Source: Undibacterium sp. YM2 (lineage in GTDB: Bacteria; Pseudomonadota; Gammaproteobacteria; Burkholderiales; Burkholderiaceae_D). Taken from it: a stretch of 64,000 bases of DNA. The position numbers and the translations under genes were made by a program. The notes beneath the pieces were generated by a model that was not told the DNA's origin, searched no databases, and saw only the letters and a program-made list of their open reading frames with translations. The stretch spans positions 186,001 to 250,000 of the forward strand of contig NZ_AP018441.1 in assembly GCF_009937975.1 (NCBI RefSeq). Reading direction: 5' to 3'. Of this stretch, positions 1-64,000 are shown piece by piece; position 1 is the first letter of the stretch; the number at the start of each line of letters is the position of its first letter.

Positions 1-1
1 A

Positions 2-619
2 TTTGGCAGACAATTCATTGCACCCGCCATCGCAGGCTTTGTAGAAATCTACCCGGACGTTGAAGTGCAGATGCAATTGACAGACAGACCCGTCAACCTG
101 TCCGACGATGGCTTTGATGTCTGCATACGATTTGGAGAAGTCCCAGACGCCAGGGTCACCTCAAGAAAAATCGCCTGCAACCGCCGCCTCTTGTGCGCAT
201 CCCCCATCTACCTTGAACGCCACGGCACACCACTGACACCAACCGACCTGCAACGCCACCGCTGCATCGTCATTCGCGAAAGTGATGAGACTTATGGTAC
301 CTGGCATCTGCACAACGCAAATTCGCAGGCAACCGTAAAAGTGCGCGGCACGGTATCAACCAACGACGGCGAATCAGCAGTCAGTTGGGCCTTGCAGGGT
401 CAGGGCATCTTGCTGCGCTCAGACTGGAACGTCGCCCCCTACCTGCAATCTGGCCGGCTACGTGAAGTACTAAGCGACTGGAAACTGCCCAATGCAGACA
501 TTCATGCTGTTTATCCTATGAAGAACAATTTGTCTGCCAAGGTGCTGGCATTTGTGGGTCACCTGGAAAAATATTTCAGGCAGTATCGTTCGCAGGATGG
601 TGTTAATAGTGGGTGGTAG
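2..619 (+). CDS. LysR-type transcriptional regulator, C-terminal part (cut by window edge)
   Basis: The open frame runs from the left edge (frame 2) to a stop at 617-619, so only the last 205 residues are present. The visible part is the periplasmic-binding-protein-like effector domain of a LysR regulator: a phrase resembling 'PDVEVQMQLTDRPVNL' followed by 'GFDVCIRFG' and 'RKIACNRRLLCASPIYL' is typical of the LysR subgroup that also includes the regulator at 21486-22397 in this window. The N-terminal winged helix-turn-helix lies outside. An internal GTG at 65 is not a credible start, because homology continues upstream of it. The effector and target are unknown. Confidence 0.9.
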   Translation, partial: FGRQFIAPAIAGFVEIYPDVEVQMQLTDRPVNLSDDGFDVCIRFGEVPDARVTSRKIACNRRLLCASPIYLERHGTPLTPTDLQRHRCIVIRESDETYGTWHLHNANSQATVKVRGTVSTNDGESAVSWALQGQGILLRSDWNVAPYLQSGRLREVLSDWKLPNADIHAVYPMKNNLSAKVLAFVGHLEKYFRQYRSQDGVNSGW

Positions 620-720
620 CAGAGCTTGGATGGGCAAGAAGGTATTGCGTTTTCTCAGATGGCATTGATGAAATAGTAGTACCCGTTCAGGTATCGGCAC
701 AATGGTGTAGTTGCTGATGG

Positions 721-873
721 ATGCAACCCCCGCGGGCATCCCCATTCAATGGGGGCTTCGCAGTACTTAAGCTTCCTTCAAGAGATGATGCCATCGTTCT
801 GGCCGCACGTCTCGCCAAAGCTTGTCGCAGTGAGCAGGAGCTTAAGGTATTTGGTTTTGAACCAGAATCTTGA
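721..873 (+). pseudogene. Fragment of a YCII/DGPF-like domain protein
   Basis: A 50-codon open frame reads 'GGFAVLKLPSRDDAIVLAAR' then 'LAKACRSEQELKVFGFEPES' and stops. This resembles the C-terminal half of YCII-related (DGPF) domain proteins, where a Gly-Gly-Phe strand is followed by a 'S.DEA..WA.R' helix and a final strand. The N-terminal half is missing, and no good ribosome binding site precedes the ATG at 721. I read it as a remnant at the edge of the AT-rich island. The family match is by eye only. Confidence 0.35.
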
Positions 874-1283
874 TGCCAAAGTATTTCTGTATATTCTGCT
901 AGTTTATGATTCGGAAGAAATTAGGATAATTTGAACTTGCTGCTCGCACATGGATGTATCAGAATGATCAAAATTTAGTAAATAATTATTTGACGATTGT
1001 GCTAACGTGAATAATGACAAGTTGCTCAGATAAAATGAATTGAGAATTCTTTTCAACGTTTTACCGAGAGTTATATTACGGTTGTTAGTACAAGATGTAA
1101 ATCAAAGTAAACTTCTTCCATTGCATTTGGTATTTTTGTTATAGTTAAAATGTTACGAAAATTTTTATAGAATTTAATCTCGCCACGCAGCGTTGGTAAG
1201 CGTGACCTCATTAATCCATGGCGCACGTGGCGGGAATATAGTTTCGGCACGCTGGCAATTCAGCCGCTGACATAATTAATCTG
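874..1283. other. AT-rich intergenic stretch upstream of the toxin-antitoxin pair
   Basis: No convincing gene. From about 930 the composition turns markedly AT-rich compared with the flanking LysR gene, which fits the left edge of an acquired island. The promoter of the toxin-antitoxin operon must lie here, but I could not pick one -35/-10 pair with confidence. No tRNA or clear attachment-site repeat was found. Confidence 0.4.
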
Positions 1284-1619
1284 ATGCCTATACAATTGGC
1301 GTTTCAAGACGAAAATCTTCGAAAAGTTTGCGAGAGTACTGTTTCGGCAAAACGCAAATACGGTGGACTCGCTGGACCATCGCTTCATGCTCGCCTTGCG
1401 GACTTGAAAGCGGCCGATTCACCATCGGACCTCGTTGATTGGGGTTTAGCAAAATTTGACCAAGCGTCTGATAGCCAGATAATTATTTTTATTGATGATG
1501 AATACCATGTTCGCGCTGCTGCTAATCATAATCCCCCTCCTGGTACTCCAGGAAAGTTGGACTGGAAACAGGTAACGCGAGTAAAGATATTATCTATTGA
1601 GCGTGCCAATGAGAACTGA
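1284..1619 (+). CDS. RelE/HigB-like toxin of a type II toxin-antitoxin system
   Basis: This small 111-residue protein matches the pattern of RelE/ParE-superfamily 'killer' toxins of the HigB type. An N-terminal helix-rich part ('DENLRKVCES...AKRKYG...LHARLADLKAA') is followed by C-terminal strands including 'YHVRAAANHNPPP' and a closing 'LDWKQVTRVKILSIE'. Family members are usually ribosome-dependent mRNA interferases; that activity is inferred, not visible. The stop overlaps the ATG of the next gene by 11 nt, so toxin and antitoxin are translationally coupled, toxin first as in higBA. No strong Shine-Dalgarno sequence precedes the ATG, suggesting low independent translation of the toxin. Confidence 0.8.
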   Translation: MPIQLAFQDENLRKVCESTVSAKRKYGGLAGPSLHARLADLKAADSPSDLVDWGLAKFDQASDSQIIIFIDDEYHVRAAANHNPPPGTPGKLDWKQVTRVKILSIERANEN

Positions 1620-2721
1620 AATTGATTTTGCGCCCATGTGGGCTGTTCCGCCGGGTCGAACCATTTGTGATTTGATGAAATCAAGGGGGATTGCTTCGAC
1701 TAAATTGGCAAATTTGGTTAGCATGACTGAGGCTGAATTCGATAATCTCTTGTCTGGAAAGAGCGCTCTTACTGCTTATGTTGCTACTCATCTAGAGACT
1801 AATCTCGGAGCATCAGCCAATTTTTGGTTGCGTCGCGAAGAGCAGTACCGAAAGCAATTGACTGAGTTGAATGAGGGGGTTGATCCAGAAAAAGAAGAAT
1901 ATAAGTCTTGGTTAAAAAGTCTCCCTCTGAAAGAAATGCAAAGCCTTGGATTGATTGAGTCGACCAGAGATCAGAAAGAAAAACTTCGTGGATGCCTTAG
2001 TTTTTTTGATGTACCTAATCTCGATGCATGGTATAGGACTTATGTAGACGTTAGAGCAGCGACCGCGTTTCGAACAACTGATGCCTACCTTGAAAATGTT
2101 CCAGCTACGTCCACGTGGCTCAGACTCGGTGAGTTGCAAGCTGCGAAGATTGAATGCCAGAACTGGAGTCCTGAGCGATTTAAAGCGCAATTGACAAAAA
2201 TACGCAGTTTGACAAAAATAGCTGCTCCATCAGAGTTTCTTCCAAAGCTCCAAAATTATTGCGCAGAAGTCGGTGTTGCTGTTGTTGTAATAAAAGCGCC
2301 GACTGGATGTAGAGCTAGTGGAGCGACTTTCTTTGCTAATCCGAATAAGGCCGTATTGCTGCTGAGCTTCCGCTATTTAAGCGATGACCAATTCTGGTTT
2401 TCTTTCTTTCATGAAGCGGCTCATCTAATATTGCATTGGGATGCTGATTTACTGATTCTTGAAACATCTGACGGCCCCAAGTCTCCTAGAGAGGAAGAGG
2501 CTAATGCATTTGCCTCTGAGCAACTAATACCTCATGGATTTCAAACTCGAATGCGGGAGGCGGCTAAGACTTTGAAAGGCATCATGAGACTTGCACAAGA
2601 TGCAGGAGTATCTTATGGGATCGTAGTGGGGCAAATGCAGTTTCGTGGATTTGTTAGGCGCGATCGCTTTAACCGTTTAAAAACTCGGTACAAGTGGGAC
2701 CAGCTAACCGCGAAAAGCTAA
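1609..2721 (+). CDS. HigA-like antitoxin fused to an ImmA/IrrE zinc metalloprotease
   Basis: The 370-residue protein starts with a HigA/Xre-type helix-turn-helix (about residues 15-75, 'PGRTICDLMKSRGIASTKLA' and 'LETNLGASANFWLRREEQYR'). It ends with an ImmA/IrrE metallopeptidase domain carrying HEAAH at 268-272 and a downstream acidic 'EEEANAFASEQLIP' stretch that should give the third zinc ligand. I chose ATG 1609 over the upstream TTG at 1597 because it gives the usual small overlap with the toxin. The likely role is DNA-binding antitoxin and operon autorepressor; the protease may cleave a repressor or the antitoxin part itself on a signal, by analogy with ImmA/IrrE. The 3' end overlaps the convergent gene by 18 bp. 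Confidence 0.8.
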   Translation: MRTEIDFAPMWAVPPGRTICDLMKSRGIASTKLANLVSMTEAEFDNLLSGKSALTAYVATHLETNLGASANFWLRREEQYRKQLTELNEGVDPEKEEYKSWLKSLPLKEMQSLGLIESTRDQKEKLRGCLSFFDVPNLDAWYRTYVDVRAATAFRTTDAYLENVPATSTWLRLGELQAAKIECQNWSPERFKAQLTKIRSLTKIAAPSEFLPKLQNYCAEVGVAVVVIKAPTGCRASGATFFANPNKAVLLLSFRYLSDDQFWFSFFHEAAHLILHWDADLLILETSDGPKSPREEEANAFASEQLIPHGFQTRMREAAKTLKGIMRLAQDAGVSYGIVVGQMQFRGFVRRDRFNRLKTRYKWDQLTAKS

Positions 2722-3630
2722 ATATTTTTTCGGGCTCTTCTGCCAATTGCAGAGGGAGTCTTCTATTACCTGCATCCCTACCCCCAAAGTTTTATCGAGT
2801 TGTACGGAGAGCTCATCTAGAGCCTTTTTTGAAAGTGATTTATTGTCTACCGCTCCGCAGAAAAGTAGGCGTGCGCCGCGCACTGGTCCAGTCCCATCCT
2901 TCATGTACGCTGATGGAGGTTCTAAGTTGACTAAGCCAATTTTTGCCACCATAGTTAGGAAGTCAAATTTACCAGTTCTTCCAAATCGATGTACGGCATT
3001 CATGTCCCTATACAAGTAGTCGAATAGTTTCTTAGGATCAGTTCCAACTTTTGCCTGAGCTCTATCTATGAGGTCTTTGTGTGACCGAGTCGGACCTACC
3101 CAGTCAGCATAGCTTTTAAGAATGACATCCAATTTGCCCAGACTTTCATATTTGCGATGGTTTCCAAACGGGAAACTCGCTCGCTGCTTTTTTATGTTAT
3201 CAAGATGTTGATGGAGCCACATAGAGAAGTCATTGGGATTTTTCGAAAATCTATCCCACGTCCAAACAAACTGGTCATTGAACGCACCATATACCATTCT
3301 CAGCAAACCATATCCTTTCGTAAGATGTTTCCCGCAATGTACGAAAAGGAAGATCAACCAAAAGGCTTCATCCTCATTACCTGAACGCATATAATGGACT
3401 GCTGCCCGAAGTGGGTCGAACATTACGGCATCTTTAGGGTTTATGCGGCTTAGTGAAACTTCCCGCGTTGAAATAGTTTTCACGTATTTGATCCGCGCAA
3501 CACTGTCTATCATTTGACTTACAAGGGCAGTGAGTTCTTCTTGGGATGGGATGCCTGGTAACGGTTTCCCGTTAACTCGATAGTCTGTGAGTTGCTGCTC
3601 AAGTTGTGCTGCGAGTTTTGGATTTTTCAT
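2704..3630 (-). CDS. Alpha-glutamyl/putrescinyl thymine pyrophosphorylase-like protein (clade 3)
   Basis: This 308-residue protein resembles the aGPT-PPlase clade 3 family, a branch of the helix-hairpin-helix DNA-glycosylase fold predicted to attach amino acids or polyamines to activated hydroxymethyl-pyrimidines in DNA. The diagnostic stretch is in the second half: 'KSYADWVGPTRSHKDLIDR', then 'FGRTGKFDFLTMVAKIGL', then 'PPSAYMKDGTGPVRGARLLF'. It lies 24 nt downstream of the thymidylate-synthase-family gene on the same strand, a pairing that fits a base-modification pathway. The N-terminal 100 residues are helical with no motif I recognise. Family assignment is from memory of the motif. Catalysis by a bacterial clade 3 member has not, to my knowledge, been shown. 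Confidence 0.65.
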   Translation of the reverse strand: MKNPKLAAQLEQQLTDYRVNGKPLPGIPSQEELTALVSQMIDSVARIKYVKTISTREVSLSRINPKDAVMFDPLRAAVHYMRSGNEDEAFWLIFLFVHCGKHLTKGYGLLRMVYGAFNDQFVWTWDRFSKNPNDFSMWLHQHLDNIKKQRASFPFGNHRKYESLGKLDVILKSYADWVGPTRSHKDLIDRAQAKVGTDPKKLFDYLYRDMNAVHRFGRTGKFDFLTMVAKIGLVNLEPPSAYMKDGTGPVRGARLLFCGAVDNKSLSKKALDELSVQLDKTLGVGMQVIEDSLCNWQKSPKKYLAFRG

Positions 3631-3654
3631 ATCGCTTAATATATTTGGGAATAC

Positions 3655-4722
3655 TTACCGGATATTTTCTTCGTTATCGCCCGCGGGCTGTTGGGCATCA
3701 AGTTCCTCGACATCGAAGAGCATGGGTTCTGTCGGTTGTACAGCTTTTGGAATTCGGCGTTGACGTTTTAAAATATGAGCGTCATAAAAAGTAGAACTCA
3801 TTTTCTTTTTGATTTCGTTAATATTCTTTCTCTGTTCACCCTTGGCTGAATCTCGAGAATATCGGAACACCTCAAGCAGTCGTACAAAGTCGCCCCAGTA
3901 TGGGTCTAGGTCAGCAAAAGAAGGCTGTTTTCCCTGTCGAATTGTTCGCTCTGCCTTCAAAAGATTTTTGACAGATGGCCATGGGTCACCAAGCGGCATT
4001 GGTGGCATTGGAACTCGCTCCTGCACACCTTCCTCAAGATAATCCTGCATTGCTTTCGTATGTTCGGTGTAAAGATGAAGACTACCAACAGCATGCTTGT
4101 AAGGACCGACTTCAACACCCAATGAGCGTGCAATGAGTTCCTGCAACATCGTGAACGCAAAGACATCATGCGGCAGTCCCAAAAACGCGTCATTCGACCG
4201 CATCATGACCATTGCATGGAGCTGATGGTTGCGAATTGTGAATTGTAGCGTACAGGTACACGGAAGGTCCTCGCGTCGGCTTTCAAGGTTGTCAGCTAAA
4301 TCCTCTCCGCGGAAAAGTTGAATAACGGCCCTTCGCGATGTATTGCTCGCTTTTAGAGTTTTGATGACATTCTGAACTTGGTTAATTGCTCCGTTTAGAT
4401 CGAATAGGCGAGGACCGTATGCTCCATAAATGGTCTTCCCATCATCAGAATACTTGCCATAGTCACGTATGTAGTATTGGATGAAACTCACTTTATCCGA
4501 GCCTGAAAGATACCACAGGAATTCTCCTAAGCAACTGAACAAGGTACTCTTCCGTTCAGTTCGGCTTATACGGGCTCGTGGATTTTTAATTTGAAGCAGT
4601 GCCCCATTAATCTCTGTTGCAGGTCCTTTCGTAGGCGTAATATCAGATGAGCCACGCTTTCGCAGCAAGCGCCGATAAACTTTTATGAGTAAGTCATCAA
4701 GGGTTTCTGCGCTCAGATACAT
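3655..4722 (-). CDS. Thymidylate-synthase-family enzyme, possibly a (d)CMP hydroxymethylase
   Basis: The 355-residue protein aligns well with ThyA. The catalytic Cys is C155 (in 'LPCTCTLQF'), followed by the conserved R-S-x-D-x-F-L-G at 175-182 and 'HLY' at 216-218, with paired Arg 130/131 for phosphate binding. The decisive oddity is 'GLPHD' at 182-186. ThyA has 'GLPFN', and its Asn (177 in E. coli) selects uracil; here it is Asp186. In T4 dCMP hydroxymethylase an Asp takes that place and shifts specificity to cytosine. The enzyme may therefore hydroxymethylate or methylate a cytosine nucleotide rather than dUMP. A C-terminal tail of about 60 residues is unlike ThyA. Second gene of the minus-strand cassette. 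Confidence 0.8.
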   Translation of the reverse strand: MYLSAETLDDLLIKVYRRLLRKRGSSDITPTKGPATEINGALLQIKNPRARISRTERKSTLFSCLGEFLWYLSGSDKVSFIQYYIRDYGKYSDDGKTIYGAYGPRLFDLNGAINQVQNVIKTLKASNTSRRAVIQLFRGEDLADNLESRREDLPCTCTLQFTIRNHQLHAMVMMRSNDAFLGLPHDVFAFTMLQELIARSLGVEVGPYKHAVGSLHLYTEHTKAMQDYLEEGVQERVPMPPMPLGDPWPSVKNLLKAERTIRQGKQPSFADLDPYWGDFVRLLEVFRYSRDSAKGEQRKNINEIKKKMSSTFYDAHILKRQRRIPKAVQPTEPMLFDVEELDAQQPAGDNEENIR

Positions 4723-4796
4723 AACGGAAATAGTAAGTCTAATGGGGCATTTAGCTGATGGAGCCGCGAAATCTGATGAAGTGGAATAGTCAAAAA

Positions 4797-5099
4797 TTAC
4801 TCAAACAGTCGTAACTGCGGTTCTGCTCTATTAAGTGACGCGATAAGCTCAAGTTTTAGTTGTCGGCCGCGCGAAATGAGTGTGCGTCGGTCAGCTGGCA
4901 TTGCACCCCGACTCAATGCCACAATTCGAACTTCGACAGTAACGTCGTAATGGGGTAGTGAGGCATGTGCCTGAAACCAAGCGCGCTTCAACCCTAAAGA
5001 TTTTGCAAACAGATGCAGTTCATCGAGCGAGTCGGCGACTAAATGGCACCATTGGCGTCCTTGCCAGGCTATCCGAACATTATCCACATATACAGCCAA
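4797..5099 (-). CDS. DUF4031 domain protein
   Basis: A 100-residue protein with the DUF4031 pattern: N-terminal 'MAVYVDNVRIAWQGRQWCHL', then 'ADSLDELHLFAKSLGLKRAW' and 'HYDVTVEVRIVALSRGA'. Its function is not established; small DUF4031 proteins are common in phages and actinobacteria. The start is a TTG at 5097-5099, chosen because GAGGT lies 8 nt upstream and the 'MAVYVDN' motif begins there. It is the first gene of the cassette, 74 nt ahead of the thymidylate-synthase-like gene, so it probably shares its transcript. The promoter should lie in the AT-rich block at 5110-5200. Confidence 0.75.
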   Translation of the reverse strand: MAVYVDNVRIAWQGRQWCHLVADSLDELHLFAKSLGLKRAWFQAHASLPHYDVTVEVRIVALSRGAMPADRRTLISRGRQLKLELIASLNRAEPQLRLFE

Positions 5100-5553
5100 A
5101 ATTATTACCTCATAAAGTTAATTTATTCTATATTAATATTGCTAATTAAAATAGCATTAATACTAATCTGTTGGGTCTTAAGAACAGATTGGCGATTCTC
5201 ATAATTTACATATCAAAATTGGCAAAAAAATTAGGCGCAGTTCTCCTCACGCTGCATGCAATAAAGATTTATGGGGGCTCAAATTATAATTGGTGAAAGT
5301 AAGAGTTGGTATGAATATGCTCGTCTCTGATTTTCTATGAAGCGATTTTGCGTTGTAATTTGATTTGTCACAGTATCGCAGAAGCAAAATGGCAGTGTAG
5401 GGGTGAGCGTGCATACGACATCTACTCCCGTTTGCTCAAAGAACGTGGCCAACCGGTTATATTTAAGACAAATCAACAAGCTCCACCTGCCCACCCCAGA
5501 AAAGACGGATAATACCGCCTACACGTTTTCGTACACTATTCTGGAACTCCCCC
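5100..5553. other. Intergenic region between island and ycaO-like gene
   Basis: The first 130 bases are very AT-rich and probably hold the minus-strand promoter of the DUF4031 cassette. The rest has no intact gene but contains a short clpP-derived segment at 5399-5446. The composition moves toward that of the host chromosome before 5554, so the right boundary of the island probably falls here. Confidence 0.5.
5399..5446 (+). pseudogene. Scrap of clpP (N-terminal region)
   Basis: Sixteen consecutive codons read [16 protein letters not shown], which is the conserved segment near the N-terminus of the ClpP protease ('[20 protein letters not shown]...'). The frame continues for about 24 codons without further ClpP similarity to a stop, and nothing ClpP-like precedes it. 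There is no start codon or ribosome binding site. It must be a gene fragment left by recombination; a functional peptide is unlikely. Confidence 0.6.
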
Positions 5554-7755
5554 ATGGAAATTAAGGTTAACTTTCTCGATAAGCTTCGTCTTGAAGCCAA
5601 GTTCGATGATTTTACGGTGGTGGCTGATCAGCCTATCCGTTATAAGGGGGATGGTTCTGCGCCTGGTCCTTTTGATTATTTTTTGGCTTCGTCGGCCTTG
5701 TGTGCGGCTTATTTTGTGAAGCTGTATTGCAATACCCGCAATATCCCGACTGAAAATATACGGCTGTCGCAGAATAATATTGTTGATCCTGAAAACCGTT
5801 ACGCGCAGATTTTCAAGATACAGGTGGAGTTGCCTGCGGATATTTCTGCCAAAGACCGTGAAGGTATCTTGCGGTCCATCGACCGTTGTACAGTCAAAAA
5901 AGTGGTGCAGGCGGGGCCGGAGTTTGTGATTGAAGAGGTTGAGAATCTCGATGCGGATGCGCAGGCTTTGCTGACCTTGAACCCGTCTGCGGATGCAGCC
6001 ACGTATATCCTGGGCAAGGATTTGCCGCTGGAGCAGACCATTGCGAATATGTCTGGCTTGCTGGCGGGGCTGGGTATCAAGATAGAGATTGCTTCGTGGC
6101 GTAATATTATTCCTAATGTGTGGTCGCTGCATATACGCGATGCGCATTCGCCCATGTGTTTTACCAATGGCAAGGGCGCGACCAAAGAGAGCGCGCTGGC
6201 GTCGGCCCTGGGTGAGTATATCGAGCGCCTGAGTTGCAACCATTTTTATGCCGGTTCGTTCTGGGGTGAAGATATTGCCAATGCAGCCTTTGTGCATTAC
6301 CCGGAAGAGCGCTGGTTCAAGCCTGGCAAGAGGGATGCGCTGCCTAAAGAGATACTGGATGAGTATAGTCGCGAGATTTATGATCCTGAGGGTGAGCTGC
6401 GTGGCTCGCATCTGATCGATACCAATTCTGGCAATGCAGAGCGTGGCATCTGCTCGCTGCCTTATGTGCGGCAGTCAGATGGTGAGGTCGTTTATTTCCC
6501 TTCTAATCTCATTGAAAACCTGTACGCCAGCAATGGCATGAGTGCCGGTAATACCCTGGCTGAAGCGCAGGTGCAATGTCTGTCCGAGATATTTGAACGT
6601 GCCGTCAAGCGTGAAATTCTCGAAGGTGAAATTGCCTTGCCGGATGTACCGCAAGAAGTGCTGGCGAAATACCCTGGCATTGTGGCTGGCATACAGGGGC
6701 TGGAAGAACAGGGCTTCCCTGTGCTGGTGAAGGATGCGTCGCTGGGTGGACAATACCCTGTCATGTGCGTGACCCTGATGAACCCGCGCACGGGTGGCGT
6801 GTTTGCGTCCTTTGGTGCACACCCCAGTCTGGAAGTGGCGCTGGAACGCAGCCTGACAGAGTTGCTGCAAGGCCGCAGTTTTGAAGGCCTTAATGATTTG
6901 CCGCAACCTACCTTTGTCAGCAATGCAGTGACTGAGCCAAATAATTTTGTGGAGCACTTCATCGATTCCAGCGGTGTAGTGTCGTGGCGCTTCTTTAGTG
7001 CCAAGGCTGATTACGAATTTGTTGATTGGGATTTTTCTGGTCAAGGTGAAAATTCGAACGCCGATGAAGCCGCGACCTTGTTCGGCATACTCAAGGAGAT
7101 GGGTAAAGAAGCCTACATGGCTGTGTATGACCATCTGGGTGCTACGGCCTGCCGTATCCTGGTGCCGGGTTATTCTGAAGTTTATCCGGTGGAAGACCTG
7201 ATCTGGGATAACACCAACAAGGCCCTGCTGTTCCGCAAAGATGTCCTGAATCTGCATACGCTGGATGATGAACAACTGGAAGACTTGCTGGAACGTCTGG
7301 AGAATAATGAGCTCGACGAATACAGCGACATCGCCACCCTGATAGGCATAGAGTTTGACGAGAACACGATCTGGGGCCAGCTCACGGTTGTTGAATTGAA
7401 GCTGCTGATCAATCTCGCCTTACAGGACTTTGAAGAAGCGAAAGAACTGGTCGAAACCTTCCTGCAATACAACGACAACACGGTTGATCGCGGTTTGTTT
7501 TATCAGGCCCTGAATGTGGTGCTGGAAGTGACGCTCGATGATGAGCTGGAACTGGATGATTACGTCGTCAACTTCCGCCGCATGTTTGGTAATGAGCGTA
7601 TGGATGCGGTATTGGGTTCAGTCGATGGCAGCGTGCGCTTTTACGGCCTGACACCAACCAGCATGAAACTCGAAGGGCTGGACAGGCATGCGCGCCTGAT
7701 CGATAGTTACAAGAAACTGCATGCGGCGCGCAGCAAATTTGCTGCATCGAAGTAA
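5554..7755 (+). CDS. ycaO: OsmC-YcaO fusion protein
   Basis: The 733-residue protein has an OsmC-like domain (about 1-130, with cysteines C50 and C112 in the usual OsmC positions 'SSALC' and 'DRCTVKKV') joined to a YcaO domain (about 150-560). The ATP-binding region includes 'ALGEYIERLS' and a second 'AQVQCLSEIFERAV' helix. A helical C-terminal extension like that of E. coli YcaO follows. YcaO proteins activate amide backbones with ATP; E. coli YcaO is linked to RimO-dependent beta-methylthiolation of ribosomal protein S12. The OsmC part suggests thiol or peroxide chemistry coupled to it. It stands alone on its strand. The start has no strong Shine-Dalgarno sequence, but the next ATG would cut into the OsmC fold. 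Confidence 0.88.
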   Translation: MEIKVNFLDKLRLEAKFDDFTVVADQPIRYKGDGSAPGPFDYFLASSALCAAYFVKLYCNTRNIPTENIRLSQNNIVDPENRYAQIFKIQVELPADISAKDREGILRSIDRCTVKKVVQAGPEFVIEEVENLDADAQALLTLNPSADAATYILGKDLPLEQTIANMSGLLAGLGIKIEIASWRNIIPNVWSLHIRDAHSPMCFTNGKGATKESALASALGEYIERLSCNHFYAGSFWGEDIANAAFVHYPEERWFKPGKRDALPKEILDEYSREIYDPEGELRGSHLIDTNSGNAERGICSLPYVRQSDGEVVYFPSNLIENLYASNGMSAGNTLAEAQVQCLSEIFERAVKREILEGEIALPDVPQEVLAKYPGIVAGIQGLEEQGFPVLVKDASLGGQYPVMCVTLMNPRTGGVFASFGAHPSLEVALERSLTELLQGRSFEGLNDLPQPTFVSNAVTEPNNFVEHFIDSSGVVSWRFFSAKADYEFVDWDFSGQGENSNADEAATLFGILKEMGKEAYMAVYDHLGATACRILVPGYSEVYPVEDLIWDNTNKALLFRKDVLNLHTLDDEQLEDLLERLENNELDEYSDIATLIGIEFDENTIWGQLTVVELKLLINLALQDFEEAKELVETFLQYNDNTVDRGLFYQALNVVLEVTLDDELELDDYVVNFRRMFGNERMDAVLGSVDGSVRFYGLTPTSMKLEGLDRHARLIDSYKKLHAARSKFAASK

Positions 7756-7770
7756 GCTGCTCACGTATGA

Positions 7771-7804
7771 CTGGTCTGCAATGATGATGTTCATTGCAGA
7801 CCAG
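7771..7804. terminator. Perfect 14-bp hairpin between convergent genes
   Basis: Arms 7771-7784 and 7791-7804 are perfectly complementary with a 6-nt loop, lying 15 nt after the ycaO-like stop and before the convergent map gene. No T-run follows on either strand, so it may act as a transcript-end or decay-stop structure rather than a classical intrinsic terminator. Confidence 0.5.
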
Positions 7805-7865
7805 GCGGGTGCATATCCACTTGCGTATTCACTCGTAAATCCACCCGCATATGCAACGACGAGCT

Positions 7866-8633
7866 TCAGGCCAAAGCTCTTTCCCCAGGCCGCAAGGTTA
7901 ATACCTGTACACCGCTTTTTGTGACGGCGACCGTATGCTCGAACTGGGCAGATAATTTCCCGTCTATGGTGACGACAGTCCAGCCATCGTCTTCGGTCTC
8001 TACATCGTGGCGACCCTGGTTGATCATGGGTTCTATGGTGAACACCATGCCTTCCTTTAATATCAGGCCTGTGCGTGGCCGTCCCCAGTGCAGCACTTCC
8101 GGCGGCTCGTGCATTTCGCGGCCTATGCCGTGTCCGCAATACTCCCTGACGACCGAGTAACCATTTTTCCTGGCATGGCTTTCAATGGCATGGCCTATGT
8201 CACCCAGCCTGGCACCAGGTCGCACGGCTTTGATGCCTTTCCACAGGGCTTCATAGGTCACTTGCACCAGACGTTTGGCAGATGCTGTTACTTCGCCGAC
8301 CAGATAGGTTTTGCTGGAGTCGGCGATAAAACCGTTTTTCTCCAGGGTGATATCGAAATTGACGATATCACCGTCCTGCAAAATTTCTGTTACAGATGGT
8401 ACGCCATGGCACACCACACTATTGCGTGATGAGTTCAAGGCATAGGCATAGCCGTACTGGCCCTTGCTTGCCGGGCGGGCCTTGAGTTCATTGACGATGA
8501 AGTTGTCGACCAGGTCATTTACCTGCATGGTGGACATGCCGATCAGATTCAATTGATCCAGATGGGTAAACACGCTCGCCAGCAGCTTGCCTGATTCTGC
8601 CATCAGGGCGATTTCTTCTGGTCGCTTGGTCAT
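7866..8633 (-). CDS. map: Type I methionine aminopeptidase
   Basis: The 255-residue protein has the full type I MetAP fold. It has substrate His76 ('VCHGVPS') and metal ligands D94 ('VNFD'), D105 ('GFIADSS'), H168 ('CGHGIG'), E201 ('FTIEP') and E232 ('QFEHT'). It removes the initiator methionine from nascent proteins in the cytosol. Its ATG overlaps the stop of the upstream ParD-like gene (ATGA), so it is translated from a transcript controlled by that DNA-binding protein. It is probably a second, accessory MetAP, since housekeeping map usually sits near rpsB; I cannot see the other copy in this window. Confidence 0.95.
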   Translation of the reverse strand: MTKRPEEIALMAESGKLLASVFTHLDQLNLIGMSTMQVNDLVDNFIVNELKARPASKGQYGYAYALNSSRNSVVCHGVPSVTEILQDGDIVNFDITLEKNGFIADSSKTYLVGEVTASAKRLVQVTYEALWKGIKAVRPGARLGDIGHAIESHARKNGYSVVREYCGHGIGREMHEPPEVLHWGRPRTGLILKEGMVFTIEPMINQGRHDVETEDDGWTVVTIDGKLSAQFEHTVAVTKSGVQVLTLRPGERALA

Positions 8634-8842
8634 GTTAACGCTCCCCTGAAAGCCAGGGGTTCCACACCTGCAGCTTTCAGTTCGTGTACCACAATCTCAT
8701 TAAAAGACATGGTCGGGTTCATTTCGCACAACATGCCTATCTTGATCCAGAAAGCGGCTTGCGCATTGATGGAGCGACAAGCTACCGCGCTTGCCTTGCG
8801 TATCTGGTCGTGCAGATCGTCGTCGATGTTGACTATGCCCAT
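8630..8842 (-). CDS. ParD-like antitoxin-type DNA-binding protein
   Basis: A 70-residue protein of the ParD-like family (ribbon-helix-helix type): 'MGIVNIDDDLHDQIRKASA', then 'RSINAQAAFWIKIGMLCE' and 'MSFNEIVVHELK'. No RelE/ParE-type toxin lies beside it; instead the next gene, overlapping by ATGA, is a methionine aminopeptidase. AAAGG lies 6-10 nt upstream of the ATG. Three direct repeats upstream (8855-8882) have the spacing expected for a ribbon-helix-helix autorepressor. The probable role is repression of its own operon including map; toxin-antitoxin function is doubtful. Confidence 0.75.
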   Translation of the reverse strand: MGIVNIDDDLHDQIRKASAVACRSINAQAAFWIKIGMLCEMNPTMSFNEIVVHELKAAGVEPLAFRGALT

Positions 8843-8854
8843 GTCGCACCTTTA

Positions 8855-8882
8855 TATATGAAACGTATATGGATTGTATATG
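8855..8882 (-). promoter_or_regulatory. Three TATATG direct repeats with 11-bp period (putative ParD-like operator)
   Basis: TATATG on the plus strand (CATATA on the minus strand) starts at 8855, 8866 and 8877, exactly 11 bp apart. The array begins 13 nt upstream of the ParD-like start codon. One-helical-turn direct repeats are the usual layout for cooperative binding of ribbon-helix-helix dimers, so this is the likely autoregulatory operator. The AT-rich units may also form the -10 region. Confidence 0.5.
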
Positions 8883-9093
8883 CTTCACGAGCAGCAATGC
8901 AAGCAGCTTTTTGAATGCAAATCTTGCCAGAGATGTGCCGCCGTGTGATTTTGTCATTGCACTCTGGTCAACAAAGGCAGTTGGCTATATAGTCTGGCAT
9001 AGGCAGTTCTGGTGTTTTACTGGCAAGTTTGACTGGCAATAAGTTGACGAGAATTCTGTTACCTCCTGCATCCATCAAAAAAAGGAAGAGAAT

Positions 9094-9717
9094 ATGGGAC
9101 CGACCAAGATCATGATCATCCGCCATGCAGAAAAGCCTGGCACTTATGGCGGCAGCGAATACGGTGGCATTAATTTGCTGGGTGGGAGCGATAACGAGTC
9201 CTTGATTACGCTGGGCTGGGAAAGAGCAGGTGGTATCGCCAGTTTGTTTAACCCCAGCTATGGTCAGTTCCAGAATGCAGAACTGGCTGTACCCAATTTC
9301 ATTTACGCGTCCAATCCAGCGACTGCTGGTGGCAAGGAGCCCAGCCAGAGGCCGTATCAGACTATCTCTGCACTGGCTGCGAAGTTGAAACTGACGCCGA
9401 ATACTTCTTTCGACAAAGATCACTATAAACACAGCGATGGCATGGTCGCCAGTGTGCTGGCGCAATCGGGTACGGTGCTTATCTCCTGGCAGCATGAGGA
9501 CATCTGGCAGGGGCCAGGTCAGGACTCTGTGCTGAACGAATTGCTCAAAAAGACAGGTACGGCCAACTTCTCGAATTTGCCGACGCAGCCTTGGCCAGGT
9601 TCACGTTACGACATGGTGTTCGTGCTGGACCGCCCAAGTGGCACGGGTGTGTTTACTGCTTTTACCCAGGTGCCGCAAATGCTACTTGCAGGTGATAGTA
9701 CGGCACCGTTTAAATAG
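9094..9717 (+). CDS. Histidine phosphatase family protein
   Basis: The 207-residue protein begins with the phosphohistidine motif RHAEKP at residues 10-15, and a second conserved His is expected in 'ISWQHEDI'. The usual second Arg/Glu region is poorly conserved, as in the SixA-like and uncharacterised branches. The substrate is unknown. No signal peptide is present, so it should be cytosolic. A strong ribosome binding site (AGGAAGAG) lies just before the ATG. It is a single gene, converging with the response regulator at 9740. Confidence 0.8.
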   Translation: MGPTKIMIIRHAEKPGTYGGSEYGGINLLGGSDNESLITLGWERAGGIASLFNPSYGQFQNAELAVPNFIYASNPATAGGKEPSQRPYQTISALAAKLKLTPNTSFDKDHYKHSDGMVASVLAQSGTVLISWQHEDIWQGPGQDSVLNELLKKTGTANFSNLPTQPWPGSRYDMVFVLDRPSGTGVFTAFTQVPQMLLAGDSTAPFK

Positions 9718-9739
9718 CCCTGTTTGTTATGCAGCCTTG

Positions 9740-10345
9740 TTACAGCCAGCCTGCGTCGCTGGCTATCCTGTAAGCTTCACCGCGGTTCCTGACATGCATC
9801 TTGCTGATGGCATCTGACAGGTAATTGCGTACCGTACCTTCTGATAAATGGATTTGTCTGGCGATGTCGGCATTGCCTGCGCCTGAGCCCGCCAGGCGCA
9901 ATACCTGGCGCTCGCGTTCTGACAAGGGGTCGTGCGGGCCGTTCCAGCCTTCCATCGCGAGTTCAGGCGCAATCACACGGCCACCTGCCTGCACCGTGCG
10001 TATCGCTGCTGCCAGGCAGTCTGAGGGGGAGTCTTTGAGCATATAGCCGCGCACACCACTGGCGGTGGCGCGGCGCAAGTAACCGGCGCGGGCGAAGGCG
10101 GTCAGCATGATGACTTTGCAGGGCAGCTTTTGCTCAGCAATGCTGGCCGCCAGTTCCAGACCTGTCATGACCGGCATTTCTATATCCGTCAATAAGATGT
10201 CGGGGCATTCTTGCTGGCAGGCCTCCAGTGCCTGCTGGCCATTTCTTACCAGCGAGATGACTTGCATGTCAGGCTCAAAGCGCAACAAGGCAGCCAGTGC
10301 GCCGGAAACCAGTGCATGGTCTTCGGCTATCATGATGCGTATCAT
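9740..10345 (-). CDS. NarL/DesR-type response regulator
   Basis: A 201-residue response regulator: receiver domain (1-120) with phospho-acceptor D54 in 'ILLTDIEMP' and the switch Lys in 'GYMLKDSPSD', followed by a LuxR-type helix-turn-helix ('LSERERQVLRLAGSGAGNAD', 'LSEGTVRNYLSDAISKMHVR'). Its ATG overlaps the stop of the upstream histidine kinase by 4 nt, so the two form a DesKR-like pair. DesKR senses membrane fluidity in Bacillus, but the family is broad and the signal here is unknown. Confidence 0.92.
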   Translation of the reverse strand: MIRIMIAEDHALVSGALAALLRFEPDMQVISLVRNGQQALEACQQECPDILLTDIEMPVMTGLELAASIAEQKLPCKVIMLTAFARAGYLRRATASGVRGYMLKDSPSDCLAAAIRTVQAGGRVIAPELAMEGWNGPHDPLSERERQVLRLAGSGAGNADIARQIHLSEGTVRNYLSDAISKMHVRNRGEAYRIASDAGWL

Positions 10346-11517
10346 GTCTTACCTTTGACTGGCAGCAAGATCGTTATGCTCAGTCCATTTGCATGATGGA
10401 AGCGGATTGTGCCCTGCAAGGCGTGTATGCGTTCTGTCATACCGCTTAAGCCGCAGCCTTTTCTGATGGCTTTGTTGGCCTGGACCTCGCCGTCATCCGC
10501 GATGGTGAACCTGATATTTTTTGAATCCGACGACAGGGTGATCTTGCATTTGCTCGCCCTGGCATGACGGATAATATTGGTGACCGTTTCACGCAAAGCA
10601 AGTGCGATGACATTTTCCAGTGACGGCGGTATGCTGCATTGTTCTATCAGGGCAGTCATGTTGACATTGGCTGCCTGCAAGGCTGTTTTTGCTGTAGCTA
10701 ATTCCGCGTTCAAACTGCTCGTGCGGTTGTTACGAACTGTGCTACGAACTTCTCTGAGGATATTGCGTGCACTGTGCTCTATGGCTATCAATTCATGGGA
10801 ACAGGCACCCAGATCAGTGTTGACCAGTTTGCGCGCCAGGTCAGCCTTCAATACGATGACGGACAAGGTATGGCCAAGCACATCATGGATATCACGCGAA
10901 ATTCTCTCGCGTTCAGCGAGACGTGCCTGGTTGGCAATCTCTTCGTGCTTCATGATTATATGGTCGTCAGTGCGGCTATTCTTTTCGAGCAGGATAGCTA
11001 CGAGGGCAACCGGCAGGCAAAACAGCAATGCTGGCAAAAGAAATACAGATGGTAATTCAAGGCTGGCATTTGCCATCAACAAAATTGCGTACATCATGGA
11101 CAGGGCGGTGCTGGCAGCGCGGGTATTTTTCAAGCGCTGGCACATACCCGCACCGATCATGACAAATGCGGCGGCGCCTGCATTGTAAGGTGCCCACAGT
11201 ATGCCTGCCATGGTGGCGGTGATAATGCAGGCAAGCAGGCGCTTGTCGTTGACCTGCAAGCTGTATTCAAACAAGATGACGAAGCCAGCCAGTGTCGCGA
11301 TGACCATCATCAGCTCAGTTGCAGATGGGATGGTGCTTGTATATTTCAATAAAAAGAAAGCAGGCAGGATCAGCCAGAAAAGGGCTGAAGATTTGCTCTT
11401 GTCAGTCATGCCTACGGTATCGTTCACCTCATTCTCCGCAAGCAGCAAAGACACCGCTTGAGCAGGACTATGATTGCTGCTTGCTTTAAATCCTGGGTTA
11501 ACTTTGGCTGGCTTCAC
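10342..11517 (-). CDS. DesK-like sensor histidine kinase
   Basis: A 391-residue membrane kinase: about five to six hydrophobic segments between residues 45 and 190, a HisKA_3 dimerisation domain with 'ERISRDIHDVLGHTLSVIV' (phospho-His in DIHD) and a C-terminal HATPase with 'ADDGEVQANKAIRKGCGLSG'. It starts at a GTG (11515-11517) preceded by AAAGGA 8 nt upstream. It partners the downstream response regulator. The globin gene ends 33 nt upstream on the same strand, so all three may be co-transcribed, which would tie the system to oxygen or NO. Confidence 0.9.
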   Translation of the reverse strand: MKPAKVNPGFKASSNHSPAQAVSLLLAENEVNDTVGMTDKSKSSALFWLILPAFFLLKYTSTIPSATELMMVIATLAGFVILFEYSLQVNDKRLLACIITATMAGILWAPYNAGAAAFVMIGAGMCQRLKNTRAASTALSMMYAILLMANASLELPSVFLLPALLFCLPVALVAILLEKNSRTDDHIIMKHEEIANQARLAERERISRDIHDVLGHTLSVIVLKADLARKLVNTDLGACSHELIAIEHSARNILREVRSTVRNNRTSSLNAELATAKTALQAANVNMTALIEQCSIPPSLENVIALALRETVTNIIRHARASKCKITLSSDSKNIRFTIADDGEVQANKAIRKGCGLSGMTERIHALQGTIRFHHANGLSITILLPVKGKT

Positions 11518-11550
11518 TTTGGCATTCCTTTTAAAGCAAATAAAACTGGC

Positions 11551-11970
11551 TCAGGCTGCGACGGTGGCGCGTGAGGCAGTGATCATGACATTGGCCATCA
11601 CACCATATACGGTGGCCCAGGCATCCCTGGTTTCGCTGGTGAAGCGGTCGCCCAGGCCTTGTCCCAGTGTTTTCAGTAATGCAGCACCAACTGTCTGATA
11701 GTGTGATTCTTTGACACCGTAACCGTCATGGCGCACTGCCAGGCCCTGCAGTACCGGCACCAGATTATCCAGGTCATTGAGCTTGCCAACCGCAGCGCCT
11801 ATCATCTGCATGAGTTTTTTACCTTGCTCTGTCATGTCACCGCGGAACATGGGTTTCAGTGATGGGTCGGCGGCAAACAGGTTTTGATAAAACAGGGCGG
11901 CAGCCTGCGGAGCTATCGTTGCTACTTGTTTCCACGAGTCTTGTACGAGTGTGACAGTGTGTTGATTCAT
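11551..11970 (-). CDS. Single-domain bacterial globin
   Basis: A 139-residue haem globin of the flavohaemoglobin/Vitreoscilla type without a reductase domain. Proximal His is H81 in 'LAVRHDGYGV', followed by 'SHYQTVGAALL', and the B10 Tyr is Y28 in 'ALFYQNLF'. Such proteins bind oxygen and often detoxify NO. GGAGA precedes the ATG. It sits between a diguanylate cyclase upstream and the DesKR-like pair downstream on the same strand; a second globin lies 2.7 kb away at 14715. The setting suggests gas sensing or protection linked to c-di-GMP signalling. Confidence 0.93.
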   Translation of the reverse strand: MNQHTVTLVQDSWKQVATIAPQAAALFYQNLFAADPSLKPMFRGDMTEQGKKLMQMIGAAVGKLNDLDNLVPVLQGLAVRHDGYGVKESHYQTVGAALLKTLGQGLGDRFTSETRDAWATVYGVMANVMITASRATVAA

Positions 11971-12017
11971 TGTAATTCTCCGGTTGAAATGATAGTTTGG
12001 ATTTGCTGAGAGTCTGT

Positions 12018-12689
12018 CTAGCCTGCCGTGGCAGCCTTGCTTTGGTACATCTGCAAGTCAGCAGCTTGCAGCCAGGCCTTGGGCGGGCCCTGGGATGTAT
12101 TCACTTCAGCAAAACCAAGTGCAAATTCCAGTGGAATAGCTACCTGTTCTTGCGATAAATTTATTTGTAAAACAGGCGTTGCCTGCAGCAGCTTATTGAC
12201 GATATTTTGTGTTTCCTGCGCATTGGTGTGTGGCAGAATCACTGCGAATTCATCACCGCCGAGACGCCCCAGTATGTCGGTGGAACGCAAATTGTTTTGC
12301 AGGTAAACAGCAACCAGTTTCAAGGCCTTGTCGCCCGCTTCGTGGCCATAATTGTCATTGATCTGTTTAAAGCGGTTCATGTCCAGCACGACCAGCGTGG
12401 TTGGTACGGCATAACGTACCCATCTGTCCCAGGCTGTATTCAACTCTGCGATAAAACCACGGCGGTTCAGCAGACCGGTCAATATGTCGGTACGGTTTTC
12501 AATTTCCAGATCAGAAATAAAGCGCTTGAGACGCGAAATTTCTTCCAGCAGTGCTGCACTATTCTTGCTGTCATCAGCATCGCAATGTGCAAATTCTTTG
12601 TCAGTGCAAACGGGCGCTGCACAATTCACTTGTGGTGCATGTTTTTTATAATTTAATCTTTGCGTAGCTTGCATACAATTTCTTTTCAT
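12018..12689 (-). CDS. GGDEF diguanylate cyclase
   Basis: The 223-residue protein has a short Cys-containing N-terminus with no recognised sensor, a coiled stretch ('LLEEISRLKRFISDLEIENR') and a complete GGDEF domain ('RTDILTGLLNRRGF', 'MNRFKQINDNYGHEAGD', 'LGRLGGDEFAVILP'). The active-site signature is intact, so it should make c-di-GMP from GTP in the cytosol. The coiled helix before the domain is the usual dimerisation linker. It is the first gene of the globin/DesKR run. Its upstream region carries a long inverted repeat and a pair of 25-bp-spaced boxes. Confidence 0.92.
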   Translation of the reverse strand: MKRNCMQATQRLNYKKHAPQVNCAAPVCTDKEFAHCDADDSKNSAALLEEISRLKRFISDLEIENRTDILTGLLNRRGFIAELNTAWDRWVRYAVPTTLVVLDMNRFKQINDNYGHEAGDKALKLVAVYLQNNLRSTDILGRLGGDEFAVILPHTNAQETQNIVNKLLQATPVLQINLSQEQVAIPLEFALGFAEVNTSQGPPKAWLQAADLQMYQSKAATAG

Positions 12690-12710
12690 AAGCGATGAAT
12701 GATGACCTGG

Positions 12711-12802
12711 CTAGTGGACTGTAACAGTGAAATCGGGAGTGAAGGACATGCGCCCGGCGCATCAGGGCAAGCACTCCGATTTTCACTGTTACAGTTCACC
12801 AG
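12711..12802. repeat. Long inverted repeat with nested hairpin upstream of the GGDEF gene
   Basis: Arms 12711-12741 and 12772-12802 match over about 27 of 31 positions when one is reverse-complemented. Both contain ACTGTAACAGTGAAA(A)TCGG. The loop itself holds a small palindrome, ATGCGC..GCGCAT. It starts 22 nt before the GGDEF start codon. It could be a regulator site, a 5'UTR structure or a dispersed intergenic repeat; a partial copy lies at 15234-15248. Confidence 0.65.
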
Positions 12803-12958
12803 TATTGGCTAATGGCCGGTTCATTGTTAGATACAAGGCTGTGCTTTCCGCATGAATACAAGAAATTTTCAGAAAGTACGGCGCGTTCAGGGATTCTTCA
12901 GTAGTGTCTGATCATGCCCAGGCATGGGAAGAAGTATGTGTCAGACAGTCTTTTTCGA

Positions 12959-12994
12959 ATAGATACAAGCAGTGCTCTAGTCGATAGGTACAAA
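12959..12994. promoter_or_regulatory. Paired boxes with 25-bp period (candidate MocR operator, copy 1)
   Basis: ATAGATACAAG at 12959-12969 and ATAGGTACAAA at 12984-12994 are direct repeats 25 bp apart, with TCTAGTCGATAG overlapping the second. The same arrangement recurs at 17170-17205. MocR-type regulators typically bind direct repeats, and one is encoded immediately next door (13039-14403), so this is a plausible target. It lies 270 nt upstream of the GGDEF start. Confidence 0.45.
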
Positions 12995-13038
12995 ATAAAA
13001 AAAGCAGTTGATCTGAGTTTTTTTAAACTGCTTCACTC

Positions 13039-14403
13039 TTAATAAAAACCACGCAGATAAAAACAGAATGCCGTCAATGACTGGCGCAGCGGATCGGTCA
13101 GCGGAATGGAGGTATTTACGCACACGCCATTTGAGACCAGGGCAATCTGTGGTGTATCGGCTTCGTCCAGCAAGGGCCAGTTGGCGCGGATTTGAGTCTG
13201 TATTTCTTCTGTGCTGATCTTGCCTGGCAGTGGCAGCCAGTAGCTATAACCGCCGGGCATATCTGCGAGTTTGACGGTATTGCCCAACACCAGGCGCAGT
13301 ATGGACAGGTACTCGCCGCTGCGTGATTTTAATTGCTGGCGGTATTTGCGCAAGTGTGGCACGTGGCTGCCCTGTGCCAGGAATTCTGCGAGCACAAGCT
13401 GTGATAATTCATTGACGCTGCTGGCGGATGCGCTTTTCAAATATTCGATACGTTCACGCCAGCTACCGGCGGCCAGCCAGCCTATGCGCAAGCCGGGTGC
13501 CAGGGTCTTGGAGCAAGAGTTGACATAGATGACCTTACCCTTGAGGTCAAAGGATTTCAGTGTCAGTGGTCGTGCGCCATCGTGCTGCAGGTCGCCATAG
13601 ACATCATCTTCTATGATGGTGACGCCATGCTTTTCTGCCAGCCTCAAAAGATTACGCTTCACTGGCAAGGGCATCAGTGCGCCAGTAGGGAAATGGTAAT
13701 TGGCGACCAGTAAAAAAACCTTGGGTGGATCTTCACCTTCCAGTATGGCCTGTACCTCAGCCAGAAATTCTGGTGCATCCACGCTGCTGTGCACGGTCAC
13801 CGGTGTCAGGGTAAAGGTTTCCAGCAGGCGGCTATACAAGACGCTGACGGGAGCCTGCACCATTACCTTGCTGCCGGCCTCGCTGGTTGCACGCAAGGCC
13901 AGTAACAGGGCCTCTGTCGCACCCTGGGTCACGATCAATTCATCTTCCTTGAGGAAGCAGCCATTTTCTGCACTGCGCTTGGCCAACTCCGCACGCAGAC
14001 GCGGGTGACCATAAGCCTGGGCATGACGGGTTGATAAAAAAGGATGGCGGCGTATCACGCTACCCAACAGGCTTTGCCAGCGTCGCTCAGGGAACAGGTC
14101 TTCTGCCGGGCCCCATTTGAGTACATTGGCAGACATGTTTTGCAAATCTGCCTGGGTATGCGGTGCAGGGGCTGCTGTTTCTTTTTTTGCTGGCGGTTTG
14201 ACAAAATAACCAGCCTTGCCACGCGGTTCAACCAGCCCTTTTTCTTCCAGAGTGTGCAGGGCATTCGTCACAGTGGCAAGACTGAGCTGGTGTTGTTGCA
14301 TGAGTTCACGCACGGAAGGCAGGCGTGCATTGGCCGCCAATTTTTTGCTCAATATCGCATCAGCCAGTTCATCCGCCAATATTTGATACTTGTTCTTTGT
14401 CAC
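13039..14403 (-). CDS. MocR-family regulator (GntR helix-turn-helix fused to aminotransferase fold)
   Basis: The 454-residue protein has a GntR winged helix (about 1-70, 'LPSVRELMQQHQLSLATVTN', 'TLEEKGLVEPRGKAGYFV') and a fold-type-I aminotransferase domain. Its PLP-binding residues look intact: N235 ('VANYHFPTG'), D266/D267 ('IIEDDVYGD') and Schiff-base K299 ('NSCSKTLAPGLRIGW'). MocR proteins sense PLP or amino compounds through this domain. The neighbours are not PLP or GABA genes but two globins and a diguanylate cyclase. The repeated boxes at 12959 and 17170 are candidate targets. The next gene upstream is divergent (globin at 14715). Confidence 0.92.
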   Translation of the reverse strand: MTKNKYQILADELADAILSKKLAANARLPSVRELMQQHQLSLATVTNALHTLEEKGLVEPRGKAGYFVKPPAKKETAAPAPHTQADLQNMSANVLKWGPAEDLFPERRWQSLLGSVIRRHPFLSTRHAQAYGHPRLRAELAKRSAENGCFLKEDELIVTQGATEALLLALRATSEAGSKVMVQAPVSVLYSRLLETFTLTPVTVHSSVDAPEFLAEVQAILEGEDPPKVFLLVANYHFPTGALMPLPVKRNLLRLAEKHGVTIIEDDVYGDLQHDGARPLTLKSFDLKGKVIYVNSCSKTLAPGLRIGWLAAGSWRERIEYLKSASASSVNELSQLVLAEFLAQGSHVPHLRKYRQQLKSRSGEYLSILRLVLGNTVKLADMPGGYSYWLPLPGKISTEEIQTQIRANWPLLDEADTPQIALVSNGVCVNTSIPLTDPLRQSLTAFCFYLRGFY

Positions 14404-14574
14404 AAAAAATCCTCAATTTTGCAAGAATTTACCAGGCTACATGCTGATGTCCTAAGGGGGAGGGCGGCAATGGAGTCTGATTGAGACTGAATGAGTTTGA
14501 ATGAATCGCGCTGCAATATTGCCGACAATAGTTATAACATACCGGGTAGGGGATTACGCATCAAATAGTGGCTT

Positions 14575-14602
14575 TTGACGGGCATACTGAAGTATGTACT
14601 AG
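14575..14602 (+). promoter_or_regulatory. Candidate sigma-70 promoter with internal palindrome for globin 2
   Basis: TTGACG at 14575-14580 and TACTAG at 14597-14602 are separated by 16 bp. The spacer contains the palindrome CATACT-GA-AGTATG (14583-14596), which a dimeric regulator could occupy to block transcription. The globin ATG is 113 nt downstream. Of the divergent region 14404-14714, nothing else stands out. Confidence 0.35.
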
Positions 14603-14714
14603 TCTGCTCTGGAGTGATGCTTTCTTCTATATCTGTGACGATAAGGGATATACTAAGCAGCAGGCCCATTTCAAATTCCGCAGCTTGTTATCCATAAAAG
14701 CAAGAACTCCAATA

Positions 14715-15233
14715 ATGACTAAAGCACCAGCAGAAAAACCGGCAAAATCAACCCTGTCTTCCCGCGCACCAAATAAAGCCCAGCTTGCAGCGGCTGAGCA
14801 ATGGTTGATGACGATTCAAGACGATATTGCGGGGCTCATCACGTCAGGTTGGGAGGTGGCAATTGCGGCTCCTGGTGACCTGGCCGTTGATTTTTACCGC
14901 AACCTGTTTGCCGCCGCGCCTGCCGTGATTGAATTATTTTCTGGTGACATGACAGAGCAACAGGGGCGCCTGACCCACACGCTGGAAGAAACAGTGGCGT
15001 TGGTGCATCAGCCTGAGCATCTGTTGTTGCTATTGCACGCATCCGGCGTGCGGCATCACCACTACCAGGTACAGCAGGCTTATTTTGGCGTAATGCGCAA
15101 TGTCTTGATTGATACTTTGGCGACCCGAGGCGGTGCCGGGTTTACAACTGCACACCGCGTTGCCTGGGAAGGATTGTTTGATAACATGGCGACAGTCATG
15201 CAACATGGCATGGCCACTGCGGCAAAAAACTAA
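14715..15233 (+). CDS. Globin-like protein with N-terminal extension
   Basis: From ATG 14715 the protein has 172 residues: a Lys/Pro/Ala-rich tail of about 25 residues, then a globin domain with 'AVDFYRNLFAAAPAVIELF' (B-helix Tyr), 'DMTEQQGRLTHTLEETVALV' and the proximal-His region 'ASGVRHHHYQVQQAYFGVMR'. I chose this ATG over earlier in-frame codons because the upstream part is low-quality coding and the family fits this length. It is divergent from the MocR gene. It is distinct from the globin at 11551 and less like flavohaemoglobin. Haem binding is likely; function unknown. Confidence 0.8.
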   Translation: MTKAPAEKPAKSTLSSRAPNKAQLAAAEQWLMTIQDDIAGLITSGWEVAIAAPGDLAVDFYRNLFAAAPAVIELFSGDMTEQQGRLTHTLEETVALVHQPEHLLLLLHASGVRHHHYQVQQAYFGVMRNVLIDTLATRGGAGFTTAHRVAWEGLFDNMATVMQHGMATAAKN

Positions 15234-15248
15234 TACAGTCCACTAGCC
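15234..15248. repeat. 15-bp inverted copy of the repeat at 12709-12723
   Basis: TACAGTCCACTAGCC is the exact reverse complement of GGCTAGTGGACTGTA at 12709-12723. It lies directly after the globin stop. The two copies bracket the MocR-globin pair. It may be a fragment of the dispersed repeat or half of a regulator site. Confidence 0.5.
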
Positions 15249-15255
15249 TGCGTTT

Positions 15256-16191
15256 TTATGGTGAGGCCTTGACAGGGGCGCCTGCGCTGTATTGCCCGTT
15301 TTTATCTGTTGCATCGACCTTGCCATCAAAGCGTTCAAGCATGGCAAAGCTGGGCGCATCTGCAGCTTTGATCAATTTTCCATAATAGAAAACCTGGCGC
15401 GAGGTTTTTGCATATCCCATTGCCAGATACTGCAATGAGGCAGCATCTTCTTTACTGATGACATCGCCATGGTAATAGGCTTTAATGCCATCAATCGCAT
15501 AGCCTTGTTCTACTACTTTGAAGTTACCGTAGCTGACGCCTTTGAGACTTCCGCCTATGGCAAAGCCATCCACGTAATAAATTTTTGTGCGGTCTTTGGC
15601 ATAGTGGGCATCGAGTGGTGTGAAACTAAGTCCGTCACTGCCTGCAATTTCATTCTCACGGTAATAGCCGCGCAATTTGTCTTTGGCGAAAAAGTGATCC
15701 AGCAGCACGAAACTGTCTATATCCTGCACTGGCACTACCTTGTCCTGCCTGAACAGATGTGATTTATCCCTGGCAAGATAGCCATCGCTCATCATGCGGA
15801 AACTGGCCGGGTCAGCATCCCGTATTTTTTTGATGACTATGCGTTTGATGCTCCAGTATTCTTTGCTGTCACGCTCCGTATCGCAAAAAAATACCATGGA
15901 CTTGTCCTTGGCATAGTATTTACTGAGTACCTGAAAACTGGCGCTGTCGCTGGCATCATTACCGTTAAAAATCGGCGTGCCGCGGTAATAGGCATAGCGC
16001 GCATCCTTGGCAAAATAGTCGTCTATGGGCGTGAAGTTGACGAGCTCATGCTGGCTGTCCATGACCACGCCATCGTAATGCCATTTACCCTTCTTTTTGT
16101 AATAGGCGGATTCATTACCGCAACCAAACAGGAAAGAGATGATGCCCATGAGGATGACCCAGGGTGGATATTTTTTGAGTTGCCCTAGCAT
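15256..16191 (-). CDS. DKNYY-repeat lipoprotein
   Basis: A 311-residue lipoprotein: a hydrophobic N-terminus ending in lipobox LFGC with Cys24 as the lipidation site, then repeated units of the DKNYY type. The recurring core is 'F..L...YAKD...YY', visible as 'FTPIDDYFAKDARYAYYRG', 'FQVLSKYYAKDKSMVFF', 'FVLLDHFFAKDKLRGYYR' and others, about seven copies. The repeats probably form a beta-rich scaffold at the outer membrane. Function is unknown. It is the last gene of a three-gene minus-strand operon and overlaps the preceding gene by 7 nt. Confidence 0.85.
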   Translation of the reverse strand: MLGQLKKYPPWVILMGIISFLFGCGNESAYYKKKGKWHYDGVVMDSQHELVNFTPIDDYFAKDARYAYYRGTPIFNGNDASDSASFQVLSKYYAKDKSMVFFCDTERDSKEYWSIKRIVIKKIRDADPASFRMMSDGYLARDKSHLFRQDKVVPVQDIDSFVLLDHFFAKDKLRGYYRENEIAGSDGLSFTPLDAHYAKDRTKIYYVDGFAIGGSLKGVSYGNFKVVEQGYAIDGIKAYYHGDVISKEDAASLQYLAMGYAKTSRQVFYYGKLIKAADAPSFAMLERFDGKVDATDKNGQYSAGAPVKASP

Positions 16192-16733
16192 CTGCCTGAA
16201 CCCGGATTCGTCATCTTGCTCAGATAGCTTGCGTACTTTGCCAGGCTGTCGAAACTGCCTGTGTCAGATGTATTTTCATTGACAACCGAAGCCTGCAATT
16301 GTGCATACACTGTGTCAGGATCAATCTGGCAGCGGTAGCGAAAAAACAGATTCGGTTGCTGGCCTGCAAAGTGCTGTGCCAGCTCTGCCGATGCATCCAT
16401 CATCACGCGGGGTTCCTGCCATTGCTGGGCCAGTACGCCTATGGTCTTGATCTGGCTCCCTGATGATTCTATGACCCAGGTCGCTCTGCCACCGCTGATG
16501 GATGGCAAAAATTTTGCCATGCGGATTTGCTCCAGCAAACCGGCCAGACTGGTATTGGCAGGGACGGCAATGTTTTCTGCATGCGACACGGTGTCGTCGC
16601 CCGCATGCACGCTGTCCCTGTCTATACGTATAAGTAGCATGGCGTGTTCTGTGTGCTTGCGCGACTTGTTACGCCAGCCATAGGCCAGACCCAGCACAGC
16701 GAGACATGTTACCCAGAATGCCCAGTCAGACAT
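16185..16733 (-). CDS. Membrane-anchored protein of unknown function
   Basis: Starting at ATG 16733, which has an AAGGAG ribosome binding site, the protein has 182 residues: one N-terminal membrane segment ('WAFWVTCLAVLGLAYGW') with a basic cytoplasmic edge, then a soluble domain of about 160 residues that I do not recognise. The longer reading from 16784 lacks a ribosome binding site. It is the middle gene of a three-gene operon between a secreted small protein and the DKNYY lipoprotein, so an envelope role is likely. Confidence 0.75.
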   Translation of the reverse strand: MSDWAFWVTCLAVLGLAYGWRNKSRKHTEHAMLLIRIDRDSVHAGDDTVSHAENIAVPANTSLAGLLEQIRMAKFLPSISGGRATWVIESSGSQIKTIGVLAQQWQEPRVMMDASAELAQHFAGQQPNLFFRYRCQIDPDTVYAQLQASVVNENTSDTGSFDSLAKYASYLSKMTNPGSGRC

Positions 16734-16790
16734 CGTTTTCTCCTTGACGAATGAGTATTGATTGACGATGCCTGATCCCGGCAATATGCA

Positions 16791-17093
16791 TCAGAAGGCT
16801 GCAGAGACGCCGTCAATGCGATCCAGGCGGATGACGATGCGGCTGGCCTGCTGGTTGCGGCCTATCACATATTTCTCTTCCAGGGCTGTGACCACCATGG
16901 CGACATTGGTGCCGCTGGCATGCACGGTAACACCCTTGTTTTTCTCTTTGCTTTCTAGCAGGGTGGCACGGAGAGTGTCTTTTTCGCTGGCAGACGCCGG
17001 GTCGGCAGCGCCAGCACTGCCAGTAGCGACGACGGACGTAATCACCAGTGCCTGTATCAGGTGGGTCAGTTTCAGGCAGTTCAGTTTGATCAT
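16791..17093 (-). CDS. Small secreted protein of unknown function
   Basis: The best start is ATG 17093 (MIKLNCLKLTHLIQ...), giving 100 residues with a clear signal peptide cleaved after 'SAGAADPA'-type sequence. The mature part is about 75 residues, charged, with 'TVHASGTNVAMVVTALEEKY' and 'SRIVIRLDRIDGVSA'. A GAAAGAGA element precedes the ATG. I do not recognise the family. It is the first gene of the envelope operon; candidate MocR boxes lie 77-112 nt upstream of the start. Confidence 0.75.
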   Translation of the reverse strand: MIKLNCLKLTHLIQALVITSVVATGSAGAADPASASEKDTLRATLLESKEKNKGVTVHASGTNVAMVVTALEEKYVIGRNQQASRIVIRLDRIDGVSAAF

Positions 17094-17169
17094 GATGTGT
17101 CTCTTTCTTGATTGGTTGATATAGCTTGAATGAAAGTCTGGCAAGTTTGCACCTGGCATGTCGTTAGTG

Positions 17170-17205
17170 ATAGATACAAGTCCTGGTCTAGTGGATAGAT
17201 ACAAG
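17170..17205. promoter_or_regulatory. Paired boxes with 25-bp period (candidate MocR operator, copy 2)
   Basis: ATAGATACAAG occurs at 17170-17180 and again, identically, at 17195-17205; TCTAGTGGATAG (17187-17198) overlaps the second. Period, box and overlap element match those at 12959-12994. It lies in the divergent region 17094-17483, 77 nt upstream of the minus-strand start at 17093 and 279 nt upstream of the plus-strand start at 17484, so the envelope operon is the likelier target. I see nothing else clear in that region. Confidence 0.5.
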
Positions 17206-17483
17206 TGAAATACAAGCCAATAAGGAATTTTTCTTTCCTACCTCTTTTTCATGAAACTGCAAATCAGTCCGCCTGTGGCAAACCGGACTTGCCAGAGAGA
17301 GTCTTTCACAGACTGGGGCAGAACTCAATATGCTTAATGTCATATAAAAAACTGACAAGCGACACTTACTTTATAAATGCAGACTTGTGATGATGTTTGC
17401 CAGATTTGATATCTGTAACTTTATTTTTTATTGCGACAGCGTGCATTTTCATGTGTTCATGTCGCTTCGTCAGGAGGAATAGC

Positions 17484-19499
17484 ATGAAACTGCATCAAAA
17501 ACTGAGCAGGGCACTGGCCTTTGGCTTTTGTCTGGCCATCACTTCGGTGACCATCGTCTCGCTGTCTGTACCGACGGCAAATGCGGCCACAACCCCGGCA
17601 CGCATAGGGTTCTCCTCCAAAACCGTGGGTTTTGAGGCCAGCAATGCGCGCAATGCCGGTTCCACAGAATATGCGCTCATAGAATTCATCACCGAGACCG
17701 GTTTGACAGACGCGTCGGTACCGATCACGGTGAGCAGCAGTAACCCATCACTGATGACAGTCAGCAAGCTCGCCGTCGCCAATGCCCTGGGCAATTATGT
17801 GCTGACCGTGCCGGCCAACGCACCGTCAGGCAGCGCCACCGTTACGGCCAGCGCGACAGTGGCGGGTGTGGTGTATTCCCGTTCGCGGGTGTTTGTGATT
17901 ACGGCGGCGGGTACAAGCGTACCGCCTGTCAGCGGTTCATCCACCATCACCAGAGCGACCACACCGACCATGAATGCCGACCAGTCTGCCTGTGCGGCCA
18001 TCAATTACTATGATGTGGGCGTGGGCAAGACCTACACTGCCCTGGGCCAGCTACCCTGGAGCCAGTTGAAAGGCTGTGACACGGTCAGGATTTATGCCAA
18101 GCCTGACAACCTGCCCTACCATGAAATGATCTTGATTTCAGCAGGTACCAATCTGGCACCAACTGCACCCGATAAATTCATGCGTGTGATCGGTGTACCT
18201 GATCCTGTGACTGGTGCGCGCCCCATCATCGATGGTGCGCCAGATGCCCAGGGCAAGCTGGCAACGCAACTGGAGACATTGCCAGGCCAGGCTGCCCGCA
18301 CCCTGCAATATCATGACAATGCCAGCGCTACCCGGGTGCTGTACAAGCTGGGCCTGGTCATGGTGGGGCCGCAGGCTGGCTACAACTACAATAATGGCCC
18401 TGCAGGTTATATCAGTATCGAAAACCTGGATATCCGCAATTCCGTGTATGGTAATTCTTTCTCTGATGCGCTGGGCAAGAAGACCGATAGCTATGCTGCT
18501 TTTGGCACCTGCCTGTTTGTCGAAGCTGCGGCACATCTGGTAGTGAAAAATAATGTCATGCACAATTGCGGCAACGGCCTGTTCATTAATTCCAAAAACG
18601 GTACGTTGGTGGAGTTGTCACAAGATGTGCTGATCGAGGCGAATACCTTCTACAACAACGGCAATGCACCTGTTGCCAATGTGACTAACGGTTACTCCGA
18701 GCACAATAGTTATACTGAAGCACGCGATATCATTTTTCAGTACAACTATTTCGGTGATGTGCGCCCTGGCGCTTTTGGCGATTGTTTGAAAGACCGCTCA
18801 TCTGGCCTGATTGTCCGCTACAACACTTTTGCATCCAGTTGTGGTCTGCAACTGCACTTGATGGATTCTACCGGTGGCAATGCGCTTATCTATGGTGAAC
18901 CAAACTATGCATCGACCTATGTCTATGGCAATCTGTTTGATGTGACGCCAGGCAGCAATAACACCAACCTCGTCAATTATGGTGGTGACAGTGGCCTGAC
19001 TGCAAACTACCGTCAGGGCACCCTGTTCTTCTACAATAATACGATGGTGGTAAGGGGAGACGCTACCCATGGCATTTATCCTGAGACACTGATGTTTAAT
19101 CTGGGCATGCCGAATGCGGTTGCCGATGTCAGGAATAATCTGTTCTATGCACTGCCTGTCACAGCGGGGTCTGCAGGTAAAGTGCAAGCCATGGCACTGG
19201 GCAAGGGTACCGTCAATATGACGAATAACTGGGTCTCACCTAATGCTGCGCAGTATTGGATAGGGCACTTGACAGGCGCAGTCGTGAACGGCTGGAACAC
19301 CAATCTGGGTGGCAATAATAATCCGGTATTGGCGAACGTGGCACAGCATGATTATCGCCCGGCCCTTGGTTCACCTCTGATCAATGCGGGTAATGGATTG
19401 GGTAACCTCACATCCAGCTTGCTGCCAGTGGCACAACCTGGTGCGGTGATCTTGCGCAAGCAGGATGGCATGATAGACATTGGTGCGTTTGAATTTTGA
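17484..19499 (+). CDS. Secreted right-handed beta-helix protein
   Basis: The start at 17484 has a strong AGGAGG ribosome binding site and gives 671 residues. A signal peptide ends at 'PTANA-ATT'. Next comes an Ig-like beta domain (about 30-150, with 'PITVSSSNPSLMTVSKLAVA', typical of bacterial Ig/adhesion folds). From about 170 to the end runs a parallel beta-helix with many Asn-rich turns ('VVKNNVMHNCGNGLFI', 'VLIEANTFYNNGNAP', 'DVRNNLFYALPV') and the closing 'GAFEF' seen in such proteins. These are usually polysaccharide lyases or adhesins; no catalytic motif can be named. It is transcribed alone and ends at a strong terminator. Confidence 0.85.
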   Translation: MKLHQKLSRALAFGFCLAITSVTIVSLSVPTANAATTPARIGFSSKTVGFEASNARNAGSTEYALIEFITETGLTDASVPITVSSSNPSLMTVSKLAVANALGNYVLTVPANAPSGSATVTASATVAGVVYSRSRVFVITAAGTSVPPVSGSSTITRATTPTMNADQSACAAINYYDVGVGKTYTALGQLPWSQLKGCDTVRIYAKPDNLPYHEMILISAGTNLAPTAPDKFMRVIGVPDPVTGARPIIDGAPDAQGKLATQLETLPGQAARTLQYHDNASATRVLYKLGLVMVGPQAGYNYNNGPAGYISIENLDIRNSVYGNSFSDALGKKTDSYAAFGTCLFVEAAAHLVVKNNVMHNCGNGLFINSKNGTLVELSQDVLIEANTFYNNGNAPVANVTNGYSEHNSYTEARDIIFQYNYFGDVRPGAFGDCLKDRSSGLIVRYNTFASSCGLQLHLMDSTGGNALIYGEPNYASTYVYGNLFDVTPGSNNTNLVNYGGDSGLTANYRQGTLFFYNNTMVVRGDATHGIYPETLMFNLGMPNAVADVRNNLFYALPVTAGSAGKVQAMALGKGTVNMTNNWVSPNAAQYWIGHLTGAVVNGWNTNLGGNNNPVLANVAQHDYRPALGSPLINAGNGLGNLTSSLLPVAQPGAVILRKQDGMIDIGAFEF

Positions 19500-19540
19500 T
19501 GAAGCGATGATTCAGTCATCGTCGATATTGCAGATGTAAA

Positions 19541-19586
19541 AAAAGCCCGCTGCTTGCATGACGATTAATGCAGGCAGCGGGCTTTT
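19541..19586. terminator. Bidirectional intrinsic terminator
   Basis: Arms 19541-19559 and 19568-19586 pair over 19 bp with one mismatch. The structure starts with AAAA and ends with TTTT, so it works on both strands. It separates the beta-helix gene from the convergent SH3 gene. Confidence 0.9.
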
Positions 19587-19600
19587 ATCTTGCGCTTGTT

Positions 19601-20131
19601 CTATGAACAGGTCGTCACAGGATTGCCGCAATATGATCCAGGTGACATCCATCCCTTTGCGCTTTTATATTGTATCTCCAGCCATTCGCCATGACAGCTT
19701 TGTACTGATGCACCTGCCTCTGCAGGGATTTTTCCTGTCATCGCGCTCTGCACCATCGGGCTGGCACGCAGGCTGACACTTGCTTTTGCATTGATGCCAG
19801 TCAGGGGCGCGTATACCCAGCCTTCTCCTTTGAAATATACTTCGCCGCCCACGCCGCTGACCTGGCGAACCCGCAGCCATTTTCCGGCAGAGCCTGTGAT
19901 GTCCATTTGTGAATCGTTATCTTTGATGATGGTCAACACCTTGTGTTCAGAACCCGGGCCGCTGCGGATATTGCTGCCATCAGCGTCAGGGTCAATGGAA
20001 AAAACTTTGAGCTTGCATGCGGTCACTTCAGGCTCGGCATGCGCCACATTGCTGTACAGCGCGCTGCTCATGAACAGTAAACTGCAAAAACAGCAGGCGC
20101 TAGTTTTGGATAGGGAGAGTGGCGTATTCAT
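19601..20131 (-). CDS. Secreted protein with two SH3b-like domains
   Basis: From ATG 20131 the protein has 176 residues: signal peptide ending 'SNVAHA-EPE', a first SH3b domain ('FSIDPDADGSNIRSGPGSEH', 'KWLRVRQV') and a second ('VSLRASPMVQSAMTGKIP', 'EWLEIQYKSAKGWMSPGSYC'). The four Cys in the mature part could form disulfides. I preferred 20131 to the start at 20194 because the signal peptide begins there, though neither has a strong ribosome binding site. Bacterial SH3b domains often bind cell wall or partner proteins in the periplasm. Function unknown. Confidence 0.75.
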   Translation of the reverse strand: MNTPLSLSKTSACCFCSLLFMSSALYSNVAHAEPEVTACKLKVFSIDPDADGSNIRSGPGSEHKVLTIIKDNDSQMDITGSAGKWLRVRQVSGVGGEVYFKGEGWVYAPLTGINAKASVSLRASPMVQSAMTGKIPAEAGASVQSCHGEWLEIQYKSAKGWMSPGSYCGNPVTTCS

Positions 20132-20355
20132 AGTCACCGCGATTGGGTGTAAAGGTATTAAGTGGATGGAAGACCAGCGCGAAAAGTCTAGCACGCTTTA
20201 CTCACGGCCAGACAGGAATTGCAGCAGATAAGACAATTGAATTGAGTTCTGGCTCTTCAAAGAGTGAAACGGTGGGTAATCGCAGTCATGCCGGTGTTTT
20301 TTCCTGATGACAGCTTATACTATGCATCATCCCCAAAAAAATAAATGCCTGAGCA

Positions 20356-20997
20356 ATGACTACCTCCACGACCCCAAAAAAAACTGTCCTGCAAGCCACT
20401 GATCTGACTTTTGAATATCCTGACCGCCCTTTGTTTAGCAACTGGTCGTATGACATACCCGCAGGTATTACGCTGGTGCTCGGCGGTGATGGCCGGGGCA
20501 AGACCAGTTTGCTGCAATTGCTGGCAGGTGAATTAACTGCTCAAAGCGGGCAAGTGCATATAGGGGATGTGGCCTTGTCTGCGCAGCCTGAGGCATACCG
20601 CAGCCAGGTATTCTGGGTAGACCCGCGTACGGATGTTTATGATCAGATGCCTGTGCCGGACTATTTCGCTCTCGTGCGCAAGGCATACCCCGGTTTTGAT
20701 GATGCGGTATTGGCACAAGCCATAGAGGGTCTTGGTTTGACACCGCATATCAACAAGCAGATGTTCATGTTATCGACAGGCAGCAAGCGCAAGGTCTGGC
20801 TGGCGGCAGCTTTTGCTGCCGGTGCGACCATCAGTTTGTTGGATGATCCTTTTGCTGCACTGGACAAATCATCGATAGAATTTATCACAGCCATGCTGAA
20901 CCAGCTTGCCGCTAATGCAGCCAGGGCCTGGGTGCTGGCAATGTATGTGAGGCCGCAAGGCCTGGCCTTGTCTGGCGTGATAGATTTAGGAGACTGA
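20356..20997 (+). CDS. Orphan ABC-type ATPase with altered catalytic motifs
   Basis: The 213-residue protein has one ABC ATPase domain: Walker A GGDGRGKT (43-50), signature LSTGS (139-143) and Walker B 'LLDDPFAALD' (161-170). Asp164 stands where the catalytic Glu is expected, and the H-loop His is replaced in 'WVLAMYV'. Both changes suggest slow or regulated ATP hydrolysis. There is no membrane partner next to it, unlike the CcmA-type ATPases it resembles in size. It might work with a permease elsewhere or in a non-transport role. Confidence 0.8.
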   Translation: MTTSTTPKKTVLQATDLTFEYPDRPLFSNWSYDIPAGITLVLGGDGRGKTSLLQLLAGELTAQSGQVHIGDVALSAQPEAYRSQVFWVDPRTDVYDQMPVPDYFALVRKAYPGFDDAVLAQAIEGLGLTPHINKQMFMLSTGSKRKVWLAAAFAAGATISLLDDPFAALDKSSIEFITAMLNQLAANAARAWVLAMYVRPQGLALSGVIDLGD

Positions 20998-21038
20998 GTT
21001 AGGTGACTGAGCTTGGTAGCACAATTGATTGACTGAGC

Positions 21039-21473
21039 TCAGTGAGCGATATTCGGATAGCTCACGATAATGCTCAGGGCTTCTGTCCCTGTTTGTTTGA
21101 TACCCACTACTGCGCCCTTGTATAAGTAGGCGGCCATGCCCGCTTTCAGGGGCGCAGTCTTGCCATCTGAGGTCACGCTGCCTGTGCCAGAGAGCACATA
21201 ATAAACCTCGTCATGGGCTATAGGGTGCAAACCTATTTCTGCACCAGGGTGCAGTATGCGTTTCCTGAATTCCATGCTGCGCGGTGCCGGCGCTGCATCA
21301 CTGATGCGGTAAGCCGTGGACATGCCTATCGCGCCGTGGGGCGGTGGCTCATCGCGTTTGACTTCTTCTTCATTGATGATGCTCATGGCGGGTGCAGTAT
21401 CCGCTGCTACGGCCATGCATGTATTGCTGTTTGCCACCAGCACGCAGCAAAATAAGGTGAGCGCTATTTTCAT
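21039..21473 (-). CDS. Secreted cupin-domain protein
   Basis: A 144-residue protein with a signal peptide ('LFCCVLVANSNTCMAVAA') and a cupin barrel. The metal-binding motif 1 is 'GAEIGLHPIAHDEVYYVLSG', where two His and a Glu are visible; motif 2 is weak ('LKAGMAAYLYKGAVVGIKQ'). A strong AGAGG site precedes the ATG. It lies 12 nt downstream of the LysR gene's stop on the same strand, so it may be co-transcribed with it. Such small cupins bind sugars or act as isomerases; the substrate is unknown. Confidence 0.8.
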   Translation of the reverse strand: MKIALTLFCCVLVANSNTCMAVAADTAPAMSIINEEEVKRDEPPPHGAIGMSTAYRISDAAPAPRSMEFRKRILHPGAEIGLHPIAHDEVYYVLSGTGSVTSDGKTAPLKAGMAAYLYKGAVVGIKQTGTEALSIIVSYPNIAH

Positions 21474-21485
21474 TGATACCTCTGG

Positions 21486-22397
21486 CTATGTGTTTTGATT
21501 TTCTGCACTGGCAAATTCTGCTACCAGCAAGTCGATGAACAGGCGTGTGCGTAGCGGCAGGTAGTGGCGCGATGGATACATGATTTGTATCGGTGCGCTG
21601 ATATCTGCCCACTCCGGTAAAACTTCAATCAACTGGCCGCTTTTAAGGGCCGCTGCCATGTCCCAGCAAGAACGCCTGACCAGACCAAGACCCGCACATG
21701 CCCAGTCATGTGCCTGTTCGCCATTATCGGTCAGCCAGTTGCCGCGTACCCTGATTGTTTGTTCTTCGCCGGATGTGCTCGAATGAAAATGCCAGTCTGC
21801 ATGCATGGCTGACGATGGCTGCATGAGTATGCAACTGTGCTGCAGCAAATCTGCTGGTACTTTGGGTTTGCCATGCCTGGCGAGATAGTCCGGGGCAGCG
21901 CAAACGATGCGCCTGTTGTTTGCCAGTGTGCGCGCAAGCAGGCGTGAGTCGGTATTGGCCCCTATCCTGATGGCGCAATCGAAACCGGATGCGACGAGAT
22001 CAATGAGCTGGTCGCTGAGCGACAGTTGCACCTGCAGACCGGGATACTGGCCTGCAAATTTCGCCAGTGCCGGGCCTATGTAATGCCTGCCCAGGGCAAC
22101 CGGTGACGATACCCTGAGCAGGCCCCGCGGCTCAGTCTGGCCCTGGCCCAGTTCAGCCTCGGCATTGGCAACATCCAACAAAATGGCCTGGCAGCGCTCG
22201 AAATACAGCGCACCTTCTTCCGTCAGGCTCAGGTGACGTGAACTGCGTTGCAGCAGGCGTGTGCCCAGCGCAGCTTCCAGCCGGCTCATGCGCTTGCTGC
22301 CTACGGCTGGTGAAAAGCCCAGTTCACGGCCCGCAGCAGACAGGCTGCCACTCAGCACAGCCTGGACAAACAGCTTCATATCGGCCAGTTCTATCAT
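21486..22397 (-). CDS. LysR-type transcriptional regulator
   Basis: From ATG 22397 it has 303 residues, the usual LysR length; the longer reading from 22478 adds a tail outside the family. The N-terminal helix-turn-helix is 'DMKLFVQAVLSGSLSAAGRE', 'LGFSPAVGSKRMSRLEAALG'; the effector domain follows from about residue 90. It is divergent from the SnoaL-like/deacetylase pair at 22539-23960, which it probably regulates. A candidate operator lies in the 141-nt gap. Confidence 0.93.
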   Translation of the reverse strand: MIELADMKLFVQAVLSGSLSAAGRELGFSPAVGSKRMSRLEAALGTRLLQRSSRHLSLTEEGALYFERCQAILLDVANAEAELGQGQTEPRGLLRVSSPVALGRHYIGPALAKFAGQYPGLQVQLSLSDQLIDLVASGFDCAIRIGANTDSRLLARTLANNRRIVCAAPDYLARHGKPKVPADLLQHSCILMQPSSAMHADWHFHSSTSGEEQTIRVRGNWLTDNGEQAHDWACAGLGLVRRSCWDMAAALKSGQLIEVLPEWADISAPIQIMYPSRHYLPLRTRLFIDLLVAEFASAENQNT

Positions 22398-22421
22398 GTG
22401 CAAATACCTTATCTTTTCAAA

Positions 22422-22460
22422 ATTGGAATAGATGCTTTGATTATTAAGTCTATTTTCAAT
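22422..22460. promoter_or_regulatory. Candidate LysR operator
   Basis: ATTGGAATAGA (22422-22432) and TCTATTTTCAAT (22449-22460) form an interrupted inverted repeat just upstream of the LysR start and in the promoter region shared with the SnoaL-like gene. Position and AT-rich dyad fit a LysR site, but the arms are not perfect. Confidence 0.4.
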
Positions 22461-22538
22461 TAATTGGAATGGTAGCACAGTAGTGTTCAGGCGAATTTCG
22501 CTTTACAACTCAATCAGCCAGTAATGAAAGGAAATATC

Positions 22539-23078
22539 ATGCATGCCAAATTTTTAGCAGGTCTTAGTCTATTATTAAGTATCATTGCTTATGCAAGCGC
22601 AGCTTATGCGCAAGACGACTTGCCAGTACCGCGTAACATCGTTGCCGACAAGTCCATCCCGGCTGCGCAGCAGCAAAACATGGCACTGGCGGCACGGCGT
22701 TACTATGCTTTCTGGAATACCGGCGACGCGCAGTTTGCACAAGCGGCGCTGGCAGATAATTTTATGGACAGGAATTTGCCAGCGGGCCGGCCACAAGGTC
22801 CTCAGGGCGCCTTGTTTGCCTCAAAAAATTTTCGTGCAGCCGTACCTGACCTGAAGCTGGAGGTGGAAGAGATGTTGCTGGTCGGTGACCGTGTCGTAGG
22901 TCGCCTGCATTTTACCGGTCACTTTAGCGGCAGCTTCCATGGACAGCAAGGCGATGGCCGCAAGGTCGATTTCATTGCGACAGATATTTACCGCATAGCT
23001 GATGGCCGCATTGCCGAGAACTGGCATCTGGAAGATAACCTGACTTTGTTGCAGCAATTGGGCGTCGTCAAACAATGA
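22539..23078 (+). CDS. Secreted SnoaL-like (NTF2 fold) ester-cyclase-type protein
   Basis: From ATG 22539 (ribosome binding site GAAAGGAAA) the protein has 179 residues: a signal peptide ending 'AAYAQDD', then a SnoaL-type cone fold ('NMALAARRYYAFWNTGDAQF', 'ADNFMDRNLPAGRPQGPQG', 'VDFIATDIYRIADGRIAENW'). The C-terminal 'IYRI.DGRI.E.W' strand is the family hallmark. Many members are unassigned; catalysis here is unproven. It is followed 15 nt later by a polysaccharide-deacetylase-like gene and faces the LysR regulator. Confidence 0.85.
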   Translation: MHAKFLAGLSLLLSIIAYASAAYAQDDLPVPRNIVADKSIPAAQQQNMALAARRYYAFWNTGDAQFAQAALADNFMDRNLPAGRPQGPQGALFASKNFRAAVPDLKLEVEEMLLVGDRVVGRLHFTGHFSGSFHGQQGDGRKVDFIATDIYRIADGRIAENWHLEDNLTLLQQLGVVKQ

Positions 23079-23093
23079 TATAGGGAGCCTGAA

Positions 23094-23960
23094 ATGAAAA
23101 ACCAAATCAACTTGCCCGCCGGGCAGTTCTGGCCAGATGGCATACGCATGGTGGTTTCTGTTTCCATGCAGTTTGAAGCCGGTGCGCAATCAGAGCATCA
23201 GAATGGCTCACCTTTTCCTGCCATGGCAGATACCAGTCTGCCTGACTTGCCCGCCCGCACCTGGTTTGAATATGGTGCACGTGAAGGCATACCGCGCATG
23301 CTGGATTTGTGGGACAAATTCAAGATACCGGTGACTTCACACATGGTAGGGCAGGCGGTATTGCAAAGGCCGGAGCTTGCCAGGGAGATCGTCCAACGCG
23401 GTCATGAAGCGGCAGCGCATGGCCATAGCTGGACGCCGCACTGGACCATGAGCGAGGCTGAAGAGCGCGCATCGTATATCGCCAATATCGCAGCGATAGA
23501 ACAGGCGACCGGCACACGGCCTGTCGGTTTTAATGCCTTCTGGTTGCGTGGCACTCCACGCACCCTGGGGATATTGCAGTCGCTGGGTTTCACTTATCAC
23601 ATTGATGATCTCAGTGCCGATGAACCGATGACGACCATAGTCAATGACCAGGCCTTTGCGATTGTGCCTTACACCTTGCGCAATAACGACATTGCCCGCT
23701 TTGGGGCTGAGGGGCCATTGACGGCGCAGTCTTTTGGCCAGGAGTTACGCGATGAATTTGATCAGTTGTATATAGAGTCTGAATACAGGCGGCGCATGAT
23801 GTCTGTCTCTCTGCATGACCGCATAGGTGGTACTCCGGCGCGTGTCAAAATGCTAGGGGAGTTTTTGCAGTATGCCCTGCAACATCCTGGCGTGGTCTTC
23901 ATGCGCAAGGACAAAATAGCTGAGCTGGCACTGAGTATGCCGGATGTGCCTGTGAAGTAA
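23094..23960 (+). CDS. Polysaccharide deacetylase family protein (PuuE/NodB-like)
   Basis: A 288-residue NodB-fold protein of the PuuE/allantoinase-like branch. The first motif is altered ('VVSVSMQFEAGA' instead of TFDD) and the second is 'AAHGHSWTPHWTMS', giving two His as metal ligands. 'GFNAFWLRGTPRTLGILQSLGF' resembles the 'G.R.P...S......L...GF' segment. It has no signal peptide. It may hydrolyse C-N bonds of small or sugar substrates rather than chitin. It is the second gene of the operon with the SnoaL-like protein. Confidence 0.85.
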   Translation: MKNQINLPAGQFWPDGIRMVVSVSMQFEAGAQSEHQNGSPFPAMADTSLPDLPARTWFEYGAREGIPRMLDLWDKFKIPVTSHMVGQAVLQRPELAREIVQRGHEAAAHGHSWTPHWTMSEAEERASYIANIAAIEQATGTRPVGFNAFWLRGTPRTLGILQSLGFTYHIDDLSADEPMTTIVNDQAFAIVPYTLRNNDIARFGAEGPLTAQSFGQELRDEFDQLYIESEYRRRMMSVSLHDRIGGTPARVKMLGEFLQYALQHPGVVFMRKDKIAELALSMPDVPVK

Positions 23961-24046
23961 TTGAGGACCAGCTGGGAAGGGGCGATGCTGTGTGTAAAAA
24001 GCATCACCCCGTCAAAAGCTGTTGTGTGGCAGAGTCAATCTCTGGT

Positions 24047-24805
24047 TTATACACCGCCAAAAAAGCGTACCCATTTCGATACTTCATCATCCGGGCCTAC
24101 GCTGCGCTCGGTGCAGATGTTTCTCCTGCCTGCACCGTTGTCTTTTAACTCGCCGGTATCGGTGATGTAATACGCAGTGCGATACCACTCTTCTTCATTC
24201 TTGAAGTTGGGTTTGTGGATGATCATGGTTTGTATCATGGTAGGCATGACTTTGCCTTCCTTGGTCTTGCAATTCCATTTGACGGCTGAGCCTGTGTCAT
24301 CACCCTTGATGCCGACCACCTGGTTGCCGCTGAATTGCTGCCAGCGTATCTGGTAAGTCACATAAGGCAGCTTGCTGGCAACGGCCTTGAATTCGGGATT
24401 ATCCTTATTCGCGGGCACAGTATCGACGACAACCAGCAAAATATCAACATTGCGTTTGAAAGGCATCTTGCGGTAGTTCGGACTTTCCCTGACCCAGTAA
24501 GAGACAAAATAATTGCCTGCCTTCGCCTCATAGACTTTGCGCAATGATTTATCCGTGAACAGCGCCTCGCGTGATTCCAGCACCAGTTTATAGCCCAGTT
24601 GTTCACCTCTGACATTGATGGCTGAGTAGGCAAATTCACGGTATTTCTTGTCAACTGCCATGCGGCTGTATATGGGGCTGTCGGCGCGTTGGGTGATGAC
24701 ATCGGCCTTCTGGTCCATACTCGGCAGATCGGTCCAGATTTGTGCCTGTGCTGCAGCACTGAGACCGCAAAGGGCAAGGCTGATCAACTGATGTGAAATT
24801 TTCAT
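24047..24805 (-). CDS. Secreted protein of unknown function
   Basis: A 252-residue protein with a signal peptide ending 'SAAAQA-QIW'. The mature part looks beta-rich, with two Cys ('VKWNCKTKEG', 'RRNICTERS') likely to form a disulfide. The overall pattern, including an invariant-looking Trp after cleavage, slightly recalls surface-adhesin-E-like proteins, but I cannot support the assignment. It is the last gene of a minus-strand run with the membrane protein (17 nt upstream) and the glycine-zipper lipoprotein. Confidence 0.7.
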   Translation of the reverse strand: MKISHQLISLALCGLSAAAQAQIWTDLPSMDQKADVITQRADSPIYSRMAVDKKYREFAYSAINVRGEQLGYKLVLESREALFTDKSLRKVYEAKAGNYFVSYWVRESPNYRKMPFKRNVDILLVVVDTVPANKDNPEFKAVASKLPYVTYQIRWQQFSGNQVVGIKGDDTGSAVKWNCKTKEGKVMPTMIQTMIIHKPNFKNEEEWYRTAYYITDTGELKDNGAGRRNICTERSVGPDDEVSKWVRFFGGV

Positions 24806-24822
24806 TCTGTATCTATCAAAAG

Positions 24823-25443
24823 CTAGTCGACTTTATGGCCTATGGTCAAAGAGAAATGCTGTAATTGATCAAGGAAGGCCTTGTTGGAAATATAGACACT
24901 GACGATGCTGCGTTCTGCATCATTGATCCAGAACTTGATATAACCTATGGCTTTCTGCTTGATAAACAGTTTGATCAGCACATGAAATATACCGGCGCCT
25001 ATGGCAGCCCCCAGCACAGCCTGGCCTTGTGGCGTACCGGCTGAGCCGCCGACCATGAAGCCGGTGATCTGCGTCCCGCCTGGCTCGAACATCTCCCAGC
25101 GCAATAACTGGCTGGCTGCTACGGTTTTCCTGATTTTGCCGTCGATCAGGAAAATCGTATTGGTGTGGTAGTTGATCGCCATCGCATTGTCGCCACAGAT
25201 GTCGATGCAGGATTCAGTAGTGACCTGTGACATGTCACGTATTGCTTTGATCATGTCCTGATGTGCCTGTTTGGCTTTGCGATAATTCGAATAAAAACTG
25301 TAAGGTATCCAGAGTAAAATCGGGAGCCCGAAGATATTACGCAGGTACTGCTCGTGAACGACACTTGCCAGCAGGTATAGCAAAACCCAGGCAATCAATA
25401 GTGTGCGTACATTCGGGCGTTTGAGCAAACTCAGTATGACCAT
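24823..25443 (-). CDS. Membrane protein of unknown function
   Basis: A 206-residue protein with two N-terminal membrane segments ('TLLIAWVLLYLLASVV', 'FGLPILLWIPYSFYS'), a soluble middle and a glycine-rich third hydrophobic stretch ('MVGGSAGTPQGQAVLGAAIG' onward). GGAGTAATC precedes the ATG. It lies 15 nt downstream of the lipoprotein gene and 17 nt upstream of the secreted protein, so they are one operon. I do not recognise the family. Confidence 0.75.
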   Translation of the reverse strand: MVILSLLKRPNVRTLLIAWVLLYLLASVVHEQYLRNIFGLPILLWIPYSFYSNYRKAKQAHQDMIKAIRDMSQVTTESCIDICGDNAMAINYHTNTIFLIDGKIRKTVAASQLLRWEMFEPGGTQITGFMVGGSAGTPQGQAVLGAAIGAGIFHVLIKLFIKQKAIGYIKFWINDAERSIVSVYISNKAFLDQLQHFSLTIGHKVD

Positions 25444-25458
25444 GATTACTCCGTGGCT

Positions 25459-25935
25459 TTACAAGGGCAACACTTGCGCCATGTTTTGCGAGTAGATGAC
25501 CCGCACTGGCTGGCCTACGTAATAGTTGCGTCCCTGTTGTTCCTGGGTGACAGTGATCAGGCTGCCATTGCTGCGCAGGCGCACGACAATTTCCAGGCCC
25601 GCTACGTTGACTACGGAGTTTTGTTCTGCGATGGAATTGCCGACTACGCCGCCAACCACGCCTCCCAATACGGTGCTGACCTTCCTGCCGTTGCCCTTAC
25701 CTATCTGGTTACCCAGGGCGGCACCTGTCACTGCACCAACGACCGCACCTGTGGCCCCGGTTTTCCCCTGCTTTTGTAGCGTAGTTCTGCGCAAGTCCTG
25801 AATATCGCCGACATCGCCAGCCTGTTGATCCTGGAAACCACCGGCCCTGACATTGCTGTATTCATTTTGCGCGGGAGTGGTTGTGCAAGCCGTAGCGGCA
25901 ACAAGAAACAGTGCCAGTGGGATAAATTTTTTCAT
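25459..25935 (-). CDS. Glycine-zipper lipoprotein (SlyB/PCP-like)
   Basis: A 158-residue outer-membrane lipoprotein: signal with lipobox 'VAATAC' (Cys at 17), a glycine-zipper 2TM region ('GATGAVVGAVTGAALGNQIG', 'VLGGVVGGVVGNSIAEQ') and a C-terminal beta part ('GQPVRVIYSQNMAQVLPL'). The pattern matches SlyB/PCP lipoproteins that stabilise the outer membrane and are often stress-regulated. GAGG precedes the ATG. It is the first gene of the three-gene envelope operon. Confidence 0.9.
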   Translation of the reverse strand: MKKFIPLALFLVAATACTTTPAQNEYSNVRAGGFQDQQAGDVGDIQDLRRTTLQKQGKTGATGAVVGAVTGAALGNQIGKGNGRKVSTVLGGVVGGVVGNSIAEQNSVVNVAGLEIVVRLRSNGSLITVTQEQQGRNYYVGQPVRVIYSQNMAQVLPL

Positions 25936-26278
25936 TTATAGAGTAGCCTCATGCAGGATTTACGGAAATATGACGGTGTTTTCCCAGACTATTATAAATA
26001 TCAAACTATAAATAATTCCCGATTTATATTGTAAGTTTGTATTTCAAATTCAAACTTAATGAAGTTTTTGATAATGCTTTTATTGTAATATTATTCAATG
26101 TTTCTGAATAGCAGGCGCCCGCCGCCACATTGTTGTTGCTTGCCGAAAACAGATCGCCAGCCTGGGGTCAGCTTCATTTTCTTGATAAGCAAATTCGAAA
26201 TGCTTCCTTGTTATTTAAAGGCAGTATTTTTATGATCGATTTCATTATTTAAACTCATTTCAACAAAGGGACATCTTG
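25936..26278. other. AT-rich divergent promoter region upstream of metY
   Basis: About 340 bases without a gene between the lipoprotein operon and metY. The middle is very AT-rich and must hold both promoters. I looked for a SAM-type riboswitch before metY and found no convincing conserved helix set. No strong terminator-like hairpin with a T-run is present. Confidence 0.4.
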
Positions 26279-27550
26279 ATGAAGCTGGAAACCATAGCAG
26301 TACACGGTGGTTACACACCTGACCCGACCACGCGCGCTGTTGCCGTGCCTATTTATCAGACCGTTGCCTATGCCTTTGATAATACCCAGCATGGTGCGGA
26401 TCTGTTTGATCTCAAAGTACAAGGTAATATTTATTCACGCATCATGAATCCCACCAATGATGTGCTGGAAAAACGCGTGGCTGAGCTCGAAGGCGGTATT
26501 GCCGGTCTGGCCCTGGCCTCGGGCCAGGCGGCAATCACCTATGCGATACAGACTATCGCCGAGGCGGGTGACAATATCGTCTCTGCCTCTACCCTGTATG
26601 GCGGTACCTATAATCTGTTCGCCCATACCCTGCCGCAGTTCGGCATAGAAACCCGTTTTGCTGATTACCGCGATCCTGAATCCTTTGCCAGGCTGATAGA
26701 TGCTAAAACCAAGGCCGTGTTTGTAGAGTCTATCGGTAATCCGCTGGGTAATATCACAGACATCGAAGCGATTGCCAAAGTCGCCCACCGCCATGGCGTG
26801 CCGCTCATCGTTGATAACACCGTGCCTTCCCCTTATCTGTTGCGCCCTATAGAATTTGGTGCAGATATCGTTGTGCATTCACTGACCAAATACCTCGGTG
26901 GGCATGGCAATTCCATAGGTGGCATCATCGTTGATTCTGGCAAATTCCCCTGGGCTGAACATAAAGAAAGATACAAACGCCTGAATGAGCCTGACGTGTC
27001 TTATCACGGCGTGGTGTATACCGAAGCGCTGGGGCCTGCCGCCTACATAGGTCGCGCCCGTGTTGTGCCGCTGCGCAATACCGGCGCTGCGTTGTCGCCC
27101 TTCAATGCCTTCCTGATCTTGCAAGGCATAGAAACTCTGGCCTTGCGCCTGGACAGGATTACCGACAACACCATCAAGATTGCCCATTACCTGGACAAGC
27201 ATGCGAAGGTGAAGTGGGTGAATTATGCCGGCTTGCCTGAACACAAGGACCATGCGCTGGCGCAGAAATACCTGGGCGGCAAACCGTCTGGCATCCTGAC
27301 CTTTGGTCTCGAAGGCGGGCGTGACGCCGGTGGCCGCTTCCAGGACGCTTTGCAGTTATTCACCCGCCTGGTGAATATAGGCGATGCCAAGTCGCTGGCC
27401 TGTCATCCTGCCAGCACTACCCATCGTCAATTGAACCCTGAAGAGCTGGCCAAAGCCGGTGTCACTGAAGATACCGTGCGCTTGTCTATAGGCATAGAAC
27501 ACATTGATGACCTGATTGCTGATCTGGAGCATGCACTGGCTGCAACCTAG
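26279..27550 (+). CDS. metY: O-acetylhomoserine aminocarboxypropyltransferase (sulfhydrylase)
   Basis: The 423-residue PLP enzyme (start ATG 26279, after AAAGGG) belongs to the Cys/Met metabolism family. The MetY branch is indicated by 'ETIAVHGGYTPDPTTRAVAV', 'PIYQTVAYAFDN', 'SRIMNPTNDVLEKRVAELEG', the PLP-lysine region 'DIVVHSLTKYLGGHGNSIGG' and 'SLACHPASTTHRQL'. It makes homocysteine from O-acetylhomoserine and sulfide in the cytosol. It is separated from the encapsulin operon by the broken histidine kinase but shares its sulfide/cysteine theme. Confidence 0.95.
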   Translation: MKLETIAVHGGYTPDPTTRAVAVPIYQTVAYAFDNTQHGADLFDLKVQGNIYSRIMNPTNDVLEKRVAELEGGIAGLALASGQAAITYAIQTIAEAGDNIVSASTLYGGTYNLFAHTLPQFGIETRFADYRDPESFARLIDAKTKAVFVESIGNPLGNITDIEAIAKVAHRHGVPLIVDNTVPSPYLLRPIEFGADIVVHSLTKYLGGHGNSIGGIIVDSGKFPWAEHKERYKRLNEPDVSYHGVVYTEALGPAAYIGRARVVPLRNTGAALSPFNAFLILQGIETLALRLDRITDNTIKIAHYLDKHAKVKWVNYAGLPEHKDHALAQKYLGGKPSGILTFGLEGGRDAGGRFQDALQLFTRLVNIGDAKSLACHPASTTHRQLNPEELAKAGVTEDTVRLSIGIEHIDDLIADLEHALAAT

Positions 27551-27566
27551 CGGGCGGCCTTTCAGC

Positions 27567-29934
27567 CTAGCTTGCCTCAATGACGCTGGCGGCACTGGAT
27601 GTGGTGCCTGCCAGCGGCAATTCAAAAAAGAATTGGCTGCCAACATCCACAGTGGAGGTGAAGCCTATGCTGCCCTCCATTTTTTCTATGATGGTTTTGC
27701 AAATATTCAAACCCAGGCCAGTGCCACCTTTTTTGCGGGTATTGGAACCATCGACCTGACTGAATTTCTGGAATATCTTGTTATGGAAATTGGGGGTATG
27801 CCGCAGCCATGGTCGGTAACGATGACCTTGACTCTTTGTCTGGTCAAATTCATTTCCACCGTCACTTCTACTTCGCCCCCTTTGTGAGAGAACTTGATCG
27901 CGTTTGACAAAAGATTGGCAAGTACCTGGCCAACGCGGTGACGATCGACATTGACCATCATTTCGGAATAAGCCTCATGCCATTTGATGCTGACATCATA
28001 TTGATCGGCATACGACTTGTTGGCACTGATGGCATCCTGGATCATCGGGCCAATCTGGCTGAACTGGAAATTGAATTCCATCTTGCCGGAGGCGATTTTT
28101 TCCAGGTCGAGAATATCATTGATCAAGTGCAGCAGGCGGTCACCATTGCGCATTGCAACGGTTATCAGTTCCTGGGCTTTATCCGGCACCTGGCCAGCAA
28201 CGCCGGCGGCTACCAGGCGCAGCGAGCCATTGATCGATGTCAGTGGAGTACGCAGCTCATGGCTGACCATGGAGACGAACTCATTCATCATCATCTCCAC
28301 CCGCTTGCGGTCAGCAATATCAAAGCTCATCGCATAAAACCCCGTGACTTGGCCGGCATCGTCATAGGCAGGCACATACACAGACTGATAATAGTAGGTA
28401 CGTCTATTTAATTTACCCTCGCCTTCAAAGCTGACACGTTCACCCGCCAATACTGCCTGCACATGAGGTGCATGGGCCTTGTAAAATTCATCGCCAACAA
28501 CTTCACGCAAAGTGCGCCCCAACAGATACTCGGGCTTGATGCCAAATTCTGTCGTGACGAAAGCATTCACGAATAAATAGCGTTCTTGCCTGTCCATGAA
28601 AGTGATTATGCAGGGCAGGTTATCTGTAATGGCTTGCAAACGATTTTGTACAACGCGTTGCTCCTGCAAGGCATTTTCCAGTTGGCTGGCTTTCAGCTCA
28701 ATTTCACGCGTGCGTTCAATCACGGTTGCTTCGAGATCTTGATTGCTGCGTTCGATCTTGGTCAGGTATTGTTCTTCTTTTTCCAGCATTCCCGCTATCG
28801 TGGTCGATAAAAGCTGGGCTTCATGAAAGCCGGGAACCACAACGGGGAAGAGCGGTTGCTCTGCCTGTGAATCGCGGTTTTGGGTACGTTGTTCCATGAA
28901 GGTACTGAGTTTAGTCAGCGATGAGGACATGCGCCTGGCCAAAAGCGATGCCAGCAGTGCCAGCACGATGCATAGTATGGCGCCAGAAATCATGATTTCA
29001 CGCTGCAGGTTATACAAACCAGCCATGGCAACATCCTTGGGCTGGCGCACCAGTATGCTCCATTGCAAGGCGGGTAATTACGTGCCTGTCCACTCATGGT
29101 GTAGGCAGTCAGATATTTCTGCGGGCCTTCCCATACTTCTTCCGTCACGCCACTCTTACCCGAACGCGACAGCATCAGGCTGTTAGGAGATATCTTGCTC
29201 TCTTCCATCTTCAGCGGACCCAGCAAGACGGTGCCATCTTCCCGCGCCACCATGATTTCTGCCGCATATTGTTTGTCAGCGGGTACCAGTATGTTTTGTA
29301 CCAGATTGCGCGTCCAGTTCCAGCTCAGGTGCACGCCCAGCACACCACGCAACTTGCCATCGGAATTATAGACAGGGATGGATACATCCACGAAACGCCA
29401 GGGATCTACGCTGTAAGGCAAGAGTTTTTGCAGCAGCAGGGCAGGGTGGTAATCACCTGCATACAGGGCTTTTTTTCCTTCTATGAACCATGGCCGTTTG
29501 CTGACATCCTGGCCTTCCAGCATGCCCTTGGTAGATGCCAGCACTTTACCTTCAGGATCAGCCAGGCCTATCCAGGCATAGTCAGAGAAATTGTGTTGCA
29601 GGTGGTCGAGAATGCGACGTACGTCTGCCGGGTCTTTGCCATCCTTGATCTCATTGAGCTGTGCCAGTAACTGCACATCACTGACTGATTTTTGCATGAC
29701 CTGGTCCAGGGCATCACGCATTTGCCAGGCGACTTGCTGCAGTCTCTGTTCTGCCTCTTTCTGTGCATAGTTCTTGGCAAAGTGATCTACCAGCAACAGG
29801 GCTGACAGCACGGTGCACAGAACCACGGCACTGACACCCAGTGTCAACAAGGTCGCAAGCCGGGGGTATGAAGTAGATTTAGCTGTTGCCATATTAGCGG
29901 TAAAGGGATTAATTTCCTTGTGCTTTACTATCAT
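27567..29934 (-). pseudogene. Cache-PAS sensor histidine kinase broken by two single-base frameshifts
   Basis: Read with two frame corrections, this is one membrane kinase. It has an N-terminal membrane segment, a periplasmic dCache sensor ('LADPEGKVLASTKGML', 'YSVDPWRFVDVSIPVYN'), a second membrane segment, a HAMP-like part, a PAS domain ('ITFMDRQERYLFVN'), HisKA ('MVSHELRTPLTSINGS') and HATPase. The first frame break (about 29069-29072) needs one base restored in 'RNYP-ALQWSILV'; the second (about 27788-27796) falls in the G1 box after 'DHGCGIPP', beyond which 'FQKFSQVDGSNTRKKGGTG' continues in another frame to a stop at 27567-27569. Both are one-base losses beside short runs, so sequencing error is possible. 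Start uncertain (29934 or 29892). Confidence 0.8.
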
Positions 29935-30075
29935 ACGCCTGACTGACCACAAAGCCATATTTTGCGCACTGCAGCAAGTGTCTGTATTGTTGCGACAATC
30001 ACAGCATATTTGAAATCTGGATAATTAACTTCATTTTTATTCGTTTTCTGCCTTAGGTAATTTCTGTACATTCAA

Positions 30076-30105
30076 TCTCTGTGACGAAAAACATGAATAC
30101 AGAGA
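30076..30105 (+). promoter_or_regulatory. Inverted repeat covering the rhodanese ribosome binding site
   Basis: TCTCTGT (30076-30082) and ACAGAGA (30099-30105) can pair. The right arm overlaps the only purine-rich ribosome binding site (AGAGAA) before the ATG at 30112. If transcribed, the hairpin would hide it. The evidence is only the 7-bp complementarity. Confidence 0.25.
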
Positions 30106-30111
30106 ACGTGT

Positions 30112-30588
30112 ATGACAGCTTCCCCACTTATTGAGTCCCCAACTGAACCTTTGACATTGACTGTTGCCCGCCAGCGAGCCAAAGACGCTGGCCTGCCATT
30201 TGCTGGAAGTGTCTCTCCTGAAGAGGCGTGGGTGTTGCAGCAGCAAGGCCAGGCCGTGATTGTTGATGTGCGTAGCAATGAAGAACGCAAGTTCGTTGGC
30301 CATTTGCCAGACAGCCTGCATGTAGCCTGGGCGACAGGCACGGCACTCACGCGCAACCCGCGCTTTGTCAAAGAGCTCGAAGGCAAACTCAAGGACAAGC
30401 AGAGCGTGGTCTTGCTGCTTTGTCGCAGTGGTAAACGCTCGGCATTGGCAGCAGAAGCTGCCAGCAAGGCCGGTTTGTCGAATGTCTTCAATATAGAACA
30501 GGGTTTCGAAGGCGAGCTGGATGAGGCGCAGCAGCGCGGGCATAGTGGCGGCTGGCGCTTTCACAAGCTGCCCTGGGTGCAGGATTGA
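30112..30588 (+). CDS. Rhodanese-like sulfurtransferase
   Basis: A 158-residue single-domain rhodanese: 'AVIVDVRSNEERKFVGHLPD' and the active-site loop with Cys in 'LLLCRSGKRSALAA' (CRSGKRS). It carries a persulfide on this Cys and passes sulfane sulfur to acceptors; cytosolic, no signal. It is the first gene of the operon with cysE, the encapsulin and the cysteine desulfurase, so it may move sulfur into or out of the encapsulin store. It overlaps no neighbour; cysE follows after 38 nt. Confidence 0.92.
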   Translation: MTASPLIESPTEPLTLTVARQRAKDAGLPFAGSVSPEEAWVLQQQGQAVIVDVRSNEERKFVGHLPDSLHVAWATGTALTRNPRFVKELEGKLKDKQSVVLLLCRSGKRSALAAEAASKAGLSNVFNIEQGFEGELDEAQQRGHSGGWRFHKLPWVQD

Positions 30589-30626
30589 ATCAATTCAAAA
30601 ATCAATAATAGAGAAGGCGGCTTATC

Positions 30627-31583
30627 ATGGGACAAGCATTGCAACAGACTAAAGAGATACGCGCCTCGCTGTTTGGCATAGAGCAGGTTGTCAGCGAGCT
30701 GGCAGTAGTGCGCCATGCCTGGAGGCGTCGCCAGCAAAGATCAGCCGAACCTGGCGGGCGTGAATTGCCATCGCGTGATGCACTCGCAAAAATCCTCAAT
30801 GACTTGCGTGGTGCCTTGTTCCCCATGCGCCTGGGGCCGCCTGAATTGCGGCAAGAAAGTGAAGATTTTTATGTAGGTCATACACTCGATACTGTCCTGC
30901 ATTCTCTGCTGGGTCAGGTCAGGCTGGAACTCAGCTATGCCTCGCGCTATCACGAAGAAGAGGGCCTGCATATCGATGACCGCGCCCTGACGATAGTGCG
31001 TGAATTTTCCCGCGCCTTGCCTGGCATACGCTCATTGCTGGACAGCGATGTCATCTCAGCCTATCAGGGTGACCCGGCGGCGCGCACGGTCGATGAAGTC
31101 TTGTTGTGCTACCCCGGCATACTGGCGATGATACATCACCGTATCGCCCATCAACTATACCAGCTAGGCGTACCACTGCTGGCGCGTATTGTTGCCGAGA
31201 TTGCGCATGGCCAGACCGGCATAGACATTCACCCCGGTGCCAGCATAGGCGCTGGCTTTTTTATTGATCATGGTACTGGCGTGGTGATAGGTGAGACTGC
31301 CATCATCGGCCAGCGCGTGCGTATCTATCAGGCCGTCACGCTGGGGGCAAAACGTTTCCCCAGTGATGATGATGGCAAGCTGCAAAAGGGTTTGCCGCGT
31401 CACCCCATCGTGGAAGATGATGTGGTGATCTATGCCGGTGCCACGGTACTGGGCCGCGTCATCATAGGCCGCGGTGCCATCGTTGGCGGCAATGTCTGGG
31501 TCACCAGCGATGTGGCGGCGGGCAGCCATGTCAGCCAGGCCAGCTTGCGGCACGAACAGCAAAATCCCGTTTCTCTGGTTTGA
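30627..31583 (+). CDS. cysE: Serine O-acetyltransferase
   Basis: The 318-residue protein has the SAT helical N-terminus and a left-handed beta-helix with hexapeptide repeats. The catalytic region includes 'DIHPGASIGAGFFIDHGTGV', 'VIGETAIIGQRVRIYQAVTL' and 'RHPIVEDDVVIYAGATVLG'. It acetylates serine for cysteine synthesis. The long form with an N-terminal extension resembles the EpsC-type SAT often encoded beside family 2A encapsulins. AGAAGGCGG precedes the ATG. It should feed cysteine to the desulfurase encoded two genes downstream. Confidence 0.93.
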   Translation: MGQALQQTKEIRASLFGIEQVVSELAVVRHAWRRRQQRSAEPGGRELPSRDALAKILNDLRGALFPMRLGPPELRQESEDFYVGHTLDTVLHSLLGQVRLELSYASRYHEEEGLHIDDRALTIVREFSRALPGIRSLLDSDVISAYQGDPAARTVDEVLLCYPGILAMIHHRIAHQLYQLGVPLLARIVAEIAHGQTGIDIHPGASIGAGFFIDHGTGVVIGETAIIGQRVRIYQAVTLGAKRFPSDDDGKLQKGLPRHPIVEDDVVIYAGATVLGRVIIGRGAIVGGNVWVTSDVAAGSHVSQASLRHEQQNPVSLV

Positions 31584-31603
31584 ATAAGTGAGCTTCAAAT
31601 AAA

Positions 31604-31629
31604 CAGCCGTGAACTACATAGCACGGCTG
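31604..31629 (+). terminator. Short hairpin between cysE and the encapsulin gene
   Basis: CAGCCGTG (31604-31611) and CACGGCTG (31622-31629) form an 8-bp stem with a 10-nt loop, with no T-run right after it. It could attenuate or process the operon mRNA so that shell and cargo are made at a different level from cysE. Confidence 0.35.
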
Positions 31630-31684
31630 CTTATCCCCGCACGCCTGTTCATTTTTTATGTACTGACTTTTATGGAGTGAAGCA

Positions 31685-32626
31685 ATGACCGATGTAACTA
31701 GTGAAGTAACTACCGGCAATTTTGCGCTAGGTGATAATGCCGCCAGGCAGTTGGCGAACGCCACCAAGACCGTACCCCAGTTGTCCACCATCTCGCCACG
31801 CTGGCTGGTGCATCTGCTGCAATGGTTGCCGGTAGAGGCAGGTATCTACCGCCTCAACAAGGTAAAAAATCCCAAGGATGTGCGGGTAGCCTGCTCGCAG
31901 CGTGATGAATCTGAATTGCCGCAAACCTTTGTCGATTATGACGAACAACCACGCGAATATTTCCTTAATGCCGTCGCTACCGTGCTGGACGTGCATACCC
32001 GTATCTCTGATCTGTACAGCAGCCCGCATGACCAGATCAAGGAACAATTACGCCTGACGGTTGAAACCATCAAGGAAAGGCAGGAAAGCGAACTTATCAA
32101 TAATCCTGATTATGGTCTGCTGGCCAATGTGCATGATGATCAACGCATCTCCACCCTGACAGGTGCACCTACACCGGATGACCTTGATGACTTGCTGACC
32201 AAGGTCTGGAAAGAGCCCGGCTTCTTCCTCGCCCACCCACTGGCGATTGCCGCTTTTGGTCGTGAATGCACACGCCGTGGCGTGCCACCACCAACAGTCA
32301 GCCTGTTCGGTTCGCAATTCCTGACCTGGCGCGGTGTGCCACTGGTACCGTCTGACAAATTGCCTATCGAAGATGGCAAGACAAAAATCATCCTGTTGCG
32401 CGTTGGTGAAAAACGCCAGGGTGTGGTCGGCTTGTTCCAGCCTGGCCTGGCTGGTGAACAAAGCCCTGGTTTGTCTGTGCGCTTCATGGGCATCAACCGC
32501 AATGCGATTGCCTCTTACCTCATCTCCCTATACTGCTCGCTGGCAGTGCTGACAGATGATGCAGTGGCTGTTCTGGACGACGTAGAGATCGGTAAATACC
32601 ATGACTATCCTGACACCTACAAATAA
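31685..32626 (+). CDS. Family 2A encapsulin shell protein (SrpI-like)
   Basis: A 313-residue HK97-fold protein matching the family 2A encapsulin shell. Marks are 'LSTISPRWLVHLLQWLPVEA', 'GIYRLNKVKNPKDVRV', 'RKYF'-like 'PREYFLNAVATVLDVHTRIS', 'TPDDLDDLLTKVWKEPGFFL' and 'SLFGSQFLTWRGVPLVPSDK'. These shells assemble into T=1 icosahedral compartments of 60 copies in the cytosol and package a cysteine desulfurase. The next gene encodes that cargo and overlaps by 26 nt. GGAGTGA precedes the ATG. Related compartments store elemental sulfur. There is no inserted nucleotide-binding domain, which separates it from family 2B. Confidence 0.95.
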   Translation: MTDVTSEVTTGNFALGDNAARQLANATKTVPQLSTISPRWLVHLLQWLPVEAGIYRLNKVKNPKDVRVACSQRDESELPQTFVDYDEQPREYFLNAVATVLDVHTRISDLYSSPHDQIKEQLRLTVETIKERQESELINNPDYGLLANVHDDQRISTLTGAPTPDDLDDLLTKVWKEPGFFLAHPLAIAAFGRECTRRGVPPPTVSLFGSQFLTWRGVPLVPSDKLPIEDGKTKIILLRVGEKRQGVVGLFQPGLAGEQSPGLSVRFMGINRNAIASYLISLYCSLAVLTDDAVAVLDDVEIGKYHDYPDTYK

Positions 32627-34433
32627 TACAACTTCGGCAAATTCAGGTTTGCCGGATGAAGCTTCACTGAACCGCATGGCATCAGAATTTTTTGCCCTCG
32701 TGCCAGGTGCGGCCCAAGCTGCTGCGCAATTCTTGCCGGGCTTTAGCAAGGGCAGTACACCTGAAGCACCACCGTCGGCGCATACACCAGTCCACGATAG
32801 CAGCTCGGTACAAAGCCAGCCGTCTGTCTCTGCCAGTGGCGTACCACAAAATGCGGGTAGCAGCGTAGCACCATCGCGTCCGCAAGCGGGTGGTGCCAGT
32901 TCCAGCACGCCTTATTATTTTGTCGGGCAAGAGCACGGCTATCCAGTTTCTGACAATAATCTTGATAGTCTGGCGGCGCAAGGGACAGGTGCGGGCACAG
33001 GCAAGCAATCCGGGGCCAGTGCTTTCAACGTGCCGGGGCAAGAGCAATTGCAACGCATACTGGGTGAACTGTATTCAACAACGCCAGCCACGCCGGCCTC
33101 AGCGCCTGCACAGCAAGCTGGCGGCAGTGCTACGCAACCTGCGTATTATTTCCAGCGAGGCGAGCAAGACTATTGGGATCAGGCACCTAGAGCTGCTAAT
33201 CCATCCTTGGCAGCGCCCTTTGACATCAATGCCGTACGCAGGGATTTTCCTATCCTGGCAGAGCGTGTCAATGGCAAGCAACTGGTGTGGTTTGATAATG
33301 CCGCCACCACGCACAAGCCAAAGGCTGTGATAGACCGTATCAGTTATTTCTATGAGCATGAGAATTCAAATATACATAGAGCGGCGCATGAACTGGCAGC
33401 ACGTGCCAGCGATGCTTATGAGTCTGCACGCAAAAAGGTAGCCAAATTTCTGGGTGCTGCCAGCGAACAGGAAATCATCTTCGTGCGCGGTGCGACTGAA
33501 GGCATCAACCTGATCGCGCAAACTTTTGGCAAGAAGTTTATAGGCGCGGGTGATGAGATCATCGTCTCCGAGCTTGAACATCATGCCAATATCGTGCCCT
33601 GGCAACAACTGGCGGCTGAAAAGGGTGCTGTCATACGCGTCATTCCTGTGGATGACAGCGGTCAGGTCTTGCTTGATGAGTACCGCAAGCTCCTGAACAG
33701 CAAGACCCGCCTGGTGGCGGTAACTCAAGTGTCCAATGCCCTGGGTACTATCGCCCCCGTGCATGAGATCACTGCCCTGGCTCATGCCGCTGGTGCCCGC
33801 GTGCTGATCGATGGGGCGCAAGCCGTGTCACATCTGCGCGTGAATGTGCAGGCGCTGGATGCTGATTTTTATGTTTTTTCAGGTCACAAGATATTTGGCC
33901 CGACTGGCATAGGTGTGGTGTATGGCAAGAAGGCCTTGCTGGAGCAACTGCCACCCTGGCAGGGCGGCGGCAATATGATTGCAGATGTGACTTTCGAGCA
34001 CACCCGTTATCAGCCGGCACCGGCACGCTTTGAAGCGGGTACCGGCAATATTGCCGATGCCGTCGGCCTGGGAGCCGCGCTTGATTATGTCGAGCGCATA
34101 GGCCTGGAAAATATCGCCCTGTATGAACATGCCTTGCTGGAATATGCAACGCATGGGCTGAAGAGCATACCCGGTGTGCGCCTGGTTGGTACCGCGCATC
34201 AAAAAGCCAGTGTCGCGTCTTTCGTGCTGGCGGGATATGAAACGGCAGAAGTAGGCAAGGCGCTCAATGAAGAGGGAATCGCAGTACGTTCCGGCCATCA
34301 TTGCGCCCAGCCCATCTTGCGTCGCTTTGGCCTGGAAGCAACGGTACGGCCTTCGTTTGCTTTCTACAATACTTGTGAAGAGATAGATCGCTTGCTGGCT
34401 GTGGTGCGCAGGCTCGCGAATAGTCGCAAGTAA
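32601..34433 (+). CDS. Encapsulin cargo cysteine desulfurase (SufS-like, with targeting extension)
   Basis: A 610-residue protein. Residues 206-610 are a SufS-type desulfurase: PLP Lys430 ('FSGHKIFGPTG'), catalytic Cys568 ('VRSGHHCAQPILRRFG') and 'ARFEAGTGNIADAVGLGAA'. Residues 1-205 are a disordered, Pro/Ser/Gln-rich extension that in family 2A cargo directs loading into the shell. It carries a helix at 19-38, 'TPYYFVGQEHGYP' (104-116), a helix at 142-159 and a second similar motif 'AYYFQRGEQDYW' (181-192). The enzyme takes sulfur from cysteine; in the compartment sulfur is stored as S0. It starts inside the encapsulin gene. Confidence 0.95.
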   Translation: MTILTPTNNTTSANSGLPDEASLNRMASEFFALVPGAAQAAAQFLPGFSKGSTPEAPPSAHTPVHDSSSVQSQPSVSASGVPQNAGSSVAPSRPQAGGASSSTPYYFVGQEHGYPVSDNNLDSLAAQGTGAGTGKQSGASAFNVPGQEQLQRILGELYSTTPATPASAPAQQAGGSATQPAYYFQRGEQDYWDQAPRAANPSLAAPFDINAVRRDFPILAERVNGKQLVWFDNAATTHKPKAVIDRISYFYEHENSNIHRAAHELAARASDAYESARKKVAKFLGAASEQEIIFVRGATEGINLIAQTFGKKFIGAGDEIIVSELEHHANIVPWQQLAAEKGAVIRVIPVDDSGQVLLDEYRKLLNSKTRLVAVTQVSNALGTIAPVHEITALAHAAGARVLIDGAQAVSHLRVNVQALDADFYVFSGHKIFGPTGIGVVYGKKALLEQLPPWQGGGNMIADVTFEHTRYQPAPARFEAGTGNIADAVGLGAALDYVERIGLENIALYEHALLEYATHGLKSIPGVRLVGTAHQKASVASFVLAGYETAEVGKALNEEGIAVRSGHHCAQPILRRFGLEATVRPSFAFYNTCEEIDRLLAVVRRLANSRK

Positions 34434-34468
34434 ATTTACAAGCGAGGTAAATTGATTTAATGCATCAT

Positions 34469-34499
34469 CTGCCCGTTAGAAATAACGGGCAGTCTTTTT
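34469..34499 (+). terminator. Intrinsic terminator of the encapsulin operon
   Basis: CTGCCCGTTA (34469-34478) pairs perfectly with TAACGGGCAG (34483-34492) around a 4-nt loop and is followed by TCTTTTT. It lies 36 nt after the desulfurase stop. Confidence 0.92.
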
Positions 34500-34508
34500 A
34501 CTTCTTTA

Positions 34509-35090
34509 TTATTTCTGTACCGCTTTCAACACAAACTCACTGGTGTCACGCAATACTGCCTTGGCATTCGCCGGCTTATCCATCATGCGCGACAACAGCA
34601 AGCCACCTATCAGCGAAGACAAGACGCCATGAGCGGTAGCAGCATCATCCTTTGCTCCCGAGCGTTGCAATTGCTTGCTGATGATGGCTAATAGCTGATC
34701 AACCCCTTGCGCCATCACTTCCTTGCTTGCCGTTTCGCCGCGCGCTGCTTCTGCCCCGAGTGCCGCAATCGCGCAACCATGGCCCGGATGTTCACTATGC
34801 GCCCGGCTCAGGTAGCTATGCACCAGGCTGGCGATGGCTTCTCCGTCGCTGACCAGTTCTGTCTTGCGCAGCAGTTCTGTACGTGTGCTTTGCAGCGCGG
34901 TACTGCAGGCTTCTGCAATCAGGGCTTCCTTGGATTCAAAGTGCTTGTAAAAACCGCCATGCGTGAGCCCGGCTTCTTTCATCAGGTCGGCCACACCTAT
35001 GCCATTGATGCCATGTTCACGATACAGACGGGCAGCGGTTTCTACTATGCGCTCGCGGGTTTGCGCAGCTTGTTCGCGGGTAGTTCTCAT
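34509..35090 (-). CDS. TetR/AcrR-family regulator
   Basis: From ATG 35090 (AGGA 10-13 nt upstream) the protein has 193 residues. The N-terminal helix-turn-helix is 'RIVETAARLYREHGINGIGV', 'ADLMKEAGLTHGGFYKHFES'; the C-terminal ligand domain is of the AcrR type ('HGVLSSLIGGLLLSRMMDKP'). It is divergent from a hydrolase/DHA2 efflux operon, which it most likely represses. An inverted repeat in the 137-nt gap is a candidate operator. Confidence 0.92.
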   Translation of the reverse strand: MRTTREQAAQTRERIVETAARLYREHGINGIGVADLMKEAGLTHGGFYKHFESKEALIAEACSTALQSTRTELLRKTELVSDGEAIASLVHSYLSRAHSEHPGHGCAIAALGAEAARGETASKEVMAQGVDQLLAIISKQLQRSGAKDDAATAHGVLSSLIGGLLLSRMMDKPANAKAVLRDTSEFVLKAVQK

Positions 35091-35171
35091 TTGCTCTATT
35101 CCTAAAAAATCTGCCAACCAGAGTTTTCATTTTAATACTGGCTTTAATCAGGTTTGACATGAATCTCTATT

Positions 35172-35214
35172 TTAGATGATAATCAACATCCATTGGATTA
35201 TATTCGTCATCTAA
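35172..35214. promoter_or_regulatory. Candidate TetR operator in divergent promoter
   Basis: TTAGATGA (35172-35179) and TCATCTAA (35207-35214) are perfect inverted repeats around inner arms TAATC/GATTA (35180-35184, 35196-35200). The dyad lies 13 nt before the hydrolase start, so a bound regulator would block that transcript. Confidence 0.45.
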
Positions 35215-35227
35215 TTTCGAGGGCAGC

Positions 35228-36082
35228 ATGAATACACCAGTCAAAGAAGCAAATAATGCAACAAATAAGCCCATCATGGACATGATCTTGCAGGCATTCA
35301 CCCGGCCGCAAAGGCAGGCAGAAACTGAAGATGATAAAAAGGCACTGGCGCATGCGCGGCCCGTCAGCATTCCTTATGCCGGGCTGGAGTTGCGTGCCTG
35401 GACCTGGGGACAGGGGCCGCAAGTCTTGCTCCTGCATGGCTGGGAAAGCCGGGCCAGCCACATGGCAGGCTTTGTTGCCCCTTTGCTGAGGGCTGGTTTT
35501 AGTGTGACGGCGCTGGATGCACCTGCACACGGTGCATCGCAAGGCGAAACGACCAATGTACTCGACTATGGCAAGGCCGTGGTCGCAGTAGCAAAACACC
35601 TGGGGCCGCTGACTGCCACGATCGCCCATTCAGTAGGCTCCGCCGCCAGCCTGTATGCGTTTGCGCAAGGCGTACAAGTCAAGGCCAGTGTGCATCTGTG
35701 CGGCCCGGCTTCGCTGACACGCGTATTCCAGCATGCGGCCAGGGCAGGTGGACTGGACGAAGCAAGTAGGCAGCAGCTGGAAGACATGCTGGCAAGCAGC
35801 ATAGGCGCACCTCTGTCATCCATGGATTTGTCCCAATTGCAGCATGGCATGCGTCACCCCGCCCTGATCCTGCATGACCCTGAAGATAAAGAAATGCCTT
35901 ATACAGAAAGCCAGGGCCTGGCAGCTGCCTGGCCGCAAGCCAGCCTGGTCGCAAGCGCAGGAACCGGACACAGGCGCATCTTGCGCACGCCAGAGATACA
36001 TGCGGCAGCAGTCAGCTTCATCATTAACAAACTTGCCGCCGATATTGTTGAAAGAGTGGTAGAAGCCGGAGAAGCATCATGA
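35228..36082 (+). CDS. Alpha/beta hydrolase
   Basis: A 284-residue hydrolase. Oxyanion motif 'LLLHGWESRASH', nucleophile elbow 'AHSVGSAA' (Ser with A-x-S-x-G instead of G-x-S-x-G), acid 'LHDPEDKEMPY' and His in 'GTGHRRIL' complete the triad. No signal peptide, so cytosolic. GAGGGCAGC precedes the ATG. Its stop overlaps the start of the transporter by ATGA; the pair may detoxify and expel a xenobiotic under TetR control. Substrate unknown. Confidence 0.88.
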   Translation: MNTPVKEANNATNKPIMDMILQAFTRPQRQAETEDDKKALAHARPVSIPYAGLELRAWTWGQGPQVLLLHGWESRASHMAGFVAPLLRAGFSVTALDAPAHGASQGETTNVLDYGKAVVAVAKHLGPLTATIAHSVGSAASLYAFAQGVQVKASVHLCGPASLTRVFQHAARAGGLDEASRQQLEDMLASSIGAPLSSMDLSQLQHGMRHPALILHDPEDKEMPYTESQGLAAAWPQASLVASAGTGHRRILRTPEIHAAAVSFIINKLAADIVERVVEAGEAS

Positions 36083-37476
36083 AAAATATTAGCCCCTGGC
36101 CGACCTTTGCGCTGGCCAGCGTTGCCGTATTTCTGGTGTCGCTGGATGCCACCATAGGTTTCGCTGTCTTCCCTGCATTGCGCCACGCCTTCCCCGATGT
36201 TCGGCCGAGTGAGCTGTCGTGGGTGCTGAACGCCTATACCATCGTCTATGCGGCATTACTGGTACCCGCCGGTCGGTTGGCAGATTTATTGGGGCGCAAG
36301 CGACTGTTCATACTTGGTGTAGGCGTGTTTACCCTGGCATCCGGTTTGTGCGGTGTGGCTGGCAGCACGGGCATGCTGATCTTTTCCCGTGTCTTGCAAG
36401 CTGTTGGTGCGGCCTTGCTGACGCCAACTTCTTTGGCACTGGTATTGCAGGCTTTTCCTATTGAGAAGCGTGCCATTGCTGTCAGTCTGTGGGGTGCGGT
36501 TGCTGCGCTGGCAGCGGCAGTCGGGCCTAGTGCAGGTGCGCTCATTATAGAAAGCATCAACTGGCAATGGGCATTTTTGATCAATGTGCCCATAGGTATT
36601 ATTGCCATGATCAGGGCGGCGCTAAGCCTGTCAGAATCACGCAACCTGGAAACCGGCCATCGCTTTGACTGGCCAGGTGTATTTTTGCTCATCGCAGGCA
36701 GTGGCTTGCTGATACTCGGCATAGTCCAGTCCGACAGCTGGGGCTGGCTGGCACCATCAACTCTTGCCACCATCAGCGCTGGCGTCGCGATACTTCTTGT
36801 TTTTATTTTTTGGGCCAAAGGCAAGCCACACGCAGCGGTGGATTTGAGTTTGTTCGAGGACAGGAATTACCGCTTTGTGAATGCCGCCACCCTGGTATTT
36901 GGGGCCGCGTTTACCGCCATGTTCCTGAGCTTCTTTTTATTCATGACCGCAATCTGGCATTATGGTTTGACCAAGGCCGGTTTTGGCATTACTCCCGGTC
37001 CTTTGATGGTCATGCCAGTGGCGATTATCTCTGGCCGTTATGTCGCCCGCTTTGGGCATAAACCTTTGCTGGTCGCAGGTGGATTGATCTATGCCTTGAG
37101 CGGCCTTTGGTTTTACCTGAACACCAGCCTGACCGCCGATTATCTTACCGTCTGGTTGCCAGGCATGCTGCTCAGTGGCATAGGTGTAGGGCTGGTGCTG
37201 CCATCGCTGTCAGGCGCAGCGGTGGCCCGCCTGCCTGCCAAGCGTTTTGGCGTGGGCAGTGCGGTGAACCAGGCGGTGCGCCAGTTTGGTTCTGCCCTCG
37301 GAGTGGCTTTTACGGTGACCATACTGGGTGGACAGGTACAGAATCTACAGCAATTCCGCTATGTTTATCTCTTCCTGATTGCAGGTGGCGTGCTGACTGC
37401 CTTATTAAGTATGTTCATCAGGACGCAAGCCGTGCAGAAACCTCAGATACCGGCCGATGCAGCAGCAACAGCCTGA
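36079..37476 (+). CDS. DHA2-family MFS drug efflux transporter
   Basis: A 465-residue membrane protein with about 14 hydrophobic segments, the DHA2 (EmrB/QacA) number. Motif A is 'GRLADLLGRKRLF' near residue 64, and 'SLDATIGFAVFPALRHAF' in the first segment is typical of the family. Proton-driven export of a hydrophobic compound across the inner membrane is expected. It is translationally coupled to the hydrolase. There is no adjacent EmrA or outer-membrane channel. Confidence 0.92.
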   Translation: MKNISPWPTFALASVAVFLVSLDATIGFAVFPALRHAFPDVRPSELSWVLNAYTIVYAALLVPAGRLADLLGRKRLFILGVGVFTLASGLCGVAGSTGMLIFSRVLQAVGAALLTPTSLALVLQAFPIEKRAIAVSLWGAVAALAAAVGPSAGALIIESINWQWAFLINVPIGIIAMIRAALSLSESRNLETGHRFDWPGVFLLIAGSGLLILGIVQSDSWGWLAPSTLATISAGVAILLVFIFWAKGKPHAAVDLSLFEDRNYRFVNAATLVFGAAFTAMFLSFFLFMTAIWHYGLTKAGFGITPGPLMVMPVAIISGRYVARFGHKPLLVAGGLIYALSGLWFYLNTSLTADYLTVWLPGMLLSGIGVGLVLPSLSGAAVARLPAKRFGVGSAVNQAVRQFGSALGVAFTVTILGGQVQNLQQFRYVYLFLIAGGVLTALLSMFIRTQAVQKPQIPADAAATA

Positions 37477-37491
37477 TCCAGATAACCAGGC

Positions 37492-38124
37492 TCATGCGTC
37501 GGGATAAATCAACAAATCCCGTGCATGGGCAAGCGCATCATCGAGTCTGTCATTGCCCCAGTACATCTGCTCGCCGACAAAAAAAGTTGGCGCACCAAAG
37601 ATGCCCTTGCTCATGGCCAGTTCGGTTTGCTTGCGCAACTTCAATTTGTTGTCATCGCCCAGGGCTTGCGCGATGATTTCAGTTGCGGGCAAGTCCATAT
37701 CGTTCAGCACAGCAGCGACCACTTCTTTGTTATCGATATCCCGGTCATGCGCAAAATTCATTTGCATGATGCGGCGACAATATTCTGCCATCCAGTTTTG
37801 TTCCGCACCCAGTACCGCGACCCTTAGAGGCAAGATTGCCGGGCGCGGGAAATTGCCGGGCTTTTTCCAGGGCAGGCCATACTTGCGGCATTGTCTGTCC
37901 ATATCCAGCCAGACATAATCGCCTTTGGCTTTCTGCAATACAAAGGGCGATGTCTGCCATCCCAGAGCCTGGAATATAGGACCGAGCAGGAACGGCTGCC
38001 AGCGTACCCTGACGCCTGCCCTGGCCGCATCCTGCTCTATGCGCATGACACTCAGGTAACTGTAATTGCTGCCAAACTCAAACCAGAAATCGATGACAGG
38101 CATGCTGCTTATCGGGATATCCAT
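37492..38124 (-). CDS. 2-hydroxychromene-2-carboxylate isomerase-like (DsbA-fold) protein
   Basis: The 210-residue protein has the GST-kappa/HCCA isomerase fold: 'VIDFWFEFGSNYSYLSVMRI' with the active Ser, 'WQPFLLGPIFQALGW' and 'GIFGAPTFFVGEQMYWGNDR'. Members isomerise chromene carboxylates in naphthalene catabolism using glutathione, but many act in unknown reactions; no naphthalene genes are near. GAGG precedes the ATG. It converges with the efflux gene, 15 nt apart. Confidence 0.88.
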   Translation of the reverse strand: MDIPISSMPVIDFWFEFGSNYSYLSVMRIEQDAARAGVRVRWQPFLLGPIFQALGWQTSPFVLQKAKGDYVWLDMDRQCRKYGLPWKKPGNFPRPAILPLRVAVLGAEQNWMAEYCRRIMQMNFAHDRDIDNKEVVAAVLNDMDLPATEIIAQALGDDNKLKLRKQTELAMSKGIFGAPTFFVGEQMYWGNDRLDDALAHARDLLIYPDA

Positions 38125-38137
38125 CCTGACCTCTTTT

Positions 38138-39019
38138 TCAAAATACCACCAGGCAGCGCAACTCTATGCTTTCTCTTGGTGGTGCATCAAGCGGTGCATG
38201 CGGGTGATCAAATGCAGCATGTGGTGTAAAGCGCGAAACGCCATTGAACTGGCTGTCATACTGCTTGAAGATCAGTGCCTCATGCGGTTGCATTTCGGCG
38301 AAATAAGACCAGCGATGCCTTGGTGAAAATCTGGACAGGTAAATTTCACCGGTGCGGTTAGGGTATTTGACGTCGCAAGCCAGCAGATGAGATTGTCGGA
38401 CCGTACGCGCATCACACACTGCGAGAGGAGTATCAAGTACAGTGCGGTGAGTAGGGCGCCAGATATTGATGATGCAATAACGCCGTATCTGCGCCATCAC
38501 TTCCATATCCCGGATTACCAGGCCAAGACGCTTTTGCCCTGACTGTTCAGTATAGTCATTATGTATGCGCCCATTGGCGGCGGCCAGACCGCTCTCTGCC
38601 CGCCTGCCAAATGACAGCGTGGCTTGCCTGGTTTCGCGTCGCCTGACGAGGTGGTCAAAAACATAGGCCTGCTTGCCACCAGTAACAGCCAGCGCAAGTT
38701 CACGCGCTTCCTGATAATAGTCAGACCTGACTTCTTCATGATCCATGAAGTTTTTGACGGAAGTGGGCGCATCCCATAATTCAAAACCTTCGCGTTCAAG
38801 CTGCGGTTCCTGTTCGGCCCGGCGCGCATCATGTATCGCCACTTCACGCAAATCGTAAGTGGCGTTTTCCCAGGGGGTACCCGCCGGTGGTTCAAAGGTA
38901 TAACTGACAGGTCGCTGACCATCAGGCAAAACATAGCTCATGGGCGCCAGCACGTAACTGCTGCCAGGCATTGATACAGGTAGTGAAAATTCCCTTTGAT
39001 GCTCAGTAAAGACATGCAT
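38138..39019 (-). CDS. CmcJ/NvfI-like oxidoreductase
   Basis: From ATG 39019 (GGGAGG upstream) the protein has 293 residues and matches the CmcJ/NvfI-type family: 'TPWENATYDLREVAIHDAR', 'LEREGFELWDAPTSVKNFM' and 'GRIHNDYTEQSG' with a His/Asp pair typical of 2-oxoglutarate/iron-like sites. Fungal relatives such as AsaB and NvfI oxidise secondary metabolites; CmcJ helps hydroxylate cephamycin. In bacteria most are unassigned. The downstream isomerase-like gene is on the same strand, 13 nt away. Confidence 0.7.
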   Translation of the reverse strand: MHVFTEHQREFSLPVSMPGSSYVLAPMSYVLPDGQRPVSYTFEPPAGTPWENATYDLREVAIHDARRAEQEPQLEREGFELWDAPTSVKNFMDHEEVRSDYYQEARELALAVTGGKQAYVFDHLVRRRETRQATLSFGRRAESGLAAANGRIHNDYTEQSGQKRLGLVIRDMEVMAQIRRYCIINIWRPTHRTVLDTPLAVCDARTVRQSHLLACDVKYPNRTGEIYLSRFSPRHRWSYFAEMQPHEALIFKQYDSQFNGVSRFTPHAAFDHPHAPLDAPPRESIELRCLVVF

Positions 39020-39155
39020 ATCGCCTCCCGCCATATCGTGACGAAGCCGCGCTTCCGGATGGTAAGTTCAGGGCTGTCGTCTATGGATATTTAAACGGAT
39101 GCGAGGCTAATATTCAAACGAGATTTTTGCGTGATTCGCATGCTTGGTGTGCATG

Positions 39156-39749
39156 TCAAATGCAGGAGCGATAAATGGATTCAACTGGTATCAATAATTG
39201 CTCCTGCTGATCAACATGCGGGAACTGCTGCAACACAAACGGCTTGACATCGATGATTTCCAGTATTTCTTTTTTACCATAGCGTGCCAGCATTTCTCCG
39301 CGCAAACCTAATTGCAGCGCACGACGTGGCAGGCAGCTACCCACTGGGTCGTGATCGGGGTCCCACTGCAAACGCACGTCTGAGGTTTCTATCGCCTGCT
39401 TCCATGCGTCTTGTGTGGGAAATTCTGAAGCGGCAAAAGATGATGGAATAGCCTGCGATAAAATTTCATCAAAAAAGCTACGCTTGATGCGTATTGCCAA
39501 TACGCGTTCCTGACCAGGTTTTTGCGCCCAGCCAGAGCGGAACATCATCCATAAAAAATTGGGCTTGATCCAGCTCATGCGTGTATAGCTGTATGCACCG
39601 CCAAAGTATTGGTGCTCAACTGCAAAATCGGCGATGGCATCAGAATATGCCTGATAGACGACAATAGTATCTTCGTCAAATTGCGCCATGATGTGCTTGC
39701 CATCATCTGGCCAGTGTTTTACTTGTTTTTTATAAGCTTCAAATTTCAT
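39156..39749 (-). CDS. DUF4291 domain protein
   Basis: A 197-residue protein with the DUF4291 signature 'TRMSWIKPNFLWMMFRSGWA' in its first half, 'QEVLAIRI'-type strand 'ERVLAIRIKRSFFDEIL' and 'LQWDPDHDP' further on. Function is not established. It ends the minus-strand ADP-ribose cluster, 3 nt after NADAR, which suggests a nucleotide or ADP-ribose substrate. No signal peptide. Confidence 0.85.
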   Translation of the reverse strand: MKFEAYKKQVKHWPDDGKHIMAQFDEDTIVVYQAYSDAIADFAVEHQYFGGAYSYTRMSWIKPNFLWMMFRSGWAQKPGQERVLAIRIKRSFFDEILSQAIPSSFAASEFPTQDAWKQAIETSDVRLQWDPDHDPVGSCLPRRALQLGLRGEMLARYGKKEILEIIDVKPFVLQQFPHVDQQEQLLIPVESIYRSCI

Positions 39750-39752
39750 TTT

Positions 39753-40307
39753 TTAATATTTGTGTTCAGACAGTAGTCTGCTCCTGACTTCCATCAAGGC
39801 AAAACCCAGCAAATTCAAGCCTTGCCAAAGTTGCGGCTTATTACTGTCAGGATGATCTTGCGCCAGACCCGTGCCCCAGATTCTATCTAGGGGGCTGGCT
39901 TCGACGATGATCTTGTCTGCGGTACTTAACAGGTACTGCTTCAGTTTTGGGTTTTGTGAAAATTTCGCATAATTGCCGTCGACTACGATCTGGAAGCGAT
40001 GCTCTACCCATGTCGGTTCATCATAATTCTTCACTTTCCTGCCCAGGCGTTTCACCATATCCGGGTCGCTGGCCGTCGGTATTTCTTTGAACACGGTCTG
40101 GTCATCGAACAGCCTGGCCTTGCCAGCCATCATATAATGTTCAGCCGTAAGGTAAGTGATGCCACCGATCTGGAACGGCGCAACAAACCATTGACTGAAG
40201 CAGGCTTTGTCTACTTGCAGCCCGCGCTGCTTGTGACCCCAGAAATGCAGATAGTTGAACTGCTTGCCCTCGTCTATTTGCTTTAATAATTTCTCTCGTG
40301 TATTCAT
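39753..40307 (-). CDS. NADAR family N-glycosidase-like protein (YbiA-related)
   Basis: The 184-residue protein shows the NADAR/YbiA pattern: 'FWGHKQRGLQVDKACFSQWF', 'TYLTAEHYMMAGKARLF' and 'IIVEASPLDRIWGTGLAQDH'. Members hydrolyse N-glycosidic bonds of ADP-ribosyl or riboflavin intermediates; some remove ADP-ribose from guanine in DNA. Its ATG overlaps the stop of the phosphatase reading frame (ATGA), which argues that the phosphatase frame is normally read through. It is inside the ADP-ribose cluster. Confidence 0.9.
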   Translation of the reverse strand: MNTREKLLKQIDEGKQFNYLHFWGHKQRGLQVDKACFSQWFVAPFQIGGITYLTAEHYMMAGKARLFDDQTVFKEIPTASDPDMVKRLGRKVKNYDEPTWVEHRFQIVVDGNYAKFSQNPKLKQYLLSTADKIIVEASPLDRIWGTGLAQDHPDSNKPQLWQGLNLLGFALMEVRSRLLSEHKY

Positions 40308-40860
40308 GTCTTTCCTGTACGGTCTGAATTGCTATCCACAGGCCAGGCCAGTACCCAGGCATGCTGTTCTGTGGTTTGCGGTGTCTCTGGCCAAAAGTTT
40401 TTCTTTTCCATCTGCTGCCATAATTGCGCCAGTTCCTGCAAGCCTGCCTTGTTGTTTTGATGTTGCTCTGCCAGATAGCAACCTATGACCGTGCCGGTGC
40501 GGCCTATCCGCCAAAGCAATGCACATACACGGTATGCTGCTTTGCCAGTGCTTCGTGCAATGCTTGCAGGATTTCCTGCATCTGCCCTGCCGATGATGGA
40601 GTATGGCGGTCTGGTATGGCAAAGCGGCGGTGCTGGGCCTGCATGCCGCGCTCTTCAGCCAGCTTTATCAACAGCGGTGCGTAAGGGTCCAGTTCATCTT
40701 CTTCTGTCAGGTCGATAAAATAATCCACGCCGCAATCGAGATATTGCCCCAGCCTTTGCGCTGCCGTGTTTGTATCCAGTGCGCCCGGGTATTCACCTGC
40801 CAGTAATTTTCCTGGTCTTACCCAGTAAGTATTCTGATGCGGTCGCTTGGTTGTCATCAT
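40304..40860 (-). pseudogene. Dual-specificity/tyrosine phosphatase-like protein with a frameshift in its active-site loop
   Basis: The first 118 residues end at a TAG right after 'TVYVHCFGG'. The next frame continues 'IGRTGTVIGCYLAEQHQNN' to a stop at 40304-40306. Joined, they give the P-loop HCFGGIGRTGT (HC-x5-R-T) of a cysteine phosphatase of about 185 residues. One base is missing around 40506-40510. Given that two more one-base losses occur at 27.8 and 29.1 kb, this may be a sequencing error; otherwise the gene is dead. The correct frame ends in an ATGA overlap with NADAR. It starts directly after the KptA stop (TAA-ATG). Confidence 0.8.
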
Positions 40861-41406
40861 TTAATTCATCCTGATCAAATATGTTGGTGGCACGCTGTCG
40901 CATAACCATACACCATTCGCCGATACAAAAAACTGGAAGCCATCCTCCTGCATCTGTTTTGCCATGACCTGCAAGATAACCGGCTTGCCATGCCGCGCGC
41001 CAACGGTACGCGCCGTTGTCGTATTTGCCGACAGATGCACATGATGACGCGAACCAGGGTGTAGCCCTTCCTTCATGATGGAGGCGATAAAACGACTGGC
41101 CGTGCCATGATACAAAACATCTGGCGGCACTGTCACGGGCAAAGCCAGATCCACTGCTACCGAATGCCCCTGGTTTGCACGTATGCGCAAACCATCTTCA
41201 CTGAGTGCAAAGCGCTGCTTGTCAGAAGTGCGCACCGCTTCATGCAAGTCTTCCAGCTTGAAACGCTTGCCATGCTTCGCGGCTTGGCTCATTAGTGTAG
41301 CTATTTCTGTCCAGCCCTGTGCATCCAGAGTGATGCCTATGGAATCTGGCTGGTGGCGCAGTACGTAGCTGAGGAATTTACTGAAGTTTTTATTGTTATT
41401 ATTCAT
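40861..41406 (-). CDS. kptA: RNA 2'-phosphotransferase KptA/Tpt1
   Basis: The 181-residue protein has all Tpt1 motifs: 'SKFLSYVLRHQPDSIG' (Arg-His), 'LRIRANQGHS', 'VLYHGTA', 'HHVHLSANTTTARTVG' and a C-terminal 'LCDSVPPTYLI'. Tpt1 transfers the 2'-phosphate of an RNA splice junction to NAD, making ADP-ribose 1'',2''-cyclic phosphate and nicotinamide. In bacteria the natural substrate is unclear. Its products would be processed by the neighbouring macrodomain and phosphatase genes. 27 nt downstream of the PARG-like gene. Confidence 0.95.
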   Translation of the reverse strand: MNNNNKNFSKFLSYVLRHQPDSIGITLDAQGWTEIATLMSQAAKHGKRFKLEDLHEAVRTSDKQRFALSEDGLRIRANQGHSVAVDLALPVTVPPDVLYHGTASRFIASIMKEGLHPGSRHHVHLSANTTTARTVGARHGKPVILQVMAKQMQEDGFQFFVSANGVWLCDSVPPTYLIRMN

Positions 41407-41433
41407 TTTATTTTTTTGATTTATTGTCGTAAC

Positions 41434-42291
41434 TTATTTATTGTTCGTGAATGTAGTTTCGAAAGCCTGAAGACTTCCGGTGTTTTTCTTATCCAGTACA
41501 GCAAAGACAATCTTTTCAAACGCGCCATGAAAAATCGATCCAGGTGATAGGGCATTTAAGAAGTAAGCAGCGATTTTTTGCGGATCGTTGCCGAATACCC
41601 CGCAGCCCCAGGCGCCCAGCACCAGATGTCTATGTCCATGTTTAAGTGCCAATGCCAATACAAGATTGATCCTGTTGAGCATAATGCCAGCCGCTTCGCC
41701 GACACGCTCAGGTTCATTCATTTTTAATGCACCCAGATTGACGGCAGGTGCAGTTATGAAGGATGCGCTGTAGAAGTTATCCAGCAAGGCATAATCCTCA
41801 TCCCTGAATACAGGTACGTCTGGCGAATAAATCATGTCATCGCTATAGATACAAGATTGTAAGGCGCGGTTCTTTTCATACATGGCAGTCATTTGCGCAA
41901 TGCAGGGATATAAACCAGATGATTTGGTCAGATTTTCTTCCTGCGCTTCTGAGCCACCCAAAAAGCCGCCACCAGGGTTTTTGGCAGATGCGAAATTCAG
42001 GCAAAGTGGGCTCACTCTATTTTCTGATGCCAGTCGTCTGGCTGCTGTCAGGCAGCCTTCATTGGTGACGCTGATAGCAGTAACAAATTTTTCGCCAGCC
42101 GTAAGTGTGCGCAATACTTGCTTTAATTCTTCAGGCGAGTAGTGGATGGATGCTTGCTTTGCAGCCGTCAAACTACCTTGTATGCTGACCTGATTGCCAT
42201 GTTGGCTGATATAGTTTCCGCGTTCTAGTATTGCCAGGGTTTCCTGTGCAATGTCGGCTCTTTGTTTTCTATTGATTACTGTAGTTTGCAT
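41434..42291 (-). CDS. PARG-like macrodomain protein (TIGR02452 family)
   Basis: A 285-residue protein of the TIGR02452 family: the N-terminal cap 'RKQRADIAQETLAILERGNY' and the macrodomain core 'LNFASAKNPGGGFLGGSEAQ', 'EENLTKSSGLYPCI', and later 'LVLGAWGCGVFGNDP'. The GGG-x6-QEE signature is that of bacterial-type poly(ADP-ribose) glycohydrolases. It should release ADP-ribose from proteins or ADP-ribose esters. First gene of the minus-strand cluster, with a palindromic operator candidate 62 nt before its start. Confidence 0.92.
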   Translation of the reverse strand: MQTTVINRKQRADIAQETLAILERGNYISQHGNQVSIQGSLTAAKQASIHYSPEELKQVLRTLTAGEKFVTAISVTNEGCLTAARRLASENRVSPLCLNFASAKNPGGGFLGGSEAQEENLTKSSGLYPCIAQMTAMYEKNRALQSCIYSDDMIYSPDVPVFRDEDYALLDNFYSASFITAPAVNLGALKMNEPERVGEAAGIMLNRINLVLALALKHGHRHLVLGAWGCGVFGNDPQKIAAYFLNALSPGSIFHGAFEKIVFAVLDKKNTGSLQAFETTFTNNK

Positions 42292-42352
42292 TATTTTTCT
42301 CTATCTTATTGTTGTCACCAAGAATATGAGTCCCGCATAAATGAACTATAAA

Positions 42353-42401
42353 CTATCTTAGTGAAATAAATCAACTAAGATAGTTTCATAAAATAACTAA
42401 G
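42353..42401. promoter_or_regulatory. Palindrome CTATCTTAGT-N11-ACTAAGATAG plus extra half site (operator candidate 1)
   Basis: Ten-base perfect arms at 42353-42362 and 42374-42383 with an 11-nt spacer; a further ACTAAG at 42396-42401 is exactly 22 bp after the second arm. It lies 62 nt upstream of the PARG-like start on the minus strand. The core CTTAGT-N11-ACTAAG recurs at 42673. The 445-nt divergent region holds further ACTTAG half sites at 42454 and 42564. Confidence 0.65.
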
Positions 42402-42672
42402 AATGAAGAAATGTTGTTTAATTGCAGAGTAAGGCTGCTTGAATGGCAGTAAAACTTAGATAAGTGGTGCTGAAAAGAAATTCGGCAGGTAATTTATTAT
42501 GTAGGCAGGTTTGTAGTCTTAGTATTTGCAACTAATTGTAATCGGTTACTTGAGAAGACCGGTACTTAGACAAACGCATGTCCCGTGCTAAGTTATTGAA
42601 AATAAAAACTTATTTTTAACTATGGACGCTATTTTTAGCGCTGATAAGGCGAGCAAAAAGAAAATGCGGGTA

Positions 42673-42695
42673 CTTAGTTGCAAAAAATAACTAAG
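42673..42695. promoter_or_regulatory. Palindrome CTTAGT-N11-ACTAAG (operator candidate 2)
   Basis: Arms 42673-42678 and 42690-42695 are identical to the core of the palindrome at 42357-42379, with the same 11-nt spacer. It ends 41 nt before the ATG of the nicotinamidase-like gene, in the expected promoter/5' leader of the NAD salvage operon. Confidence 0.65.
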
Positions 42696-42736
42696 TGACC
42701 TACAATAGAATCAGCCTCACAAGAAAAGGAAACATC

Positions 42737-43600
42737 ATGAAACGCAATTTGCAAGTCCTCATCATTGATCCGCAAAATGATTTCTGTGATTTGCCGCCAG
42801 CTTATCTGGCAAGGGATGCGCATAGCGCTGAACCAGTATCGCCAGCCCTGCCTGTGCCTGGCGCCCATGCCGATATGTTGCGCGTGGCTGAACTCATCAA
42901 TAAAGGTGCGGATGGCATCAGCGGTATCAGCATCACTCTGGACGCTCATCATCGCTATGACATTGCCCACCCCACTTTCTGGATGACAGGGCAGGGCGCA
43001 GCCGTGTCACCTTTCACCAGCATTTCTGCAAGCGCGGTACGCGCTGGCGAATATCAGCCACGCCAGCGAGAGGCTTTACTTCGTACACTGGCCTATCTGG
43101 ATGCACTCGAAGCCGAAGGTCGTTATCAACTGATGATATGGCCAGTGCACTGCGAAATTGGCTCATGGGGGCAGAATGTGCATGCAGATGTGCGTGCGGC
43201 CTATAATGCCTGGGAAGAAAAACAACTGGGCGTGGTTAACAAGATCAACAAAGGTTCCAACCCCTGGACTGAGCATTATTCAGCGGTGAAGGCAGAAGTG
43301 CCAGATGCCAGTGACCCTGATACACAATTGAACCAGCAATTGATTACCGAACTCAGCAAAGCTGACCGCGTGTATATTACCGGCGAAGCAGGCAGCCATT
43401 GCGTGAAAGCGACCACTGAACATCTGGTAGAGAATTTCGCCGCAGCCGATTTGCACAAGCTGGTATTGGTAACAGATTGCATGAGTGCAGTCACAGGTTT
43501 TGATGCACAGTTTGAAGGCTTTGTGCGCGACATGGCAGCCAAAGGTGTGCAGATTGCGAAGATGGCAGACGTATTGCCTGAGTTGTTGGCGAATGCGTAA
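42737..43600 (+). CDS. Nicotinamidase-like cysteine hydrolase
   Basis: From ATG 42737 (AAAAGGAAA upstream) the protein has 287 residues and is an isochorismatase-fold hydrolase with the triad Asp ('LIIDPQNDFCD'), Lys ('VVNKINKGSNPWTE') and Cys ('TGEAGSHCVKATTEHL'). The metal site is 'LDAHHRYDIAHP'. It is longer than PncA, as in a bacterial branch of unnamed cysteine hydrolases. Context (PncB, NadE and NadM follow) strongly suggests nicotinamide deamidation to nicotinate. Cytosolic. Confidence 0.85.
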   Translation: MKRNLQVLIIDPQNDFCDLPPAYLARDAHSAEPVSPALPVPGAHADMLRVAELINKGADGISGISITLDAHHRYDIAHPTFWMTGQGAAVSPFTSISASAVRAGEYQPRQREALLRTLAYLDALEAEGRYQLMIWPVHCEIGSWGQNVHADVRAAYNAWEEKQLGVVNKINKGSNPWTEHYSAVKAEVPDASDPDTQLNQQLITELSKADRVYITGEAGSHCVKATTEHLVENFAAADLHKLVLVTDCMSAVTGFDAQFEGFVRDMAAKGVQIAKMADVLPELLANA

Positions 43601-43771
43601 AGGTTAAGAAGATAAACGCGTAGGGTGCGCCTTGTGCACAGCCCCTTTGTCAAAAAAACGAGAGTTGATTTTGTTTGTGGGCACGTCAAACAATGGTGCG
43701 TATGGCGCGCCCTATTTGTCGGTCATGCTTCATCTTGCAACAGCTTTTAAGTGACACTAGAAAAGAAAAAT

Positions 43772-44995
43772 ATGAAACCCGTAGTTCAAAGTTTGCTGGA
43801 AACTGATTTATATAAATTCACCATGTGGCAAGCCTTGCTGCATAGTCATCCAAATACACAGACTGAATATGCTTTCGTTTGCCGCAATTCCACGGCTTAT
43901 CCGCTGGCAGAATTAAAGGAAGATGTTGAACGTGAACTTGATCACCTGTGCGCGCTGTACTTTACTGAAGATGAACTTGATTATCTGCGTTCCTTGCGCT
44001 TCATCAAAAGTGACTTCACTGACTTTTTAACGGTCTTTCATTTTCAGCGTAAATTCATCAAGGTCAGTACCGATGGCGAGAACTTGCAGATCGTGGCAAC
44101 CGGCCCGCAAGTGCATGTCATGGGATATGAAATCTTTGTACTGCATATCGTCAATGAATTATATTTCCGCCGCTTGCAAACAGAACAAACTCTGGTTGAG
44201 GGTAGAAACAGGCTGGCAGCCAAGATAGAGAAAATCCGTGAATTTGGAAAAGAAGCACCCAAAACCCATCCATTTGAATTCTTTGATTTTGGTTTGCGCA
44301 GGCGTTTCTCTGGCGAATGGCATGATGAAGTCGTCGCCACGCTGGCGCGTGAAGTGCCGCAATTCTTCAAGGGTACATCGAATGTCTATCTGGCCAAGAA
44401 ACACAAGCTGGTGCCGATAGGCACGATGGCGCATGAATACCTGCAGTCTTACCAGTCCTTTGGCGTGCGCCTGCGTGATTTCCAGAAAGCGGCGCTGGAA
44501 GACTGGGTGCAAGAATACCGTGGTGACCTGGGTACTGCCTTGACAGACGTGGTCGGCATGGATGCCTTCCTGTCTGACTTTGACCTGTACTTTGCCAAAC
44601 TGTTTGATGGCCTGCGCCACGACTCTGGCGATCCTGTGGTCTGGGGTGAAAAGGCCCTGGCGCACTACACAAAGTTACGCATAGATGCACATACCAAGCG
44701 CCTGGTGTTTTCTGATGGACTGAATCTGGAAACTGCCTTCAGCCTGTACCGCCATTTTGCTGACCGCACCATGACAGGTTTTGGCATAGGCACGAACCTG
44801 ACGAATGACACTGGCATAAAGGCTTTGAATATCGTCATGAAGCTCATGTCCTGCAATGGCCAGCCAGTCGCAAAATTATCTGATTCTGCTGGCAAGACCT
44901 TGTGTACTGATGAAACCTTTCTCGCTTACCTGCGTCAGGTTTTTCATCATCCCGTAATGTCAACGAAGTTGTATCCAGGAATATCATCATGTTGA
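43772..44995 (+). CDS. pncB: Nicotinate phosphoribosyltransferase
   Basis: A 407-residue protein with PncB signatures: '[20 protein letters not shown]', '[20 protein letters not shown]', '[20 protein letters not shown]' with the catalytic His in '[10 protein letters not shown]', and '[16 protein letters not shown]'. It makes nicotinate mononucleotide from nicotinate and PRPP in the Preiss-Handler pathway. I chose ATG 43772 ([10 protein letters not shown]), since an A-rich purine stretch precedes it. It is the second gene of the NAD operon; its 3' end overlaps nadE by 7 nt. Confidence 0.95.
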
Positions 44996-46692
44996 AACTG
45001 GCAGTTGCACAATTAAATTATATGGTCGGTGACTTTGCTGGCAATACTGCCGCGATCATCCAGCACATGCAAAAAGCTGCGGCGGCAAATGCCGATGTTG
45101 CAGTGTTCAGTGAACTCTGTGTTTGTGGCTATTACCCCGGCGATTTGCTCGAAGATAGCGCTTTCTTATCGAAGGCTGAACAGGCATTGGCCAATATCAT
45201 GCAGGCTTCCAAAGATTGCCCCGATCTCGTCAGCGTGATCGGCACCGTGCGTCCAAACAAAGGGCAGGGTAAAGCTTTGCATAATGCTTTGCTGGCGATA
45301 CGCAATGGTGAGATTGTTGCTGAATACTATAAACAATTGCTGCCGACTTATGGCATCTTTGATGAACGCCGCCATTTTGAACCAGGACAGGAAGTCGCCA
45401 GCACACTGGATGTCGCTGGTCACAAACTAGGCTTCATGGTCTGTGAAGATGGCTGGAATGATGAAGAGCATGATTACCAGGTTAATCCCTTCAACGCACT
45501 GACAGTAGCCAAGGTCGATTTGATCATCAGTATCAATGCCAGCCCTTCAGATATAGGAAAACGCCAGCAAAGACATGCGATGTTTGCCAAGGCCGCTGCG
45601 CATCATCAATTGCCCCTGCTCTATGTGAATCAGGTTGGTGGGCAAGATCAATTGGTGTTTGATGGCGCTTCATTTGCGGTCACAGCAGATCATGGCGTGA
45701 CTTTTGAGGCTGCACGATTTGAAGAAGATTTTCAGGTGCTGGGGTTCTCAGGCAAGCAGTTCTCTGCGATCGATGGTGCTGCATTAGTCAAACCGGATAG
45801 TGCGGGCTTGTCTGTGCCAGAATTTACCCGTCGTCAGATAGTCCTGGGCCTGCAAGACTATGCGCGCCGTTGTGGTTTCAAGCAGGTGGTGGTCGGTTCT
45901 TCTGGCGGGATTGATTCGGCATTGACCATTGCCCTGGCAGTGCAGGCACTGGGTGCAGAAAACGTGATCGCCATTACCATGCCATCGGCGTATTCAAGCA
46001 CAGGTTCAGTATCTGACTCAGTCAAATTATGTGACAACCTGCAAGTCAAACTGTATACGCATCCCATACTGAGCCTGGTGGAGCAATATGCCAAGGGTTT
46101 TGAAGATGCATTTGCATTGCCCCTGCGTGGATTGACGCAAGAGAATTTGCAGGCACGCATACGTGGCTCCATACTTATGGAATACTCAAACGCCTTTGGC
46201 GCGCTGTTGCTGACGACAGGTAACAAGAGTGAGATATCGGTGGGTTACTGTACCCTGTACGGTGACACCAATGGTGGTCTGGGCCTGATTGGGGACTTGT
46301 ACAAGACAGAAGTATATTCCTTGTCGCAACATATCAACGATGCAGCCGGGCGCGAAATCATCCCGCAAGATGTATTGACCAAGCCGCCGTCAGCAGAGCT
46401 GGCACCTGGTCAGCTTGATACCGACAGCTTGCCACCGTATGATGAACTCGATGAAATGCTGAAATGGCATATAGAAGGCAAGCGCCTGCCAGCGCATGAG
46501 TTTGCCAAGGCTCAGGCCTTTGTACAAGAGTTGCAAAAGACAGAAGCTGGCGTGACAAGCATGAACCGCATCATCGGCATGGTGGCACGCAATGAATATA
46601 AGCGCCGTCAGGCACCGCCCATCATCCGCGTGCGTGGCCGTGCTTTTGGTAGTGGACGGCAGATGCCGATTGCGGCAAAGTACAGCAATTAA
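44989..46692 (+). CDS. nadE: Glutamine-dependent NAD+ synthetase
   Basis: A 567-residue two-domain enzyme. The N-terminal nitrilase-type glutaminase has the triad Glu ('[10 protein letters not shown]'), Lys ('[18 protein letters not shown]') and Cys ('[12 protein letters not shown]'). The C-terminal synthetase has the PP-loop '[20 protein letters not shown]' and '[20 protein letters not shown]'. It converts nicotinate adenine dinucleotide to NAD with glutamine and ATP. AGGAAT precedes the ATG. It completes the salvage pathway with PncB and NadM. Confidence 0.96.
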
Positions 46693-46713
46693 GATTAATC
46701 AAAGTTTTATTTT

Positions 46714-47763
46714 ATGAAGTCAGCCATGCAAATTGACGTTGCGGTATTAATAGGACGCTTTCAACCATTTCATAACGGCCATGCCACACTCCTGCAACTG
46801 GCACTGGAAACTGCCGAAGAAGTGGTCGTGATACTGGGTTCATCCTTCCATGCGCGCAGTACCAAGAACCCATTTACATGGCAAGAGCGGGCAGACATGA
46901 TCAATGCGACTTTGACGCCCGATGAGCGTGACAGGGTGTCGTATATTGCCGTGCGTGATTATTATGATGATGCTCGCTGGGCGGCAGCAGTGCGTGGCAA
47001 GGTGGAAAGGCACTTTCCTTATGCGAAGCGCATTGCCCTGATAGGTCACTTCAAGGATGCCTCCAGTTATTACCTGAACCGTTTCCCGCAATGGCAGTTG
47101 GTCGCTGCCGAGCAATTGCTGGCGATAGATGCCACTGTCATACGCAAGGTATTGTTTGAGGCGGAAGATATGCGCGTATCACTTGATGTGATTGCCCATT
47201 ACCTGCCACAGAGTGTGCGCCAGTACCTGAAGGCCTGGAGCATCTTGCCGCACTACGCGGTGCTGGTGAAAGAACATGCACAACTGCTGGCTTACCAGGA
47301 GGCATGGAAGGCAGCTCCCTATGCACCAACATTCGTGACCCTGGACGCCGTGGTCAAGGCGGCAGGTCATGTCTTGCTGGTGCAACGTGGTGGTTTTCCG
47401 GGCAAGGGTTTGTGGGCACTGCCTGGTGGCTTTCTCGATCAGAATGAAAGACTGTTTCAAGGCGCGATACGCGAATTGTTTGAAGAAACCAATCTGGCGG
47501 TACTGGCATCTACGCTTGAGCATGCTTTGGTCGATGTCAAAGTGTTCGACCATCCAGGCCGCAGCCTGCGTGGCCGCACGATTACCCATGCACATTATTT
47601 TGATTTGCAGACTGATCACTTGCCCGATATCCGCGCTGCCGATGATGCAGCCCAGGCAGCCTGGGTCAGCATAGACAAACTTGAAAACATGGAAGAATTA
47701 TTCTTTGATGATCACTTCCATATTCTTGACCAGTTTCTCAATTTGACCGCTAACGAGAACTGA
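46714..47763 (+). CDS. nadM: Bifunctional NMN adenylyltransferase/Nudix hydrolase
   Basis: The 349-residue protein joins a NadM-type adenylyltransferase (about 1-180, 'IGRFQPFHNGHATLL' with the HxGH motif, 'SSFHARSTKNPFTWQERADM') to a Nudix hydrolase (about 200-345, 'GGFLDQNERLFQGAIRELFE' continuing into 'ETNL'). The Nudix box is complete except for the last Gly, which is Asn. The first domain makes NAD from NMN. The second in homologues hydrolyses ADP-ribose, useful where the opposite-strand cluster produces it. Last gene of the NAD operon, followed by a hairpin. A decayed copy of its 3' end lies at 51372. Confidence 0.95.
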   Translation: MKSAMQIDVAVLIGRFQPFHNGHATLLQLALETAEEVVVILGSSFHARSTKNPFTWQERADMINATLTPDERDRVSYIAVRDYYDDARWAAAVRGKVERHFPYAKRIALIGHFKDASSYYLNRFPQWQLVAAEQLLAIDATVIRKVLFEAEDMRVSLDVIAHYLPQSVRQYLKAWSILPHYAVLVKEHAQLLAYQEAWKAAPYAPTFVTLDAVVKAAGHVLLVQRGGFPGKGLWALPGGFLDQNERLFQGAIRELFEETNLAVLASTLEHALVDVKVFDHPGRSLRGRTITHAHYFDLQTDHLPDIRAADDAAQAAWVSIDKLENMEELFFDDHFHILDQFLNLTANEN

Positions 47764-47776
47764 GGCAACTCTTGAA

Positions 47777-47803
47777 AGCTTGCGATGAGACCCATCGCAA
47801 GCT
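47777..47803. terminator. Hairpin between nadM and the convergent PepSY gene
   Basis: AGCTTGCGATG (47777-47787) and CATCGCAAGCT (47793-47803) form a perfect 11-bp stem with a 5-nt loop, in the gap between convergent operons. The following bases (GAATTTG) are a weak T-run. Confidence 0.6.
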
Positions 47804-47813
47804 GAATTTGCAA

Positions 47814-48191
47814 TCAATGCTTTATCTTTACAATGTTTTGCCGTATCAGTCTTGCATTGCTGGGATCGAAATATGCTTCGACCAAATCCCCCTCCCGATT
47901 GCTACCATATATCTCGTAGCAACTTTCGTATGATATTTTTACTTTTTCAAACTGGTAGCCCCTATGTTTGGCAAGTAAAGCCATTTCATCCTGACTCAGC
48001 CATTCAGACTTGTTTGATGTCGTGCAACCCTTGTCAGTTTCCAGGTCCTTTGGACTAGTCATGGCTTTTTTAGAATTATTGTTTACTGTTTTTTTCACTT
48101 GTGGAGCGGGTGTATCCGCATTGTTTTGCGCATGTGAGAGAGTGACGAAAGCGCATGTTGCGAAAAAAAGAAATAGTCGGGCGTAATTCAT
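47814..48191 (-). CDS. Secreted PepSY-like protein
   Basis: A 125-residue protein: signal peptide ending 'LSHAQNN', a Lys/Asn-rich linker and a C-terminal domain resembling PepSY ('EMALLAKHRGYQFEKVKISY', 'YEIYGSNREGDLVEAYFDPS', 'NARLIRQ'). Two Cys could form a disulfide. PepSY proteins are periplasmic inhibitors or ligands. It is the last gene of the operon with QseBC-type regulators and a cytochrome b561, a combination seen in other proteobacteria. Confidence 0.75.
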   Translation of the reverse strand: MNYARLFLFFATCAFVTLSHAQNNADTPAPQVKKTVNNNSKKAMTSPKDLETDKGCTTSNKSEWLSQDEMALLAKHRGYQFEKVKISYESCYEIYGSNREGDLVEAYFDPSNARLIRQNIVKIKH

Positions 48192-48225
48192 TGCGCACTC
48201 CTGATTGTTGATATGAACGAGAGAC

Positions 48226-49575
48226 TCAGTAATGTACAGGTATTGTCAGTGTCACTTTTAATCCCTCCAATTTTTCTGAACGTCCGGCTTGCAAGTCCAT
48301 GTTGTGAACCGCTGCTATTCTTTTTGCAATAGACCAACCAAGGCCACTGCCACTTTCTACATTACTTTGAATACGAAAAAATCGCTCTCCCAACCGGGAG
48401 ATATCCTGATCCGAAAGACCATTTCCACTATCTTCAATCGTTAAGATATATTGACTATTGATGCAGCTCAATTGAATCAAAATTCGTGCAGCTTCTGGAC
48501 AGTAGCGAATGGCATTGTCGAGCAAGTTACGAACAAGTACACCCAGCAGAACTTCATTACCATCGATAACGCAACTACAGTCCGCATCCAGTTCCAGACT
48601 TTGGTGCTTGCTGATGGCTTTGTGAGCAATATCTGCAATTTGGCTGCGTATCATGACCGCTATGTCGAACTTCACAAATTCAGCTTCCGCGTTGCTTTCC
48701 AGTCGGGATAAAGTTAGTAATTGCTCAATCAAACGGGATGTTCTGTCGCAGGCCTCCAGCGTGCCTTTTAATGCATGCTGGCGTTTAGTTTCATCATGTT
48801 CTACCATCGCTACCTGGGCCTGGGTGCGCAGGGCGGCAAGTGGGGTGCGCAGTTCGTGGGCCGCGTCCGCCGTGAATCTTCTTTCTGACTCCATCAGGCC
48901 GGCAATGCGTTCCAGCAAGCCATTCAATGCTTGAATAACAGGCTGAGTTTCTTTGCTTGTGCCATTCATCTCAATCGGGTTAACTGCCGATGGTTGGCGC
49001 TGCTCAAGTACTTGACCTAATTTGACGATAGGGCTCATACCTTGTCGCACGGCCAGCCATAGCGCTATTGCAAGCAAGGGAAGTGCAATGATGAACGGCA
49101 ATACCAGGCTACGTAAAACTGCATACAGGATTGCAGTGCGCGCCTGTACTTCTTCTGCTACATAAACCTGCACATCTGCGTCAGCACCGATTGTGTAAAA
49201 TACCCGCCACTGCTGGCTGCCAATTTGAATGCTTGTAAAGCCCTCTTTTAATTCCTTGGAAACGTCCAGGATAGGAGTCTCCGGCGCATTTGCAGAGCGC
49301 AAACCAAGTTGTCCTGAATGAAAAACCTGGTACATGACTTTAGGTGCATACTTGTGCAAACTATGCGTATCCTGAGATTCTCCATTCTCTACAATCTCGT
49401 GTATTTGATGTGTTGCCAGCAAGCTTGCAGCTTGTGCCAAATGGCCATCCAGCACTTCGTCCAGCTCATGCTTGGCATCGAACCAGGTTATGGCAGTTGC
49501 CAGCAACCAGATGGATGCGACAGCTGTTAATGTCAGGATGAGTAATCGATTTTTCAGCGATGGGCGTGCGGTCAT
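48226..49575 (-). CDS. QseC-type sensor histidine kinase
   Basis: A 449-residue inner-membrane kinase: two membrane segments flank a periplasmic sensor of about 120 residues (between 'ILTLTAVASIWLLATAITWF' and 'LVLPFIIALPLLAIALWLAV'). These are followed by HisKA ('FTADAAHELRTPLAALRTQA') and HATPase ('DNAIRYCPEAARI', 'EDSGNGLSDQDI', 'GSGLGWSIAKRI'). Its start overlaps the stop of the response regulator by 4 nt. The signal is unknown; partner cytochrome and PepSY genes hint at envelope redox stress. Confidence 0.93.
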   Translation of the reverse strand: MTARPSLKNRLLILTLTAVASIWLLATAITWFDAKHELDEVLDGHLAQAASLLATHQIHEIVENGESQDTHSLHKYAPKVMYQVFHSGQLGLRSANAPETPILDVSKELKEGFTSIQIGSQQWRVFYTIGADADVQVYVAEEVQARTAILYAVLRSLVLPFIIALPLLAIALWLAVRQGMSPIVKLGQVLEQRQPSAVNPIEMNGTSKETQPVIQALNGLLERIAGLMESERRFTADAAHELRTPLAALRTQAQVAMVEHDETKRQHALKGTLEACDRTSRLIEQLLTLSRLESNAEAEFVKFDIAVMIRSQIADIAHKAISKHQSLELDADCSCVIDGNEVLLGVLVRNLLDNAIRYCPEAARILIQLSCINSQYILTIEDSGNGLSDQDISRLGERFFRIQSNVESGSGLGWSIAKRIAAVHNMDLQAGRSEKLEGLKVTLTIPVHY

Positions 49576-50243
49576 GATGATCGACTGCTCTTTGGTAGCA
49601 TGTAGCCAACACCACGCACTGTCAGTATTGATGCTGCACCGAGCTTTTTCCGCAGATTGTGTATATGGACTTCAATGGCATTACTGTCTACCTCCTGTCC
49701 CCAACTGTACAAATGGTGCTCGATCTGCTCCCTTGAAAGCACACGATCAGCGTTGAGCATAAGGGTTTGCAGGAGATCAAATTCCCGCGTCGAAACTTCC
49801 ACTGCGCTGCCAGCCTGTTTTACTGTTCGTGCCCCCGGATCTAGTAAAATATCTTGTGCTTCCAGATTCTCAGTTGTCTGCCCATGCGCGCGCCGGATCA
49901 GAGCACGCAATCTTGCTGCAAGCTCATTCAGGTCAACTGGCTTAATGACATAATCATCGGCTCCCTGGTCCAGTCCGCGAATTTTATCTGGGATGGCATC
50001 GCGTGCAGTCAATATTAATACCGGGCAGCTGACCTCAGCCCTGCGTATGCTGGCAAGCACGTCCAGTCCATCTTTGCGGGGTAATCCCAGGTCAAGTACT
50101 GCAGCGGTATACACCTGGCTGCGCAATTCATATTCTGCTGCATCACCATCCCTGACCCAATCGACTTGAAAGCCGAATTGGCGTAAGCCTGCCTGCAAAC
50201 CATCGCCAAGTAATGGGTCGTCTTCTGCCAGTAATATGCGCAT
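49572..50243 (-). CDS. OmpR-family response regulator (QseB/PmrA-like)
   Basis: A 223-residue regulator: receiver with acceptor Asp in 'TAAVLDLGLPRKDGLD' and 'YVIKPVDLNELAARL', then an OmpR winged helix ('SAVEVSTREFDLLQTLMLNA', 'LSREQIEHHLYSWGQEVDSN', 'IEVHIHNLRKKLG'). It pairs with the overlapping kinase. Likely targets include this operon. 35 nt after the cytochrome gene. Confidence 0.94.
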   Translation of the reverse strand: MRILLAEDDPLLGDGLQAGLRQFGFQVDWVRDGDAAEYELRSQVYTAAVLDLGLPRKDGLDVLASIRRAEVSCPVLILTARDAIPDKIRGLDQGADDYVIKPVDLNELAARLRALIRRAHGQTTENLEAQDILLDPGARTVKQAGSAVEVSTREFDLLQTLMLNADRVLSREQIEHHLYSWGQEVDSNAIEVHIHNLRKKLGAASILTVRGVGYMLPKSSRSS

Positions 50244-50278
50244 ACCAGTTCTCTATGGTCATGAAATTTTTGCCAGAT

Positions 50279-51010
50279 TCAATCTCTGTCACGGTCTTTA
50301 TCTGAACGTTCTTTGCCCGACTGTGTCTTTTCTGTGCTTGTTGCAGACGTTGCTGTACTCGCCTGATAAGTCCAGATTCCTAGTACCACTAACATCAGTA
50401 AGATGGCGACCGAACGCCAGGTAGTGTGTATCGCTTGCTGTTGCTGACCCAGTTTACGGCCGCTTATCATGCTGCGTACCAGATTTTGACGATATAAATA
50501 GCTCGTAAGTAAAACCCCCGCAATGTGTACGCCAACTACTGTCAGCATAATATTGGCCGCTATTTCATGCACTTCTTCCAGCCATTCGCCGCCCAATTCA
50601 TTATAGTTGGCATAGCCAGATATTGTGACGATTAAGCCCAGACCTAACATTGCAATAATCGCCATGGCGCCTGCCGGATTGTGCCCGGTGAAATGAGCTG
50701 GATGCCCGGATAGCATGCCACGCAAATAACGAATGACAGTTGTGGGTGAACGCACAAATTCAGAGAAGCGTGCATATTTGCTGCCGATAAATCCCCAGAG
50801 CAGACGAAAACAGATCAAGAATAACATGGTGTATCCCATGCTTATATGGAGCAAACGCAAGGAATCCACTTCTGCTGTCAGATAGGCACCTGTAAAACAT
50901 AAGGCGATCAACCAGTGGGTCAGTCGCACAGGCGCATCCCATACCTGGATTTTCTTGGTGGAACTTTCGGCGCAACTAGTGTCACTTTGTGAATTTGATA
51001 TATCGCTCAT
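50279..51010 (-). CDS. Cytochrome b561-type membrane protein
   Basis: A 243-residue protein with about five membrane segments and four candidate haem-ligand His: H32 ('VRLTHWLIAL'), H55 ('LRLLHISMGY'), H148 ('LEEVHEIAAN') and H162 ('VGVHIAGVLL'). This is the cytochrome b561/Ni-Fe-hydrogenase b-type fold. The C-terminus is highly charged. A strong AGAGGAGA site precedes the ATG. First gene of the operon; it probably passes electrons between quinone and a periplasmic partner. Confidence 0.9.
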   Translation of the reverse strand: MSDISNSQSDTSCAESSTKKIQVWDAPVRLTHWLIALCFTGAYLTAEVDSLRLLHISMGYTMLFLICFRLLWGFIGSKYARFSEFVRSPTTVIRYLRGMLSGHPAHFTGHNPAGAMAIIAMLGLGLIVTISGYANYNELGGEWLEEVHEIAANIMLTVVGVHIAGVLLTSYLYRQNLVRSMISGRKLGQQQQAIHTTWRSVAILLMLVVLGIWTYQASTATSATSTEKTQSGKERSDKDRDRD

Positions 51011-51371
51011 TTTGATCTCCTCTAGGAATTCAGGGAATTCTCAAACTTATAAATCATGTATCTGCCACTCGCTGATGAAGAACCTATGCGAGAGACGGAG
51101 GGGTATGGAATTGCAGGGCTCTCATCCTGGAAGCAATAATGAACTTTGATTCTTAAGATGAGCTTAAGCAGTTAATCTCCGTTGAGATTGGAGTCGGTGT
51201 GTAGGGCGTCTTGCATGCCGGACGTGACTGCAAGAGCATTGAAACTGGACGGTACAGCCAGGATTCAAATAGAGGCCACTTTATCGATGGACAGGCACTG
51301 TCTATACGTTCTGAAATGTAATGCTCAAGGGAAATTCGATGGCTAATGTAGATGCGATAGTAAGATACGCT
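51011..51371. other. Upstream region of the cytochrome operon
   Basis: No assignable gene. The first 150 bases hold the minus-strand promoter. The rest contains a short open frame on the plus strand ending near 51348 (about 55 codons, '...LDGTARIQIEATLSMDRHC...') that I do not recognise and that has no clear start. It may be decayed sequence that arrived with the nadM fragment next to it. Confidence 0.35.
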
Positions 51372-51551
51372 ATCACCCATGCACATTATTTTGATTTGTA
51401 GAATGATCACCTGCCTGATATCCGCACGGTGGATGATGCAGCCCAGGTAGCCTGGGTCAGCATAGACAAGCTGTAAGGGATGGTGGAATCATTCTTTGAG
51501 AATCATTCTCATATTCTTTACCAGTTCCTTGATCTGAATGCCGGTGAATGA
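51372..51551 (+). pseudogene. Decayed copy of the nadM 3' end
   Basis: This stretch aligns with 47581-47763, the last 60 codons of nadM-Nudix, at roughly 80% by hand count. It keeps the frame and even the closing TGA, but has TAG and TAA inside. 'THAHYFDL' and 'VAWVSIDKL' are still readable. Both copies are on the plus strand and bracket the cytochrome/QseBC/PepSY operon. It cannot be functional. Confidence 0.9.
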
Positions 51552-51552
51552 A

Positions 51553-51587
51553 AAAAGGGCAGACAAATAAACTTTGTCTGCCCTTTT
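51553..51587. terminator. Bidirectional intrinsic terminator
   Basis: AAAAGGGCAGACAAA (51553-51567) pairs perfectly with TTTGTCTGCCCTTTT (51573-51587). A-run and T-run on the two sides let it work on both strands. It ends the minus-strand uronate dehydrogenase transcript, 30 nt after the stop. Confidence 0.9.
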
Positions 51588-51616
51588 GATGTTGCAACGG
51601 CTTCTTATTTTCTGAT

Positions 51617-52441
51617 CTAATCTTTGTATTGCGGCGTCGTCAACAAAAAGCCGCCGCCCTGATAAATAGTAGTGATATCGTCTTTGGCCGGATACTCGCT
51701 GCTGTCTGGATACAGATGAGAAAAAACCGTAGAACTGTCTTTGGCTTTGTAACCCAGGTGCGCGGCTTTTTTATTGTCCCACCATTTGCCCGGGTTTTCA
51801 GAAACACCAAAGGCAATAGTATGGCCCACGCGCTGTGCAAAGATAGAGCAGCGCAGCATTTCAACCAGATCATCGTAACTGAAATAAGTCACCAGCATAC
51901 GGCGTGTCGTTGGCACAGGGAAGGATGAACCTATGCGTATGCAGACGGTTTCTATACCAAATCTGTCATAGTAAAAACGGGACAGAGATTCACCAAAGCA
52001 TTTGCTGATGCCATACATGCCGTCAGGACGGGTAGGCATGTCAGCATCGATATAATCCGTAGTACGGTAAAAACCGACTGCATGGTTAGAACTGGCAAAT
52101 ACCACACGTTTGACATTGTGCTTGTGTACCGCCTCATAGATATTGTAGGTACCCTGTATGTTTGCATGCATGATGGCTTCAAAATTGGCTTCAGTAGAAA
52201 TACCGCCAAAATGCAGTACCACATCCACGCCCTCCATCAATGCCAGCACAGCAGCTTTGTCGGCCAGGTCACATTGGACGACTTCTTCACCTTCACCCGC
52301 TGGACCAAGATCGGCGATATCGCTGAGGCGGACGATATTGGCCCATGCCTTGATGCGTTCACGCAGAACTTTGCCCAGGCCACCTGCTGCACCGGTCAGC
52401 AAAATGCGGTTGAATGGTTTTTCAGTAATATTAGTGTTCAT
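51617..52441 (-). CDS. udh: Uronate dehydrogenase
   Basis: The 274-residue short-chain dehydrogenase has the NAD motif 'ILLTGAAGGLGKVLRE', 'ASSNHAVGFYRTTDYIDADM' and the catalytic Tyr-Lys in 'MYGISKCFGES'. The 'SNHAVGFY' and 'RIGSSFPVPTTRRML' stretches are typical of uronate dehydrogenases. It oxidises galacturonate or glucuronate to the aldaro-lactone with NAD. It follows garD on the same strand (55 nt), so both are one operon for oxidative galacturonate breakdown. Confidence 0.93.
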   Translation of the reverse strand: MNTNITEKPFNRILLTGAAGGLGKVLRERIKAWANIVRLSDIADLGPAGEGEEVVQCDLADKAAVLALMEGVDVVLHFGGISTEANFEAIMHANIQGTYNIYEAVHKHNVKRVVFASSNHAVGFYRTTDYIDADMPTRPDGMYGISKCFGESLSRFYYDRFGIETVCIRIGSSFPVPTTRRMLVTYFSYDDLVEMLRCSIFAQRVGHTIAFGVSENPGKWWDNKKAAHLGYKAKDSSTVFSHLYPDSSEYPAKDDITTIYQGGGFLLTTPQYKD

Positions 52442-52496
52442 GGGATTCTTTCTCTTCTATTGAATTCTTGAAACGCGTTTCTGCTGAGACTATTGA

Positions 52497-54074
52497 TCAG
52501 GTAATCGGCGCCGGGTTGAACAGGACAAGTGCATTATGCAATTTCCAGTGTTCGGCCCAGGTTTCCTTGCCGCTGGCAACATCCAGCAACATCTGGAACA
52601 GCTCCCAACCCACGTCAGCAATTGTGGCTTCGCCGCTGGCGATTTTGCCGGCATTGATATCCATAAGGTCATTCCAGCGCCTGGCCAGATCGTTCCTGGT
52701 GGCGACCTTGATGACGGGGACTGCGGCAAGGCCATAAGGCGTGCCGCGCCCGGTGGTGAATACATGCAAATTCATGCCTGCCGCCAGTTGCAAGGTACCG
52801 CAGACAAAATCGCTGGCGGGCGTAGCAGCATAGATCAAGCCTTTTTGTGTGAGCTTGTCGCCGGGTGACAAAACACCAGAAATGGTGGAGCTGCCAGATT
52901 TGACGATGGAACCCATCGCCTTTTCAACGATATTTGACAGCCCGCCTTTTTTATTACCCGGTGTGGTATTCGCGCTGCGATCGACACCGCCGCGTTTCAG
53001 GTAGTCGTCATACCAGGCCATTTCCCTGATCATGGCGGCTGCCACTTCCGGGTTGGCTGCGCGTGAGGTTAACTGGTCTATGCCATCGCGTACTTCCGTC
53101 ACTTCAGAAAACATGACCGTCGCACCGGCACGCACCAGCAAATCTGTCGCAAAGCCGACCGCCGGGTTGGCTGTGACGCCTGAGAAGGCATCGCTGCCGC
53201 CACATTGCACCCCGACTACCAGCTCGGATGCAGGGCAAGGTTCACGGCGGCGCTTGTCCAGCTCGGCCAATTGTTTTTCTGCGGTGTTCATGATCGAGGC
53301 GATCATGGAGTTGAAGCCTACGTGCACCTGATCCTGCAGACACACCAGCGCCGGTTCTCCACTGCCTTCATCACCCTTCTTGATGGGGATACTACCCTTG
53401 GGGAATAAACGTGTTGGTTGCAGTTTTTCACAACCCAGGCTGACCACCATGGCTTGCCCGCCAAAGTTAGGGTTCAGGCTGATATTGCGCACCGTGCGTA
53501 TGGGGATGTTGGCATTTGGTGCGTCAATCGCGACGCCGCAGCCATAAGTATGTTCCAGGCCGACGACATCATCGACGTTGGGATACTTCGGCAAGAGTTC
53601 TTCCTTGATGCGTTTCACAGCATGCTCAACCACACCGGATACACATTGCACTGTTGTCGTGATCGCCAGTATATTGCGCGTACCCACGCTGCCATCCGCA
53701 TTCCTGTAACCCATGAAAGTATAGCCTTCCAGTGGTTCAGTATTCGGTGCGTGCACGGTAGCGATGGGCAAATCCACCAGTTCCCTGGCGGGGGGCATGT
53801 GTATCAATGACTCTTCTACCCAGCTACCCTGGGGGATGGCGCGTACCGCATAACCTATGGTGACGTTATAACGGGTGATGGCAGCACCCTCGGGAATATC
53901 CTGCAAGGCCAGCTTATGCCCCTGTGGAACATGCTCCAGCAAGCTCAGGCCACAGGGAAAGACCGTCGCCGCCGGCAAACCACCATCATTGGCAACAATC
54001 GCCACATTGTCCTTGTCATGCATGCGTATGTATAACGGCGAGCTGAGCGGCAGGCTGGTGCTGGCTATCGTCAT
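52497..54074 (-). CDS. garD: Galactarate dehydratase
   Basis: From ATG 54074 (AAGGGGG upstream) the protein has 525 residues, close to E. coli GarD (523). Marks are an N-terminal SAF-like region ('[20 protein letters not shown]'), '[20 protein letters not shown]', '[15 protein letters not shown]', 'GLPHVP'-type C-terminal '[20 protein letters not shown]' and '[20 protein letters not shown]'. It dehydrates galactarate to 5-dehydro-4-deoxy-glucarate using iron. It is divergent from the FadR-type regulator. A TGGT-N3-ACCA site lies 98 nt upstream. Confidence 0.95.
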
Positions 54075-54171
54075 TTTGTATTCCCCCTTCTTTGCCACTT
54101 GTGGCTATCAATGCACAAAGAGATGAGCTGTGCACAATTATTTTTATTGAAAAACCTGGTTTTCATCAAAG

Positions 54172-54182
54172 TGGTCATACCA
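54172..54182. promoter_or_regulatory. TGGTCATACCA operator candidate at the garD promoter
   Basis: A perfect TGGT-N3-ACCA palindrome, the core seen for many FadR-subfamily regulators, 98 nt upstream of the garD start. Related sites lie at 54384-54435 near the regulator gene. Confidence 0.5.
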
Positions 54183-54383
54183 GAAAGCAACTGGCATGAA
54201 CATTTGCAAATATAGTTCTGGCCGCGTTGGTAATTTGCATCATTGCTCTCAAGAGACCGGCTTCCCCTATGAAAACCCTCTATTTATACCGTCAGATTTT
54301 TCTTTTTCTACGGGAGGAAATGCAGAGTCCGCTATAATCCCTCTCGTATCATTTGTGGCGAGTATGCCACCAAATAAAAAATC

Positions 54384-54435
54384 TGGCTAGTCCACATTGC
54401 AAATTTGGTCTGACCACATTAGAATGGTCTGACCG
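54384..54435. promoter_or_regulatory. Array of TGGTCTGACCA-like sites before the FadR-type gene
   Basis: TGGTCTGACCA at 54406-54416 is perfect in both half sites; TGGTCTGACCG at 54425-54435 differs at the last base; TGGCTAGTCCA at 54384-54394 is a degenerate third copy. Start-to-start distances are 22 and 19 bp. The array ends 40 nt before the regulator ATG, so autoregulation is likely. A separate dyad TTTGTGGC..GCCACCAAA lies at 54353-54374. The rest of 54075-54474 shows nothing else. Confidence 0.55.
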
Positions 54436-54474
54436 AATTGCTTTTATTAAGCTTTTCTACGGGTAGCAAACACC

Positions 54475-55176
54475 ATGATGAAAAAAAATAGTTCACAGAA
54501 CGAAGGGCTGACGCATGAGCCCAGGTTGTACCGCGTGGTAGCAGACAGGATCCAGGCCCTGATCGCTGAAGAAAATATAGCTGCCGGTGAGCGTTTGCCT
54601 TCTGAGCGCGACCTGGCAACCAAATTGAGTGTGAGTCGCGCATCTTTACGTGAAGCACTGATAGCGCTGGAACTCGGTGGTGTGATTGAAGTAAGAGGTG
54701 GCTCTGGCGTCTATGTCAGTGAGGTGCCTGAAGCCCAGGCGAATGTGCCTGAAGCCGGGCCGGGGCCGTTTGAGGTGTTGTCGGCACGTCGCCTGATAGA
54801 GGCAGAAGTGGCAGCAATTGCAGCAAGAGTAGCGACTGATTCTGCGGTAGATGAAATCTTGAAGGCCGTACTGGAAATGGAAAAACATCATGCCAATTAT
54901 TCCAGTAATGAAAACGCAGACAGGAATTTCCACCTGGCCATCGCCAGGGCAACCGGCAATAGTGCGCTGGTGGGCACAGTTGAATATCTGTGGAACCAGC
55001 GTGGCCGTTTATGGCATAAATTGAAGGAGCATTTCCAGACAGAAGACTTGCGCCAGGAAACACTGACTGATCATAGAAATATTCTGGAGGCAATTGCCTC
55101 CCATGATCCGGCAGCCGCACGCAAGGCGATGCGGGCGCATCTTGAGCGGGTAACCAGGACTTTCTCACGCGGATGA
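54475..55176 (+). CDS. FadR-subfamily GntR regulator of uronate/pectin genes
   Basis: The 233-residue protein has a GntR winged helix ('RLPSERDLATKLSVSRASLR', 'EALIALELGGVIEVRGGSGV') and an all-helical FCD ligand domain with metal-binding His/Asp ('NADRNFHLAIARATGN', 'LTDHRNILEAIASHDPAAAR', 'KAMRAHLERV'). FCD domains bind organic acids; context points to galacturonate or galactarate. It sits between garD/udh (divergent) and the TonB receptor and degradative enzymes (downstream). The start may be 54475 or the adjacent ATG at 54478. Confidence 0.92.
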   Translation: MMKKNSSQNEGLTHEPRLYRVVADRIQALIAEENIAAGERLPSERDLATKLSVSRASLREALIALELGGVIEVRGGSGVYVSEVPEAQANVPEAGPGPFEVLSARRLIEAEVAAIAARVATDSAVDEILKAVLEMEKHHANYSSNENADRNFHLAIARATGNSALVGTVEYLWNQRGRLWHKLKEHFQTEDLRQETLTDHRNILEAIASHDPAAARKAMRAHLERVTRTFSRG

Positions 55177-55422
55177 GCAAATAGGCGCACAAGCGCCAAG
55201 TGCATATACAAATAAGCAGAACAGTCAGAAAGCAAAGAATACATTTGCGACTGTATCGGCAGTAATCGGATTTTATATTTTTTGACCGGCTGTGACCCCG
55301 GTGGGGCTTTGTGCGCCCATCTTCGTCGCAGTGGCACAGAGTACGCGAGGTGCTCCAACTAGTGCTCCATGCCCAAAGAGGCATGGACGCGAGAATTCTA
55401 TGAAAACTGGAGGAGACTGCAA

Positions 55423-58116
55423 ATGAAACAAGATAAGAAATTCCAAAGGCCCATGTTTGTATTGTCATCGATAGCGCTGGCTGTGCTGACTATGGTCAAT
55501 CAGGCTCAGGCGCAAGAAGTACAAAGGGTGGAAGTAACAGGTTCATCGATCAAACGCCTGGCATCAGAAGCATCACTACCAGTCACCATGGTGACTGGTG
55601 AAGAGCTGGAAAAACGTGGTATGACCACACTGGCAGATTTGATGATGTCCCTGCCTGAGTCCAGTTCACTGGCACCATCGAATGCCGGTTCTGGTACCAA
55701 CATCAATCTGCGCGGCCTCGGCGTTAACCGTACCCTGGTCTTGCTGAATGGCCGCCGTCTGGCCAATGAAGCGATTGCCGATGGTTATGCCAATCTTGAT
55801 GTGATCCCTATGAGCGCAATCGCCAGGGTAGAAATCCTGCGTGATGGTGCATCGTCCATCTATGGTTCTGACGCGATCGGCGGCGTGGTCAACTTCATTA
55901 CCAAACGTACAGTGGTTGGCAATTCCGTCTCTGCACAATATGTCAAACCACAAAAATCTGGTGGTGGCGATGAACAGCGCCTGAGCGCCACGGTTGGCGT
56001 CGGTGATTTACAAAAAGATGGCTGGAATTTGTACGGCACAGTAGATGCGCACCGCCGCAGTCGCTTGCTGGCCTCAGATCGTGCCGAACTGAGCACCACA
56101 GATATACTGACCAGCATAGGCCGCGCACCAACACTGGGTAGCGGCGGCTATGCCATGCCAGCGAACTTCACGACAGCGACCAACAAAACCGCTGCCAATC
56201 CCTACTACGCATCAGGCTGCCAGGGGCCATACAGCATACAGGGCGCCAAGAATACCTGTATACTGAATGCGGCCTATTACGGTACTGCACTGTATGGTAA
56301 CGAGCAAGTCACTTTCTATGCCAAGGGCACCAAGAAATTCAGCGATGACCACACCCTGACTATCGACTACATGCGCGGCCAGGAATACATCCTCGGTACA
56401 AAAAATCCAACGACCAGCCTGACAGCAAATGGTGTCGCAGCCCTGATACCATCGACCAGCAAATGGTATCCAGGTAACTCTGGCGGCGTACCTGCTGTAG
56501 CAGGCCTCAAAGGTGAGCCACTGACAGTCACATGGAGTGTCGCCGACCTGGCAGAAGCCACCACCAAGGACGTACAAATCAACCAACGCTTCAGCGTCAA
56601 TGATGAAGGCCGTTTCGGTAACTGGGATTACAAGGCTGGTTTTGTCTATGGTCACAGCCAGCGTGATAACTACTACGAAACAGGTTATGTGAATGGACCT
56701 GGCCTGCTGACAGGCATAGCCAACGGCACGCTGAATCCTTTTGGTTTGCAGGACGCCGCCGGTAAAGCGTACCTGGCAAGCATCTCGGTAGATGGTGCGC
56801 TGAACCGTCATTCCATCAGTACATTCACAGGTGTCGATCTGACTGCATCGACAGAATTGACAACGCTGGCAGGCGGCCCTTTGACGCTGGCTATCGGTGC
56901 AGACTTGCACAGGGATACTACCGAAGATACCAAGACTGATATCACTTCTGTGGTAACTTATGCAGCTTCAGGCCCTTCCCATGGCCAAGGTGCCCGTAAT
57001 GTTGCAGCGGCTTATGCCGAGATGGAAATTCCTGTGACCAAGGAATTGAATTTCAACGTCGCGGTTCGTGACGATCATTTCAGCGATTTTGGTAATACCA
57101 TCAATCCCAAGGCCAGCTTCCGCTATCAGCCTATGAAGTCTCTGATGTTCCGTGGTTCTGCCAATACCGGTTTCCGTGCACCTACTTTGTTTGACCGTTA
57201 TGGCTATCGCGTACCGGGTGCAAATACGACGACAGCTGCAAAATGGGATGATCCCGTGCAATGTCCAGGTGGTACACCAGGCGTGGCCGGAACAGGCAAA
57301 GCCTTGCCAGGTTTGGTCGCATCAGCAGTATGTAATGTGGCATTGCCGCGTCAGACTGGCAGTAATCCTGACCTGAAGCCAGAAACATCCAAAGGCTTTA
57401 CGCTGGGTGTAGCCGCTGAACCTTTGCAAAACCTGACCGTGTCTGCTGATTACTGGCATATAGAAATGAAAGACATGCTGGCTAATTTGCCTGAGCAAGT
57501 CTATTTCCTGAACCCGACCAAGTACGCTGACCTGTTCGTGCGTAATGCTGATGGCTCACTGGCTTACATCAAGAACATCACGATGAACCTGGGTGGCCAA
57601 AAAGCGTCCGGTATTGACCTGGCCCTGGCTTATTCCATTCCTAAAACTTCGTTGGGTAATTTCAAGTTTGAATTGAATGGCACTTACCTGACACAGTTCG
57701 ACAACCAACTGGAAAAAGACAGCGCCTATGTTTCCAACGTAGGTCGTTTTGGTGTCGCCAGCAATGGTACGACCAGCAGCTTGCCTATCATTACTTTCCG
57801 CTGGAAGCATACGCTGACCATGTCATGGAATTCGGGCAACTGGGCTTCCCAACTGACGCAAAACTTTAACACTGGTTACCATGACCAGAACCTCGTCTCC
57901 CCAGAATACTTCAGGGACATCGAGCGTTACCAGGCCTGGAACTGGACTGCCAGTTACCGTGGTTTCAAGAACACCAACTTGTCATTCGGTATCACCAATC
58001 TGTTTGATGCCAAACCACCTGTCACCAATCACAGTGGTTATACCTATGGCTATTTGAGCAGCGCTGCCAGCCCGATAGGCCGTGCATTCAATGCGCGTGT
58101 GACTTATAACTTTTAA
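55423..58116 (+). CDS. TonB-dependent outer-membrane receptor
   Basis: From ATG 55423 (GGAGGAG upstream) the protein has 897 residues. A signal peptide ends 'VNQAQAQEV', followed by a plug domain ('VEVTGSSIKRLASEASLPVT', 'NLRGLGVNRTLVLLNGRRLA', 'RVEILRDGASSIYGSDAIGG') and a 22-strand-type barrel ending in aromatic 'RVTYNF'. It belongs to the TBDR group often used for plant glycans. No SusD partner is nearby, as is usual in proteobacteria. It should import pectin oligosaccharides produced by the secreted enzymes downstream. It ends at its own terminator. Confidence 0.94.
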   Translation: MKQDKKFQRPMFVLSSIALAVLTMVNQAQAQEVQRVEVTGSSIKRLASEASLPVTMVTGEELEKRGMTTLADLMMSLPESSSLAPSNAGSGTNINLRGLGVNRTLVLLNGRRLANEAIADGYANLDVIPMSAIARVEILRDGASSIYGSDAIGGVVNFITKRTVVGNSVSAQYVKPQKSGGGDEQRLSATVGVGDLQKDGWNLYGTVDAHRRSRLLASDRAELSTTDILTSIGRAPTLGSGGYAMPANFTTATNKTAANPYYASGCQGPYSIQGAKNTCILNAAYYGTALYGNEQVTFYAKGTKKFSDDHTLTIDYMRGQEYILGTKNPTTSLTANGVAALIPSTSKWYPGNSGGVPAVAGLKGEPLTVTWSVADLAEATTKDVQINQRFSVNDEGRFGNWDYKAGFVYGHSQRDNYYETGYVNGPGLLTGIANGTLNPFGLQDAAGKAYLASISVDGALNRHSISTFTGVDLTASTELTTLAGGPLTLAIGADLHRDTTEDTKTDITSVVTYAASGPSHGQGARNVAAAYAEMEIPVTKELNFNVAVRDDHFSDFGNTINPKASFRYQPMKSLMFRGSANTGFRAPTLFDRYGYRVPGANTTTAAKWDDPVQCPGGTPGVAGTGKALPGLVASAVCNVALPRQTGSNPDLKPETSKGFTLGVAAEPLQNLTVSADYWHIEMKDMLANLPEQVYFLNPTKYADLFVRNADGSLAYIKNITMNLGGQKASGIDLALAYSIPKTSLGNFKFELNGTYLTQFDNQLEKDSAYVSNVGRFGVASNGTTSSLPIITFRWKHTLTMSWNSGNWASQLTQNFNTGYHDQNLVSPEYFRDIERYQAWNWTASYRGFKNTNLSFGITNLFDAKPPVTNHSGYTYGYLSSAASPIGRAFNARVTYNF

Positions 58117-58149
58117 GCACTAACGTAGTGATGTAGTCATTTGACAGAG

Positions 58150-58180
58150 ACAGGGTTTGTTCGCAGACCCTGTTTTTTTT
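58150..58180 (+). terminator. Intrinsic terminator after the TonB receptor gene
   Basis: ACAGGGT (58150-58156) pairs with ACCCTGT (58167-58173) around a 10-nt loop, followed directly by an eight-T run. It separates the receptor from the enzyme operon, which starts 19 nt later, so read-through may set enzyme levels. Confidence 0.88.
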
Positions 58181-58198
58181 AAGAATCCAGAAAATCCC

Positions 58199-59020
58199 AT
58201 GAAACTTATACTCCGCACTATCGCCATGACTGCGATCAGCGCATTGGTGCTGTGCGCTTGCAGCCAGACACGGCTGGCTGAATCGCCAGGTCCTGCATTG
58301 TCCACCAAGCCTACGCGCATCATACTCGTGGGTGACTCTACCATGGCCCCCAAAAGTGGCTATGGTGATGCCTTGTGCGCACGCTTCAAGCCTGAGGTGA
58401 CTTGCCTTAACCTGGCAAAAGGTGGGCGCAGCTCTGGCAGTTACCGTGCTGAAGGTTCATGGGAAGTAGTACAAAAGCTCATGGCAAGCAATACACAATT
58501 CAGCCAGACCTTGGTATTGATACAGTTCGGTCACAATGACCAGCCCGGCAAGCCCGGTCGCTCTACCGATCTGGTAACAGAATTCCCTGTCAATATGGCA
58601 GGTTATGTCAATGATGTGCAGGCAGCCGGTGCGCAAGCCGTGCTGGTGACGCCGTTGACCAGGCGCAGCTTCAAGGGTACGCAATTGCAAAATGATTTGC
58701 GGCCCTGGGCAGATGCCAGCATGAAAGTGGCAGCCGACAAACGTGTGCCCATGATAGATTTGAATGCCATCAGTTATAGCTCGGTACAGGCAATGGGCGA
58801 GGCTGAAGCCGATACGCTGGCAATGGCACCGCCACCAGCCGCATTGCCAGCAGAGACTGGTGACCTGGCAAAGACTGAAAGAGCCGGTGCAGCGAAATCT
58901 GCCTTTGACCGTACCCACCTGGGCAGCAAAGGCGCAGCACATTTTTCTGCCATGGTGCTCAAGGAATTGTTGCTGGTAGCGCCGAATTTGCAAGCGTATG
59001 TGAATGCAGGGAACAGATGA
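58199..59020 (+). CDS. Rhamnogalacturonan acetylesterase (GDSL/CE12 type) lipoprotein
   Basis: From ATG 58199 the protein has 273 residues. Its signal ends in a lipobox-like LCAC with Cys21, so it is probably a lipoprotein. The SGNH-hydrolase blocks are GDS with Ser47 ('ILVGDSTMAPKSGYG'), 'LAKGGRSSGSYRAEG', 'IQFGHNDQPGK' and the Asp-His pair D237/H240 ('FDRTHLGSKG'). This matches rhamnogalacturonan acetylesterases, which remove acetyl groups from the pectin backbone. Its stop overlaps the next start by ATGA. Confidence 0.9.
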   Translation: MKLILRTIAMTAISALVLCACSQTRLAESPGPALSTKPTRIILVGDSTMAPKSGYGDALCARFKPEVTCLNLAKGGRSSGSYRAEGSWEVVQKLMASNTQFSQTLVLIQFGHNDQPGKPGRSTDLVTEFPVNMAGYVNDVQAAGAQAVLVTPLTRRSFKGTQLQNDLRPWADASMKVAADKRVPMIDLNAISYSSVQAMGEAEADTLAMAPPPAALPAETGDLAKTERAGAAKSAFDRTHLGSKGAAHFSAMVLKELLLVAPNLQAYVNAGNR

Positions 59021-61743
59021 TGAGCAAGCGAAAAAAATCTTCTGCATTAGCTGTTGTTGCTGCACTGGCCTCATCAGGCTGTTTGTATGCCAGCTCAGTG
59101 TTTGCGCAAGATAGCCGCCTGGTAAAAGAACCACAAACGCCGACAATCTGCAGTGTGCTGACAGCACAACTGGAGAGTGGCAAACAAAATGCTGCATCTG
59201 GCCGCGCACCGGATACACAAAGCCTGCAAGCCGCAATAGACGCCTGCCGCCCCGGCCAGGCAGTGCGCCTGAGCAGCCGTAATGGCAAGGCCGCTTTTCT
59301 GTCCGGTGCCTTGCAATTGCGCAGCGGTGTTTCACTATTGCTTGATACCGGTGTGACTTTATATGCATCGACACACCCGCTCGATTATGACCGCGGCCCA
59401 GGTACCTGCGGCATCAATGATGACAAAGGCAAGGGGTGCAAACCTTTTATCACCGTAGAACGCGCCAAAGGCAGCGGTATTTATGGTGAGGGTGTTATTG
59501 ATGGCCAGGGTGGCGAACGTATTACCGGCAAGGAAGAAAGCTGGTGGCAGATCGCCCGGCGTGCGCAAAAAGAAAACAATCGCCAGAATGTGCCCAGACT
59601 CATAGAAGTGACGCAGTCGAATGACTTTACCCTGCACAATATCACTTTGCGCAATTCACCCAATTTTCATGTCACGCTGAACCAGGTTGATGGCTTTACC
59701 GCCTGGGGTGTGCGCATCGATACGCCCGCCAATGCCAGAAATACCGATGGCATAGACCCTATCTCTTCGCGCAATATCACGATTGCCAATAGCTACATCC
59801 GTACAGGTGACGACAATGTCGCCATCAAGGCGGGTAACAACGGCCCGACAGAAAATATCACCATCCGCAATAACCATTTTTATTCAGGCCATGGCATGTC
59901 CATAGGCAGTGAAACCAATGGCGGTGTCAGCAATGTGCTGGTCGAAAACCTCAGCATGGATGGCACGACTTCAGGCTTGCGTATCAAGAGCGATGTCTCG
60001 CGTGGTGGCCTGGTACAAAACATCAACTATCGCAATGTCTGTATACGCAATGTCAAGGCACCAATAGACTTTGATACCCATTACGGTAAAACTGCCACAG
60101 GTAATCTGGTGCCCCAATACCGCAATATCAGTCTTGAGCATGTGCAGTCTTTAACACCAGGTAAGATCATCCTGCAAGGCTATGATGCAGAACATGTCAT
60201 TGCACTTAAAATGAAGGATGTCAGCCTAGCGGACAAGAGCAGCAGCCAGTTTGAACATGTGCAACTGGAAGGCCGTGATAAAGTAGTCTTCAATGCAGTG
60301 GCTGCCAATCCTGGACAGTGCGAAAAGGCATTTGCTGCGTATCCAGAACCAAATATTGCAACTGACAATAGCAAGCGTCCGCAACTTGATGCGCAGGCTG
60401 CCAAGAACTTTTCCTACAGCGAAGTTTTGAAATATGCAGGTTTGCCGGGTAAGGAACAGGTGGCGCCCTGGGACCCGCTGTCTGCCCCCATTGCCGCCGA
60501 GCCACAACTGGTGCCTGACTATGTCGTAGATGCCAACGCCACACCAGATGGCGTCAGGGTATTCAGGCAAGTACAGGCCGCAGTTAATCAGGCTGTTGGT
60601 GATATAGAAAAATCGAAAGCAGGCAAGCAGCGCATTCACATCTACATTAAACCTGGTACTTACCGTGAACTGGTGTATGTGCCTGATACGACTATTCCCA
60701 TCACCTTGTATGGTAGTGATGCCGCCAAGACGCGCATCAGTGCCAATCTTGATGCAGCAACGACGGGCAGCACTTACACCACGCAATTTTCTGCACAGTT
60801 CGCGGGTGTACACAGTAACATCGCCGCCATGTACAACAGCATCAAAGACCGGCCAGCATTGGGTACTTTTGGCACTGCCGTGTTATGGGTCAAGAGCCCC
60901 GGTTTTCAGGCAAAAAACCTGACGATAGAAAATGCCTATAACAAAGACCAGGGCAATGCCCGCGCAGATTGCCAGCCGGGTAATTGTCCTGATGAAAACG
61001 GTATCTATGCACGCAGCCAGATGGTGCATCACCAGGCGCTGGCCGTCATGCTGGATGGTGCAGATAAGACGCATTTTGATGGTGTGCGCATGCTGGGCTT
61101 CCAGGACACCCTGTACATGAAGTCAGGCAAGGATGGCCAGACTGCCAGGCAGTTTTTCCAGCGTTCCTACATAGAAGGTGATGTCGATTTTATTTTTGGT
61201 GATGCCACGGCCTACTTTTTTGAAACTGAAATCAAATCCCTGGGCGACCGCAATTCCTCTTATGTCGGTGCCCCCAACACCAATGTGAAGTCGCGCTACG
61301 GTTTTGTGTTTGATCATTGCCGTTTCACACATGACGGCAGCAGCAATGCCCTCGCTGGTAAATTCAGCCTGGCGCGCCAGTGGTTCCATAACGAGCGTTG
61401 CACACCGTATGCACCTGTACCAATTTCGGGATATGACTGTCAGATAGGCGAGGTCGATGTATTTAATTCACCGACAGGCACAATCAGACGGCAAACGCTG
61501 GAAACTGTGGGCAAGATGGTCGTCATGAATTCTGTCATCGGTGCACATATCAATAAAAAGCAGCCCTGGTCAGACTGGAACAAGAAGGGCACCTTGCCTT
61601 ACCGCCCTGCGCAATTTACCAGTGATGATTACTGGGCGAATTTACTGGCAGCAAAAATTGATCCTGTAAAGCAGATGGGATATGACGCGCCTTTTTCACC
61701 TGTGCGTATCTTCCTGGCAGAATTTAATAATACTGAAGAGTAA
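59017..61743 (+). CDS. Polygalacturonase (GH28)-pectin methylesterase (CE8) fusion
   Basis: A 908-residue secreted enzyme with two catalytic domains. After a signal peptide ('SSVFAQDS'), residues about 60-450 are GH28 with NTDGIDP (D244), GDDN (D265/D266), GHG (H292) and RIK (R322-K324). A linker follows. Residues about 500-890 are CE8 with Q673 ('HHQALAVML'), acid Asp697 ('GFQDTLY') and nucleophile Asp724 ('GDVDFIFGDA'). Methyl esters would be removed by the second domain and the de-esterified homogalacturonan cut by the first. All catalytic residues I know are present. Coupled to the acetylesterase gene. Confidence 0.94.
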   Translation: MMSKRKKSSALAVVAALASSGCLYASSVFAQDSRLVKEPQTPTICSVLTAQLESGKQNAASGRAPDTQSLQAAIDACRPGQAVRLSSRNGKAAFLSGALQLRSGVSLLLDTGVTLYASTHPLDYDRGPGTCGINDDKGKGCKPFITVERAKGSGIYGEGVIDGQGGERITGKEESWWQIARRAQKENNRQNVPRLIEVTQSNDFTLHNITLRNSPNFHVTLNQVDGFTAWGVRIDTPANARNTDGIDPISSRNITIANSYIRTGDDNVAIKAGNNGPTENITIRNNHFYSGHGMSIGSETNGGVSNVLVENLSMDGTTSGLRIKSDVSRGGLVQNINYRNVCIRNVKAPIDFDTHYGKTATGNLVPQYRNISLEHVQSLTPGKIILQGYDAEHVIALKMKDVSLADKSSSQFEHVQLEGRDKVVFNAVAANPGQCEKAFAAYPEPNIATDNSKRPQLDAQAAKNFSYSEVLKYAGLPGKEQVAPWDPLSAPIAAEPQLVPDYVVDANATPDGVRVFRQVQAAVNQAVGDIEKSKAGKQRIHIYIKPGTYRELVYVPDTTIPITLYGSDAAKTRISANLDAATTGSTYTTQFSAQFAGVHSNIAAMYNSIKDRPALGTFGTAVLWVKSPGFQAKNLTIENAYNKDQGNARADCQPGNCPDENGIYARSQMVHHQALAVMLDGADKTHFDGVRMLGFQDTLYMKSGKDGQTARQFFQRSYIEGDVDFIFGDATAYFFETEIKSLGDRNSSYVGAPNTNVKSRYGFVFDHCRFTHDGSSNALAGKFSLARQWFHNERCTPYAPVPISGYDCQIGEVDVFNSPTGTIRRQTLETVGKMVVMNSVIGAHINKKQPWSDWNKKGTLPYRPAQFTSDDYWANLLAAKIDPVKQMGYDAPFSPVRIFLAEFNNTEE

Positions 61744-61769
61744 ACCGGTAACAGCATAAGAGAGACAAG

Positions 61770-63638
61770 ATGAAACACGAAAAAAATACAGTGGCAAGTC
61801 AGACGGCGCGCCGCAACTTTATCAAGACGATGTCCCTGGCTGCTGGCAGCAGCTTGCCAGCAAGCCGAGCGCTCGCCGCGAGCATGATAGAAGACCCCTG
61901 GCAAAAAGCCCAGGACATTGTCGATCGCCTCGCCAAGCCCCTCAAATTTCGCGCTGCTGATTACAGCATCACTGATTTTGGTGCCGTCACTTGTGAATTG
62001 AAAAAAGTCAAATCCTGGATATCTTTTGAAGAGCAGGACAATTTATCTACACCAGTCGCGAATGCCAAAGATATTTATCCCGCGGTTACACAAGCGATCA
62101 AGACTTGTCATGAAGCTGGTGGTGGCCGTGTGATCATCCCTGCCGGTAACTGGTATTGCGCAGGCCCTATCGTCTTGCTGTCGAATGTGAATGTGCATCT
62201 GCAAAAGGGAGCGCATATCTATTTCAGCAATAATCCTGAAGACTATGCTAAATACGGCAGCTTTGACTGCGGGCCAAATGGCAAGCTGGTGATCTCCCGC
62301 TGGCAGAGTAATGACTGCCTGAATTTCTCACCCATGGTGTATGCCTATGGCCAGGACAATATCGCCCTGACTGGTGATGACTGGAGCAGCATACTCGATG
62401 GCCAGGGCGGTGTGCCCTTTGATGATAATGGTGATTGCTGGTGGACCTGGAAGGGCAAGCAAAAGACCATCAATTCTGTGGGACAGAATACCACGCCGAA
62501 TTACAAGCTGGGCAAGCGCTCAGAAAATACCGCAAATGACTTGAACGCGACCAGCCTGGAAAAAATTGCACCGCAACTCGATGAAAAACAAAGGCTGCGC
62601 ATACAGGGTGACAATGATAAATGGCGTGCCGATGCGAATTATCTGCCATCCCTGTCTGAAGCGGGTGTGCCCGTGGGCAAACGTATCTTTGGCATGGGAC
62701 ATAATCTGCGTCCACCGATGATACAGTTTATCAGTTGCACGAATGTGCTGATGCAGGGCTACCAGGTTAACCATACCCCATTCTGGCAACACCATCCTGT
62801 GCATTGCCGTAATGTGGTGATACGCGATGTGCTGGCGAAAAGTCATGGCCCGAACAGCGATGGCTTTGACCCTGAGGCCTGTGATCATGTACTGGTTGAA
62901 TCCTGTACCTTTGATTCAGGCGATGACTGCATCGCCATCAAGGCAGGCAAGAATCTGGATACCCAGTATGGCCCTTCACAAAATATCGTCATCCAGAATT
63001 GCACCATGCAAAGTGGTCATGGTGCGGTGACACTGGGTAGTGAAATGGCGGGCGGCATACAGAATGTGTATGCGCAAAATCTCTTGTTCGAGAATATCAA
63101 CTGGGCCACCAATCCACTGAACACAGCAATACGCCTGAAGACGAATATGAACCGTGGCGGTTACCTCAAGAATTTCTTTGTACGCAATATTACGATTCCG
63201 AATGGTGTGCAGACCAGCCCGTCTTTCTACACATCGCTGCCTGGCTCGCCGATACAGTCCAAGACAGTCGCCACCGCTGCCGGTGCTGTCATTACCTTTG
63301 ATTGCGACTACGCACCGGTCAGTGACAATGTCAGGACCAGGCCACCGGTGGTGACGAATGTGCATATCTCGAATGTCAAAGTGGGTAATGTCACGACCAA
63401 AAACGGCAAGTTCTCGTGCTTCCAGGCCATCGTCATCCTTGGCCCGGTCGCCTCAGACTATAACGGTGACGACAAGAATCCCATGATCTTCCCGGTCACC
63501 AATGTGACCATCAGCGATTGCCAGTTTGGTACGCCAGTGAATGCTGCCAGCCCGCTGTATCTGTACAACGTCAAGGGTCTGGAGTTGAAGAATGTGCAGA
63601 TAGGTGACAAACTGCACAATAGCCAGCTCTCAGCATAA
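61770..63638 (+). CDS. Tat-exported GH28 polygalacturonase
   Basis: The 622-residue protein begins with a twin-arginine signal ('TARRNFIKTMSLAAGSSLPA') and has a GH28 beta-helix with NSDGFDP (N362-D364), GDDC (D385/D386), GHG (H417) and RLK (R455-K457). An insertion of about 120 residues between 'DGQGGVPFD' and 'RIFGMGHNLRPPMIQF' lengthens it over the standard enzyme, a trait of exo-acting GH28s. It should act in the periplasm on imported oligogalacturonides. Export by Tat implies folding before export. 26 nt after the fusion gene. Confidence 0.93.
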   Translation: MKHEKNTVASQTARRNFIKTMSLAAGSSLPASRALAASMIEDPWQKAQDIVDRLAKPLKFRAADYSITDFGAVTCELKKVKSWISFEEQDNLSTPVANAKDIYPAVTQAIKTCHEAGGGRVIIPAGNWYCAGPIVLLSNVNVHLQKGAHIYFSNNPEDYAKYGSFDCGPNGKLVISRWQSNDCLNFSPMVYAYGQDNIALTGDDWSSILDGQGGVPFDDNGDCWWTWKGKQKTINSVGQNTTPNYKLGKRSENTANDLNATSLEKIAPQLDEKQRLRIQGDNDKWRADANYLPSLSEAGVPVGKRIFGMGHNLRPPMIQFISCTNVLMQGYQVNHTPFWQHHPVHCRNVVIRDVLAKSHGPNSDGFDPEACDHVLVESCTFDSGDDCIAIKAGKNLDTQYGPSQNIVIQNCTMQSGHGAVTLGSEMAGGIQNVYAQNLLFENINWATNPLNTAIRLKTNMNRGGYLKNFFVRNITIPNGVQTSPSFYTSLPGSPIQSKTVATAAGAVITFDCDYAPVSDNVRTRPPVVTNVHISNVKVGNVTTKNGKFSCFQAIVILGPVASDYNGDDKNPMIFPVTNVTISDCQFGTPVNAASPLYLYNVKGLELKNVQIGDKLHNSQLSA

Positions 63639-63645
63639 TCCATGC

Positions 63646-63682
63646 AAAAAAATGCGCATAAGAGATGTTATCTCTTATGCGC
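63646..63682 (-). terminator. Intrinsic terminator for the minus-strand lactonase gene
   Basis: GCGCATAAGAGAT (63654-63666) and ATCTCTTATGCGC (63670-63682) form a perfect 13-bp stem with a 3-nt loop. On the minus strand the stem is followed by a seven-T run (plus-strand A-run 63646-63652). Confidence 0.9.
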
Positions 63683-63720
63683 TCAAGTACCGCTGCGCTT
63701 TCAGGTGGTAAATTATTAAA

Positions 63721-64000
63721 TCAGTTTGCGAATCTTGTTTCTGGCACACCGGCCACACCCGGCCTCACCAGCACCAGGCTGCCTGCCCATTGATCATGTT
63801 CTGCCTTGCCAGCACCTATGGAGCTGACCAGTAAGGTACTCATGTCAGGCCCGCCAAAGGTGCACATGGCGGGTTTGTTCATTGGCAGGGCTATGGTACG
63901 GTCGAGCTTGCCTGCAGGCGTGAAGCGCAGCAGGCAGGCGCCATCGTTGCCGCATATCCAGTAGCAGCCATCTATATCCATGGCGGCACCGTCAGGACGG
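63721..64000 (-). CDS. SMP-30/gluconolactonase family protein, C-terminal part (cut by window edge)
   Basis: The frame reads in from the right edge: 'RPDGAAMDIDGCYWICGND', then 'CLLRFTPAGKLDRTIALPMN', 'KPAMCTFGGPDMSTLLVSS' and a stop at 63721. This is the last third of an SMP-30-type beta-propeller lactonase with the metal-ligand Asp region 'PDGAAMDIDG'. In this locus it would hydrolyse the galactaro-lactone made by uronate dehydrogenase, feeding GarD. It converges with the polygalacturonase operon. Confidence 0.88.
   Translation of the reverse strand, partial: RPDGAAMDIDGCYWICGNDGACLLRFTPAGKLDRTIALPMNKPAMCTFGGPDMSTLLVSSIGAGKAEHDQWAGSLVLVRPGVAGVPETRFAN

Follow-up and report, generated by a model that had tools for sequence, protein, structure and literature searches.

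Base hypermodification is known chiefly as a phage weapon. In the available portion of PMC9599517, the thymidine hypermodification of phages M6, PaMx11 and ViI combines a thymidylate-synthase (TS)-family enzyme with an alpha-glutamyl/putrescinyl-thymine-pyrophosphorylase (aGPT-Pplase) of clade 1. Cytosine counterparts of the first enzyme, the CMP and dCMP 5-hydroxymethylases MilA and T4 gp42, belong to an antibiotic cluster and a lytic phage. On the side of cell killing, type II HigBA modules place the toxin first and an HTH antitoxin second in overlapping genes, and PD-Lambda-2 is not known to contain modification genes. Additionally, the available portion of PMC13092281 presents aGPT-Pplase as a defence domain predicted by DefensePredictor, calls it not validated, and in the legend of Fig. 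6F uses this same domain name and also expands HTH and UDG.

The locus described here lies in a window of 64,000 nucleotides from Undibacterium sp. YM2 (contig NZ_AP018441.1, positions 186,001 to 250,000). Like the phage pathways, it joins a TS-family enzyme to an aGPT-family protein; unlike them, it is bacterial, its aGPT protein belongs to clade 3, its TS residues are of the cytosine type and it carries a fixed toxin-antitoxin arm. It also stands outside the antibiotic-cluster and lytic-phage settings of MilA and T4 gp42. The cassette is predicted to be, probably, a mobile bacterial anti-virus defence.

Layout and conservation of the cassette

The sequence-only reading had proposed a three-gene modification unit, and its minus-strand reading frames and their spacing were recovered exactly: an aGPT-Pplase clade 3 gene (2704..3630, 308 aa), a TS-family gene (3655..4722, 355 aa) and a DUF4031 gene with a TTG start (4797..5099, 100 aa), separated by 24 and 74 nt. 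On the plus strand, a predicted RelE/HigB-type, HigB-like toxin gene (1284..1619, 111 aa) overlaps by 11 nt the gene of an HTH-ImmA/IrrE protein resembling HigA antitoxins (1609..2721, 370 aa), whose end in turn overlaps that of the aGPT gene tail to tail by 18 nt (2704..2721). Similarity to the nearest same-genus genome stops at 860 and restarts at 5496 (blastn), and together with GC content this delimits an approximate island at 861..5495, which is missing at the same site in five same-genus relatives (blastn); the nearest relative carries other AT-rich cargo there. The description of an AT-rich island holds modestly, since GC is 0.446-0.454 in the genes and 0.35-0.37 at the edges, compared with 0.51-0.52 outside.

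Across 80 related loci, the ImmA gene is present in 80, the toxin gene in 79 and the TS-family gene, always together with aGPT, in 78, and all four core genes occur in 77. The aGPT and ImmA genes lie on opposite strands in 80/80 loci, with their ends no more than 30 nt apart in 74/80. DUF4031 is the least conserved part (25/80), which rules out the DUF4031/TS/aGPT trio as the unit: the toxin-antitoxin genes belong to the conserved unit and DUF4031 is an optional accessory, two points missed in the sequence-only reading. Because the TS and aGPT genes occur together in 78/80 loci, a lack of conserved co-occurrence can be set aside for this pair, for which the expected association of modification enzymes stands, as it does not for DUF4031. 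Furthermore, in an independent sample of 398 genomes, the full module was found in two of the three other aGPT-bearing ones. One divergent aGPT gene (E 9.8e-59) lacks toxin-antitoxin genes and counts against the reading preferred here.

Relatives of the aGPT protein number 2,858, and the cassette occurs in at least seven phyla and is found on plasmids and viral contigs. Relatives of aGPT in 8 plasmid records and in 26 viral-contig loci of IMG/VR (accompanied by the ImmA gene in 25, TS in 25 and the toxin in 23) would suit a phage or mobile-element counter-defence, in which the cassette modifies the DNA of its carrier element and the toxin-antitoxin pair acts as an addiction module; the use of TS with aGPT clade 1 by some phages, described in the available portion of PMC9599517, points the same way. 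The chance of this is slim, given that 50,697 phage records yielded no match to the aGPT protein and that, in the window, the cassette adjoins LysR and YcaO genes and no tRNA was found. A lytic-phage remnant is ruled out as the first choice by the same empty search of phage records, and the suggestion that a phage left the cassette behind is weak, with the IMG/VR loci in its favour.

Modification enzymes and the base indicated

Pfam searches confirmed all three family assignments of the sequence-only reading: aGPT-Pplase3 (PF18746, E 8.7e-92) for 2704-3630, Thymidylat_synt (PF00303, E 4.8e-30) for 3655-4722 and DUF4031 (PF13223, E 2.2e-25) for 4797-5099. The PF18746 match scores 307.9 bits against a cut-off of 25 and spans profile positions 2-279 of 279, which places the protein in clade 3. 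The same protein also matches ADDT, 'Amino acid:DNA transferase' (PF18724, E 5.2e-68), and its predicted fold is nearest to the PaMx11 glycinyltransferase, a fold match that is middling for a helical protein and in this respect counts against the preferred reading. The aGPT protein is thus a probable transferase, and its target would be a modified pyrimidine, at the 5-substituent.

The TS-family enzyme is far closer to the CMP 5-hydroxymethylase 5b6d (E 2e-50) than to the best thymidylate synthase (E 3.5e-19), and it misses every cut-off of the curated NCBIfam TS models. In an alignment of 81 rows, 78 of them readable at the residue sites, Asp replaces Asn at the uracil-reading site (E. coli N177) in 78/78; this Asp, for cytosine, and a Ser for deoxyribose, each invariant in the 78 rows, form the combination of a dCMP 5-hydroxymethylase, on the residue meanings given in the available portion of PMC5175136. 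Asp is shared with MilA and T4 gp42, and Ser with T4. Three residues before the catalytic Cys, where the available portion of PMC6400193 gives Asp/Glu as a dCMP 5-hydroxymethylase trait, the window has Asp and the rows have D 47, E 26, S 4 and P 1 (n=78), a further likeness to MilA and T4 gp42. Unlike MilA and T4 gp42, the cassette enzyme has Gly for the hydroxymethylation-signature Ser two residues before the active-site Tyr, in the window and in most rows (G 69, S 6, E 3; n=78), which counts against the preferred reading and is the reason why we call the enzyme dCMP 5-hydroxymethylase-like rather than a member. Altogether, the residues indicate a cytosine deoxynucleotide as substrate, so the thymine-type chemistry first supposed is not upheld, and the Asp at the uracil-reading site and the nearness to CMP 5-hydroxymethylase rule out a true second thymidylate synthase.

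A very unlikely alternative is a free-base or nucleoside route, in which the HhH-like aGPT protein would be an N-glycosidase and, with the TS-family enzyme, release 5-hydroxymethylcytosine. Precedents exist in DUF2419/Qng1, an N-glycosidase acting on queuosine monophosphate, and in MilA and MilB, which release 5-hydroxymethylcytosine in mildiomycin synthesis. However, side-chain transferases account for the best aGPT match and for both of its Pfam families, and the TS-family rows lack the ribose-type residues of MilA.

The toxin-antitoxin arm

The ImmA/IrrE domain of 1609-2721 (PF06114, E 7.7e-13) retains an intact HEAAH protease motif, and HExxH is present in 77/77 ImmA relatives longer than 300 aa; its HTH assignment comes from a match to antidote_HigA (E 1.2e-6) that lies below the model's cut-off. 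The toxin, 1284-1619, gave no family match in single-sequence family searches. Compared as profiles, its family (50 members) matches a HigB-like profile (27 members) with a probability of 95%; three control profiles stayed at or below 1.1%, and an earlier, uncleaned HigB set gave 77%. A HigB-like toxin thus adjoins an HTH antitoxin, as in type II HigBA systems, and the toxin-antitoxin pair reported beside the modification genes is substantiated as a predicted HigBA-like pair. Toxin-first order and gene overlap are as in type II HigBA; the differences are the ImmA/IrrE protease domain of the antitoxin and its fixed linkage to modification genes. Moreover, the ImmA protein matches the B component of PD-Lambda-2 in PADLOC (PD-Lambda-2_B, PDLC03982; E 4e-27), and no match to the other components came from the window proteins (threshold E 0.1) or from 50 toxin relatives (threshold E 1).

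The 78 cassette ImmA proteins form one clade, separate from 15 aGPT-free ImmA proteins (tree, 100/99). At three loci, aGPT-free kin of the pair adjoin HsdM/HsdS, OLD-TOPRIM or GIY-YIG-type genes (Pfam); several of the 15 aGPT-free loci show no defence partner by eye, and a shared operator was looked for and none was found, both of which count against the preferred reading. Proximity to type I restriction-modification genes, the ADDT match and the joining of modification and killer in one conserved unit would favour self-marking, a toxin-based analogue of restriction-modification in which some cytosines of the host DNA would carry a hypermodification and cells that lost this mark would be punished by the toxin. 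We regard this as unlikely, as free nucleotides are the TS-family substrate and the unit contains neither a DNA-site selector nor a nuclease.

Proposed function and implications

Among recurring neighbours, a further gene present in 24/80 relatives and absent from the window has a predicted fold of the UDG superfamily; its family counts 3,096 relatives, with a Pfam domain in 0/120 among the matches listed. Beyond the genes named, no neighbour recurs in more than 10/80 loci within 6 kb, and no phage-pathway kinase is among the recurring ones, a difference from phage thymidine hypermodification that counts against the preferred reading. The direct neighbours are not clearly defence-rich, with no PADLOC family above 3/143 among the matches listed, a raw count without background control that counts against the preferred reading; a defence role is plausible.

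With a confidence somewhat short of even, we favour a mobile bacterial conflict cassette, probably anti-phage, in which cytosine modification is coupled to toxin release. Two convergent operons, one for modification and one for the toxin, would spread by horizontal transfer. The TS-family enzyme would convert dCMP and methylene-folate into 5-hydroxymethyl-dCMP, and the next step would fall to aGPT-Pplase3, which would work at position 5 of the hydroxymethylated cytosine, most probably by attaching an amino acid or an amine, either to pool nucleotides or within DNA; the UDG-fold enzyme, where present, would probably remove or read the modified base, and DUF4031 would be accessory. The HTH-ImmA/IrrE protein would restrain HigB until a disturbed modified-cytosine state, for example during phage replication, led its protease domain to release the toxin, and released HigB would halt translation in infected cells. 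In favour of this reading stand the linkage of the core genes, also in the 398-genome and viral-contig samples, the residues and kinship of the TS-family enzyme, the families and fold of aGPT, the UDG fold of the further gene, the single clade of the cassette's ImmA proteins, the empty site in same-genus relatives, the occurrence on plasmids and viral contigs, the neighbours of aGPT-free ImmA kin at the three loci and the naming of aGPT-Pplase by DefensePredictor. What is shown is the linkage, the ImmA clade, the residue signatures and the folds as predicted; the reaction products, where any activating kinase comes from, the tie between modification and toxin release and protection against phage are inferred.

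A more specific and doubtful proposal is that a hypermodified deoxycytidine nucleotide is the immune currency: amino-decorated hydroxymethyl-dCMP made by the cassette would be altered by phage nucleotide enzymes or DNA synthesis, and the ImmA protease arm would sense this and free HigB. Quite unlikely is a nucleotide trap or messenger, in which hydroxymethyl-dCMP or its amino derivative would be the bait, phosphorylated by phage nucleotide kinases to a triphosphate that inhibits or signals. The unit would make a deoxynucleotide without its own kinase, and Kongming (dITP), in the available portion of PMC12948488, exploits phage dNMP kinases in this way and possibly shares with the cassette a non-canonical deoxynucleotide linked to a killer arm; this is a likeness of logic and an analogy only, and neither the ImmA protein nor the toxin showed an identifiable nucleotide-binding receptor domain.

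If the preferred reading is true, a conserved bacterial cytosine version of hypermodification tied to a toxin-antitoxin pair would be a new way of linking cell suicide to the chemistry of nucleotides or DNA. The results also suggest that genes labelled 'thymidylate synthase' in such settings, such as one on a Leptospira plasmid, are probably cytosine hydroxymethylases, and the cassette supplies a setting for the UDG-fold protein family.

Composition and spread of the unit

The three minus-strand open reading frames lie where the sequence-only reading had placed them, and a Pfam search of all three proteins agrees with the family names proposed there, namely aGPT-Pplase3 (2704-3630; E 8.7e-92), Thymidylat_synt (3655-4722; E 4.8e-30) and DUF4031 (4797-5099; E 2.2e-25), the first also matching ADDT, 'Amino acid:DNA transferase' (Pfam, E 5.2e-68). 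Convergent with them, the plus strand carries two genes, one for a 111-aa putative toxin (1284-1619) and the other for a 370-aa HTH-ImmA/IrrE protein (1609-2721); the latter gene overlaps that of aGPT by 18 nt. The host genome (6.66 Mb, 2 contigs) carries a second, separate thymidylate synthase-family (TS) gene, with 26% identity over residues 54-230.

When the aGPT protein was scanned against genome_contigs (84,980 species by its description), 114 relatives were obtained. The 80 best were retained, and their neighbouring genes were called using profiles grown from the window proteins. Among these best 80 of 114, the ImmA gene is present in all loci, the toxin gene in 79 (missing from L052), the TS gene in 78 (missing from L046 and L058, the contig of the latter starting just ahead of aGPT), DUF4031 in 25 and the complete core of aGPT, TS, ImmA and toxin in 77; because the loci were picked via aGPT, these figures carry no information about the frequency of the other genes outside such a set. 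In 80/80 loci aGPT and ImmA lie on opposite strands, with ends at most 30 nt apart in 74/80; in 33/77, the aGPT gene and the stop before it share exactly 4 nt. By record title, the 80 loci belong to Pseudomonadota (60), Actinomycetota (7), Bacteroidota (5), Acidobacteriota (3), Chloroflexota (3), Planctomycetota (1) and Verrucomicrobiota (1), and a large protein set holds 2,858 aGPT relatives among 4,483 candidates. The earlier view of a three-gene base-modification cassette is partly supported and redrawn, its observation being confirmed: the TS-aGPT pairing stands (78/80), and DUF4031 as a fixed third gene does not (25/80).

Among 398 genomes sampled evenly from the phylum, the host's own included, the aGPT Pfam model matches four, own genome counted; two of the other three carry the full module (L083, L085), and the third, more divergent gene (E 9.8e-59) has neither TS nor toxin-antitoxin (TA) gene within 3.8 kb (L086), and a 12-kb stretch around it (L214) likewise lacks ImmA. 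The 26 IMG/VR loci, some stopping at contig edges, hold the ImmA gene in 25, TS in 25 and the toxin in 23, and are not independent, since they include near-copies (L154/L155) and two loci on one contig (L162/L163). That 118,644-nt viral contig has the module twice as assembled, in its first and last part. The aGPT protein has no match in 50,697 phage records and matches in 8 of 72,556 plasmid records. On a Leptospira interrogans plasmid (L217:4207-8380), TS, UDG-fold, aGPT, ImmA and toxin genes form a set whose annotations read thymidylate synthase, hypothetical proteins, ImmA/IrrE and hypothetical, the aGPT match spanning two annotated pieces; its TS, annotated for dTMP synthesis, is probably mislabelled.

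Predicted chemistry of the TS-family enzyme

Some of the 314 phage records with DUF4031 are T4-like phages (e.g. L216:7788-8054). T4-like phages carry hydroxymethylcytosine, and DUF4031 may be a candidate link to modified cytosine.

The solved chains nearest to the cassette TS are CMP 5-hydroxymethylases (E 2e-50), the best thymidylate synthase reaching E 3.5e-19. According to PMC5175136, Asp186 reads cytosine, Ala176/Lys133 the ribose and Ser/Arg the deoxyribose. Of 81 cassette rows aligned, 78 were readable at the substrate sites, and all 78 have the cytosine-site Asp, the deoxyribose-site Ser and the catalytic Cys, Glu, His and Tyr; over all 81 rows the Lys133 site is Arg in 70, Lys in 7 and a gap in 4. 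PMC6400193 gives Asp or Glu three residues ahead of the Cys as the mark of hydroxymethylation; this position is D in 47 (window included), E in 26, S in 4 and P in 1 of the 78 rows, and the companion Ser of that mark, as described there, is replaced by Gly in 69/78, the window among them. We conclude that the enzyme is dCMP-5-hydroxymethylase-like, hydroxymethylation being its most likely activity; less probably, it may be a methylase.

The toxin arm and its kin

The toxin profile gave 95% against HigB-like toxins, with three controls at or below 1.1%. The HExxH of the ImmA protein is intact in 77/77 relatives longer than 300 aa, and its best defence match is PADLOC PD-Lambda-2_B (E 4e-27). 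ImmA homologues (E <= 1e-12) occur in 22 of the 398 phylum genomes, 19 of these without an aGPT match, and wider stretches were retrieved around 15 of the 19. An unrooted tree (93 rows) has one branch (100/99) that separates the 78 cassette ImmA proteins, window included, from the 15 aGPT-free ones. Furthermore, the four proteins show correlated pairwise distances (0.71-0.84; 70 loci; 0/500 permutations reaching the observed value), and part of this correlation could stem from common descent of the hosts. Given the single ImmA clade and the correlated distances, the pairing of modification and TA genes seems old and retained as a unit.

Neighbours of the aGPT-free ImmA genes were searched with Pfam at 3 of the 15 loci and otherwise judged by eye. 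HigB/HTH-ImmA kin lie in or next to type I restriction-modification genes (N6_Mtase and Methylase_S; L206:5249-11110), near an OLD-like TOPRIM gene (L210:4751-8384) and near a T5orf172/MUG113 gene of GIY-YIG type, plus a DEAD match below cut-off (L203:6394-11112), which reads as one TA pair reused across several defence settings; several others among the 15, by eye, show no defence gene.

Insertion site and proposed biological role

In the nearest same-genus genome (L117), the YcaO protein is 96% identical (90% in DNA), and similarity to the window stops at 860 and restarts at 5496, the match ending at 860 being 73% over 200 nt, about 3 kb from YcaO. Ahead of the same YcaO, this genome has three different AT-rich genes (L117:3311-5351; 39-43% GC) with no Pfam domain. 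In four further same-genus stretches (7.4-7.7 kb) the match is limited to the YcaO region. As only flanks or the YcaO region match, the cassette is absent at this site in 5/5 same-genus relatives compared. The different cargo in L117 suggests that this YcaO-adjacent position is a hot spot where gene content varies.

Among 143 proteins directly neighbouring the 80 cassettes, raw counts without background control include phage integrase (5), Methylase_S (3) and Mrr_cat (3) among 25 of 121 families listed, and type I specificity (3) among 25 of 279 listed. An Mrr-type restriction endonuclease cluster lies close to the cassette in five loci (L016:5628-6395, where Mrr_cat was confirmed by Pfam; L023, L032, L033, L074). 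Additionally, eight loci (L068:10360-11049; L056, L061, L070, L071, L075, L079, L081) have a gene of about 137 aa, MazG-like by eye, upstream of the toxin gene; the single long open reading frame scanned gave no Pfam match.

PMC13092281 lists aGPT-Pplase as a defence domain that is predicted but not validated, and counts a thymidylate synthase with the newly validated ones; the abbreviations aGPT-Pplase, HTH and UDG are spelled out in the legend of its Fig. 6F, and this cassette may be among the systems of that paper. Phage TS and aGPT clade 1 partners are described in PMC9599517, and Kongming in PMC12948488; a multi-term literature query on thymidine hypermodification returned no paper. Altogether, this conserved mobile cassette unites a HigB/HTH-ImmA pair with genes whose probable chemistry is hydroxymethylation of dCMP and transfer of a side chain, and defence is the most economical reading of its role.
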